Shown here in pieces: positions 1-34,829 of a stretch of DNA of 34,829 bases. The notes beneath the pieces are model-generated. The model worked only from the letters and a program-made list of their open reading frames with translations, did no database searches and was not told the DNA's origin. Position numbers and translations under genes: made by a program. Each line of letters begins with the position of its first letter. Within the stretch, counting starts at the first letter, position 1. Source of the stretch: Synergistaceae bacterium (lineage in GTDB: Bacteria; Synergistota; Synergistia; Synergistales; Aminobacteriaceae); NCBI GenBank assembly GCA_017405525.1, contig JAFRAH010000043.1, positions 1 through 34,829 on the forward strand. The letters are read 5' to 3'.

Positions 1-17
1 ATCGGGTATCGGGTATC
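1..17. repeat. Two tandem copies of the heptamer ATCGGGT at the window edge
   Basis: The window opens with ATCGGGT twice followed by ATC. The array may extend beyond the left edge, so its true copy number is unknown. No role can be assigned from what is visible. Confidence 0.3.
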
Positions 18-76
18 TTATTGTCTAGAAAATTCCCATCACAATAATTCACAAGTAACCAATTCAGGAAATAACT

Positions 77-112
77 GCCCTGCTGTGAGTAAGTTCATGG
101 CGGGGCGTTTTT
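77..112 (+). terminator. Intrinsic terminator of the gene left of the window
   Basis: GCCCTGC (77-83) pairs with GCGGGGC (100-106) with one G-T wobble, followed by a G and five T residues. It presumably ends a rightward gene lying outside the window. Confidence 0.7.
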
Positions 113-145
113 CATGCACAAAATTTTTCAGGGGAGGAACACTCT

Positions 146-1072
146 TTGCAGATTTTCCAGCGGTTAAAGCGAAGATATAGGCGTGCTCGTTACGGCCTCG
201 ACACAAGAACAGAATTTGTACTCTCTTCCATCGGGGACATCATCACATCAACAGGAGGGAAGTTAATTACGTTGGGCTCGAAGATACACAGGAGGCACCT
301 GCGCAAATTCATGGGAGGCGGAAATTCATACTGCCTTAAGGACGTGAGGCTTCCTGTTGTCGGCAAGGACGAGGAAGGAACTATGAGGCTGATCAATCTC
401 ATAGACGAGGATATATTTTGCTCATACCTTCATTTTGGCGATGACTACAGCGAGAAAACTTTTGACGTTTGCGAGGGCATTCTTGGCGAAGGACTTTACG
501 GCCTCGTGAACGGGAGCGTGAACGTTACGGTGAAGCCCGGTGATATTGTGATAGATGCCGGGAGCTGCTGCGGGAGCTTTTCCGCCTATGCGTCAGTGAA
601 GGGAGCTGAGGCAGTCTATGCGTTTGAGCCGGTCGCCGAGAATTTCGCCTACCTTGAACGGACAGCCAGCCTCAACAAGAATATTCACCCGGTGAACAAG
701 GGCCTGTCAGACGAAAACACAAGCCGCGACATATTCATAGACCCCGGTCATTTCTCCGGGAGCTCATTCCTTGAGGAGCTGAAGCCCGGCATCCCCGGTA
801 CTCAGGTCGAGACAGTGAGGCTTGACGATTTCGTGAGGGAGAACAACCTTCCACGTGTGGACTTCATCAAGGCAGACATTGAGGGTTTCGAGCGTCATAT
901 GCTGGCAGGAGCTCAGGAGACGCTTGCACGTTTTGCCCCGAAGCTCGCACTCTGCACGTATCACCTCCCGGATGACCCCGAAGTCATGGCCGGGCTCATC
1001 AAGAAGGCTAACCCACGCTATAACATTGTGCAGAAACGTATGAAGCTCTTTGCCTCAGTCCCTCAAGAATAA
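146..1072 (+). CDS. FkbM-family SAM-dependent methyltransferase
   Basis: The 308-residue protein carries the Rossmann methyltransferase core typical of the FkbM family. The SAM-binding glycine motif sits near residues 132-145 (GDIVIDAGSCCGSF), an acidic loop follows (YAFEPVAENFAYL), and DFIKADIEGFE is near residue 240. FkbM proteins usually O-methylate sugars or other small substrates, often within glycan clusters; the substrate here is unknown. The start is TTG at 146, chosen because GGGGAGG lies at 131-137 at proper spacing. The gene stands alone between two terminators. The first 100 residues are basic and poorly conserved. A link to the glycan genes further right is possible but not shown by position. 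Confidence 0.85.
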   Translation: MQIFQRLKRRYRRARYGLDTRTEFVLSSIGDIITSTGGKLITLGSKIHRRHLRKFMGGGNSYCLKDVRLPVVGKDEEGTMRLINLIDEDIFCSYLHFGDDYSEKTFDVCEGILGEGLYGLVNGSVNVTVKPGDIVIDAGSCCGSFSAYASVKGAEAVYAFEPVAENFAYLERTASLNKNIHPVNKGLSDENTSRDIFIDPGHFSGSSFLEELKPGIPGTQVETVRLDDFVRENNLPRVDFIKADIEGFERHMLAGAQETLARFAPKLALCTYHLPDDPEVMAGLIKKANPRYNIVQKRMKLFASVPQE

Positions 1073-1077
1073 CTTAG

Positions 1078-1113
1078 AGCCTCCTCAAAAAACGGGGAGG
1101 CTGTTTTTTTTTT
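1078..1113 (+). terminator. Intrinsic terminator after the FkbM methyltransferase gene
   Basis: AGCCTCC (1078-1084) pairs with GGAGGCT (1096-1102), followed by G and ten T residues. It lies 6 bases after the stop codon. Confidence 0.9.
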
Positions 1114-1154
1114 GCCTGCAAATCTTTTATGCAAACTCCACTAAATCATCAAGC

Positions 1155-1163
1155 TGTTATAAT
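1155..1163 (+). promoter_or_regulatory. Extended -10 promoter box (TGTTATAAT) for the symporter gene
   Basis: TG-T-TATAAT ends 31 bases before the ATG and is followed by GGAGG at 1181-1185. No good -35 box is seen, as is usual for extended -10 promoters. The same motif recurs before several other genes in the window. Confidence 0.6.
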
Positions 1164-1194
1164 CATGCATTATTTTATCTGGAGGTCTTAATCA

Positions 1195-2574
1195 ATGTCA
1201 GAGAAACCGCGTGAAACATTCGCGAGCCGCCTCGGATTTATCTTCTTGTCCGCAGGCTGTGCTATAGGCTTGGGCAACGTCTGGAGGTTCCCCTTCATCA
1301 CAGGTCAGTACGGAGGGGCTGCGTTCGTCCTCGTGTATATCCTGTTCCTGTTATTGCTTGCCATGCCCATAATGGTTATGGAGTTCGCCGTCGGCAGGGC
1401 ATCAGGCCAGAGCGTCGCGCGTTCGTTCAACGTCCTCAGCAACGGCCACAAAGCATGGTCATTGTGGGGATATATAGGCTGGGCGGGAAACTATATCCTC
1501 ATGATGTTCTACACCACAGTTACGGGCTGGATGCTTGCCTACACGTACTATTCTGCGGCAGGCTCATTCTCCAACCTCAACTCGGACGCTATAGGCCAGT
1601 TCTTCGGTTCACTTCTTGCGAGCCCGAACGAATTAGTGTTCTGGATGTTCCTTGCTGTGATTATCGGTGCTGTAGTCTGCTGGTCTGGTCTTCAGAAGGG
1701 AGTCGAGCGCGTAACCAAGGCCATGATGTGCGGCCTTCTTGTCATCATGATTGCCCTTGCTGTGAGGTCAGTAACCCTTGAGGGTGCGGAGAAGGGTCTG
1801 GACTTCTACCTTAAGCCGGATTTCGGGAAGCTCGTGTCTGAAGGTCTGGGAACTACACTATATGCGGCATTAGGTCAGGCATTCTTCACGCTGAGCATAG
1901 GCATCGGGTCAATGGCAATTTTCGGGAGCTACATATCGCGGGACAGGACTCTTTTCGGTGAGAGCCTCATCATAACCGGGCTTGATACGTTCGTGGCACT
2001 GACAGCCGGGCTGATCATATTCCCTGCTTGCTTTGCTTACGGCATAAACCCCGGAGCAGGACCCGGATTGATCTTCGTTACCCTGCCCAACATGTTCAAC
2101 CAGATGCCCAGCGGCAGAATTTGGGGAGCTCTCTTCTTCCTGTTCATGAGCTTTGCGGCACTCTCAACGGTTATTGCGGTCTTCGAGAACATCGTAGCGT
2201 GCTTCATGGACAATTTCGGCTGGACTAGGCAGAAGGCTTCCGTCTTCATGGGAGTGAGCGTGTTCATCCTGTCGATACCCTGCGCATTGGGCTTCAACCT
2301 GTGGTCAGGGTTCCAGCCATTGGGGCCTGGCTCAGGAGTTCTTGACCTTGAGGACTTCATACTGAGCAACAACCTCCTTCCGATTGGGTCGCTGATATAC
2401 CTTCTCTTCTGCGTTACACGTTACGGCTGGGGTTGGGACAAGTTCATTGCTGAGGCTGACACAGGAAAGGGAGCGAAATTCCCGAAGGCAATGCGTTTCT
2501 ACTTCACGTACATTGCGCCGGTAATAATGCTCGTGATTCTTGGCGTGGGATATTACCAGACGTTCAGCAAATAA
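1195..2574 (+). CDS. Sodium-dependent transporter, neurotransmitter:sodium symporter (NSS/SNF) family
   Basis: The 459-residue polytopic membrane protein has about 11-12 hydrophobic helices. The family signature is in the first helix, GLGNVWRFPFITGQYGG near residues 26-42, where the helix unwinds to form the sodium and substrate sites in LeuT-type carriers. Family members import amino acids or related amines using the sodium gradient; the substrate cannot be read from sequence. The length suits bacterial members. The ATG at 1195 has GGAGG at 9-base spacing. It is monocistronic with its own extended -10 promoter. A sodium-coupled importer would suit a cell that keeps a sodium gradient, which relates to the decarboxylase genes further right. 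Confidence 0.93.
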   Translation: MSEKPRETFASRLGFIFLSAGCAIGLGNVWRFPFITGQYGGAAFVLVYILFLLLLAMPIMVMEFAVGRASGQSVARSFNVLSNGHKAWSLWGYIGWAGNYILMMFYTTVTGWMLAYTYYSAAGSFSNLNSDAIGQFFGSLLASPNELVFWMFLAVIIGAVVCWSGLQKGVERVTKAMMCGLLVIMIALAVRSVTLEGAEKGLDFYLKPDFGKLVSEGLGTTLYAALGQAFFTLSIGIGSMAIFGSYISRDRTLFGESLIITGLDTFVALTAGLIIFPACFAYGINPGAGPGLIFVTLPNMFNQMPSGRIWGALFFLFMSFAALSTVIAVFENIVACFMDNFGWTRQKASVFMGVSVFILSIPCALGFNLWSGFQPLGPGSGVLDLEDFILSNNLLPIGSLIYLLFCVTRYGWGWDKFIAEADTGKGAKFPKAMRFYFTYIAPVIMLVILGVGYYQTFSK

Positions 2575-2585
2575 CGGCCTCTGTA

Positions 2586-2594
2586 TGCTATAAT
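2586..2594 (+). promoter_or_regulatory. Extended -10 promoter box (TGCTATAAT) for rubredoxin
   Basis: TGCTATAAT is followed by AACCC and by the Shine-Dalgarno GAGGGAGG, with the ATG at 2623. The surrounding bases closely resemble those at 23908 and 30368. Confidence 0.65.
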
Positions 2595-2622
2595 AACCCA
2601 AACATAGAGGGAGGAAAGTACA

Positions 2623-2781
2623 ATGACAAAATACGTTTGCACAGTGTGCGGATACGTTTACGACCCGGAGGCCGGAGACCCCGACAACGGAGTAGCCCCC
2701 GGAACAAAGTGGGAAGATGTGCCCGAAGATTGGGTGTGCCCGCTCTGCGCAGTAGGAAAGGACATGTTCGAGGCTCAGTAG
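2623..2781 (+). CDS. Rubredoxin
   Basis: A 52-residue protein with the two iron-binding knuckles of rubredoxin: CTVCGY near residues 6-11 and CPLCAVGKD near residues 39-47. Between them is the usual acidic stretch with [15 protein letters not shown] and WVCP. The iron is held by the four cysteines and carries one electron at low potential. In anaerobes rubredoxins often feed oxygen- or superoxide-detoxifying reductases. The length is exactly that of the small single-domain class. The ATG sits after GAGGGAGG, and the gene has its own promoter and terminator, so it is transcribed alone with no visible partner nearby. Confidence 0.97.
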
Positions 2782-2829
2782 GTCAGGGTGGCCTTTGAGC
2801 CAGTGAAGATAGAGTGAAGTAAATGAATG

Positions 2830-2861
2830 CCCCCGGTTGAAGTCATAGCCGGGGGTTTTTT
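2830..2861 (+). terminator. Intrinsic terminator after rubredoxin
   Basis: CCCCCGG (2830-2836) pairs with CCGGGGG (2849-2855), followed by six T residues. It separates rubredoxin from the convergent acyltransferase gene. Confidence 0.9.
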
Positions 2862-2867
2862 GTCGGA

Positions 2868-3934
2868 TTATGAGAGCCTGCCGCCTGACAGCGTCCTGAA
2901 TGCCTTTTGCCTGAGCAGCTCAATCACTGTGCAGGAGATATACACGATCATGATTACGGCGATTGAGTAGGGTATAAGGTGAGGGCTCTCCTGAAACGAT
3001 GCGTTGCGGAAGACATTCACCCAAAGGAACGGCCTGACGTATCGGTTATCGTGAATGAGGTATACCCCGAAAGTCGCGGAGGCTATGACGTTGATGATTT
3101 TGCTGCTGGGTATGTTGAGGCTCCTGAAACCGATAACGAGGCAGAGAACCGCAAGGACAGTGAACGGCCTCATCATTCCGAGAAAGTAGGAGGACATTTT
3201 AGCGAAGTATGGGTGTCTCGTTCCGGCAATGTCGAGAGCGATAACAGACAGGAAATTAACGCCGACAAATGCTAGGCCGTAGAGAATATATTTCCTGCTC
3301 CCGTAGTCCTCAGCATGAAGCCTCAAGTATCCTGCGAGGCAGTAAAGGCACATGAAGTTTATTGTTGCGTTTGCCCCGAAATCCGAATTTGTCAGCACTG
3401 GAATTATGCACCAGTAAAAAAATATGGCCTTCAAGAATTTTAGGTAGTCCTCACGGCTTAAACTGTGAAGCAGCCTGTTCATGTATGGGTGAACTAAGTA
3501 CATGACAAAATAGGTGCTCGCAAACCACCATTGAGATTTTGTTACCGGCATGAGTATCTTTAACGCTTGCTTTAGTGAGAAGACCTCAAGCCCTGAGACA
3601 GTGAAGAGGCAGTAAATCACCACAGAGTAGAAGAACATCCTAAACCATAGGTTGAACAGCCTGCGGTAATTCAGCCCCGGCGACTTGACGAGAAAATACC
3701 CCGACAACATCACGAATATATCATTGCCGAGACTTCCTCCCATGAAGATGAACTGCTGCCATAACCTGTTGAGTGTGATTGTGTTTGCTGGAAAGTCAAA
3801 CCCTCCATGAACTGCGAAATGATGAGCTACAATAACAAGCATTCCTGCAACTCTCAGCAATTCTAACGCCGAATTTCGGGCAATATGCTGGTCTGGTCTG
3901 GTCTGGTCTGGTCAATTATGATGCCGTTTTTCAT
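2868..3934 (-). CDS. Acyltransferase-3 family membrane protein, phase-variable, out of frame as sequenced
   Basis: About 330-350 residues with roughly ten hydrophobic helices. The family start motif lies around 3860-3881 (ARNSALELLRVAGM), with the helix-1 HH shortly after. Such proteins move acyl groups, usually acetyl, onto sugars of surface glycans. The best start is ATG at 3934, with AGGTGAGG upstream, 26 bases after the M20 stop. From it, five GACCA units (3889-3913) throw the frame off, giving a 23-residue dead peptide. With 4 or 7 units the ATG joins the conserved motif. In the present frame a TGA at 3912-3914 blocks upstream starts. The first usable start is then TTG at 3860, which has no ribosome site and cuts off the conserved motif. 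I infer slipped-strand phase variation, currently OFF. Confidence 0.85.
3889..3913 (-). repeat. Pentanucleotide tandem repeat (GACCA)5, contingency locus
   Basis: Five perfect GACCA units on the minus strand lie inside the 5' coding end of the acyltransferase gene. A 5-base unit changes the frame on each gain or loss, so it acts as a translational switch. Confidence 0.9.
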
Positions 3935-3960
3935 TTTGTCAAGCCTCACCTTGCGTGATA

Positions 3961-5190
3961 TTATTTCCCGGCCATCATCAACGCAAAGACTTTTGCATTG
4001 TTCACGAGGTAGCAGATCTCCGTATACTCGTCCGGCTGATGAGCAACCCCTCCGCATTCCTGAGACCACACAACCGCAGGTATACCCTTCCGCCTGAAGA
4101 TTGCCGCGAAAGTCCCGCCGCCAACTCCCCCTGTATGAGGCTCAATCCCCATCACTGCCTTGACGCTCCCGATGAGCAGCCTGCACACCTCAGCATCAGG
4201 GCTGGTTACTGGTGCGGCATCAGTCCTGTCTATGTCGAGGTCAATTTTCGCCCCCGTCCTGCGCTCAACGTCAAGACGTACACTCTCCACAACGTCAAAC
4301 GCATCATCAAGCGACACTTCGGGCAACACTCGGCAGTCAAACTCGAACCTCTCACGGCCAGGAATGATATTCGTTGCCGGGACGTTCGCAAATCTCCGGG
4401 TTGGCTCAAACGTCGAGAATGGCGGGTCAAACGCGTCGTTCCTCTGTGTGAATGTCCGGTGAAGTGCCTCGTCTACCTCATAGGCCAGAATGTTGGCGGC
4501 ACGGCAGGCGTTTATTCCCCTGTGAGGAAGTGAGGCGTGAACTTGCTTGCCTGTTACGGTGAATGAGAGCTTCCACATTGCTTTTTCGGCTATCTCGATG
4601 AAGTCGCCCGCATCATTCCCGCTGTCAGGAACTACTACCAAGTCATCAGGACGGAATATATCCCCACGTTCAAGCAACGGCTCAAGTCCGTAATGGCTGC
4701 CCATCTCCTCATCAGCCACGAACGCAAGCAGCACCGTGTATTCAGGCTTAACCCCTGCGTCCTGAAGTGCTTTCAGTGCGAACAGTGAGGAGACCAAGCA
4801 GGTACCGTTGTCGCTGACTCCCCGGCCGTAAATCCTTGAGCCCCTGACTTCCGGGCTGAACGGGTCAAGTGTCCAGAGTGTCCTGTCGCCTTCGGGGACT
4901 ACGTCAATGTGTGAGAGAATGCAGAGCCTCTGAGCCTTCTTGCCGGGGTACTCAAGGAACAGTGAGGGCCTCCTGCCTGATGGGGCTTTCTCGTCGTCAA
5001 CGTGCTCAATCCTTATTGTGATGTCTTTCAGTCCGAGGTCATCGATAAGTTTCGCGAGCTCCAGAATTTTTGTGTCCTCACCTGTCCCGCCATTGTGGGG
5101 GGATATTGCCGGTATCCTGCATAAGCGTATGAGTGCCTCAGTCATTGAGCCTTTGAGGGTTTCCACTGAGGTTAGTATTTCGTCAAGCAA
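3961..5190 (-). CDS. M20-family metallopeptidase (ArgE/DapE/carboxypeptidase-like)
   Basis: A 409-residue zinc-dependent amidohydrolase. The metal and catalytic motifs are in order: SHIDVVPEGD (H94, D96), GRGVSDNGT (D127), ADEEMGS (E161-E162), an aspartate in VVPDSGND, and a late histidine in GVAHQPDEY. The dimerisation domain lies between about 190 and 300. Members hydrolyse dipeptides or N-acyl amino acids; the exact substrate is not evident. The start is TTG at 5190 with AGGAGG 11 bases upstream; a nearby ATG meets an immediate stop. It sits in a leftward operon between a glycosyltransferase and the phase-variable acyltransferase. It may therefore be a passenger, or may act on an amide-linked sugar substituent, which is speculation. 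Confidence 0.88.
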   Translation of the reverse strand: MLDEILTSVETLKGSMTEALIRLCRIPAISPHNGGTGEDTKILELAKLIDDLGLKDITIRIEHVDDEKAPSGRRPSLFLEYPGKKAQRLCILSHIDVVPEGDRTLWTLDPFSPEVRGSRIYGRGVSDNGTCLVSSLFALKALQDAGVKPEYTVLLAFVADEEMGSHYGLEPLLERGDIFRPDDLVVVPDSGNDAGDFIEIAEKAMWKLSFTVTGKQVHASLPHRGINACRAANILAYEVDEALHRTFTQRNDAFDPPFSTFEPTRRFANVPATNIIPGRERFEFDCRVLPEVSLDDAFDVVESVRLDVERRTGAKIDLDIDRTDAAPVTSPDAEVCRLLIGSVKAVMGIEPHTGGVGGGTFAAIFRRKGIPAVVWSQECGGVAHQPDEYTEICYLVNNAKVFALMMAGK

Positions 5191-5223
5191 TTTACTTCAT
5201 GCCTCCTGTTTTTGTGATGGGTA

Positions 5224-6219
5224 TTATTCTACACTGTCAGCATCTTCACGCATAATCTCAAGGAGCGTTTTACCCTCCGGCCATGTGTTATAGGCATCGA
5301 GGACTGCCCTCATCTGCCTGTCATTTGCACCGCCAAAGACGTTTGCCTCAGCCAGTGAGGTTAGCTGTGAGTTGTACACCATGAAGCCGGGCACTCCTAT
5401 ATTCAGCGCGCTCTTGTGGGCAACCAGGACTGTCCTTGTCCCGTTGAGCATCTCCATGAACCTGAGCCATATATCATCAGCCTTTGGGCAGAGCCTCATC
5501 ATTGCCTCAAGGTTGAACGCCTCAGTGTGAAGGCTGTGAGGAGGGTAGAGCACTCCGCTGACACCAGACGCAAAATAGCAGTGTGAGGCATGGCCGGGAA
5601 TTCCTCCGAGTGTGTCGAAGTCGTTATAGTCCGCCAACTTCCCGTCATCAAGAAATTTTGCCTCCTCAACGCGCATTGCCGAGACACAGCCGGGATTTCT
5701 GGAATATGACATGCAGAGCCCCTCGATTACGTCAGCGTCATATATCCAGTCGTCATCGAACGTGATTACTATGTCTTCAGGGTATTCCTTGAGCGCGTAG
5801 AAATATTTTGTGTGCGGGCCTATGTCCTTCCTGAACTCGACATCAACCCCGCATTCCCTGACCTCGTCAAAAATATCCGGCAGCTTCTTTTCCGGGAACT
5901 TGTCCTCACCAAGCCAGAGTATTATCTTGTCGGGCTTCATCGTCTGGTTCAGGAGGGAGCCTATCACGTAGGGAACAATCCCAATTCTTGCGGGGTAGCT
6001 GGTCAGTGAGGCTATGATCTTCTTGGGACGCTGTTCGGTTGTGTTGAGGCCGTTACGGTTGAGCTTGAAGGATGCCTTGTACTTGAGCCACTTCACGAAA
6101 AGCCAAGCCAAGCGCAACCTGATGAAAACGTAGCGGCTGGCTCTGAAAATGAACGGGCTCTTGTGGATTTTTCCCTTCAGGCGTGAGAGGAACGGCTGTT
6201 TTTTGTCTGGTGTCTGCAT
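5224..6219 (-). CDS. Glycosyltransferase, family-2-like (GT-A fold)
   Basis: The 331-residue protein has the opening ASLTSYPARI near residue 70 followed by SLLNQTMKPDKIILWL, typical of a class of GT-A sugar transferases encoded in capsule and LPS loci. The metal-binding acidic motif is TFDDDWIYD near residues 153-161. The first 65 residues are basic with a weak hydrophobic patch, suggesting membrane association. It presumably adds a sugar to a lipid-linked glycan; donor and acceptor are unknown. The ATG at 6219 has AAGGAA 9 bases upstream. It is followed after 33 bases by the M20 gene and then the acyltransferase, so it likely heads a three-gene leftward operon that modifies a surface glycan. 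Confidence 0.8.
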   Translation of the reverse strand: MQTPDKKQPFLSRLKGKIHKSPFIFRASRYVFIRLRLAWLFVKWLKYKASFKLNRNGLNTTEQRPKKIIASLTSYPARIGIVPYVIGSLLNQTMKPDKIILWLGEDKFPEKKLPDIFDEVRECGVDVEFRKDIGPHTKYFYALKEYPEDIVITFDDDWIYDADVIEGLCMSYSRNPGCVSAMRVEEAKFLDDGKLADYNDFDTLGGIPGHASHCYFASGVSGVLYPPHSLHTEAFNLEAMMRLCPKADDIWLRFMEMLNGTRTVLVAHKSALNIGVPGFMVYNSQLTSLAEANVFGGANDRQMRAVLDAYNTWPEGKTLLEIMREDADSVE

Positions 6220-6285
6220 TATGGTTTGTTCCTTCCTTGATTGTGAGGTGATTGATGCGGGAATTTTACCACAACAAATTTAACA

Positions 6286-6309
6286 CAGGCATGAATAACC
6301 GAGTGCCTG
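6286..6309 (-). terminator. Hairpin downstream of rho, possible terminator
   Basis: CAGGCA (6286-6291) pairs with TGCCTG (6304-6309). On the minus strand it is followed by a loosely T-rich stretch without a clean T run. It could end the rho transcript or structure the leader of the next operon. Confidence 0.3.
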
Positions 6310-6351
6310 CGCAAAAGTCAGCTCATCAAAATTTTTCCGGGTATTATGGTT

Positions 6352-7980
6352 TTATGCCAGCTTTATTGAGTTCAGAAAGTCGCTGTTCTTCTCCGTCTGC
6401 CTGAGCTTGTCCAGTATCAGGTTCAACGCCCCAGCCTCATCAACTCCGGCAATCCTCTTCCTGAGTATCCAGAGCCTTTTCAGTTCCTCTTCAGGTATCA
6501 GCAGCTCTTCACGTCTTGTTCCCGAACGCGTTATGTCAATCGCCGGGAATATTCTTTGCTCCGAGAGCTTCCGGGACAAATGCAGCTCCATGTTCCCCGT
6601 GCCCTTGAACTCCTCATAGATCACGTCATCCATTCTTGAGCCGGTATCAGTCAGTGCAGTCCCGATAATCGTCAAGCTCCCGCCTTCCTCGAAATTCCTT
6701 GCTGCCCCGAAAAATCTCTTCGGGAAATACAGTCCTGAAGGGTCAAGCCCTCCCGACAATGTACGTCCTGACGGTGGCACTGTGAGGTTTGACGCTCTGG
6801 CAAGCCTTGTGATACTGTCGAGGAGAATAACAACATCCTTCTTTGCCTCAACAAGACGCTTTGCCTTCTCCAGTGCAAGATTGGCCACACGTATATGCTC
6901 GTCAGCCGGGCGGTCGAACGTTGACGCAATGACCTCGCCATCAATTGAACGTGATATGTCCGTAACTTCTTCGGGCCGCTCGTCAATCAGCAGGGCCATG
7001 ATGATTATTTCGGGTGAGTTCGCTGAAATTGCCCGTGCTATTCGCTTCAGGAGGGTAGTTTTCCCTGCCTTCGGTGGCGACACCAGGAGTGCCCTTTGTC
7101 CCAGTCCTATGGGTGCGAACATGTCAACGAGACGTGTAGCCAGGTCTTTCGGGTCATACTCAAGGCTGAGCCTCTTGTCCGGGAATATCGGGGTAAGCTG
7201 CGCGAACATTGGCCTTCTCCGTGAGTGCTCAGGATCGGAGTAGTTCACCGTCTCGACACGCAGTAATGCCTCGTAGTGCTCCTGATCCCGTGGAGGACGT
7301 ATCAGCCCCCAGATAACGTCGCCGTTGCGCAGGCCGAAACGCCGGATCTGTGAGGACGACAAATATACATCGCTGTCTGTCGGGAGCATTCCCTTCGGAC
7401 GGAGAAACCCGAAATTTTCCGGGAGTATCTCCAGAGTTCCGCCACCAAAACGGTAATTCATGCTCTCAGCCTGTGCCTTGAGTATCGCTATAATCAGGTC
7501 GTCCTTTCGGATTGATGAGGGTATGCTGACTTCGAGCTCTTTGGCCAGCTTCCGGAGGTCCATTGCGTTCCTTGAGGCAAGCATGGCGTATGTGTACTTG
7601 GGTTTTGGGTGCTGGATGACCTCACGCCTTCCCCTGAATCCCGGACGCTGTTCACGCGCTACACCTTCAGGGCTGGGCATGTCATCATCAGGTTCATCAT
7701 CGGGTTCATCCTGAATTTCCGGCTCATCTGGCTCGTAGCTGTCTTCGAGGTCGTCGGGCTCGTCATAGCGGGCTTCTTCCTGTATCTCCTGAACTTCTGC
7801 GCTGAGTTCTTCGGGTGTCATTTCCGGGCTTATCATCAATTCTTCAGCTATTTCCTCCTGTTCTTTTCTTGCGGCGGCCTTTCGTGCTGTTGCGGGTGAT
7901 GCACGTTTTCTTTTCTGCGCTGTGGTTTCCTGTGATGTTTCTTCTGTGGCTGGTTCAAGTGATTTTGCTTTTCTAGGCAT
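6352..7980 (-). CDS. rho: Transcription termination factor Rho
   Basis: The 542-residue hexameric RNA-dependent ATPase releases RNA polymerase at unstructured C-rich sites. Visible elements are the helical N-terminal domain (around 130-175), the RNA-binding cold-shock fold (YRFGGGTLEILPENFGFLR), Walker A PPKAGKTTL near residue 300, and Walker B VVILLDSITRLARAS. Further on are the central-channel segments around FFGAARNFEEGGS and EEFKGTGNMELHLSR. An extra N-terminal stretch of about 120 residues, first basic and alanine-rich and then strongly acidic (many Asp, Glu and Pro near 70-105), precedes the core; such insertions occur in several phyla. The ATG at 7980 has AAGGAA upstream. Rho makes frameshifted, untranslated mRNA unstable in transcription, which matters for the phase-variable genes here. 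Confidence 0.98.
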   Translation of the reverse strand: MPRKAKSLEPATEETSQETTAQKRKRASPATARKAAARKEQEEIAEELMISPEMTPEELSAEVQEIQEEARYDEPDDLEDSYEPDEPEIQDEPDDEPDDDMPSPEGVAREQRPGFRGRREVIQHPKPKYTYAMLASRNAMDLRKLAKELEVSIPSSIRKDDLIIAILKAQAESMNYRFGGGTLEILPENFGFLRPKGMLPTDSDVYLSSSQIRRFGLRNGDVIWGLIRPPRDQEHYEALLRVETVNYSDPEHSRRRPMFAQLTPIFPDKRLSLEYDPKDLATRLVDMFAPIGLGQRALLVSPPKAGKTTLLKRIARAISANSPEIIIMALLIDERPEEVTDISRSIDGEVIASTFDRPADEHIRVANLALEKAKRLVEAKKDVVILLDSITRLARASNLTVPPSGRTLSGGLDPSGLYFPKRFFGAARNFEEGGSLTIIGTALTDTGSRMDDVIYEEFKGTGNMELHLSRKLSEQRIFPAIDITRSGTRREELLIPEEELKRLWILRKRIAGVDEAGALNLILDKLRQTEKNSDFLNSIKLA

Positions 7981-8020
7981 GAATTTTTTTCCTTAACGTG
8001 TAATGTGATGAATGACAAGG

Positions 8021-8043
8021 CCGGGGAGCATAATACCCCCCGG
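8021..8043 (-). terminator. Hairpin between pfkA and rho
   Basis: CCGGGG (8021-8026) pairs with CCCCGG (8038-8043). No T run follows on the minus strand, so it may be a weak terminator for pfkA or a structured part of the rho leader. Confidence 0.35.
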
Positions 8044-8051
8044 GTAAAGCA

Positions 8052-9017
8052 CTAGTTCATTTTGTTGATGAGGCTCAGCATCTCCGGGCTCAATGATTTA
8101 TGTTCGCTCCATGCCCTTTCGAGGGGACTTAGCGTGAGTTTGTGGTTTATGTTCCCTACCATCATTCCTGACTTGCCTATCATGAGGTTCTCGGTTGCGA
8201 ATGCTCCCATCCTAGTGGCGAGGACAACGTCAAACGATGTCGGGTGTCCTCCGCGCTGAATGTATCCCAAGACCGTAACGCGTGCATCATACCCGCCAGA
8301 GTCCTGGAGCTGTTCGCGCATCTCTGCGGCAGTCATTACGCCCTCAGCAAGAATGATGAGCGTGTGGCTTCTGTGTTCGGCGTATGAGCTCTTGAGCCTC
8401 TTGGTGAGATCCCCAATGCTCAGGGGCAGCTCAGGAACTACGACGTATTCAGCTCCTGTAGCTACTGCCACTTCAAGGGCAAGAAACCCTGCGTTCCGTC
8501 CCATGACCTCGACCACAAAGAGCCTCTCATGGCTTGATGCCGTATCTCTGAGTTTCATGATGGCCTCAAGGGCTGTGTTTACTGCCGTGTCAAAGCCGAT
8601 AGTCTCATCAGTGCCGGTTATGTCGTTGTCGATTGTTCCGGGAATGCCTATCGTAGGGAACCCCATATCATGGAGAGCCTTTGCGCCGTGAAATGACCCG
8701 TCCCCGCCAATTACTACGAGGCCGTCAATTCCTGCATCCCTCATCTTCATGAGAGCCTCTTCACGTCCTTCGGGGGTCTTGAAGCGTTCACTTCGTGCCG
8801 TCTTGAGGATTGTACCGCCGCTGTGGATTATCCCGCCTACTGCCGCACGGTCAAGGGTGATGAAGTCTCCCTCGATCAGTCCCTCATAGCCTCTTCTTAC
8901 GCCGATGCACTCTTTATCGTTGAACATGCATGTGCGGGCTACAGCTCTTACGGCCGCGTTCATGCCGGGGGAGTCTCCTCCGCTCGTGAGTACAGCGATA
9001 CGGTCCATCTTGATCAT
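8052..9017 (-). CDS. pfkA: ATP-dependent 6-phosphofructokinase
   Basis: The 321-residue protein phosphorylates fructose 6-phosphate to the 1,6-bisphosphate in glycolysis. Motifs include TSGGDSPGMNAAVRAV near the start, GGDGSFHGA near residue 105, PGTIDNDI, and MGRNAGFLAL. The glycine in GGDG together with glycine in PGTIDND (instead of lysine) points to the ATP-using rather than the pyrophosphate-using class. The length matches the bacterial short form. Two ATG codons are possible; the first, at 9017, has AAGGAAG 11 bases upstream and is preferred. It lies upstream of rho in the same direction, with a hairpin but no clear terminator between them. Confidence 0.96.
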   Translation of the reverse strand: MIKMDRIAVLTSGGDSPGMNAAVRAVARTCMFNDKECIGVRRGYEGLIEGDFITLDRAAVGGIIHSGGTILKTARSERFKTPEGREEALMKMRDAGIDGLVVIGGDGSFHGAKALHDMGFPTIGIPGTIDNDITGTDETIGFDTAVNTALEAIMKLRDTASSHERLFVVEVMGRNAGFLALEVAVATGAEYVVVPELPLSIGDLTKRLKSSYAEHRSHTLIILAEGVMTAAEMREQLQDSGGYDARVTVLGYIQRGGHPTSFDVVLATRMGAFATENLMIGKSGMMVGNINHKLTLSPLERAWSEHKSLSPEMLSLINKMN

Positions 9018-9087
9018 GATGAATAATACTTCCTTTCGTCTGCTGTGAATGTTTTTGTGATATTGTGAAATGACGTGAATATTTTAG

Positions 9088-9840
9088 CTAATGTGATTGC
9101 AGTTCGTCTATGCGTTTATTTACGTCATTATACTCTGAGTTGAGAGCGTCAATCTGTCTCTGCAGAGCCTCCCTGTCAGCCCGGATCTTTTCCGCCCTCT
9201 TTATGAGCCTGTCAGCCTCCAGCCTGTCTGCTGCCCTTCCTCCTGCAATCTTGCCCCTGTCCTTCGTCAAGTCCCAGACCCAAACAACGTCGCCCTTCCC
9301 TGCCAGTGCGTGGCTTATGACGCTGTCGAATATGAGGCGTATATCCCTTGCACCTTCGAGAATTTCCTTGCCTGTCTTCGGGTCATAGCGTGGGAAGAAG
9401 ACCATTCCGTCCCTTGCACCGAGTATCTTGAAGTTGAAGCGTCTGTCGTAATCTGAAGGGGAGTATTTTTTTCCGCCGACCATTAGGGTTATGTGCTTGT
9501 CGAAAGGCCCGGCATACATTGGCATTCCGCGAACGTACATATCAATGTGAAACGGTATCGCCTCGGCAAGGTTAAGATTCTTGAGGAGGGTATACTTGTA
9601 GTTCTCCATCTCGTCGGCAGTCCACATGTTCCTTTCGGCCTCTGAGGCAACGAGCGCGTCAACGTATTCATTCGAGTAGTAGGTAGCCTTGATTCGTATG
9701 GACTGGTCGCCTTCTTTTGTTGTAGCGTTGGTTTCGTGAGACCATGCTGAGAGCGCAGGGTCTTCCGTTTCTGCCGCTAATGAGGACGTGCCTAACATAA
9801 GCAACAAAATCAACGACGCTGTGAATTTTCTTTTGAGCAT
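9088..9840 (-). CDS. Secreted protein of unknown function with C-terminal coiled coil
   Basis: A 250-residue protein with a signal peptide (basic MLKRK, a hydrophobic run to about residue 20, a likely cut after SSLAA). The middle (30-190) is a compact, charged domain I do not recognise, with tyrosine-rich YDRRFNFKI and RYDPKTGKEI segments. Residues 205-250 form a predicted coiled coil with heptad-like spacing (RADREALQRQIDALNSEY). It is probably a periplasmic or outer-surface protein. The ATG at 9840 has AAGGAG upstream. It is divergent from the decarboxylase operon, with about 290 bases of promoter region shared. Confidence 0.75.
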   Translation of the reverse strand: MLKRKFTASLILLLMLGTSSLAAETEDPALSAWSHETNATTKEGDQSIRIKATYYSNEYVDALVASEAERNMWTADEMENYKYTLLKNLNLAEAIPFHIDMYVRGMPMYAGPFDKHITLMVGGKKYSPSDYDRRFNFKILGARDGMVFFPRYDPKTGKEILEGARDIRLIFDSVISHALAGKGDVVWVWDLTKDRGKIAGGRAADRLEADRLIKRAEKIRADREALQRQIDALNSEYNDVNKRIDELQSH

Positions 9841-9929
9841 CCTTGTGAGTTTCTCCTTTGTTCAGTTTTGTGTGAGATTAAAGCTAGCATGATGTGATGT
9901 TGGCTAATGAGCCTGAAAAATTTTCGTGT

Positions 9930-9957
9930 ATTATACAACAAGTTTTCACAGTGTCCA
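9930..9957 (-). promoter_or_regulatory. Sigma-70-type promoter for the leftward secreted-protein gene
   Basis: On the minus strand TGGACA (9952-9957) and TATAAT (9930-9935) are separated by 16 bases, about 90 bases before the start codon. No other clear element is seen in the 9841-10126 gap except the rightward promoter. Confidence 0.45.
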
Positions 9958-10041
9958 GACAATCAGGCTTGATGATTTGCCAGTGATTAAGTGGGACAAA
10001 GCACAGCAATAAACACGGAGGCTTGTATCATGTGTAAATCT

Positions 10042-10070
10042 TTGCAATGAAATAATTATTATGATATTCT
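10042..10070 (+). promoter_or_regulatory. Sigma-70-type promoter for the decarboxylase operon
   Basis: TTGCAA (10042-10047) and TATTCT (10065-10070) are separated by 17 bases, 56 bases before the ATG of the carboxyltransferase gene. Confidence 0.5.
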
Positions 10071-10126
10071 AACCTGCATTCAGACATATTCACACAATAC
10101 CAAAAGAAGGAGGACTTTGGCAGGAT

Positions 10127-11686
10127 ATGGGATTTCGTACTATCGAAGAGCTTTGCGCTGAACTTGACGGAAAACGCAAATCAGCTCTTTCAGGCGGAGG
10201 AGAAGAAGCCCTCGCAAAACAGAAGTCCAAAGGCAAGGGAACAGCCCGCGAACGTATAGCACAGCTGCTTGATCCGGGTTCGTTCGTTGAGCTTGACGAG
10301 TTCGTTACCCACAGGTGCAGCAATTTCGGCCTTGAGGAGAGGAAGCCCCTGGGTGATGGAGTAGTTACCGGCTGGGGAACAATCGGGGGCAGGAAGGTCT
10401 TCATCTACAGCCAGGACTTTACGGTGTTCGGCGGGTCATTGGGCGAGAAACACGCGGACAAGATCTGCAAGGTTATCGACATGGCCATGCAGAACGGCTG
10501 CCCCGTAATCGGCATCAATGACTCAGGCGGCGCAAGAATCCAGGAAGGCACTGACGCGCTCAACGGCTACGGAAAGATCTTCCGTCGCAACACAATGGCC
10601 AGCGGAGTAATCCCCCAGTTCAGCATCATCATGGGCCCCACAGCAGGAGGAGCAGTATACAGCCCCGCACTCACTGACTACATATTTATGGTTGACGGCG
10701 AGAGCATCATGCACATAACCGGCCCTGAAGTCGTCAAGGCAGTAACGGGCGAGGCAGTAACCAGTGAGGAACTCGGAGGAGCAGAGACACATAACACCGT
10801 CAGCGGAGTAGCACACTTCGAGGCCAAAGATGAGGCAGAATGCTTCGAGCAGGTTCGCAAAGTCCTGTCGTATTTGCCGCTGAACAACCTTGACGATGCA
10901 CCCATAAAGGCCACGAATGATGACCCGCAGAGGGCAGATATTGCATTGCGCGAGATCGTCCCCGTCAATCCCAACAAAGGCTACGATGTCCACGAGGTCA
11001 TAAGGCGCGTAGTTGATGACGGGGAATTTCTGGAGGTTCAGGCTGGCTGGGCAAAGAATATCGTTACAGGCTACGGAAGAATAGGCTGCCGTCCTGTCGG
11101 TATAGTCGCCAATAACGCGGACGTACTTGCGGGATGCCTCGATATTGACGCGTCCGACAAGGCTTCAAGGTTCGTTCGTCATTGCGATGCGTTCAACCTG
11201 CCCATAGTTACGTTCGTCGATGTACCCGGATATTTGCCCGGTGCAGACCAGGAACGCGGAGGGATTATCCGCAAGGGTGCAAAGCTCCTCTATGCATACA
11301 GTGAGGCAAGCGTCCCGTTAATCAGCGTCATAATGAGGAAGGCTTACGGCGGTGCTTATCTGGCAATGTCGAGCAAGTCCCTCGGTGCTGATGCTGTGTT
11401 TGCGTGGCCACAAGCTGAAATCGCAGTGATGGGTGCTGAGGGTGCCGCAAGCATAGTGTTCAAGAAGGAGATTGACGGAGCAGATGACCCTAGCGCGAAG
11501 AGGCTTGAGAAGATTGACGATTACCGCGATGCATTCGCCAATCCCTACAGGGCGGCAGAACGTGGCTATGTTGACCGCGTTATCATGCCCGAAGAGACAC
11601 GCAAGGTAGTGTGCCAGGCACTCGACGCAATGGAGAGCAAGAGAGAGACCAGACCGGCCAAGAAGCATGGAGTAATTCCTCATTAG
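10127..11686 (+). CDS. mmdA: Acyl-CoA carboxyltransferase, methylmalonyl-CoA decarboxylase alpha subunit type
   Basis: The 519-residue protein of the carboxyl transferase family moves a carboxyl group from an acyl-CoA, probably (S)-methylmalonyl-CoA, to biotin. It has two crotonase-like halves. The first carries GGARIQEG near residues 132-139 and GPTAGGAVYSPALTD near 167. The second carries DVPGYLPGADQERGGIIRKGAKLL near 365 and MRKAYGGAYLAM near 402; these glycine-rich loops form the oxyanion holes for CoA ester and biotin. The start region (KQKSKGKGTARERIAQLLD) matches the family. The ATG has AAGGAGG 13 bases upstream. It heads an operon with a gamma/delta-type membrane subunit and a biotin carrier. 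Propionyl-CoA carboxylase beta subunits are close relatives, but the context favours the decarboxylase type. Confidence 0.92.
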   Translation: MGFRTIEELCAELDGKRKSALSGGGEEALAKQKSKGKGTARERIAQLLDPGSFVELDEFVTHRCSNFGLEERKPLGDGVVTGWGTIGGRKVFIYSQDFTVFGGSLGEKHADKICKVIDMAMQNGCPVIGINDSGGARIQEGTDALNGYGKIFRRNTMASGVIPQFSIIMGPTAGGAVYSPALTDYIFMVDGESIMHITGPEVVKAVTGEAVTSEELGGAETHNTVSGVAHFEAKDEAECFEQVRKVLSYLPLNNLDDAPIKATNDDPQRADIALREIVPVNPNKGYDVHEVIRRVVDDGEFLEVQAGWAKNIVTGYGRIGCRPVGIVANNADVLAGCLDIDASDKASRFVRHCDAFNLPIVTFVDVPGYLPGADQERGGIIRKGAKLLYAYSEASVPLISVIMRKAYGGAYLAMSSKSLGADAVFAWPQAEIAVMGAEGAASIVFKKEIDGADDPSAKRLEKIDDYRDAFANPYRAAERGYVDRVIMPEETRKVVCQALDAMESKRETRPAKKHGVIPH

Positions 11687-11707
11687 GGACAGGAGGGAAG
11701 AAGTATA

Positions 11708-12103
11708 ATGCATTTCGAGGGACTTTCAGGAGCAATTAACGTCAGCGTAGTAGCATTCTCGATAGTGTTCGGAGTACTTTTAGTGCTCACGGGCGTAATC
11801 TACGGAATGAAACTGTTTGCAGGCGGGGAAGAAAAAAAAAATGATGTAGCCCCGTCCAAACCATCAGCTCCCGCACCGTCATCACCCAAGCCCGCACCCG
11901 TAAAGGCACAGTCAGCGGACAAGGCAAAAATCGTAGCGGCAATAACGGCGGCAATAGTGGAGTTCACCGGGACGAGTGATTTCCGTATAGCGTCGATTGA
12001 GGCGGAAGTTCCGGGTATCCCGATGGATTACTGGACGGCAAGATGGAAGACAGCAGGAATGATTGGGCTCAACATGAACGGGCTCAACAGGAAGTGGCAC
12101 TAA
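11708..12103 (+). CDS. Decarboxylase gamma/delta subunit, OadG/MmdD-type
   Basis: The 131-residue protein has one N-terminal membrane helix (about residues 12-35), a charged lysine-rich turn, an Ala/Pro/Ser/Lys linker (45-75), and a C-terminal soluble segment. This is the layout of the small subunit that anchors and assembles sodium-pumping decarboxylases. The C-terminal part (IVAAITAAIVEFTGTSDFRI) resembles the OadG/MmdD tail. The ATG at 11708 follows a GGAGGGAAG-type site and lies 21 bases after the carboxyltransferase stop. A run of ten A residues (11832-11841) encodes the Glu-Lys-Lys-Asn stretch after the membrane helix and could cause slippage. Confidence 0.8.
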   Translation: MHFEGLSGAINVSVVAFSIVFGVLLVLTGVIYGMKLFAGGEEKKNDVAPSKPSAPAPSSPKPAPVKAQSADKAKIVAAITAAIVEFTGTSDFRIASIEAEVPGIPMDYWTARWKTAGMIGLNMNGLNRKWH

Positions 12104-12128
12104 CGACAACGAAAGGAGAAATAGAATC

Positions 12129-12530
12129 GTGAGCAGCAAATACAGAGTAGTAGTAGACGGCACTGCATACACCGTAGAGGTTGAGGCACTCGGAGCAGGA
12201 GCAGCAATTCCCGCCCCCGCAGCAGCACCCGCACCCGCAGCGGCAGCACCGGCCCCGGCAGCAGCCCCCGCGCCCGCACCTGAAGCACCCGCCGCCCCCG
12301 CACCCGTGGCAGAAGGCGCAATGACCGTAACGGCACCGATGCCCGGAAAGATCCTCAGCCTCAAGGTCAACGTTGGCGACAGCGTGAACAGTGGTGACCT
12401 CGTGTTATTGCTTGAGGCAATGAAGATGGAGAATGAAGTTTTCGCCACAGCATCAGGCAAGGTTACGGAGATCCGCGTGAAGTCCGGCGACAGCGTCAAC
12501 ACCGGCGATGTCCTCATGGTGATAGCGTAG
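12129..12530 (+). CDS. mmdC: Biotin carboxyl carrier protein of the decarboxylase
   Basis: The 133-residue protein has a short N-terminal domain (SSKYRVVVDGTAYTVEVE), a long alanine-proline linker (about 22-60), and a biotinyl domain. The biotin attachment motif is EAMKMENEV with the modified lysine at about residue 99; the domain begins near APMPGKI. The biotin swings between the carboxyltransferase and the membrane decarboxylase subunit. The start is GTG at 12129 with AAAGGAG 10 bases upstream. It is the last gene of the operon, as a strong terminator follows. The repetitive linker DNA (GCAGCACCCGC-type units) could vary in length between strains. Confidence 0.95.
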   Translation: MSSKYRVVVDGTAYTVEVEALGAGAAIPAPAAAPAPAAAAPAPAAAPAPAPEAPAAPAPVAEGAMTVTAPMPGKILSLKVNVGDSVNSGDLVLLLEAMKMENEVFATASGKVTEIRVKSGDSVNTGDVLMVIA

Positions 12531-12553
12531 GAACAAGAGACATTAAAGCACAG

Positions 12554-12590
12554 TCCCTCCTGTGGAGAAATTCTGCGGGAGGGATTTTTT
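12554..12590 (+). terminator. Intrinsic terminator of the decarboxylase operon
   Basis: TCCCTCC (12554-12560) pairs with GGAGGGA (12578-12584), followed by six T residues. It shows that the operon stops here and does not continue into a membrane beta-subunit gene. Confidence 0.9.
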
Positions 12591-12615
12591 GCAGACACTA
12601 AAGGAGGCATTAACG

Positions 12616-12912
12616 ATGCGTAAAATTTTAGCTTTGTCCCTCATAATCAGCGTCATTTTGTGCGGAATATCTGAGGCAGTCTTCAGGAGCTTCCCTGCTG
12701 ATGGAGTATGCACCGGCGATTACGTCAGGTATCGTTCAAGACCAAGCACTAACTCGAAAATTCTCGGAAGGCTCTTTGAGGGCGACAGTGTTACGGTTGT
12801 TTCGGAGAGAAGGGTCGGCAAACAGATATGGTACGAGATATATGACCCTAACGATGAGGATCGTACAGTGTGGGTTTCAGGGCAGTACATAGTCCCGGAA
12901 GATGAGTTTTAG
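12616..12912 (+). CDS. Secreted SH3-like domain protein
   Basis: A 98-residue protein with a signal peptide (MRKILALSLIISVILCGISEA) and a single bacterial SH3 domain. The domain shows VRYRSRPSTNSKILGRL and GDSVTVVSE, then a conserved tryptophan (IWYEIY) and VWVSGQYI. Such domains bind peptidoglycan or other envelope ligands. The start is ATG at 12616, set by AAGGAGG at 12601-12607; an open frame runs further upstream but would begin inside the preceding terminator. The gene is flanked by terminators on both sides, so it is probably transcribed from a local promoter I cannot place with confidence. Confidence 0.88.
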   Translation: MRKILALSLIISVILCGISEAVFRSFPADGVCTGDYVRYRSRPSTNSKILGRLFEGDSVTVVSERRVGKQIWYEIYDPNDEDRTVWVSGQYIVPEDEF

Positions 12913-12944
12913 CCATTAACGCGTGATTGTGTGCAATAATATCA

Positions 12945-12981
12945 CTCAGGAGGTCAGTTACTCGGCTTCCTGAGTTTTTTT
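12945..12981 (+). terminator. Intrinsic terminator after the SH3 protein gene
   Basis: CTCAGGA (12945-12951) pairs with TCCTGAG (12968-12974), followed by seven T residues. It lies only 22 bases before the helicase ATG, so the hairpin could also sit in the helicase leader. Confidence 0.85.
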
Positions 12982-13003
12982 GCTAGGAGACATAAATTTT
13001 TTC

Positions 13004-14614
13004 ATGACAGATTTCAATTCTTACGGCCTCAGAAAAGAATTACTAGCCGCCCTGAAAGAACACGGATTTGATACGCCTATGGAAGTTCAGGACAGGGTAC
13101 TTTCTGAGGACTGGAACAGCGACCTTATAGTGAGGGCACGTACAGGTTCAGGAAAAACCCTCGCATTCCTCCTCCCGTTACTTCAGGAAATGAAAATTGG
13201 TGAGCACATCCCCCAGATACTCATACTTGCACCAACACGTGAGCTTGCCCAGCAGACAGCAGACGAGGCCGAATTTCTCGGACGTTTTCTCAGAGTATCA
13301 TGTGCCTCACTCGTCGGGGGAATGGACATAGTCCCACAGCTCAAGGCACTGAAGCACGGGGCGGCAATAATCGCCGGAACTCCCGGACGTGTACGCGACC
13401 ACATACAGCGGGGGACTCTCAGGACAGACGGCATTCACAGCGTTGTTCTCGATGAGGGGGACTTGATGCTCGACATGGGATTCCGTGAGGAGCTTGAGGC
13501 AATCCTTGAGACCATGCCCGAAGGCAGGAGGTGGCTATTCTCCGCGACAATGCCCCTTGAGGTCCGGGAACTGGCCAGCAACTACCTGAATGACCCCGTA
13601 ACACTCTCGGTCAATGAGGAAGGTGAACAGCACGGCGATATTCTTCACCGCGTCTACAGAATACCATCACAGAAAAGATTTGAGGGACTGGTTGATGTGT
13701 TGCTGTGGGAGCACCCTTCACGCAGTCTTGTGTTCTGCCACACGAAGATGGAGTCAATCGAGATAGCCCAGAGATTGCAGGATCACGGGTTCAGTGCTGC
13801 GGCATTGCAGGGGGACATGACACAGGGCGAGCGCAACGCAGTACTTGCCTCGTTCAAGTCGGGATCTGTACCGTGCCTTGTCGCAACCAACGTAGCCGCA
13901 AGAGGACTCGATATTGAGGGTGTCAGCCACGTGATACAGTTGGGGCTACCTGATGACCGGGAGACGTTCATTCACAGGAGCGGAAGGACAGGAAGGGCAG
14001 GACATGAGGGCGTGAACTTGGTGTTGCTTGCGCCGCCGGAGATTGGGAGATTTCGCGAGATGCTCAGGGGTACGGACATACGGACGGAATGGCAGGATAT
14101 ACCAGGCATCGAGAAGATACGTTCAGCATGGAGGGACTCAGCCGAGCAGGATATATTCGCCGCACCAATCGATGAGTTCTACGGGGAATGCGTGAAGTGG
14201 GCTGATGACCTCATAACGAGGGCTGAACCCAAAGTGATAATCGCCAAGCTGCTGGCCGTCCTGAGCACTCGAAACAGGGGCTACAGCCTTGACCGTGAAC
14301 TACAGAGGGAGCAGGAGAGACGCACAAGGAAGCCTTCAGCGAAACCCAAGCCCAAAGCCGCAGGACTGACTCCCAAGCCGAAGGGAGCATTCAAGCGTTT
14401 CAGGAGCAGTCAGGCTCAGGATGTCGGCCATGTCCTGAACGCAATGTGCCGGGCCCTCAAGGTTGAACGTTCAGAGGTCGGGGCAATAAGGCTCAAGGAC
14501 AATCACGTTATTGTGGAGCTTATGCCGCTTGCTGTTTCGAGGCTTGAGCAGGGGATGGCTGGGTTGTCGAAGTTCGGGCTTTACCCTGACGAGGAGAAAC
14601 GAAGGAGAAGGTAG
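13004..14614 (+). CDS. DEAD-box-family ATP-dependent RNA helicase with a DEGD motif II
   Basis: A 536-residue helicase with all main motifs: Q motif GFDTPMEVQ, motif I ARTGSGKT, Ia PTRELAQ, Ib TPGR, motif II DEGD (residues 150-153), III SATM, V ATNVAARGLD and VI HRSGRTGRAG. A C-terminal DbpA-type RNA-binding domain covers about 455-525 (DVGHVLNAMCRALKVERSEVGAIRL). Proteins with this tail remodel ribosomal RNA during assembly or help decay mRNA. Motif II has glycine in place of the usual alanine, which is uncommon. The ATG at 13004 is chosen because it starts the conserved FNSYGL segment; GGAG lies 14 bases upstream. A TTG at 12980 would add eight residues but overlaps the terminator. Confidence 0.93.
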   Translation: MTDFNSYGLRKELLAALKEHGFDTPMEVQDRVLSEDWNSDLIVRARTGSGKTLAFLLPLLQEMKIGEHIPQILILAPTRELAQQTADEAEFLGRFLRVSCASLVGGMDIVPQLKALKHGAAIIAGTPGRVRDHIQRGTLRTDGIHSVVLDEGDLMLDMGFREELEAILETMPEGRRWLFSATMPLEVRELASNYLNDPVTLSVNEEGEQHGDILHRVYRIPSQKRFEGLVDVLLWEHPSRSLVFCHTKMESIEIAQRLQDHGFSAAALQGDMTQGERNAVLASFKSGSVPCLVATNVAARGLDIEGVSHVIQLGLPDDRETFIHRSGRTGRAGHEGVNLVLLAPPEIGRFREMLRGTDIRTEWQDIPGIEKIRSAWRDSAEQDIFAAPIDEFYGECVKWADDLITRAEPKVIIAKLLAVLSTRNRGYSLDRELQREQERRTRKPSAKPKPKAAGLTPKPKGAFKRFRSSQAQDVGHVLNAMCRALKVERSEVGAIRLKDNHVIVELMPLAVSRLEQGMAGLSKFGLYPDEEKRRRR

Positions 14615-14628
14615 CTTTTCGGGAATGG

Positions 14629-14661
14629 CAGGCCGTCAAGTGGGGCGGTCTGTTTTTTTTT
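14629..14661 (+). terminator. Intrinsic terminator after the helicase gene
   Basis: CAGGCCG (14629-14635) pairs with CGGTCTG (14646-14652) with one wobble, followed by nine T residues. Confidence 0.9.
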
Positions 14662-14697
14662 GCGCAATCATGACCATATGATGTAAATTCTTGAATT

Positions 14698-14716
14698 TTA
14701 TGATGTATTATCATAA
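14698..14716 (+). promoter_or_regulatory. Palindromic operator in the toxin-antitoxin promoter
   Basis: TTATGAT-N5-ATCATAA is a perfect 7-base inverted repeat. It lies between a TTGAAT -35-like box (14691-14696) and a TAATAT -10-like box (14714-14719). A half-site-like ATGATGTA also occurs about 20 bases upstream. This position suits autorepression by the antitoxin. Confidence 0.55.
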
Positions 14717-14751
14717 TATATACGTTGTATCAATAAAAGGAGAGATATATA

Positions 14752-15018
14752 TTGCCTGTTTCAACTATTATTGCTAAGGTTGACGAAGAAGACAAAAGAA
14801 ATTTCAGCGCGTTCTGCAGTTCTGTGGGACTCAATGTATCTTCAGCTATCAATATCTTCATTAAGACCGTGCTCAGGGAAAAGCGCATACCCTTCATGAT
14901 TGCACAGAATACAGACCCTTTTTATTCCCCTGAGAATCAAGCATACGTTATGAAGTCAGTACAGGAACTCAGGGAAGGTAAAGGCAGCTCCCATGAATTG
15001 ATTGAACCTGAAGAATAA
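14752..15018 (+). CDS. RelB/DinJ-family antitoxin
   Basis: An 88-residue protein with the ribbon-helix-helix start of the RelB/DinJ family: a short beta strand (STIIAKVDEEDK), then helix FSAFCSSVGLNVSSAINIFIKTVLREKRIPF. The family ending RIPF follows the second helix. The C-terminal part (50-88) is acidic and probably wraps the toxin. It binds DNA as a dimer and should repress its own promoter, where a palindrome is visible. The start is TTG at 14752 with AAAGGAG upstream at 9-base spacing. It ends 4 bases before the toxin ATG, so the two are cotranslated. Confidence 0.88.
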   Translation: MPVSTIIAKVDEEDKRNFSAFCSSVGLNVSSAINIFIKTVLREKRIPFMIAQNTDPFYSPENQAYVMKSVQELREGKGSSHELIEPEE

Positions 15019-15022
15019 AGCT

Positions 15023-15289
15023 ATGGCTGAAAAAATATGGTCAGATGATGCTTGGAGAGATTATCTTTACTGGCAATGTCAGGACAAGAAAACCTTAAAG
15101 CGCATTAACGACCTCATCAAAGATATAGAACGCAACGGATGCCTTGAAGGTATTGGTGAACCTGAACCACTGAAAGGAAATTTACAGGGTGAGTTCAGCA
15201 GAAAGATTAACAAAAAGGATCGTCTTGTCTATCACATGGAGGACGGCAGGATTTATATAGCACACTGCAAGGGGCATTACGATGAATGA
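15023..15289 (+). CDS. YoeB/Txe-family mRNA interferase toxin
   Basis: An 88-residue RelE-fold toxin that cuts mRNA in the ribosomal A site. The sequence follows YoeB closely: KIWSDDAWRDYLYW at the start, INDLIKDIERNG, GEPEPLKGNLQGEFSRKI, and RLVYH. Expected catalytic residues are present: glutamate in LEGIGEPEPL (about E42), arginine R67 in RLVY, and the terminal His-Tyr pair (H85, Y86). The start is the ATG at 15023, four bases after the antitoxin stop; an in-frame TTG at 15002 would overlap the antitoxin. YoeB is more often paired with a YefM-type antitoxin; here the partner is RelB/DinJ-like. Confidence 0.92.
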   Translation: MAEKIWSDDAWRDYLYWQCQDKKTLKRINDLIKDIERNGCLEGIGEPEPLKGNLQGEFSRKINKKDRLVYHMEDGRIYIAHCKGHYDE

Positions 15290-15333
15290 CAGCAATTCTT
15301 CAGGCTGCCTTTTGCCTAAACCAAGGCTTAAGG

Positions 15334-15342
15334 TGCTATCAT
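15334..15342 (+). promoter_or_regulatory. Extended -10 box (TGCTATCAT) before the aldo/keto reductase
   Basis: TGCTATCAT differs by one base from the window's TGCTATAAT motif and is followed by AACGC. TTGCCT at 15312-15317 is a possible -35 box with long (19-base) spacing. Confidence 0.45.
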
Positions 15343-15382
15343 TAACGCATTCCATAAAATTTTACGAGGGGGTAAAGTTTTC

Positions 15383-16507
15383 ATGTTAGGCGACGACATC
15401 AAGAAACTCGGCTTCGGACTGATGAGGCTTCCCAGAGTTGAGGGCAAAGAGGACGTTATCGACATTGAGCAGGTCAAGCAGATGGTTGATGAGTTCCTTG
15501 CGGCAGGGTTCACGTACTTCGACACAGCTTGGGCTTATCCCGGAAGTGAGGACGCAATACGTCAGGCACTAGTTGAGCGTTATCCGAGAGAGAAATTCCA
15601 GCTCGCAACGAAAAATGCCGCGTGGATAGGCTGCAAGACCAAAGAGGACGCAATAGCACAGTACACCACCTCACTGAAGCAGTCGGGGGCAGGATACTTT
15701 GACTTCTACCTTCTCCACAACTTGGGGGACTCACGCACAAAGCCGTTCGATGACTTCGGGCTGTGGGACTACTTCATGAACGAGAAGGCCGCCGGGAAAA
15801 TCAAGCACCTAGGTTTCTCGTTCCACTCAACGCCGGAACAGCTCGACGAAATTCTCAATGCCCACCCTGAAGCAGAGTTCGTACAGCTACAGATCAACTA
15901 TGGCGACTGGGAGAACCCCGCGATACAGTCGAGAGCCTGCTATGAGGTTGCCCGCAAGCACAACAAGCCCGTCATCATCATGGAGCCGGTCAAGGGCGGT
16001 AACCTCGCAACTCCTCCTGAGAGCGTGGCGAAAATCCTCAAGGCCGCCGAACCTGAGTCATCATGCGCATCATGGGCAGTGAGATTCGCCGCTGACCTTG
16101 AGGGAGTGATTACTGTCCTGTCGGGAATGTCGAACATTGAGCAGATGAGGGACAACCTGAGCTACATGAAGGGGTTCACCCGCCTTACGCCGTCAGAGAA
16201 GAAGGTCATTGAGGAGGCTCGCATTGCCCTCGCCAAAGTCCCGGTTATCCCCTGCACAACCTGCAACTACTGCGCAAAGGTCTGCCCCATGGACATAGGA
16301 ATATCGGCCTCGTTCACGTCCCTGAACATGTACACTCTCTACGGGAATCTTGAGAGCGCGAAGAACAACGAGAAGTGGAACGTTGAGGGAATGGGCCACA
16401 AACATGCAAGCGAGTGCGTGAAGTGTGGTGCTTGTGAGCGGGCATGTCCCCAGCACATAAAGATACGTGATGAGCTCGTGAGGGTTTCCGAAACTTTGGG
16501 AGTGTGA
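15383..16507 (+). CDS. Aldo/keto reductase fused to a 4Fe-4S ferredoxin domain
   Basis: A 374-residue oxidoreductase. The first 270 residues form the aldo/keto reductase barrel (KKLGFGLMRLP, TYFDTAWAYPGSE, FDFYLLHN, LGFSFHSTPEQLD, MEPVKGG). The tail carries two cysteine clusters, CTTCNYCAKVCP near residue 293 and CVKCGACERACP near 352, each able to hold part of a 4Fe-4S centre. This architecture is common in anaerobes, where electrons probably pass from ferredoxin rather than only from NADPH. The substrate is unknown. The catalytic tyrosine is seen in AWAYPGSE. The ATG at 15383 has GAGGGGG 10 bases upstream. It is monocistronic and ends with a strong terminator. Confidence 0.92.
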   Translation: MLGDDIKKLGFGLMRLPRVEGKEDVIDIEQVKQMVDEFLAAGFTYFDTAWAYPGSEDAIRQALVERYPREKFQLATKNAAWIGCKTKEDAIAQYTTSLKQSGAGYFDFYLLHNLGDSRTKPFDDFGLWDYFMNEKAAGKIKHLGFSFHSTPEQLDEILNAHPEAEFVQLQINYGDWENPAIQSRACYEVARKHNKPVIIMEPVKGGNLATPPESVAKILKAAEPESSCASWAVRFAADLEGVITVLSGMSNIEQMRDNLSYMKGFTRLTPSEKKVIEEARIALAKVPVIPCTTCNYCAKVCPMDIGISASFTSLNMYTLYGNLESAKNNEKWNVEGMGHKHASECVKCGACERACPQHIKIRDELVRVSETLGV

Positions 16508-16518
16508 GAGAAGTTTTT

Positions 16519-16552
16519 TCCCCTTGTCCTGAGAGGCAGGGGGATTTTTTTT
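16519..16552 (+). terminator. Intrinsic terminator after the aldo/keto reductase gene
   Basis: TCCCCTTG (16519-16526) pairs with CAGGGGGA (16537-16544), extended by two inner G-C pairs after a bulge, followed by eight T residues. Confidence 0.9.
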
Positions 16553-16558
16553 GACCGT

Positions 16559-17623
16559 TTACTTTGTGCCGTAACCCCACTTAATGCCCCAGCGGTAATA
16601 TTTCTCAAGGTCAGCATGTCCGTAGAAGAAGTCCATCAATTTTTCGACACTCAAAGCCTCGTCATTCACATTCTCGAACATGGCCGCCGCGCACATTCTC
16701 TGCTTCGAGTCATACTCCTTCATGTGTATGAATATGTCGGGGTTTGCCGGACTGCTCACGGTGATTACTCCGTCAGCTCCCTTCCAGTCAGCCGCGCCGT
16801 TGTACATGAACGTGAACACAAGCACCCTGCTTATTACCGCTACCTTGTCCCCGTTGATGTGTAGAGTTCGCCCGTTCCCTGATGCCTCATCGTACGGGTC
16901 AAGCGATATGTAGGGGGGATTGTCCTTGTCGCCTGTGTCATTGCCGAGAGACTGGAGCATTCCCTTCGTGCCGTCAGTGAGTGCATAGAGGCAGCCCAAG
17001 TCTATATTTGGCGTTACGTCCCTGTTCCACCTGAGATTTACGGAGATCTCGCCAAGACCTGAGCCCGTACCCTTGAGGCGTATCTTCTGCCACTTCCCTA
17101 ACTCTTCAGGTTCAGGTTTCTCCTCGCCGCCGTAGAACTTCAGGAGCTCGCTCAACCCCCCGTTGAACCCAGACGCAACCGCCGCAATCCTCCACGTGTC
17201 ATTTTTCCTGTATATCTCAACGCTGATTATTGCCTTCTCGCTGCTGAAGTCTTGGCCTGTGAGCCTGAGTTTTACTGCGTCCCCAAGCGTGAAGGTGTGT
17301 GAGGTTATCCCGCCCATTGTCCCGGTGCCGTCAATGCTGGCCGTGAATACTAACTTCTGTATCGAGGCAGGAAGGCGTGAGAGGTTCAGCGTGAACTTTG
17401 CCCCGCCATCAGTGGGGGAATATGACAGCTCACCGTTGGGGCTCTTGGTCTGGTTGTAGAACATCATGTACCTGTCATCGCTGAGCTGGTTATTGCCGTC
17501 GACACCGAAACAGCAGAAATCATAGACATCACTGCCCGATATAGTCATAACAGCCTCAATGCTGCCCGAAACGTCAACGTACTGTGCTATATCCCCCCTG
17601 AAGCCCCGCTGTATCTCCGTCAT
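16559..17623 (-). CDS. TerD-domain stress protein, TerA-like two-domain form
   Basis: A 354-residue protein with an N-terminal TerD-type beta-sandwich (about 1-165; segments [12 protein letters not shown] and [15 protein letters not shown], and a closing [23 protein letters not shown]). The C-terminal domain (about 185-354) has the TerA features [33 protein letters not shown] and [12 protein letters not shown]. TerD-family proteins bind calcium through acidic loops and are linked to tellurite, phage and envelope stress responses, with biochemistry still unclear. The start is ATG at 17623, overlapping the TerD stop as ATGA, so the pair is translationally coupled. No terC or other ter genes are nearby. 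Confidence 0.88.
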
Positions 17624-18198
17624 ACGTTCACCCCGAAATTCACGCAAAGAGCCTTGAGCCCTCCCTTTGTGCCCGTACCTATGGCGTTGAACTTCCAGTC
17701 TGAACCGCTCCTGTAGAGTTCCCCGACAGTTACGGCCGTCTCAACCGAGAAATCTTCAGCAAGGTCATAGCGGATTAATTCTTTGCCGCTTACGTCGTCC
17801 TTTATGTGTATGTAGGCGTTCGAGACCTGCCCGAAATTCTGCCTCCGTGTATCAGCGTCATATATCGTTACGGTGAAGGTTATCCTGCTGATGTCCTGCG
17901 GTATCCTCGTGAGGTCAACGCGTATAACCTCGTCGTCCCCATCACCTGCACCTGTGAGGTTGTCGCCGGTGTGCTCAACTGCTCCTGATGAGTGCTTGAG
18001 GTTGTGGTAGAAGATGAAGTCAGCATCTGAGGTTACCCTGCCGTTCGGGCCAAGAAGGAATGCCGAAGCGTCAAGGTCAAAGTCATAGCCGCCGTCATAT
18101 TTCTTCACGTCCCAGCCAAGTCCTACAAGAATTTTCGTGAGGTTGGGATTGCCTTTAGTGAGCTCAACTTTCTGGCCCTTGAAGAGATTTATAGCCAT
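17620..18198 (-). CDS. TerD-family calcium-binding stress protein
   Basis: A 192-residue TerD/TerE/TerZ-like protein. It shows the family start [20 protein letters not shown], the acidic calcium-binding loops ([12 protein letters not shown] and the [12 protein letters not shown] segment), the [14 protein letters not shown] region and the ending [22 protein letters not shown]. It probably acts in the cytoplasm or at the membrane as part of a stress-response module with the TerA-like partner. The ATG at 18198 has AGGAGG 8 bases upstream. An extended -10 box lies about 40 bases before the start, so this gene heads the two-gene operon. Confidence 0.93.
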
Positions 18199-18238
18199 GA
18201 TGAAAGCCTCCTGAATGCGTTAAATTTTGGATTAGGCT

Positions 18239-18247
18239 ATTATAGCA
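18239..18247 (-). promoter_or_regulatory. Extended -10 promoter (TGCTATAAT) for the TerD/TerA operon
   Basis: The minus strand reads TGCTATAAT, 41 bases before the terD-like start codon and immediately beyond the polymerase stop codon. It is identical to the box at 2586, 30357 (minus) and 30368. Confidence 0.65.
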
Positions 18248-18249
18248 AA

Positions 18250-19757
18250 TTAAAGGCGAGAATATTTTATGCGCTCCCTGTCATACTCAATCATCTTCAT
18301 CACGTAGATGTAAAGGAAATATGTGTTTGTCCATGCATATGGATCAGAAAGAGAAGTTCCAGCTATTGCACCCACAAATCCAGAAAGTAATAAACAAAAT
18401 AGAGCAAGAGCAAGTTCATTATCGCCTCTGTGCATGTATAAACGTTTCATCATCATGTAGCACATTCGCAGAAGAAAAAATGTGCCTATCAGGCCGTAAC
18501 GCGTCATCATCATCCCATAAGAAATGTCAGGTGTATTTGCTTGGTCTATATACCCTGTCTCCTTGTCCCTAAGGCCGAACCTGAAATCATAGTTTCTGTG
18601 CCAGAACTTAGCATCACTTGTCATAGGCAGCCCCATCAACAGTTCAACCGGGCTTGTTATCAGGTATGCTCCTCTTTCAATGACCCAGCCTATACGGTAC
18701 ATGAGTGTCAAGCCATTTGATACATCGCTTCTTGCTTGGTTGAAGTCCCCTCTCATCAATGCAGATATGTCATTGGCCGTAGAATTATTACCCTTTGCTA
18801 AACGCTCACTGAACGCGTTCCCAAAAACTAGGTATATCACGAGAAGTACAGCAGCAGCTTTAAACATCTTTGTGAATGAACCCTTAAAGAACATCACTAA
18901 CAGTATACATAGCAATGACGTTGCAATAGCAGTTCTGTATAGTGTGCAAAACCGACCTGCAAGAAATACGATTGGGGATATGTACCTTAACTGTTTAGGT
19001 ACAAGTTTCTTGCAGAATATGCTTATTGGAATCAAGACTGTCATGAAAGCAGGAGTAAACAAAAAACGATATACCCCTCCAATGGCTTCTACTCCTCCTT
19101 CTTCTTCTTGGAACTTTGACATCGGAAGTATCGCTTGACCTGTGAAGCATTGGATGAGATACAGAATTGAAGCTGCGAAAGTAAGTATAAATATTATCCT
19201 GAACAACTTATCACATTCATGTTTTTTTAAGGGAACGAATACGAAAATGCTCATTAGCATCATGAATTTTATCCCCTCATTAATCACAGATGCAAATGAA
19301 AACTCTACCCCCCCCCCCATACAATGCAGGTAAACAACATTGACACAACAAAAAACATGGACAACACAAACACAGAACGCAGAATTTTGTCGTTTCGTAC
19401 GCCACGTATAATGTTATTGACGTTGAAAATGATGAAGATGAATAAAGCAACGAAAGGCACAACTCTTGTCTTCCAAGGGGAAAGAAACCCAAAACCCTTC
19501 GTACACAATGCCAGAAACAAAAAGGCTGAATACATATGCCTTTTCTGGATTGTGAAAAAGGCAAGCATTACGAGCATAAGAACATAAATTAAAATAAAAA
19601 ATGCATTCATACTTAATACCACAAAGCTATTTGTTATATTATTGAGTAAAATTATGAAATTATTATAACAAAGTAAAATGAAAATAGGTATATATAACAA
19701 ACGTAGCATTTTATCTTCGTTGCTGACTGTTATATCGTTCATATCAGTCATACCCAT
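18250..19757 (-). CDS. Polysaccharide polymerase/O-antigen ligase-like membrane protein, phase-variable, frameshifted at a G11 tract
   Basis: About 500 residues when both halves are joined, with roughly ten or more membrane helices. A larger loop region (RDKETGYIDQANTPDISYGM) before the last helices is in the style of Wzy/O-antigen-ligase proteins, which join oligosaccharide units. The 5' half (19757 to the tract) ends at TAG 19305-19307 just after the G tract; the 3' half continues in another frame from the tract to 18250. With 9 or 12 G residues the halves fuse; 11 are present. The best start is ATG at 19757, with GGGAGGAG 10 bases upstream; an ATG at 19709 is another option. DNA here is clearly more AT-rich than its neighbours, suggesting transfer. 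The start overlaps cobS on the other strand. Confidence 0.7.
19308..19318 (-). repeat. Homopolymer G11 tract inside the polymerase gene, contingency locus
   Basis: Eleven consecutive G residues on the minus strand (C on the plus strand). The upstream frame reads TGG GGG GGG GGG TAG; the downstream protein continues in a different frame. Elsewhere in the window the longest G or C runs I noticed, apart from the other two tracts, are six or seven. Confidence 0.9.
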
Positions 19758-20454
19758 ACCCTCAAGACTCCTCCCTAAATGGACACCCGATAACCTCCGG
19801 CACTTCCCCGTTATGCTCCCGGTTGCTGGCTTGGTATTCGGGGCGTTCTGGCTCATCTTGTGGCAGGTGCTCTCATCACTCCCGGCCGTGTCCCCAATCC
19901 TCCGGGGCTTCATGATGATGCTCCTCACTCTTGCACTCACTGGAGGGCTTCACCTTGACGGCCTCATGGACACGTGTGATGCAATATTCTCACACCGCGA
20001 CCGTGATACCCGCCTGAAGATACTCTCAGACACTCACACAGGAAGTTTCGCGGTCATTTGCTGTGTCGTTGTCCTCATGGCGAAAACACTCCTCTTCTCC
20101 GAGCTCCTCACACATGGCGTTCACCCCTTAACCCTCTCGTTCATTCCTGTATATTCGCGTCTGGGAATGGCATTGCTGCTCACTAACCTCCCCTTTGCGA
20201 AACCAAGCGGCCTCGCTGCAACATTGGGAGCTTCACGCAGTAAGCGCGACAATATCCCCCTCGTCATGATTCTTCTTGCCCTCTCGTTCTTGAGCACGGG
20301 CATCATTACGGCCATGATGATTTTGTGCCTTGTCCTTCACGTGATAATATGCGTTAAGATTTTCGGGGGAATAACCGGCGACCTTCTTGGTGCATTCGTT
20401 GAGGTCTCCGAAGTCATTATGCTTTCCGGGATGGTGATAGTGAGTTGCATCTGA
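19678..20454 (+). CDS. cobS: Adenosylcobinamide-GDP ribazoletransferase
   Basis: A 258-residue membrane enzyme joining adenosylcobinamide-GDP and alpha-ribazole in the last steps of cobalamin synthesis. Family marks are SFISVIPIPS near residue 20, the aspartate-rich segment GGLHLDGLMDTCDAIFSH near residues 93-110, and KILSDTHTGSFAV just after. Six or seven hydrophobic helices follow. The start is uncertain: ATG 19678 has no ribosome site, but a TTGAGT/TATAAC promoter-like pair (19642-19669) sits just before it, which would give an almost leaderless mRNA; TTG 19720 is the alternative. Its 5' end overlaps the start of the leftward polymerase gene. It overlaps the next gene by 10 bases. Confidence 0.9.
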   Translation: MKIGIYNKRSILSSLLTVISFISVIPIPSRLLPKWTPDNLRHFPVMLPVAGLVFGAFWLILWQVLSSLPAVSPILRGFMMMLLTLALTGGLHLDGLMDTCDAIFSHRDRDTRLKILSDTHTGSFAVICCVVVLMAKTLLFSELLTHGVHPLTLSFIPVYSRLGMALLLTNLPFAKPSGLAATLGASRSKRDNIPLVMILLALSFLSTGIITAMMILCLVLHVIICVKIFGGITGDLLGAFVEVSEVIMLSGMVIVSCI

Positions 20455-20822
20455 TACTTGGCGGGCGTTACATGGGAAAACGTGATTACGCCATGAAGTT
20501 ATACGGGAGCTTTGAGGCGGTCTGTGAGCTCTCACACAATGACCCAGGCGGTATAAAGGCAGGGCTGGTTGTCGGCATTCACGAGGGAGTCAGGTCCCTC
20601 ATGACGCGGAACATTGACCCTCTGGAGTTCTTCAGCTCAATGATAGGCACTCTCAGGCATTGCGTGATTACGGGCGATGAGATTAGCGGGGGAGTAATCC
20701 CGGTTGATGCCTTCTCCCGGAAGTGGCGGGACGAGACAGGAAGGCTCTACCAGTATTTAGCGCGTGAGGCAGAAATAGTTGACCGTGTATTCGCGGGGCT
20801 GGCTCTCAGGCTCAAGGGGTAA
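20445..20822 (+). CDS. CobU-like protein, short form with degenerate P-loop
   Basis: A 125-residue protein resembling adenosylcobinamide kinase/guanylyltransferase (CobU). The start LILGGRYMGKRDYA lines up with the CobU P-loop but has GKR instead of GK(S/T). The middle carries ITGDEISGGVIPVDAFSRKWRDETGRLYQYLA, matching the CobU segment that normally reads NEVGxGIVPxxxxxRxFRDxxGxxNQxLA. The ending GLALRLKG also fits. It is about 55 residues shorter than standard CobU. From gene order it should act in nucleotide-loop assembly, but the lost Walker residue raises doubt about kinase activity. The start is TTG at 20445, overlapping the cobS stop; the next gene begins 2 bases after its stop. Confidence 0.75.
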   Translation: MHLILGGRYMGKRDYAMKLYGSFEAVCELSHNDPGGIKAGLVVGIHEGVRSLMTRNIDPLEFFSSMIGTLRHCVITGDEISGGVIPVDAFSRKWRDETGRLYQYLAREAEIVDRVFAGLALRLKG

Positions 20823-20824
20823 TC

Positions 20825-21604
20825 ATGGGACGCAAATATATATTCTTCGACATAGACAACACACTAATCAGCCACAGGGGAACTCCCCACATTCCCCCGG
20901 CAACCCTCACGGCAATAGAGCGTCTCAGGAACTCCGGCCATGTCCCGGCAATCGCTACGGGGCGCGCGTCATTCCTCACGATGAAGGTGGCTGAGTCGTT
21001 CGGGATTGATCACATTGTGTGTTCGGGAGGCTCTGAGGTTTTCGCGGGGGGCAGGAAGATTCACACGGCTTACTTGCCCGGTGAATGCCTTAATGCTTTC
21101 CGTGAGACGGCGGCGAAATTCCCGGACCTCACTGCGGCAGTTGATGAGAGATACCTTTATGCTGATGCTGCCTTTGACCCGTTCAGGCAATACTTCAACA
21201 GCCAGGCAGGTTATGACTGTTTCAGGCCATTGAGTAATCTTTCTCGCGCGACAATGTGCTACATCATGATGCCACACAGGATGCTTGGCACTGAGCACGG
21301 AATTTTCTTCACTCCACCTGAAGGCGTGAGGCTTGAACTTATGCGGGGCTTCACTGAGGCAAGGCATGAGGCTTCCACCAAATGGAACGGTATAGGGCTC
21401 ATGATGCGCTGTCTTGGTGCAGTGATTGAGGACGTGATAACCTTCGGGGATGGTCCAAACGACGCGGAGATGCTCAGGCGTGCGAATATAGGGGTAGCTG
21501 TCGGGATATGTTCTGACGAGGCGAGGAATGCGGCGGATTATGTGTGTGATGACATTGACGCGGGGGGAATACTTGAGGCTTGCGGGCACTTGGGGCTGAT
21601 ATGA
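20825..21604 (+). CDS. HAD-superfamily Cof-type phosphatase
   Basis: A 259-residue hydrolase with the HAD motifs: FFDIDNTLI near residue 7 (nucleophile D9 and general acid D11), motif II around AIATGRAS, and the magnesium motif FGDGPNDAEML near residue 213. The cap insert between them is of the C2B type found in Cof-like sugar-phosphate phosphatases. The substrate is unknown. It is the third gene of the cobS operon, with ATG 2 bases after the previous stop. The cobalamin loop pathway needs an alpha-ribazole-phosphate phosphatase, normally CobC, so this enzyme could fill that role, which is inference from position only. Confidence 0.88.
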   Translation: MGRKYIFFDIDNTLISHRGTPHIPPATLTAIERLRNSGHVPAIATGRASFLTMKVAESFGIDHIVCSGGSEVFAGGRKIHTAYLPGECLNAFRETAAKFPDLTAAVDERYLYADAAFDPFRQYFNSQAGYDCFRPLSNLSRATMCYIMMPHRMLGTEHGIFFTPPEGVRLELMRGFTEARHEASTKWNGIGLMMRCLGAVIEDVITFGDGPNDAEMLRRANIGVAVGICSDEARNAADYVCDDIDAGGILEACGHLGLI

Positions 21605-21607
21605 CCC

Positions 21608-22042
21608 TCACCTTGCCCCGGCCTTCTTGAGCATCTCGATGACTTCCTGCCTTCCTTCCTTCCAGCCAACCCGGAGGACTGCCTCAGCTTCTCCCAGAGG
21701 TGTAACGCCGTAATTGTCCTTGAGGTTTACGTTTGCACCTGCCGCAATGAGTGCCCTGGTTATGTCGGGGTTGTCGTTGTGTCCTGCCGCCCAGTGAAGT
21801 GCTGTCTGCCTGCTTTCCTTTGAGCGAGCGTTGATTATGTTGATGCCTGCTTCACGAGCCTGCTTGAGGATGAGCCATATTACTCTTGGGTCAGTGTTGG
21901 AGGCTGCCGCAGAAATGAACGCCCTTGCATCCCATTCCACTCCTGCCTTGAATGCGTCCTGAATTTCATTGACGGTGGCACTTGCGCAGAAGGCCGCGAA
22001 GTCCTCCGGGGTCATGCGCCTGAAACGTGAATCTTTTGCCAT
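21608..22042 (-). CDS. Ankyrin-repeat protein
   Basis: A 144-residue protein made mostly of ankyrin repeats: DARAFISAAASNTDPRVIWLIL, then ESRQTALHWAAGHNDNPDITRALIAAGANV, then NYGVTPLGEAEAVL. The typical TALHWAA and GANVN turns are clear. No signal peptide is present, so it is probably a cytoplasmic protein-binding scaffold; the partner is unknown. The first 35 residues (FRRMTPEDFAAFCASATVNEIQDAF) form a helical lead. It converges with the HAD gene with only 3 bases between them. The start ATG at 22042 lies 12 bases after AGGGAGGAG, which is part of a 20-base tandem repeat, so expression may depend on repeat number. Confidence 0.85.
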   Translation of the reverse strand: MAKDSRFRRMTPEDFAAFCASATVNEIQDAFKAGVEWDARAFISAAASNTDPRVIWLILKQAREAGINIINARSKESRQTALHWAAGHNDNPDITRALIAAGANVNLKDNYGVTPLGEAEAVLRVGWKEGRQEVIEMLKKAGAR

Positions 22043-22043
22043 T

Positions 22044-22152
22044 GATTATAGAGACTCCTCCCTGATTATAGAGACTCCTCCCTGATTATAGAGACTCCTC
22101 CCTGATTATAGAGACTCCTCCCTGATTATAGAGACTCCTCCCTGATTATAGA
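22044..22152 (-). repeat. 20-bp tandem repeat (five full copies plus a part) carrying promoter and ribosome-site sequences
   Basis: The plus-strand unit is GATTATAGAGACTCCTCCCT, repeated five times without error (22044-22143) and ending in a nine-base partial copy. On the minus strand each unit holds TATAAT and AGGGAGGAG. The last unit supplies the ankyrin gene's Shine-Dalgarno, and the others stack further -10 boxes and ribosome sites 20 bases apart. Confidence 0.92.
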
Positions 22153-22429
22153 TAAATAAAAAAGTACGTGGAATTTTCAGATTGACGCATTATAGCATAT
22201 TCTTTTGTTGTGAAGGAATATAATTGCCGGTGAAAAAATTAATGCCTCCGCAGAAACCGTGTAGTGAGTGTTCTGACCCGTCCCTAATTATGACAGAATG
22301 TCTGCGGCTTGTGCCTGGATAGAAGCGAGTGTTGGCTCAGAACTTAATCAATATCACGCGAACCCGCAGGGGCATGTGGTAAATTATAGCAGGTTTCACA
22401 CAAATTTTTATTGCGAGGTAAGAGTCTTA
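22153..22429 (+). other. Intergenic leader region before the phosphodiester glycosidase gene
   Basis: No gene is seen. A TATAAT lies at 22219-22224 without a good -35 box. Nested inverted arms follow: CCGCAGA (22248-22254) with TCTGCGG (22301-22307), and inside them TTCTG (22271-22275) with CAGAA (22294-22298). These could fold as a structured leader. GAGGTAAGAG near 22415 is the probable ribosome site for the gene at 22430. Confidence 0.35.
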
Positions 22430-23899
22430 ATGTCAAAAAATTTCAGGCGTTTCTTCCTGCTTGTGCTCATAGTATTGCTCACAGCAGGGACATCATCAGG
22501 AACAACGAAGTATGAATTTCTCACGGGCTTATTGGCTGCACGTGGCATAGACTGGAGCGAATCCCCGGAGGCTCCCTACAATGACGCTCCCGGATTTCTT
22601 CTGAGGACCGGCTACGTCTCTGACACTGTCGGGAAAATGGATACCCCCGTAACGAGACGGGAGGCACTCAGGTGGTGCATCGAGAGCCTAGGAATGACGT
22701 TCGAGGCCGGGCTTCTCACTGACTACCCCACGGGCTTCAAGGACGAGAAGAATCTTAGTGCCTTTGAGCGGGGCTGCCTGGTCATTGCCACGAACATGAA
22801 CCCGGCAATATTCATCAAGTCCGACTTCAAGGCCGGGAATTTTTCGGGAGCCTCAGCCCTGACACAGAAGGAGGTCCGTACGATCCTCCAGCGTCTTGGG
22901 AGCGCGTCCCGGAACTTCAGCCTTGACGTTGTCCGTAACCCGGTGAGGGGGCTCAAGGTACATATTCACCGCGAGGGAGTGCCTTCGGGTATTCCTTCAT
23001 GGCGGTTCTACGCTGACGGCATAAAGAGCAAGGCGGCGGCAGATTACTTCAAGGCATCCCTGAAGTCCGAGGGCTATGATGTCAGCATTGCCGGGGTGAA
23101 CGGGTCTTACAGCGTAAGGAGCCAGAAACTTGAGGACTATAACGACGTTCGGAGGCTTGAGGCTGTCGCAAAGGCACGCGGCTTAACGACAAGGATAATC
23201 CCCTCAATGAGCAACCCAAAGACCCGGATAGTCCCCCGGTTCTGGATAATGCTCGCAATTGATCCCAGCTACTTCAGGATTTTGCCGGTAGCATCACGCA
23301 GTGGCCCTACAGACCTGCGCACACTGTCAGCAATATACTCAAGCAACAGGGTACAGGCGGCCATAAATGCCGGGTTCTTCGGGACGATGAAGGGCGGGAA
23401 AGGCTACCCAATAGGCGCGCTCAGGGTCAACGGCAGGAACTACTCGATGCCCTACGACATGAGGGGGTGCATGGCGTGGAACGATAACGACGAGGCATTG
23501 TTTGCGGTTGCTGAGGCTACGGAAGATGCGGGATACTGGCCGGAGATGAGCAACGTCATTCAGGCCGGGCCCATGCTCATAGATGACGGAAGACCTGCAG
23601 GCTATGATGAGAGCTTTTCGGGCGGTCTTGTCTCGGCGAGGCACCCGCGTTCTGCCGTCGGTCTCAATGCTGAAGGCTCATGGGTCTTCATGGTTGTTGA
23701 CGGCCGCAACGGTATGCATTCTTCCGGGGCAACGATAAGCGAGCTCACGGAGATTTTGCGGGCTCAAGGTCTGGTTTATGCCCTCAACCTTGACGGCGGA
23801 GGCTCAACGGAAATCATAATTGACGGGAAAATCTGGAACATCCCTTCAGACGGGTATGAACGCCGAATATCTTATGCTCTCGGTGCTGTACCGTATTAA
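22430..23899 (+). CDS. Secreted phosphodiester glycosidase (NAGPA-domain) protein with SPOR-like region
   Basis: A 489-residue exported protein with signal peptide (MSKNFRRFFLLVLIVLLTAG). Residues about 25-165 resemble S-layer-homology-type helices (YNDAPGFLLRTGYVSDTVGK, FERGCLVIATNMNPA). Residues 180-270 have a SPOR-like sugar-binding fold pattern (WRFYADGIKSKAAADYFKASL and GSYSVRSQKLEDYNDVRRLE). The rest is the phosphodiester glycosidase domain with AINAGFFG, the SARHPRSAVGL stretch, VVDGRNGMHSSGATI and ALNLDGGGSTEIII. The family removes GlcNAc from phosphodiester-linked glycans and is found in bacterial envelopes, where it may trim teichoic-acid-like or peptidoglycan-linked sugars. The ATG at 22430 precedes the signal peptide; the longer upstream reading lacks support. 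Confidence 0.85.
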   Translation: MSKNFRRFFLLVLIVLLTAGTSSGTTKYEFLTGLLAARGIDWSESPEAPYNDAPGFLLRTGYVSDTVGKMDTPVTRREALRWCIESLGMTFEAGLLTDYPTGFKDEKNLSAFERGCLVIATNMNPAIFIKSDFKAGNFSGASALTQKEVRTILQRLGSASRNFSLDVVRNPVRGLKVHIHREGVPSGIPSWRFYADGIKSKAAADYFKASLKSEGYDVSIAGVNGSYSVRSQKLEDYNDVRRLEAVAKARGLTTRIIPSMSNPKTRIVPRFWIMLAIDPSYFRILPVASRSGPTDLRTLSAIYSSNRVQAAINAGFFGTMKGGKGYPIGALRVNGRNYSMPYDMRGCMAWNDNDEALFAVAEATEDAGYWPEMSNVIQAGPMLIDDGRPAGYDESFSGGLVSARHPRSAVGLNAEGSWVFMVVDGRNGMHSSGATISELTEILRAQGLVYALNLDGGGSTEIIIDGKIWNIPSDGYERRISYALGAVPY

Positions 23900-23907
23900 C
23901 CTGTATG

Positions 23908-23916
23908 TGCTACAAT
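23908..23916 (+). promoter_or_regulatory. Extended -10 promoter box (TGCTACAAT)
   Basis: TGCTACAAT followed by AACC resembles the rubredoxin promoter over about 20 bases. It lies 38 bases before the ATG of the following secreted-protein gene. Confidence 0.55.
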
Positions 23917-23953
23917 AACCGACATAATTACACGAAAGGCTGTGCGTAAAATC

Positions 23954-24523
23954 ATGAAGAAATTTGCAGTATTAGCTCTTATCCTCGGACTTGTGGCACT
24001 CATGGCCGCCCCCTCACTTGCATGGGATGCCTCCAAGCAGAAAACACTCGGGCAGGACAAAAACAAGATGACCTGGTACCTTCTCGACTATGGCAAGGAC
24101 AGCAACGGAGTACCCTTTGCGATCTCCAGGAAATACTACACGAACACGACCATCAAGAACGAGACGATAGAGCTTCTCATGTCCAAGTTTGGGATTTCCC
24201 CTGAAGTTGCCGGGAGCCTCTACTTCACTGAATACGGCTACGAGTACACGCCCGACGGAAAGCAGTTCGCGTTGACGTATCTGAGGCACTATGACATGCT
24301 GGGCAACCTCATTCACGGCACGGAGTACGACGGGAGCACTGAGGCCACGCAGAAGACCTTTGCGGCAATCCCTGCAGGCTCAACCCCTGCGAAGGGAGCG
24401 GCCTATGCACTCGGCAGGAGCACGACATCATCAGCCCCTGCGGCGGCAAAACCTGCTGCACAGAAGAAGGCCAGCAGCACCGTCCCGGCAAAAAGGGTAG
24501 TCCGCGCAAAGAAGGCCAACTAG
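23954..24523 (+). CDS. Secreted protein of unknown function with Ala/Lys-rich tail
   Basis: About 189 residues with a clear signal peptide (MKKFAVLALILGLVALMAAPSLAW, cut probably after SLA). The mature domain (30-140) is rich in tyrosine and has WYLLDYGKDSNGVPFAIS and YFTEYGYEYTPDGKQFALTYLRHYD, suggesting a small beta-rich fold I cannot name. The C-terminal 50 residues are low-complexity alanine, proline, serine and lysine, probably a flexible, basic, surface-binding tail. ATG 23954 is preferred; GTG at 23942 is in frame but sits too close to the AAAGG site. A strong terminator follows. No neighbour explains its role. Confidence 0.75.
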   Translation: MKKFAVLALILGLVALMAAPSLAWDASKQKTLGQDKNKMTWYLLDYGKDSNGVPFAISRKYYTNTTIKNETIELLMSKFGISPEVAGSLYFTEYGYEYTPDGKQFALTYLRHYDMLGNLIHGTEYDGSTEATQKTFAAIPAGSTPAKGAAYALGRSTTSSAPAAAKPAAQKKASSTVPAKRVVRAKKAN

Positions 24524-24547
24524 AACGCTCACTCAGAGACAAGCCTG

Positions 24548-24580
24548 CTCCTCCCGTGAAATTTCGGGGGGAGTTTTTTT
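24548..24580 (+). terminator. Intrinsic terminator after the Ala/Lys-rich secreted protein gene
   Basis: CTCCTCCCG (24548-24556) pairs with CGGGGGGAG (24565-24573) with one wobble, followed by seven T residues. Confidence 0.9.
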
Positions 24581-24663
24581 GTGCCTTCAAGGAAATCTGA
24601 TGCACTGGACAGCAAAAATTAGGAGTCCTAACATTGCGGCAAGTGCGGCAAAAGGAGGAGACC

Positions 24664-24783
24664 ATGGACTGGAGCGACATTATTGCGAGTATCTTTGCTG
24701 TAGTAGCGATTAACGCATTAGGTTATGTCTTCAAGGGGAATGGCACTCAGAAACGCCCCCTGAAACGCGGGAAAAAGAAATAG
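24664..24783 (+). CDS. Small single-pass membrane protein (39 residues)
   Basis: The short frame encodes MDWSDIIASIFAVVAINALG, then YVFKGNGTQKRPLKRGKKK. One hydrophobic helix (about residues 6-23) is followed by a strongly basic tail, the layout of a small inner-membrane protein with the tail inside. AAAGGAGGAG lies just before the ATG, which strongly supports translation. The next gene starts 21 bases after its stop and has its own AAAGGAGG, so the two form an operon. No known family is recognised. A 13-base palindrome (TTAGGAGTCCTAA, 24619-24631) lies upstream and could be an operator. Confidence 0.7.
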   Translation: MDWSDIIASIFAVVAINALGYVFKGNGTQKRPLKRGKKK

Positions 24784-24804
24784 CTCAAAGGAGGAAATAT
24801 CATC

Positions 24805-25275
24805 ATGGGTTTCTTTGATTCATTGGGTGATGCATTAAGCGCAGTGGGCGACGGTCTCGGAACTGTCGGCAAAGGCTTATGGGACATTGGCGGCTCTGTC
24901 GTATCCACAACAGGGAAGGTCATAGTTACGACGGCTGAGACTGTAGGGAACGTTGCAGGCCATACCCTCGATGCGGCGGGCTCAATCGTCAGCAACACCC
25001 TCGAAGGCAACCCCGGAAAAGGTCTTGAGGAAGGAATAGGCAGCCTAACCAAAGGAGTAAGCAGCATTGTTGACGGAGTAGGCGGTGTAGGCAAGCACCT
25101 AGTTCACGGAACTGGTGAGGTCCTCAGCACAACTGCAAGGGCAGGCACTGAGACATTGGGGCATACCTTGAAGGCTGTCGGCCATGCAGGACAGGCGGCT
25201 ATAGACGGGATGAAGGAAACCGGCGAACTTCTCTCAGGGACGAACAGGCAGGGAAAAAGCAGTACAAAAAGTTAG
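24805..25275 (+). CDS. Glycine/alanine-rich protein with repeated amphipathic or glycine-zipper segments
   Basis: A 156-residue protein rich in Gly, Ala, Ser, Thr and Val, without a signal peptide. It consists of loosely repeated segments such as SLGDALSAVGDGLGTVGKGL, TAETVGNVAGHTLDAAGSIV and TLGHTLKAVGHAGQAAIDGM, with glycines about every four to seven residues. This can form glycine-zipper helices that pack in membranes or oligomers, or a disordered stress protein. I cannot assign a function. AAAGGAGG stands before ATG 24805, and a terminator follows the stop. It is encoded 21 bases after a small membrane protein, so the two may act together at the membrane. Confidence 0.7.
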   Translation: MGFFDSLGDALSAVGDGLGTVGKGLWDIGGSVVSTTGKVIVTTAETVGNVAGHTLDAAGSIVSNTLEGNPGKGLEEGIGSLTKGVSSIVDGVGGVGKHLVHGTGEVLSTTARAGTETLGHTLKAVGHAGQAAIDGMKETGELLSGTNRQGKSSTKS

Positions 25276-25296
25276 CTGTGTCTATGATTTTGCGGG

Positions 25297-25329
25297 CAGC
25301 CTTCGCAGGGCAACGAGGGCTGTTTTTTT
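25297..25329 (+). terminator. Intrinsic terminator after the glycine-rich protein gene
   Basis: CAGCCTT (25297-25303) pairs with AGGGCTG (25316-25322) with one wobble, followed by seven T residues that overlap the end of the convergent sugar-transferase gene. Confidence 0.85.
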
Positions 25330-26779
25330 ATGGCCGCTTGCTTGTCAGAATGTGTGAAGATATGATGAAGAATGTTTTTACCAATATTACGAAGTCGAGC
25401 CAGACGGACCAGTTCCGTATGTAGTAGAGGTTCATTTCAGCGCGTATGTTCTTGTCGTTGTCCTTTCGTTCGTTTATCTGCCAGAAACCAGTTATCCCCG
25501 GCTTCACCGTGCAGATCTTACGTGCAGTCTCCTCACCGTAAGCCCTTCTCAGATCCGTAATGACCAGCGGCATAGGACCTACAAGGCTCATCTCACCTTT
25601 GAGGACGTTGAAGAGCTGTGGGAGCTCGTCAACATAGAACCTTCGGAGGAGCTTTCCCGTACGAGTCAACCCTTTCCGGCCTGTGTAGCTCGTCCTGAAC
25701 TTGTACATCGTGAACGTGTCGGTGCCAAGCCCGGCCCGCTCAAGAGGCGACAATACATGTCCCCCGTCATCGTGCTTTATCTTGAGTGCCGCCCATGCCA
25801 TGAACGGCCAGAGAAATACCACAGCAACAGCAGCACCTACATAGTCCATGATATTCTTCACTGTCCTGTTCATGGGACGCATCAAGCCCTGGGACGCGGC
25901 AATAACCGGCATACCCTCAACGTCCCGGATTGATGACGAAAACGTCGTGAGCATGTACATGTCCGGGATATAGTGCACCTGCCTGACGTGGAACTCTACA
26001 ATGTCGAGAATGTGGGCGAGAAGATTCCGTGAGGCAGTGGAGATTGCTACGGCGGCCTCGTCAATTTCGTATTCAGTGTAGATTGTGATGAAGTCCTCAA
26101 GTTTTCCCAGAACGGGGAAGCCTGCAATGATCTTTCCCTGTTTTTCCGGGTCATCATCAAGGAAGCCTATAACCCTGCAGGCCGTGAAAGGGTGCGAGAC
26201 TATTTTTTCGGCGAATATTTCCCCGGTCTTTCCTGCTCCGAGTATTATGATGTTGGTTTTGAGGATGCCAAGCGCAAAAAGTATTCTCCTGAAGACGTAC
26301 CGGGCGGCAATGCACAAAGGGATGAAGATTATTGTTCCGGCGGCAAGAATGAACCGTGAGAGCTCAAAGTTTTGGGAGTAGAGATAGAGCACAGTAACAG
26401 GCAGTATCAGGGCGGCAGACTTCAGGATTGCCTTGATCTCGTCCCAGAGAATCCAGTTCCTGAAGCTGTAGAGTGAGCTGAAGTAGAACACAGCTAACAT
26501 TGTCCCCGTGAAGAACGCCTTGACCTCGAACGTGAAGCCTGAAGGTGATTTTCCGGCGAACCACAGAAATATGACCAGCCTGAAGCTGAGCCAGTAGACA
26601 GCCGAGTCTATTACAGCCTGAAAGAATGCCAGTAAAGCCCTGAAAAAATTTTTGTGATTAGACATCTCTTCAATGCGCACATGTTGAAGCTCTGCGTTGC
26701 CTGTACCTTTCTTCATGATTTTCTGTAAGTATACCATGAAAATTTTTCGGATGCGTTCAGGGAGGAGTTCCCCCCTCAT
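25328..26779 (-). CDS. Polyprenyl-phosphate sugar-1-phosphate transferase (initiating glycosyltransferase)
   Basis: A 483-residue membrane enzyme that loads the first sugar phosphate on undecaprenyl phosphate. It has four N-terminal helices (about 45-160), a Rossmann CoA-binding-like domain (IILGAGKTGEIFAEKI, GFLDDDPEKQG) and a catalytic C-terminal domain. The catalytic domain shows NIMDYVGAAVAV, MYKFRT, FYVDELPQLFNVLKGEMSLVGPMPL and VKPGITGFWQINER. The usual VGPRP reads VGPMP and the stretch after KFRT is short, so the enzyme is divergent; the key Asp-Glu of DELPQ is kept. The start ATG 26779 overlaps the pyruvyl-transferase stop as ATGA and shows no Shine-Dalgarno, so translation is probably coupled. 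It is last in the leftward glycan operon. Confidence 0.9.
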   Translation of the reverse strand: MRGELLPERIRKIFMVYLQKIMKKGTGNAELQHVRIEEMSNHKNFFRALLAFFQAVIDSAVYWLSFRLVIFLWFAGKSPSGFTFEVKAFFTGTMLAVFYFSSLYSFRNWILWDEIKAILKSAALILPVTVLYLYSQNFELSRFILAAGTIIFIPLCIAARYVFRRILFALGILKTNIIILGAGKTGEIFAEKIVSHPFTACRVIGFLDDDPEKQGKIIAGFPVLGKLEDFITIYTEYEIDEAAVAISTASRNLLAHILDIVEFHVRQVHYIPDMYMLTTFSSSIRDVEGMPVIAASQGLMRPMNRTVKNIMDYVGAAVAVVFLWPFMAWAALKIKHDDGGHVLSPLERAGLGTDTFTMYKFRTSYTGRKGLTRTGKLLRRFYVDELPQLFNVLKGEMSLVGPMPLVITDLRRAYGEETARKICTVKPGITGFWQINERKDNDKNIRAEMNLYYIRNWSVWLDFVILVKTFFIISSHILTSKRP

Positions 26780-27922
26780 TTAAGGCACTGTGAGATGAAA
26801 TCCCTGTACTTCCTGCCAGTTTCTCTGTAGGTGAAGAAATACCTCCTGTTCTCCCTGAGTGTTCCTGTTATGCTTTCGGGGTCAAAGGTCTTTTTGCCGC
26901 CTGACTGAAGCTGAAGCATCCTTCCCGAATAAAAATCCAAGCCTCCGCAGTCCCGGATGAAACCGATGATTTTTCCTGTTGATGGGTCAGTGTAGTCAAG
27001 TATGAAGTTGTTGCCGTTAAGGATTGTCTGGAAGAAAACTGAATGATACCTCATGCCGATACATGCCGACGCGTTCATGTAGCAGCTGTAAAGCTCGTGA
27101 AGGTTCTGCGGCCGGTGAACTACCTTATACCCCCCCCCCCGTATGCATATTTACGTCTAGGACAAGCCTTGCGAGATAGTACCTGTCATCCCCGCCGACA
27201 AAGAATGTGTGCATAGGTACGAGCCTGACATCCCCATATTCCCGCGAGAGGCAGAACACCAAGCTCCTCAAGTCGTCATCAGAGACAGCAATATTCTTCC
27301 CGTACTGTCCGCCGGGGTTGCCCCTGAAGTTCACAGCACAGTATTCCGGGCCATTGTATGACTCACTGACAGCCTCCTTGTAGTTCCACGCAGATATTGC
27401 CGCAGGGTCTCCGAGTACCTGAAAGCTGAACCCGTCCCCGTAAAGTTCACGTGCTGTATTCCTTGAGGTCTCATCCCTGAAGGAGATTGCAGAGGACAGG
27501 ACTAATATGTCCCGAACAACCCCTATATGTCTCCTGCTGTTCAGAGGGCCTATTCCGCAGCCCATAACTACGGCAGGAATACCGAGCTTTTCTGCAAGCC
27601 TGAAACAACGCCTGACTATGTAGAGCTCCTCAAGATCCATCAGCGGGCCTCCTCCCATTATCACAAGATCAGAAGAGGCTATATTTTCCTCAAGCTCCTG
27701 CCTGTCCTTAACGCTGAAAATTTCGAGCCTTGCTTTTGGTGCTGACCTCCTGAAAATTTCGCGCTCCTCGAAAAATGTCCGCTCAGTGTAGAATGGGAAG
27801 AGACTTCCTACCTTCACCGTCAAGTTCCCGTCAAGACCATCAAGAACGCTCAATATTCCGTCAAGTATCGCACGGTCTCCCATCGTCTCAGTGCCATACC
27901 ACCCTGTTATGCTCACTCTCAT
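26776..27922 (-). CDS. Polysaccharide pyruvyl transferase family protein, phase-variable, frameshifted at a G11 tract
   Basis: About 382 residues if joined, the normal family size. The N-terminal half has ITGWYGTETMGDRAILDGI and VIMGGGPLMD, with FRDETSRNTARELYG in the middle. The C-terminal half has QNLHELYSCYMNASACIGMR followed by YHSVFFQTILNGNNFILDY, the family's signature. The family puts pyruvate ketals on sugars of surface polymers. From ATG 27922 (GGAGG 9 bases upstream) translation reaches the G tract and stops at TAA 27125-27127; the C-terminal half is one frame off. Ten or 13 G residues would join them; 11 are present. It lies between the radical SAM gene and the initiating transferase gene. 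Confidence 0.88.
27130..27140 (-). repeat. Homopolymer G11 tract inside the pyruvyl-transferase gene, contingency locus
   Basis: Eleven G residues on the minus strand interrupt the coding sequence after ATG CAT AC. The in-frame reading gives Gly-Gly-Gly-Val-stop; removal of one G gives Gly-Gly-Gly-Tyr-Lys-Val and the rest of the enzyme. Confidence 0.9.
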
Positions 27923-27938
27923 TTTTCCCGGCCTCCTT

Positions 27939-29033
27939 TCAGCGCATGTAGGCGTTCCTGTACTGGTCTTCGAGCATCAATTTCTGCCCCTCAAGGTCAA
28001 GCTCATACATATAGTGAGAGCATGAACGGCAGAATTTTTCCCGTATCTCCTGAAGGTAGGGCATGTTCTCCTGAACTATCGAGTATGCTGAATTTTCGAG
28101 GGCTGAGCCGAGGTTCTTGCTGTGGGTTGCGCAGAAGCCTATCTGTGAGTCGGGCGTTAGGGTTATCCACTCGTTGAACATGCAGGGACATGGGGCGTAA
28201 CGTTTCCCAGTTCTAAGGAAAAGATAGAGCGCAAAATATTTCTCGCTCCCTGTCTTGAGGTACTGGCCGTAAAAGAATTCCTGTGCAAGCATACGGGAAT
28301 GCTCATCAGAAAATATCGAGAAGTCCTCAACCTTGTCCTCGTTCTCTATTCTTACGTTCACTGTGGCGATGTTGTAGGCTGCTTCAAGCCCTGTAGTGTC
28401 TGCCCACGCCTCGACCTCTTTGATCCGCTCTATGTTGTGCCGGGTTATAGTGCATATCACGCCCAGCCCGTCAACGTAGCTGCCTTTGTCCTGAAGTATC
28501 GCCTTTATGGTGTCGTTCACGTTCTTCCATGCCCCGGAACGTCCGCGGTGGAAGTCCTGCATGTCATCCACTCCGTCAACGCTCAGTGCAAGGTGAAGCC
28601 TCACGCCGTGTTCCCTGCAAATTGGCCTTATCTCGCGGAGCTTTGAGAGTATCCTTTCGCTGAAGTACCCGTTTGATATGAAGCTGAATGCCCGGAGTTC
28701 AGGGAGTGTTTCAGCCATTACCCTTATACACTCTACAAGGTCTTTCTTCAGGAACGGTTCGCCTCCATTAACGCCGATTCCTGTTACACGGGAAAACAGC
28801 TTGTCGGATAATATCGTCCTGAGCTCTTGGGCGGTAAAGTCCTTTCGTCCGGCCATGTGATGCATCCCGCACATAACGCAGTCGAAATTGCAGGCGTACG
28901 TTATCGGGAGCTGAATAGTCCTCGGATAATCTAGAACTTTCCTGCGTCTCATGTGAATGTATTTCCTTGTCCGCTTGAGTGAGTTGATGGCCTTACGCCT
29001 GGCCTTCCGGAGAATGTATTTCACGCTCTCCAT
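27939..29033 (-). CDS. Radical SAM/SPASM protein of the glycan operon
   Basis: A 364-residue radical SAM enzyme. The 4Fe-4S site is CNFDCVMC (CxxxCxxC) near residue 49, preceded by IQLPITYA. The GGEP-type motif is NGGEPFLKKDL near residue 94. The C-terminal part has a SPASM-like cluster of cysteines (PCPCMFNEW, IGFCATHS, FCRSCSHYM), which holds additional iron-sulfur centres. SPASM enzymes modify peptides, enzymes or, in some cases, sugars. In this setting, between a glycosyltransferase and a pyruvyl transferase, it may alter a sugar or an attached residue, but this is inference. The ATG at 29033 has GGAGG upstream. It has no homopolymer and appears intact, unlike both adjoining genes. Confidence 0.9.
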   Translation of the reverse strand: MESVKYILRKARRKAINSLKRTRKYIHMRRRKVLDYPRTIQLPITYACNFDCVMCGMHHMAGRKDFTAQELRTILSDKLFSRVTGIGVNGGEPFLKKDLVECIRVMAETLPELRAFSFISNGYFSERILSKLREIRPICREHGVRLHLALSVDGVDDMQDFHRGRSGAWKNVNDTIKAILQDKGSYVDGLGVICTITRHNIERIKEVEAWADTTGLEAAYNIATVNVRIENEDKVEDFSIFSDEHSRMLAQEFFYGQYLKTGSEKYFALYLFLRTGKRYAPCPCMFNEWITLTPDSQIGFCATHSKNLGSALENSAYSIVQENMPYLQEIREKFCRSCSHYMYELDLEGQKLMLEDQYRNAYMR

Positions 29034-29054
29034 GGTATTGCCTCCTTTTAGTGT

Positions 29055-30318
29055 TTAGTGTGTTCCTGAAATTTCCCGGTAAATCCCCATCAATGTGGCG
29101 AATATCTCTTCACGGTCATGTGTCCTTGATGCGTGGGATATTTCGTTGCGGGAGAATGTCCCGGCAAGCTCGTCATCACTGAATATTTTGTCCACATAGT
29201 ACGGGATCATGTAGGGCTCATCGGCAGGGTAGGTGAAGCCTTCAGTGCCGTGGGTCATCATGTTCTTCACGCCCCCAACGTCCGATGAGATGCAGGGAAC
29301 GCCAAGAATCATTGCCTCGCCGAGTGAGTTCGGGGAGTTCTCGATTGTCGACGGCAAAATGAACACGTGGGACTTCCTGAACCTCTCGCACATTCTTTCC
29401 TCGTCAAGGTAGCCCGTGAACGTGATGTAGTTCTCCAGGTTGTTCTTCCTGATTATGTCCGTGAGGTATTTCCTGTAGCTGGTCTGCTTGATGTGCTGGA
29501 TTAACGTTTTGGGTATCGGGCTCGTTCCTGTGGTGTAGACGTGAACGTCCGGGTATCTCCTGATGATTTCGGGTAGTGCCTGAAGGAAAATGTGGAACCC
29601 CTTGATTGGGTATGATGACTGGCTGATGAAGATTGAGTGCCTCTCGCATGACTGGGCTGACCATTTCGGGCTCTCGTAGAACGTATCCCTGAGCATCTCG
29701 TTGCAGTGGAAGTACCTAACTCCGGGGTTGATGGACTTCACGCAGGCCTCATCCCAGTCTGTCCTGCCGGTTATGTTTCCTGCCCTCCTGATTGCTTCGG
29801 CCTCAGAAATTCCGCGCCGCTGAAAATCCTTCTGTCCTCTTCTTATCCCCCCCCCCCCTTAGTACATCTCTGAAGGTCTTTGTGCAGAGAGTGCGTATTG
29901 GCACATTCAATGAATAGTGGTATGAATAAAATTGTACCAGCCCCTGAATGTGAATGACTACCCTTCCCAAGCATCCCAGTTCCTCGCAGGCCCTCACCAT
30001 CGCCAAGGTGTGGGAGTGTTCAGTGCCGAATATGTGAACTACATCAGGCTTGAACGACCTCAATATTCCCGTGAACTCGTCGTACTGTTTTTGCTCGACC
30101 CTGTCTATTCGTTTCTGGCTGTAGCTCCGAAACGTGATATTGCCATCCGTGAACGTGAGCTCCGAATTTTGCGGGAAGAGATACATCACCTCAAGCCCGG
30201 AAGTCTTCTTCATCCTCCAGCAGATTCCGTTGATCCAGCTCTCAGGTTTGCCGTGCTTCAGTCCGAGCTTCTCCTTGACCTCCTCCATAATGCCATTACA
30301 GAGCAGCAATACTCTCAT
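29055..30318 (-). CDS. Family-4 glycosyltransferase (GT-B fold), phase-variable, frameshifted at a G12 tract
   Basis: About 421 residues if joined. The N-terminal half (from ATG 30318, with GAGGAGGT upstream) has the acceptor-binding GT-B features (PDVVHIFGTEHSHTLAMVRA, GRVVIHIQGL). The second half carries GRTDWDEACVKSINPGVRYF, FISQSSYPIKGFHIFL and the donor-site EX7E motif IENSPNSLGEAMILG followed by PCISSDVGGV. Such enzymes transfer a sugar from a nucleotide donor with retention. The first half runs through the G tract to a TGA at 29803-29805; the second continues in another frame. Eleven or 14 G residues would fuse them; 12 are present. It is first in the leftward glycan operon. Confidence 0.9.
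29847..29858 (-). repeat. Homopolymer G12 tract inside the family-4 glycosyltransferase gene, contingency locus
   Basis: Twelve G residues on the minus strand lie in the coding sequence after CTA A. Loss of one G joins the frame to ATA AGA AGA and 35 codons later to the conserved second domain. Confidence 0.9.
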
Positions 30319-30348
30319 GATTGCGATACCTCCTCGAAAATTTCCGTG

Positions 30349-30376
30349 ATTATAGCAGAGTGCATGTTGCTATAAT
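30349..30376. promoter_or_regulatory. Overlapping divergent extended -10 promoters for the glycan operon and the MATE gene
   Basis: TGCTATAAT occurs on the minus strand (30357 to 30349) and on the plus strand (30368-30376), forming an inverted repeat of nine-base arms with a 10-base spacer. Each -10 box falls where the other promoter's -35 region would be. Confidence 0.65.
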
Positions 30377-30417
30377 AAGCCATCCCCTAATTCAAAGGTT
30401 ACAGGAGAATCTTACGC

Positions 30418-31785
30418 ATGAACACCACAGCTCAGGACAAAAAGTTCAACATGATGACGACCCTCCCGGTCAGCAGGCTGGTATCTCGCCTCGCAGTCCC
30501 CTCAATAATCACCATGATGATCAGCGCAATCTACAACATGGCCGATACGTTCTACGTTGCCGGGATAGACATACAATCACCGGCGGCTGTGGGAATAATC
30601 TTCTCGTACATGGCATTCATTCAGGCTATAGCGTTCTTCTTCGGGCAGGGCAGCGCAAACTACATCTCGCGTGCACTCGGAGCAAGGGACAGGGACAGCG
30701 CAGTGATGATAGCGTCAACAGGATTCTTCACGTCATTGTTCACCGGGGTATTCATTGCGTTTATGGGGTTCGTGTTCATGGACGAGTTATTGCAACTCCT
30801 GGGCTCAACCGAAACGATAATGCCACATGCACGGGCTTACTTCAGATATATCTTGCTCGGTACTCCGTTCATTATGTCGTCATTCGTCATGAACAACCAG
30901 ATGAGATTTCAGGGCAACGCGTTCATCTCAATGCTCGGCATAACTTCCGGGGCAATCCTCAACATAATTCTTGACCCGGTATTCATCTTCGTGTTTGGAA
31001 TGGGAGTAGCTGGTGCATCACTGGCTACAATGCTCTCCCAGTTCGTGAGCTTCGTGATACTCCTTCACCTCTCAGGCAGGCGGGACGGTATCCCCTTGAG
31101 GCTCCGCAACTTCCGGCCATGTCTTGCACACTACCGGGAGATTACGGCGGGGGGGCTTCCCTCACTTGGTAGGCAGGGGCTGGCTAGCATCTCGATGGCG
31201 TACATGAATCAGCTTGCGGGCTTCTACGGTGATACGGCGATTGCTGCACTCTCTATCGTCTTCAGGGTTACCATGTTCGCAACATCCATAGTCTTGGGAT
31301 TCGGGCAGGGCTTCCAGCCTGTCTGCGGCTTCAACTTCGGGGCGGGGAAGTATGACCGTGTGAGGCGGGCCTTCTGGTTCAGCGTAGGGGTTACGGCGGT
31401 CTACTGTTCGTGCCTGAGCGTCGGGGGGTACATATTCGCTGAGAGGGTGATAGCTCTCTTCCGTCCTGATGACCGGGAACTAATCATGCTTGGGTCGTCG
31501 GCATTGCGCTATGAGTGCCTCGTGTATTCAACCGTGAGCTTCGTTACCATGTCCAACATGTTCCTGCAGAATACCAGAAAGACCATACGGGCAAGCGTCC
31601 TTGCGGCATCACGTCAAGGGTTCATGCTGGCACTTGCGCTCTATGTGGGGCGGAGGCTCTGGGGACTTACCGGGATTATTGCGGCACAACCAATTTCTGA
31701 CGGGCTTACGTTTCTTCTTGCCGTTCCGTTTTCGTGGAGTGCCCTGCGTGAGATGGACATAGCTGGCGAGGTTAAGAGGAAGTAA
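30418..31785 (+). CDS. MATE-family multidrug/sodium antiporter
   Basis: A 455-residue protein with about 12 membrane helices arranged as two homologous halves. Typical family segments are SRLAVPSIITMMISAIYNMADTFYVAG in the first helix region, FGQGSANYISRALGARDRDSA, MRFQGNAFISMLGITSGAILNIILD, and in the second half GFGQGFQPVCGFNFGAGKYDRVR. MATE carriers expel drugs or other organic compounds in exchange for sodium or protons; some relatives flip lipid-linked precursors. The ATG at 30418 has AGGAGA upstream. It is divergent from the glycan operon and shares an overlapping promoter region with it. A papain-like protease gene follows after 37 bases and may be cotranscribed. Confidence 0.94.
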   Translation: MNTTAQDKKFNMMTTLPVSRLVSRLAVPSIITMMISAIYNMADTFYVAGIDIQSPAAVGIIFSYMAFIQAIAFFFGQGSANYISRALGARDRDSAVMIASTGFFTSLFTGVFIAFMGFVFMDELLQLLGSTETIMPHARAYFRYILLGTPFIMSSFVMNNQMRFQGNAFISMLGITSGAILNIILDPVFIFVFGMGVAGASLATMLSQFVSFVILLHLSGRRDGIPLRLRNFRPCLAHYREITAGGLPSLGRQGLASISMAYMNQLAGFYGDTAIAALSIVFRVTMFATSIVLGFGQGFQPVCGFNFGAGKYDRVRRAFWFSVGVTAVYCSCLSVGGYIFAERVIALFRPDDRELIMLGSSALRYECLVYSTVSFVTMSNMFLQNTRKTIRASVLAASRQGFMLALALYVGRRLWGLTGIIAAQPISDGLTFLLAVPFSWSALREMDIAGEVKRK

Positions 31786-31822
31786 AATTAACACATTCCC
31801 AAAATCAAGGAGGCTAGTAGTC

Positions 31823-34800
31823 ATGTTCAGACTAAGGAAAATTCCGGCTGTGTTGCTCATGGCCGGGATTCTTTGCGCATTGATGCCCGCGTTTTCGTTC
31901 GCGGAAGAAGCATACCTCGATGAACCTGCTCCCCTCAACCCTGAATTTCTGCGTTGGCCCTACAGGTCAGAGAGCTATGCTGTTCCCGGAATTGATGGCA
32001 TCAACGGGCAGACTTACGGCGGCGGGGACATCCAAGCCCTATAGACAGGTCATATCTCCTCAGCACCCCACCCCGTCCGAAATCAAGAGGCCCTGAAAAC
32101 CTCAGAGACAGCGATTATCCCGTGTCCTATGACATCAGGGCTGAAAGGAAGCTCCCGGCAATAAGAAGCCAGAGTCCTTTCGGGACTTGCTGGGCACATG
32201 CGGCGATCGGCTCGATGGAATCATCCTACCTGACAACCTACGACGAGACGAGCCCGGATTTGTCGGAGATGCACCTTGCGTATTTCGTCTATGGGGACAC
32301 GAGACCCGGAAAATCCTTCTCACCCTACTATGACGATGAGGGCATTCTTGACCAAGGAGGCAACGCAGACCAAGCAATAGCGTTCCTCTCAAAGGGAACG
32401 GTCAGCGAGTCAGTACTGCCCTACCCAACGAGCAAATCATTCACATCGCCCGACAAGCTCCCCGAAGAGTACGAGTCTTCCGGGATACGGCTCAAGGCGG
32501 CCTATACTCTCCCGAACTTGCTTAGCCAAGACCTGGAGACAAGGGAGCTCGTGAAGGGGCTCATAACGGAGATAGGCGGCGTTAAGATAAGCTACTATGC
32601 CGGGGCTGGAGCTCATACCCCCGTCGGGACAAGCACAACAGCCTACTTCAACAACACACACGGGACGAGCACTAATCACGCGGTCTTGATTGTGGGCTGG
32701 GATGATGAGTTTTCCCGCGAGAATTTCGACGAGAACATGAGACCGGAGATTGACGGTGCATGGCTGGTAAGGAACTCTTGGGGGCCGAACTGGGGCGATC
32801 ATGGCTACTTCTGGATGTCCTACCAGCAGCATATAGCCTCACCCGTTGTGTTCATTGGGGACGTTGCCGACAAGAACTTGAAGCACTACGGCTATGATGA
32901 CCTCGGACGCGGCGGGAGCACCTCAAGGAAATGGAACGCCAACATATTCAGAACGGACGGTGCCGAATACCTGAAGTATGTCGGTTTCCAGACGGTAGGC
33001 AACAACACAGACTACAGCATTTTAGTCTATGATCTTGGCACGACATCGCCAGACTCACCTGTGAGCGGGACAATAATCGCTAGGGTTGATGATGGCTATG
33101 CTGAATACGAGGGCTATCACACCGTAGAATTTGAGGACAGGCTGAAGATTGAGGCCGGGCACTATTTCTCCGTTGTCATGAACACCAGCAACGGAATGGC
33201 TCTTGAAATGGCTGTGAACTGGTCAAACGGAAAGCCATATGCCGCGCCTGTCTGCAATTCCGGCGAGAGTTACGGCTCCTCCAACGGAACATCATGGAGC
33301 GGACTGACAAACAACGTCTGCATAAAGGCTTTCACCATTCCGATAGGCGACCTTGTTGTGGAGGTCAACAGCACGAACTTCCCGGATGAGAATTTCAGGG
33401 AGCATGTCAGCAGTGCCTATGACACTAACGAGGACGGCTGGCTCAGCAACCTTGAGATTAAGGCCGTTACCAGCATAGAGCTTCCGGGCGGCGACGAGAT
33501 AACCTCACTTAAGGGTCTCGAATACTTCACTTCTCTGGAGTACTTCAGCAGTAACGGTATCGTCATGAATTTCGGGCTTGACTTCAGCGCAAACACTGCC
33601 CTGAAGGTTATTGATGTTCACGGCTGCCTTCTGCCATCGCTTGACGTTAGTGCAAATACTGCCCTTGTGTCCCTGGACTGCGGAACGAACAAGCTGACTG
33701 TCCTTGATGTGAGCAAGAACGTTGCCTTGAAGCATCTCGACTGCTCAGATAACAGGCTGATACAGCTTGACCTTACAGCGAATACTGCCTTGACGTACTT
33801 GAATAACAGAAGGCAGAGATCCTTCTTGTACCTTGCTGAGGAGAGCCCTGACGTTGATGATGAAGGGGTCGGTTTGTACTATGTTGACCTGAAAAAGTAC
33901 GTCAGCGATATTAGCCGCATTGTTCCCGGAACCGTTAAGGAGAACTCATACTATCAGAGGAATGCAAACTATAACAGCCAGACAGGAATTGTTGTGCTCA
34001 CTTCAGCCACTGATGAAATATCTTACGGGTACAATCCGGGGCACGACAACACTGATCCGGCTACCACTGACTCAGAAGGCGACTATATGGATGTAGCCAT
34101 CACAAGGTGGCTCACGATTACTACAGAGCCGAAACTTCCCGATACAACCAGACGGGCGAATTATTCCGTAACGTTTGAGGCAGAGAATGAGGCTGATGAA
34201 GAAAGCCCTGTATGGGAGCTCATGAGCGGGGATATTCCTCCCGGCCTGACACTGAGCAGTGACGGTAAGCTCACAGGTGTTCTTACGACCGTAGGGGATT
34301 ATTCGTTCAACCTGAAGGCATCGACCCCTGAAGCGGGAGCATTCTCTAGGAACTTCACGCTGAAGGTAACCGAAACGAAAATGTCAGGAACGCTAGCCTC
34401 AACGCTGACACGTAAAGCCGTCTACTCGAAGGCTCTCAATGTTACAGGTGGAGCTAGCCCGTATTCATGGAGTGTGGCCAGCGGTGCACTTCCCGACGGT
34501 CTCAGCCTCAATACATCCACCGGGGCAATAACAGGAACAGCCACGAAAGCCGGGACGTTCTCGTTCTCCATAGAGGCGAAGGACAGCAACGGAGCAGCGG
34601 CATCTAAGGCTTTCACCCTCAAGGTAACGCAGACGACATTCACGGACACGATAGCCTCAACACTAACTAGGCGGGCAAGCTATACCAAGACCCTCAAGGC
34701 CACCGGGGGAAAGAGCCCGTATGCTTGGAGCGTGAGTGCTGGTGCATTACCTGACGGCCTCAAACTTGGAGCATCAACAGGCAAGATTACAGGGTCAGCG

Positions 34801-34829
34801 ACTAAGTCCGGGACGTTCTCCTTTACCAT
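31823..34829 (+). CDS. Secreted papain-like (C1) cysteine protease with lectin-like, LRR and Ig-like repeats; frameshifted and cut by the window edge
   Basis: Modular protein of over 1000 residues, incomplete at the right edge. It begins with a signal peptide (MFRLRKIPAVLLMAGILCAL...) and APLNPEFLRW. The C1 domain has the oxyanion Gln at 32170-32172, catalytic Cys at 32188-32190 (FGTCWAHA), His at 32677-32679 (NHAVLIVGW) and Asn at 32773-32775 (RNSWGPNWG). A beta-rich lectin-like domain follows, an EF-hand-like DTNEDGWLSNLEI, short leucine-rich repeats (TALVSLDCGTNKLTVLDV), and at least three He_PIG-type Ig repeats (ALPDGLSLNTSTGAITG). The start codon frame ends at TAG 32042-32044, and the protease continues in another frame. 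One extra C near 32032-32033 would give GGGDIPSPIDRSYL, matching the family. ATG 31823 has AAGGAGG upstream. Confidence 0.85.

Follow-up and report, generated by a model that had tools for sequence, protein, structure and literature searches.

A GACCA repeat ahead of an acyltransferase-3 gene is very probably a phase switch and one copy of a genus-wide glycan-gene cassette in Synergistaceae

Introduction

Among the closest described systems is oafA of Haemophilus influenzae, a phase-variable acyltransferase-3 O-acetyltransferase gene with a tetranucleotide repeat (PMC9558356, PMC6479036; the repeat basis is cited in PMC9558356). We analyzed a 34,829-nucleotide stretch of a Synergistaceae genome (contig JAFRAH010000043.1, hereafter the window), in which five GACCA units precede an acyltransferase-3 frame. 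The locus resembles oafA as a probably phase-variable acyltransferase-3 gene that, by analogy, would modify a surface saccharide. However, the repeat is a tetramer in H. influenzae and a pentamer here, the phylum is different, and the start region and array are common to dozens of unrelated genes. The CTCTT coding repeats of Neisseria opa are also pentanucleotide tracts within an ORF, with multiple loci per genome and frame-based ON/OFF states (PMC11475388), but opa genes are copies of one gene family, whereas here only the switch is common and unrelated genes follow it. The tracts of NTHi hmw1A/hmw2A and other promoter tracts are alike in their heptamer units and in an array beside promoter-like boxes (PMC11475388), although there the level is tuned in the promoter region, whereas here the array lies within what would be a translated ORF. 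Stop-start coupling and repeat-driven frame changes are both known classes among the clusters of the GeneTack survey (PMC3711429); here, in contrast, the two would be combined, with the array determining if a leader ORF extends to the stop-start overlap. Among the papers searched, none links Synergistota with phase variation, and among those listed for GACCA repeats and phase variation none appears, judged by title and abstract, to concern such a switch. Switching of this kind appears to be undescribed so far in this mostly rumen genus. We here propose that the GACCA tract is, with high probability, a slipped-strand phase switch and one copy of a glycan-gene cassette that occurs genus-wide.

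Results

The elements of the locus are collected in Table 1. The window array consists of 5-nt units between the start codon and the domain, a unit length not divisible by three. Translation from ATG 3934 gives MKNGIIIDQTRPDQTSILPEIRR and then a stop, and the original prediction that this ATG, with its ribosome site, reads through five GACCA units into a 23-residue dead end agrees with sequence and translation. It had further placed the RNSALELLR motif in another frame that is blocked by TGA at 3912-3914, as the sequence confirms, and its coordinates were all correct. By frame arithmetic, the ATG is in frame with the domain at 4 and 7 units, as predicted, and out of frame at 2, 3, 5, 6, 8 or 9; the window assembly, with 5 units, is in the OFF state.

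Table 1 Elements of the acyltransferase locus in the window
Element	Position	Strand	Basis or remark
Shine-Dalgarno-like GGTGAGG	3950-3944	minus	9 nt 5' of ATG 3934; sequence
TTGACA, -35-like	3942-3937	minus	between GGTGAGG and ATG 3934
ATG, start of switch ORF	3934-3932	minus	frame relative to array as in class I cassettes
CATAAT, -10-like	3920-3915	minus	TTGACA + 16 nt; kept at DNA level in related cassettes
TGA closing the acyltransferase frame upstream	3914-3912	minus	sequence
GACCA x5, all perfect, variable tract	3913-3889	minus	sequence
OFF-state ORF, 23 residues + stop	3863..3934	minus	translation from ATG
Acyltransferase-3 (PF01757) frame, intact	2868..3911	minus	without start codon before TTG 3860
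TTG, proposed alternative start	3858..3860	minus	without Shine-Dalgarno upstream
M20-family peptidase, just upstream of array	3961..5190	minus	flank of slot with variable cargo

The RNSALELLR frame is free of stops from 3911 down to the stop at 2870-2868 on the minus strand, which is 347 codons counted from the first residue past the TGA and 340 codons after the array. It matches Pfam Acyl_transf_3 with 98.1 bits (gathering cut-off 31) over profile positions 2-323 of 326, and has no match in NCBIfam or among PDB sequences (solved structures). The first membrane helix contains R-X10-H, read by eye in the translated frame as R20 and H31, a motif that is essential in acyltransferase-3 proteins (PMC9833829). 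That the enzyme carries out O-acetylation is a guess from its protein family. A paralogue of the window's acyltransferase-3 gene elsewhere in this genome has no array and one internal TAG (L019, C6:14224-15252).

A start at TTG 3860 would lose RNSALE and retain R-X10-H, and because this essential motif is kept, such a start is catalytically possible. It would make the acyltransferase constitutive and the array irrelevant. We consider this extremely improbable, given that no Shine-Dalgarno sequence is found in the 20 bases upstream of the TTG, the conserved RNS[AS]xE segment would be lost, and two of the orthologues inspected (G003 and G004) carry a codon other than TTG there.

As a slipped-strand switch, the locus would start translation at ATG 3934 and continue through the GACCA array, so that one 5-nt unit gained or lost would shift the frame and acyltransferase-3 protein would be produced only at 4, 7, 10 and so on units. 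Slippage in the population, translation and acyl transfer to a surface sugar are predicted steps of this model, and the benefit would presumably be bet-hedging against phages, immunity or protists. Four to five units are short for a hypermutable tract, and switching may therefore be slow here.

The array is not an isolated feature of the window. Perfect pentamer arrays of at least three copies occur only four times in a 292-kb sample of the window's own genome, and all four are GACCA; besides the window acyltransferase (OFF) they precede an unassigned gene (C25, OFF), a GT61 glycosyltransferase (C32, ON) and a GT2 glycosyltransferase (C35, ON). Across the Synergistaceae genus, the tract TTGACCAGACCAGACC was found at 33 sites, spread over 15 of the 43 genomes, while the reversed pattern gave 0 sites. 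Each species is represented by a single genome, usually a MAG, and unit numbers are compared between species. The tract is absent from the 58 other genera sampled in the order. A chance array is ruled out by 33 sites versus 0 for the reversed pattern together with the exclusively GACCA pentamers in 292 kb, and the genus survey rules out a chance feature of one pseudogene. At seven of the 33 sites (L022, L024, L026, L027, L039, L047 and L052), the array lies at a contig end and the assembly stops within it; these arrays may be longer or of mixed length.

A fuller cassette pattern matched 24 stretches in GTDB release 220, and 23 of these bear the labels Synergistaceae, Synergistales or Fretibacterium sp. 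Of the 23, 20 have names that refer to goat forestomach, goat abomasum, red deer or reindeer, and the 3 Fretibacterium records name no source. The link to the ruminant gut comes from these record names of genus members, where named records are mostly ruminant-gut MAGs, and not from the window's own genome. The remaining match is a 4-kb contig labelled Eubacterium from roe deer rumen (L065). Its GACCA array was set aside as unrelated or misbinned, with a different upstream layout, no clear -10-like box and other ORFs that bear no sign of the Synergistaceae genus. No cassette was found in the viral contigs searched.

All 33 GACCA sites have the same layout of TTGAC(A), 16 or 17 nt, a TATAAT-like box and the array, even though TTGAC was no search requirement when the sites were found. 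A purine-rich Shine-Dalgarno stretch lies directly 5' of TTGAC at most of the 33 sites, and the position of this stretch (GAAAGGA/GGAG) corresponds to that of GGTGAGG in the window. In 30 of the 33 cassettes, the boxes enclose an ATG or GTG whose frame stays open through the junction; in the other three (L051, L053 and L054) the sole candidate start is the TTG of TTGACA. Most class I cassettes have a single open frame, which is the frame used; a TAA within the -10-like box and a junction TGA shut their other frames. In the fusion type, the large CDSs lack any well-placed start codon ahead of the conserved domain. The array-less paralogues L019 and L020 begin at the equivalent ATG, which supports this ATG as the start. 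A hairpin of TTGACA or the Shine-Dalgarno sequence with TTGTC 3' of the array was also considered and discarded, as the pairing, compared by eye, is not conserved across loci.

The TTGACA-N16/17-TATAAT element is close to the sigma70 consensus and straddles the start codon, which raises an unlikely alternative in which the array is a transcriptional element, with transcription starting in the array and unit number tuning the transcript level, much like the NTHi hmw heptamers and comparable promoter tracts. The near-consensus boxes with fixed spacing are present in 33/33 GACCA cassettes and in most others, they are kept at the DNA level across cassettes with differing reading frames, and at L050 a terminator-like hairpin directly upstream leaves little room for any other promoter. 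However, transcripts starting in the array, 3' of the start codon, would have no start codon, and fusion-type cargo has none of its own. Furthermore, a second box, TGnTATAAT, lies further upstream in many cassettes, 5/15 GTCAA arrays have no TTGACA, and start codons in open frames would be needless for a purely transcriptional element. Shared descent alone is not likely to account for the conservation of TTGACA and TATAAT, given that spacers diverge and the ATG shifts while the boxes stay put. The promoter-like element inside the cassette is superfluous to the translational switch model and unexplained by it.

The switch model extends to a cassette of Shine-Dalgarno sequence, TTGACA, start codon, TATAAT-like box and pentamer or heptamer array that would head many unrelated genes, with most cargo fused in frame through the array. 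The pattern GGNN-TTGACA-NAATG has 64 matches in the genus versus 5 when reversed; many are ordinary coding sequence and several are cassettes with other units. The equivalent place is taken by the pentamers GTCAA, GACAA and GACAC or by the heptamers GGAGTCA, ATCGAAC, GACCGCA, GCAACCA, GGCTTAC, ATCGGTC and GAGTCAG. No unit length found is a multiple of three, in a scan that covered units of 4, 5, 7 and 8 nt only. One methyltransferase gene (L087 / L141, own genome C35, about 24,260) shows the Shine-Dalgarno-TTGACA-ATG-TATAAT layout with two heptamer copies only and may be a cassette that is young or worn down.

In a second form, the frame of an array-bearing leader ORF would control translational coupling to an overlapping gene start. 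At 12 loci, chosen in part for stop-start proximity itself, the array lies inside a leader ORF of which one frame stops at most 4 nt from the start codon of the gene. These loci span about 8 gene families, including GT11, LicD, FkbM methyltransferase and core-2 branching enzyme. Individual cases are weak because dinucleotide-shuffled leaders reproduce the proximity in 9 to 53% per leader; taken jointly, a chance origin of the coupled loci is unlikely. No stop-start coupling was seen at three GTCAA loci before genes for secreted-looking proteins (L124, L142 and L155). At L142 (own genome C12:82197), the GTCAA array has a Shine-Dalgarno sequence and ATG and no TTGACA, the downstream gene has a signal-peptide-like start, and the leader ORF falls short of it.

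Pfam families among the cargo are AT3, GT2, GT4, GT11, GT14, GT61, polysaccharide pyruvyl transferase, PIG-L and LicD as well as Sulfatase, Bac_transf (sugar transferase), NTP_transferase, methyltransferases, DUF4422 and DUF6492, and several cargos match no Pfam family. Most cargo, and nearly all of it that can be recognized, is expected to be enzymes acting on surface glycans. The M20 peptidase of the window type also adjoins a GACCA array in G003, with GT2 as cargo, and in G034, with GT11. L167 and L168 share 93% identity in the 1,470 nt leading to the cassette and are unrelated beyond it. Different cargo per species in an equivalent slot could be ordinary gene turnover at a variable site; that the array acts as a crossover point for cargo exchange is what we infer. 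Tentatively, and with considerable doubt, the whole could form an exchangeable system in which the cassette is a common socket for glycan genes, the array is the swap junction and the promoter-like element has its own function, for example by driving transcription into the array and thereby raising its instability.

Among fusion cassettes with a scorable start (n = 42), 11 are ON and 31 OFF (binomial p 0.41 versus 1/3). For all scored cassettes, a set that includes two leader-type loci added by hand and leaves out loci scored 'other' and OFF, 16/55 are ON (about 29%; p 0.57 versus 1/3). The ON fraction is compatible with random phase; as it is slightly under one third, some OFF loci could be decaying.

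A fixed OFF state, with the acyltransferase a pseudogene and the five units a static frameshift, is very unlikely. The window frame is indeed OFF, as in most sampled cassettes, and G003 is OFF with only two units. However, the 340 codons after the array are free of other lesions, and large CDSs are intact behind OFF frames in general. In addition, the acyltransferase dN/dS is 0.13 to 0.17 in OFF-OFF pairs (window-G003, window-G004 and G003-G004), 0.12 to 0.29 in all pairs with usable dS and 0.13-0.20 for the window against orthologues where dS is unsaturated, values that are rough because dS is near saturation. Naturally ON relatives with other unit numbers exist, and an equivalent design stands ahead of many unrelated genes.

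Acyltransferase orthologues have 2, 5, 5, 7 and 11 GACCA units; the G006 gene has degenerate units and is locked in frame, and the G008 homologue has six GGAGTCA units where the others have GACCA. L110 (8 units, ON) and L156 (6 units, OFF) are 96% identical over 237 nt 3' of the array.

The slipped-strand switch that had been predicted from the window alone is thus supported as the best explanation by comparative evidence across the genus. The reading is much stronger because one cassette precedes dozens of unrelated genes. It gains further because start codons sit in junction-open frames in 30/33 cassettes, most cargo has no start of its own, acyltransferase unit numbers vary between related species (2 to 11) and the total ON fraction is near one third.

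Discussion

Phase switching of this kind would give commensals of another phylum, most of them from the ruminant gut, a large and modular repertoire of surface glycans. The repertoire combines a standard cassette that uses several repeat units with a leader-coupled variant and with slots whose cargo varies from species to species. The spread of switch cassettes becomes testable, as does the question of why a herbivore-gut commensal would hedge its surface, with phage, protists and the host as possible reasons. For annotation, many glycan genes of the genus may be truncated or mis-called.

The window holds other repeats. C runs (G on the coding strand) of 11 at 19308-19318, 11 at 27130-27140 and 12 at 29847-29858 coincide with frame splits of minus-strand glycan-gene ORFs, named by eye as O-antigen-ligase-like, pyruvyl-transferase-like and glycosyltransferase, and these genes are candidates for further phase-variable genes. 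Between ORFs at 22043-22152, the 20-bp unit TGATTATAGAGACTCCTCCC is present in 5.5 perfect copies.

What the first reader, a model, noticed from the sequence alone, without database searches (positions are those of the whole stretch)
19290..19340. G11 tract splitting a polysaccharide polymerase-like gene
The upstream half ends Trp-Gly-Gly-Gly-stop right at the tract, while the downstream half with the remaining membrane helices continues in another frame. Nine or 12 G residues would fuse them. Loss of a polymerase or ligase would change chain length or remove long glycan chains, making this the most drastic of the four switches. With 11 G, an ATG immediately before the tract lines up with the downstream half, so a truncated protein could in theory be made.
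Basis: partly seen in the sequence, partly recalled or inferred. Interest (0 to 1): 0.76.

Follow-up and report, generated by a model that had tools for sequence, protein, structure and literature searches.

The report
Phase-variable glycan polymerase-like gene
In a gut/rumen-type bacterium (family Synergistaceae), a run of 11 Gs breaks a membrane-protein gene that probably links sugar units on the cell surface; it is one of 23 such slippery G runs in this genome, and across the genus these runs often carry an unexplained short sequence signature on one side.

Summary
A G11 tract (minus strand, window 19308-19318) splits a 486-codon frame: 134 codons before it, then W-G-G-G-stop; the rest is open in another frame. 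Read through, it is one membrane protein with about 10-12 helices and one large hydrophilic loop near the C-terminus, as in Wzy polymerases and WaaL ligases. No family or PDB sequence matches it, and none of 185 Synergistota genomes holds a homologue, so 'Wzy' rests on topology and context. The gene is an AT-rich islet (38% GC against 51%) between genes that are direct neighbours in congeners. Phase variation is well supported: the genome has 23 G tracts of 9 or more, bimodal in length, mostly in glycan genes, and orthologous tracts in congeners differ in length in every phase. Switching of this particular tract was not seen. Poly-G phase variation is a known mechanism; I found no report for this phylum. 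Following it up showed something less expected: across the genus, G tracts have a motif (TNNGYARWW, core TACGTAAWT) about 17 nt 5' of the G strand, in 65 of 157 tracts against 1.9 in shuffles, confirmed on held-out genomes and absent at outgroup tracts. The tract in this finding lacks it.

The parts
19308..19318 (-). G11 tract (C11 on +), putative slipped-strand switch
   Evidence: one of 23 G tracts of 9 or more in the genome
19305..19709 (-). 5' part of the split gene, from the likely ATG (MLRLLYIP...) to the stop TAG at the tract; 4 predicted membrane helices
18250..19307 (-). 3' part of the split gene, in another frame: remaining helices, large hydrophilic loop (fused residues about 317-400), then YGLIG and last helices
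   Evidence: collinear but insignificant alignment to a Wzy_C profile
16508..19677 (.). lineage-specific islet (two TerD-like genes 16559-18198 plus the split gene) between aldo-keto reductase 15383-16507 and cobS 19678-20454, which adjoin each other in about 10 congeners
   Evidence: GC of the split gene 38% against 51% for the window
27130..27140 (-). second G11 tract, splitting a polysaccharide pyruvyl transferase gene (26776-27922)
29847..29858 (-). third tract (G12), splitting a GT4-type glycosyltransferase gene (29055-30318)
25328..26779 (-). initiating sugar-phosphate transferase (Bac_transf + CoA_binding_3), start enzyme of Wzy-type pathways

Best explanation
A contingency locus: slipped-strand errors at the G tract during replication change its length, so that in a minority of cells the two halves come into one frame and a full polytopic protein is made. 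The protein is most likely a Wzy-type polymerase (less likely a WaaL-type ligase or another membrane glycan enzyme) acquired horizontally. ON cells would polymerise or re-link lipid-linked repeat units; OFF cells, like the assembled consensus, would carry unpolymerised or otherwise linked glycan, which alters phage, protozoan and immune recognition. Shown: the tract, the frames, the single-protein layout, the genome- and genus-wide tract repertoire in glycan genes, length differences at orthologous tracts. Inferred: switching at this tract, the polymerase activity, the phenotype.
For: Frames and tract. Fused protein: about 11 hydrophobic peaks, large loop, no other stop in 486 codons. 23 G tracts in the genome with bimodal run length; most sit in or at frames of glycosyltransferases, pyruvyl transferases, LicD, acyltransferase, CDP-alcohol transferase and the like. 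Genus-wide tracts, few outside the genus. The same tract position with different lengths and phases in orthologues: permease 9-18 G in about 18 species; LicD, CDP-alcohol transferase, and a TPP enzyme at 92% DNA identity with G11 and G10. Two congeners carry G tracts in or before genes that do match Wzy_C. Wzz, Wzx and initiating transferase are present. Low GC and patchy distribution fit wzy genes; Wzy proteins are known for high sequence variability (PMC12502699).
Against: No profile or structure-sequence match; Wzy_C profile alignment collinear but not significant; a post hoc Wzy_C-like residue pattern also appears in 2.5% of shuffles; AlphaFold of the downstream half alone is uninformative (pLDDT 45). 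The gene stands alone, about 6 kb from the nearest glycan genes. Only one genome of the species is held, so no length polymorphism was seen for this tract itself.
Confidence: 0.72

Rival explanations
1. Decayed gene: a horizontally acquired gene now fixed in the broken state, the tract being a slippage relic.
For: Lineage-specific, AT-rich islet; out of frame in the assembly.
Against: No other stop or frameshift in 486 codons; the break lies exactly at the tract; 22 other G tracts of 9 or more in the genome, several of them in frame, and long-lived tracts at orthologous places in congeners.
Confidence: 0.12
2. Assembly or base-calling error in the homopolymer; the gene is really intact.
For: The genome is a draft assembly (43 contigs); homopolymers are error-prone.
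Against: An 11-base run is spanned by ordinary short reads; 23 tracts with all three phases in the genome; tract position conserved across independent assemblies. Even then the tract stays hypermutable.
Confidence: 0.06
3. Two separate genes, the second starting at the ATG that overlaps the tract.
For: An ATG in the tract is in frame with the downstream half at this length.
Against: No Shine-Dalgarno sequence; neither half alone resembles a family; together they give one standard polytopic layout with the loop in the usual place.
Confidence: 0.04
4. Transcriptional slippage or programmed frameshift at the tract makes some full-length protein from every allele, so the locus is a dosage device and not an on/off switch.
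For: Long homopolymers can cause polymerase slippage (general knowledge; recoding and phase variation compared in PMC3711429).
Against: Tract lengths differ between orthologues, so the DNA itself changes; in promoter-type loci the C tract lies in the -35/-10 spacer, where recoding cannot act.
Confidence: 0.06

Closest known systems
Poly-G/C phase-variable genes of Campylobacter and other bacteria (PMC8355987; PMC4965091 and PMC2823697, abstracts)
   Same: G/C tracts in coding frames of surface-glycan genes, a minority intergenic, dozens per genome, length changes toggle the frame
   Different: Different phylum (Synergistota); genome of 51% GC; many congener tracts (not this one) carry a conserved 5' motif. 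The Campylobacter review has no occurrence of the word 'flanking', and my literature search found no report of such a motif
Wzy O-antigen/capsule polymerases and Wzy_C/WaaL ligases (PF04932)
   Same: Length, polytopic layout with one large loop, low GC, patchy distribution, presence of Wzx, Wzz and initiating transferase in the genome
   Different: No significant match to PF04932 or any other family; stands outside a glycan cluster
Reversible loss of wzy in Salmonella Typhimurium DT8/DT30 (PMC12074656)
   Same: Reversible switching of an O-antigen polymerase gene, with recovery after phage predation as the proposed benefit
   Different: There by excision at direct repeats and reacquisition; here by a homopolymer inside the gene

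Membership tests
Poly-G slipped-strand contingency locus | Long G/C homopolymer inside an open frame, far beyond chance | tested here: met
Poly-G slipped-strand contingency locus | Change of tract length joins or separates the two halves | tested here: met
   frames
Poly-G slipped-strand contingency locus | Tract length varies within the species at this gene | not testable with these tools
   one genome per species held; no reads
Poly-G slipped-strand contingency locus | Orthologous tracts of the same repertoire vary in length between relatives | tested here: met
Poly-G slipped-strand contingency locus | Repertoire concentrated in surface and glycan genes | tested here: met
   mixed but similar in congeners
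Wzy polymerase / PF04932 | Profile match | tested here: not met
Wzy polymerase / PF04932 | 10-14 membrane helices with one large periplasmic loop | tested here: met
   hydropathy only
Wzy polymerase / PF04932 | Wzy-type fold | tested here: inconclusive
   single-sequence model of the downstream half, pLDDT 45
Wzy polymerase / PF04932 | Partner enzymes of the pathway (initiating transferase, Wzx, Wzz) in the genome | tested here: met
Wzy polymerase / PF04932 | Polymerises lipid-linked repeat units | not testable with these tools
   needs an assay

The most novel reading that the evidence does not exclude
In this genus, G tracts are not merely slippery DNA: a genus-specific factor recognises a short motif (core TACGTAAWT, about 17 nt 5' of the G strand) and installs, extends or destabilises the tract next to it, so that phase-variable switches are written into unrelated genes and promoters by a dedicated system. 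The tract of this finding, in a foreign gene, lacks a clear copy of the motif and would be a degenerate or independently acquired case.
Probability: 0.2. Interest if true: 0.9.

Novelty: new variant of a known kind. Interest (0 to 1): 0.57.

Why it matters
It extends large-scale poly-G phase variation of surface glycans to a genus of mostly uncultured Synergistaceae, where such genes would ordinarily be annotated as frameshifted pseudogenes. If the 5' motif is functional, it would be a cis element attached to contingency loci, and would make testable whether bacteria place and tune their hypermutable tracts actively or only keep those that arise by chance.

Tried and rejected
Homologue searches for the fused protein: genus and order, phylum (the best weak hit, L157, is a TctA-type transporter by its sequence), GTDB species genomes, plasmids, viral contigs (downstream half), PDB sequences: nothing. 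Wzy_C-like residue pattern: not discriminating. Inverted-repeat or hairpin reading of the 5' motif: only a weak excess over shuffles (45 against 33.6 +/- 5.0 for stems of 4 or more; 13 against 8.3 +/- 2.7 for 5 or more). Cassette-insertion reading of tract plus flanks: suggested by one pair with rewritten flanks (L211/L226), but other close sets keep their flanks (L211-4394/L226-3807/L227).

Full report
WHAT IS THERE. The window's minus strand carries G11 at 19308-19318. One frame runs into the tract and stops directly after it (...TCIVWGGG*), the other is open from within the tract for 356 codons. From the likely start at 19709 the gene would be 486 codons long, 134 of them before the junction.

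IS IT MORE THAN CHANCE. In 181 kb of this genome (362 kb counting both strands) G runs decline geometrically (3485 of three, 873 of four, 215 of five, 49 of six, 7 of seven, none of eight) and then reappear: 1 of nine and 22 of ten to fifteen (the stretches were fetched around the tracts, so the absolute density is inflated, but the gap at eight is not). A search of the whole genome finds 23 tracts. A generous Markov estimate gives about 1.5 runs of 11 or more per genome; 15 are present.

ORGANISM. Rho from the window is 71-85% identical to proteins of Synergistales assemblies, most of them Synergistaceae (goat reticulum, 'uncultured Fretibacterium', several unnamed Synergistaceae), so the source is probably a little-known Synergistaceae bacterium; that it is a gut or rumen organism is inferred from those relatives. 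The genome has 2.17 Mb in 43 contigs.

THE GENE. Read through, it has about eleven hydrophobic peaks, one hydrophilic stretch of about 80 residues near the C-terminus and no other interruption. It matches nothing in Pfam or NCBIfam, no PDB chain, and no protein in 185 Synergistota genomes. A profile built from 29 Wzy_C proteins of the order aligns collinearly (84-316 and 402-426) but without significance. Its GC is 38% (5' part 32%) in a window of 51%. In about ten congeners the aldo-keto reductase and cobS, which flank it here together with two TerD-like genes (named from sequence, not by a profile search), are direct neighbours. So it is probably an acquired islet. Low GC, patchy distribution and lack of sequence similarity are what wzy genes show (Wzy variability: PMC12502699; low GC from general knowledge). 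The genome has an initiating transferase in this window, Wzz, Wzx-type flippases and one separate Wzy_C protein, which is the better ligase candidate. I therefore call the gene Wzy-like, not Wzy.

THE REPERTOIRE. The tracts of this genome interrupt or adjoin GT2, GT4, GT10, GT11 and TOD1/MUCI70-type transferases, polysaccharide pyruvyl transferases, LicD, CDP-alcohol transferase, acyltransferases, a sulfatase-type protein, an amino-acid permease and surface proteins. Among tracts with at least 75 open codons on both sides, in own and five congener genomes, 20 are in frame and 30 out of frame; all three of this window are out of frame. 27 of 28 genomes of the genus examined have tracts of ten or more, up to 58; other genera of the order mostly have 0-6, with a maximum of 18. 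In two congeners G tracts are attached to genes that do match Wzy_C (one of the two below the curated cut-off).

DIRECT EVIDENCE OF LENGTH CHANGE. A permease orthologue has a G tract at the same place in about 18 of 30 species, with 9, 10, 11, 12, 13, 16 and 18 Gs, and none in about 12. A TPP enzyme of two species at 92% DNA identity has G11 and G10. LicD and CDP-alcohol transferase have G11/G13 and G10/G11 at corresponding positions. This shows tract-length evolution in the genus, not switching in this gene.

PROMOTER TRACTS. In 11 of 157 tracts TTGAC lies beside the C strand of the tract, and in most of them a TATAAT-like box lies on its other side, so the tract is the -35/-10 spacer: likely transcriptional switches, of a type known from other bacteria.

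THE UNEXPECTED PART. The flanks of the tracts are AT-rich, and on the 5' side of the G strand they contain a motif. TACGTA occurs 31 times in the 20 nt upstream of 116 tracts, against 0.2 expected from distal sequence; expectation maximisation gives a motif of about TNCGTAAWT with its start peaking 17 nt before the tract, log-likelihood 251 against 56 for a control stretch. The degenerate form T[ACG][ACG]G[TC]A[AG][AT][AT] is found upstream in 65 of 157 tracts, downstream in 8, and 1.9 +/- 1.4 times in shuffles that keep the local composition (orthologous tracts are counted separately). In two genomes not used to define it: 20 of 39 upstream, 1 of 39 downstream, 1.1% background (p = 2.5e-26); at 20 outgroup tracts: none (the outgroup tracts lie in more GC-rich DNA). 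A whole-phylum pattern search confirms that CGTA-N(7-15)-G10 is nearly confined to this genus, though the genus also has most of the tracts. In coding genes the motif occurs in two codon phases; the third would create a stop. In the permease orthologues the valine codon beside the tract is GTA in 11 of 13, against 32% elsewhere (phylogeny not corrected). It is found 5' of the G strand also in 5 of 11 promoter tracts, where the promoter reads the other strand (there the -10 box overlaps it), which points to a role at the DNA level. It is not a clear hairpin. I cannot tell whether it is recognised by a protein, promotes slippage, marks how tracts arise, or results from a mutational process. None of the three tracts of the window has a strict copy, so it concerns the repertoire, not this locus.

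HOW IT MOST LIKELY WORKS. Slipped-strand mispairing changes the tract length, a minority of cells makes the full protein, and the surface glycan differs between cells. The steps shown are the tract, the frames, the repertoire and interspecies length change; switching and activity are inferred. Nearest parallels are Campylobacter-type poly-G phase variation (PMC8355987) and, for the effect, reversible wzy loss in Salmonella, proposed to aid recovery from phage predation (PMC12074656).

NOVELTY. The mechanism is known. Literature searches for Synergistetes or Fretibacterium with phase variation or homopolymeric tracts found no description, within the limits of an open-access library. The motif makes the repertoire a new variant of a known kind.

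Noticed in passing
157 G tracts in own genome and seven congeners (window, L031-L048, L170-L249, L283-L322): Conserved motif (core TACGTAAWT) about 17 nt 5' of the G strand, genus-restricted, validated on held-out genomes; function unknown.
   Followed up: partly
window 27130-27140 and 29847-29858 (-): Two further G tracts (G11, G12) split a polysaccharide pyruvyl transferase and a GT4 glycosyltransferase; both are out of frame here.
   Followed up: partly
L047 position 12208 (-) and L210 position 1501 (+): 178 bp next to a promoter-spacer tract are 100% identical between two species whose cobS proteins share only 69%, while the other side is unrelated: perhaps a mobile promoter cassette or recent transfer.
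   Followed up: no
L211 near 1510 (-) and L226 near 1527 (-): At 92% DNA identity the roughly 20-27 nt around the tract were rewritten, including indels, next to a conserved TACGTA.
   Followed up: partly
L220 position 1493 (-): A G tract lies at the end of an EcoRI-type adenine methyltransferase frame in a congener: a possible phase-variable methylome.
   Followed up: no
L040, L047, L180, L191, L205, L210, L213, L215, L234, L284, L298: C tracts beside TTGAC, mostly with a TATAAT-like box on the other side: promoter-spacer switches; the L040 tract lies between an era-like gene and another GTPase gene.
   Followed up: partly
tract-bearing ORFs in congeners and own genome: Three congener ORFs match the leukocidin/hemolysin family profile and one own ORF matches MACPF weakly; not examined.
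   Followed up: no
window 16559-18198: Two TerD-like genes lie with the split gene in the islet that is absent between the flanking genes of congeners.
   Followed up: no

Follow-up and report, generated by a model that had tools for sequence, protein, structure and literature searches.

A G12 tract in a glycosyltransferase gene of a Synergistaceae bacterium as a probable phase-variable locus, and a palindromic motif next to G tracts of the genus

The DNA analysed here, referred to as the window, is a stretch of 34,829 nt from a Synergistaceae bacterium. Twelve Cs on its plus strand (29847 to 29858) correspond to a G12 tract on the coding (minus) strand, which splits a glycosyltransferase (GT) gene. 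The 5' part of the gene (29859..30318, minus strand) comprises 153 codons and specifies the N-terminal domain of a GT-B enzyme. The 3' part (29055..29846, minus strand), with 263 codons, specifies the end of this domain and the donor domain (Glyco_trans_1_4 / Glycos_transf_1) with an EX7E motif. From the ATG at 30318, the upstream frame reads ...RDVL-R-GGG-DKKRTEGFSAARNF*, crossing the tract as A-GG-GGG-GGG-GGG-GAT and ending at a stop codon at 29803-29805, which is preceded by RGGGDKKRTEGFSAARNF. The downstream frame reads IRRGQKDFQRRGISEAEAIRRAGNITGRTDWDEAC... and is open until the stop codon at 29055; this half of the protein, IRRGQKDFQ...GRTDWDEAC..., is in a different frame from the upstream half. 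As assembled, the gene is therefore OFF. No lesion besides the frame break was found in either half, and unit changes of the tract, which lies within the open reading frame, shift the frame between two intact halves. Because the upstream codons end one A before the tract, A plus n Gs must be divisible by three, and the frame is restored if n = 2 mod 3. The lengths of 11 or 14 Gs given in a preliminary description of this DNA for fusion of the halves agree with this rule.

The same description had placed the split gene in GT family 4, and the tract, the out-of-frame halves, the donor domain and the EX7E motif were all seen. In profile searches, the donor domain of the downstream half matched PF13692 (7.5e-23) and PF00534 (3.3e-21), and the EX7E motif reads ENSPNSLGE, as expected for a GT4 donor domain. 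The proposal that acceptor and donor halves lie on either side of the tract was correct for the donor domain, which is wholly downstream, but the tract is not exactly at the domain boundary. In alignments with full-length homologues it falls into a variable loop towards the end of the N-terminal (acceptor) domain, of which 20-30 residues still follow. Residues 1-153 gave no Pfam match, yet they align with these homologues. The nearest NCBIfam model is EpsE, an exopolysaccharide GT4 sharing the donor-domain family and the EX7E motif, but the window GT scores far below every NCBIfam equivalog cut-off. Full-length homologues that are 46-47% identical to the window GT are present in Roseburia and Eubacterium MAGs and are devoid of a G tract. 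In the GT of another genome, G026, a G9 tract is located elsewhere in the gene.

The GT gene is followed on the minus strand by genes for a radical SAM protein (27939..29033), a CsaB-like polysaccharide pyruvyltransferase (26776..27922), and a polyprenyl glycosylphosphotransferase, an exopolysaccharide sugar transferase (25328..26779). The genes are separated by 21 nt and 16 nt, respectively, and the last two overlap by 4 nt. This compact row and a divergent MATE gene upstream of the GT gene bear out the earlier suggestion that the GT gene is the first of its operon. The pyruvyltransferase gene is itself split by a G11 tract (27130..27140, minus strand), which is OFF as assembled and needs n = 1 mod 3. 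A third tract, G11 at 19308..19318 (minus strand), splits the gene of a multi-pass membrane protein (18250..19610, minus strand) and needs n = 0 mod 3. This protein has no Pfam match and is possibly an O-antigen polymerase. As assembled, none of the three window tracts is in frame. When the GT gene is OFF, about 770 nt are left untranslated, and the window also contains rho (6352-7980, minus strand); Rho-dependent polarity on the downstream genes of the operon, also raised in that description, would therefore be possible.

An orthologue of the GT gene was found in genome G024 (JAFTCP010000078.1, Synergistaceae MAG RGIG3696, goat rumen). Its downstream half is 76% identical, and a G11 tract is located at the site of the window G12, likewise out of frame. 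About 15-17 bp are additionally present before the G024 tract; for this reason, its frame is restored by n = 1 mod 3 rather than by n = 2 mod 3. The gene is thus OFF both in the only available genome of the species and in G024, as would be expected if a homopolymer frameshift had inactivated it and decay had set in. Such a pseudogene should have acquired further lesions, which were not found, and the substitutions between the two orthologues do not fit either: pN and pS are 0.27 and 0.79 for the 5' part and 0.16 and 0.82 for the 3' part. Judged from these values, with synonymous sites saturated, both halves, including the part past the frameshift, are under purifying selection. Selection throughout a gene that is OFF in both genomes is most simply explained by an ON state in some cells. 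Since a similar length pattern with one third of the tracts in frame was also found in dozens of genes (see below), a decaying pseudogene is considered very unlikely. Some full-length GT might also be produced at any tract length, if the polymerase slipped on the G tract during transcription or ribosomes shifted frame there. Long homopolymers can slip during transcription, but the slippery runs described are usually A/T (PMC3711429). In addition, tract length is not conserved among orthologues, all three frames occur, and the window and G024 genes do not share a constant frame relation, being both OFF and in need of different n. Recoding of this kind is very unlikely.

To place the GT tract in context, G runs were counted by pattern searches in the genome containing the window (2.17 Mb, 43 contigs). 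Exact counts were 80 for G7, this figure being derived from window counts, eight for G8, one for G9, and 22 for G10 or more. Among shorter runs, numbers fall about tenfold per added base, by which approximately one run of at least nine Gs is expected, versus 23 observed. The length distribution is bimodal, the short runs being separated by a gap from a second mode at G10 and above, and the tracts are longer than predicted by chance. Such a shape is characteristic of tracts maintained by selection or by a process of expansion. According to Pfam, the genes with tracts specify mainly enzymes of surface glycans, placing them among surface or host-interaction functions. They include glycosyltransferases (GT4, GT2, a GT10 fucosyltransferase, and a TOD1/MUCI70 glycosyltransferase), LicD, a second pyruvyltransferase, a CDP-alcohol phosphotransferase (CDP-OH_P_transf), an acyltransferase, a cytidylyltransferase, and a hexapeptide transferase. 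A sulfatase-family protein, an amino-acid permease, and a MACPF-domain protein are further examples.

Runs of G9 or more were detected in all 41 genomes of the genus that were examined, with up to about 50 tracts per genome, most of them likewise in genes for such enzymes as glycosyltransferases, LicD, pyruvyltransferase, and acyltransferase. In most other genera of the order, runs of G10 or more are few, and tracts are much commoner in this genus than in most of the order. Of 95 tracts, 82 have their Gs on the coding strand. Where both flanks are coding, 17 tracts are in frame and 36 out of frame (n = 53, five genus genomes). This ON fraction of one third matches the expectation for free slippage. 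The GT orthologues have G12 and G11, 11 of 19 pairs of orthologous tracts from related species (flank identity 68-91%) are unequal in length, and one histidine-kinase tract has 11, 12, and 13 Gs in three close species. All these comparisons involve different species, each represented by a single genome, largely MAGs, in which assembled homopolymer lengths may be off by one in single cases. Errors in sequencing or assembly could thus be invoked for an apparent frameshift in a GT gene that is always in frame, and 12-base homopolymers are error-prone in some chemistries. A constant in-frame tract with small errors would, however, appear mostly ON, and the observed fraction is incompatible with 90% ON (binomial p = 6e-24). 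Such errors can create neither an excess of G-only tracts of at least ten residues nor a bias in gene class, the motif described below, or one third of tracts ON; this explanation is accordingly also considered very unlikely.

Taken together, the G12 tract is very probably a slipped-strand contingency locus for phase variation of a surface glycan. DNA polymerase slippage would add or remove Gs, and a lineage would alternate between ON and OFF. The ON state (n = 11 or 14) is predicted to yield a full GT4 enzyme of 420 residues with a glycine-rich loop, the two OFF frames a truncated acceptor domain without the donor domain; the sequenced consensus would represent an OFF state. With the pyruvyltransferase as a second switch in one surface-polysaccharide operon, at least four glycan states could be formed. 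Switching within the population and an effect on the surface glycan are what we infer from the sequence. Mismatch repair usually dampens slippage at mononucleotide repeats, and long G tracts also switch in Neisseria proficient in this repair. Loss of mismatch repair was considered as a cause of tract instability and dismissed, as MutS was detected in 40 and MutL in 38 of 41 genomes. Their presence makes a local effect in cis more attractive, without proving one.

Inspection of the sequences upstream of the genus tracts revealed a common palindrome of 16 bp with the consensus TMMGTAAWWTTACKKA, separated from the Gs by 0-6 nt on the 5' side. This motif accompanies about two thirds of the genus tracts, and one of its positions is G in 98%. 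Outside the held-out tests, the motif model and its placement were derived from the same four or five genomes, and genomes of relatives are only partly independent. When the motif was trained on two genomes, it was detected at 30 of 49 held-out tracts (61%), versus 63 of 1960 shuffled flanks (3%; p = 6e-30), and at 4 of 55 runs of G5-G8. The reverse split gave 16 of 47 tracts versus 46 of 1880 shuffled flanks (p = 1e-13). At ordinary G5-G7 runs the motif occurred at about 1% or less, and it was not seen by eye in the listed flanks of tracts from other genera of the order. In the window, the pyruvyltransferase tract does have the motif, GACGTAAATATGCATA-C (27141..27157, minus strand; score 10.5), directly 5' of G11. 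The GT tract of the same operon is an exception in the window genome: the motif there is weak or absent, with a score of at most 1.6, whereas the complete motif, CGCGTAATTTTACGTA, is found in the G024 orthologue (score 14.8). No motif is present at the tract of the membrane-protein gene.

The motif is alike at in-frame, out-of-frame, and intergenic tracts. It is present at 12 of 15 intergenic tracts, and codon phases 0 and 1 are used about equally (17 and 14), only the phase creating TAA being avoided. Being independent of frame and coding context, the motif appears to act as DNA and not as peptide. It might instead be a by-product of AT-rich sequence or of translation, arising, for example, from stop codons in unused frames or from codon bias next to glycine runs. 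Tract flanks are indeed AT-rich, and a [CT]AT start downstream leads to early stops in OFF frames. Shuffled flanks of equal composition, however, should then have scored as often as the genuine ones, intergenic tracts should have the motif less frequently than those in genes, one phase should prevail, and G5-G7 runs and tracts in other genera should show it as well. A by-product is thus unlikely. A hairpin or another RNA structure was rejected, since the arms show no covariation and their pairing is at or below the shuffled expectation; a palindromic site of the kind bound by proteins is preferred over a stem.

Homologues with and without a tract were compared in five gene families. Motif scores ranged from 3.6 to 15.3 in tract-bearing genes and from -4 to 1.9 in tractless ones, with one degraded tractless copy at 9.9. 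The values with and without a tract were 14.3 versus -2.4 and 1.9 for the GT87-like gene L131, 15.3 versus 0.8 and -3.9 for L140, 7.3 versus 0.0 for LicD (L139), 3.6 versus -4.0 to 1.3 for GT10 (L136), and 14.2 versus about -0.3 for the histidine kinase. In the latter, tract-bearing species have Ser (AGT), which forms CAGTAAAATTAC, where most tractless species have Glu (GAG/GAA). The exception without a tract is the kinase of the window genome, which has AGCAAAATC (the copy with score 9.9) and an interrupted GGGCGGAGGG run resembling the remnant of a tract. The kinase of G020 combines Glu with a G9 tract and lacks the motif. In the kinase tree, motif and tract occur in three separated groups, with weak inner nodes that favour neither repeated gain nor repeated loss. 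Overall, motif and tract tend to come and go together, mostly, as judged from these alignments, by substitution in place.

This pattern is relevant to the idea that tract and motif are a small inserted mobile element. The G024 GT gene is longer than the window copy around the motif, by the 15-17 bp mentioned above, and an insertion of about 15 nt was seen in L131. In LicD, L140, and the histidine kinase, on the other hand, the motif stands in register in place of homologous bases, nothing is inserted on the 5' side of the tract, and target-site duplications were not seen at the compared sites. Insertion of a mobile element is therefore regarded as quite improbable. An origin from a DGR-like system or a transposon was also considered and would be speculative. 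Carriage by phages was dismissed, as IMG/VR contained no exact match to GTAANNTTAC-N0-8-G9.

The kinase tracts are found in a hybrid histidine kinase gene present throughout the genus (L150-L179), the 3' end of which has motif and G tract in some species only. At this position, the tract overlaps with both the stop codon and the Shine-Dalgarno region that serves the following gene, and translational coupling, not the kinase itself, may be what it controls.

Phase-variable glycosyltransferases with homopolymers are well known from Campylobacter, Helicobacter, and Neisseria, and tract length is usually taken as the sole explanation of homopolymer phase variation. The GT gene is a further case of this phenomenon; new in this genus is the palindromic neighbour, which sets it apart from the well-known poly-G loci. 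We know of no such conserved neighbour of tracts in Campylobacter or Helicobacter, and searches of the open literature, without subscription journals, for phase variation in Synergistaceae or motif-flanked G tracts yielded nothing pertinent. The motif may be a cis element that promotes or stabilises formation or instability of the tract, or that binds a protein there. A dedicated cis-encoded module, in which TMMGTAAWWTTACKKA is bound by a dimeric protein or pauses replication and thereby seeds or keeps unstable G tracts, is proposed tentatively, with a probability somewhat short of even. If it were true, phase-variable sites would arise in genes through convergent evolution of the motif together with the tract and would not be bare homopolymers. 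A recurrent palindrome gained and lost with the tract in unrelated genes would make cis versus trans control testable, and with it the question of what sets the location and switching speed of contingency loci. Large phase-variable glycan repertoires would also be extended to uncultured Synergistaceae of the ruminant gut. The poly-G/C loci of Campylobacter jejuni and Helicobacter likewise have long G tracts in genes for surface structures and stochastic ON/OFF switching by frame (PMC4965091, PMC2823697); the genome of C. jejuni NCTC11168 contains about 29 such loci (PMC4965091). The loci described here differ by their occurrence in Synergistaceae, by the presence of MutS and MutL, and by the 16-bp palindromic neighbour.

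Several individual tracts deserve mention. In the window genome, a large MACPF-domain protein (L078, contig 34) has a G10 tract early in its open reading frame, in frame as assembled. Two adjacent paralogous genes in G063 (L102 and L096) each have their own motif and G tract. At the intergenic tracts L070, L100, and G034:C139, TTGACAT is located about 17 nt before TATGGGG/TAAGGGG, and these tracts may vary promoter spacing instead of a reading frame. Repeats of CAGGCGTTTATCACAGGGGGGTCTC were noted in G130. In G136, from another genus of the same family, several tracts of G9 or more are preceded by a different repeat, CTCTCGACATCTGTCATAGTGC, which points to a further repeated element associated with G tracts.
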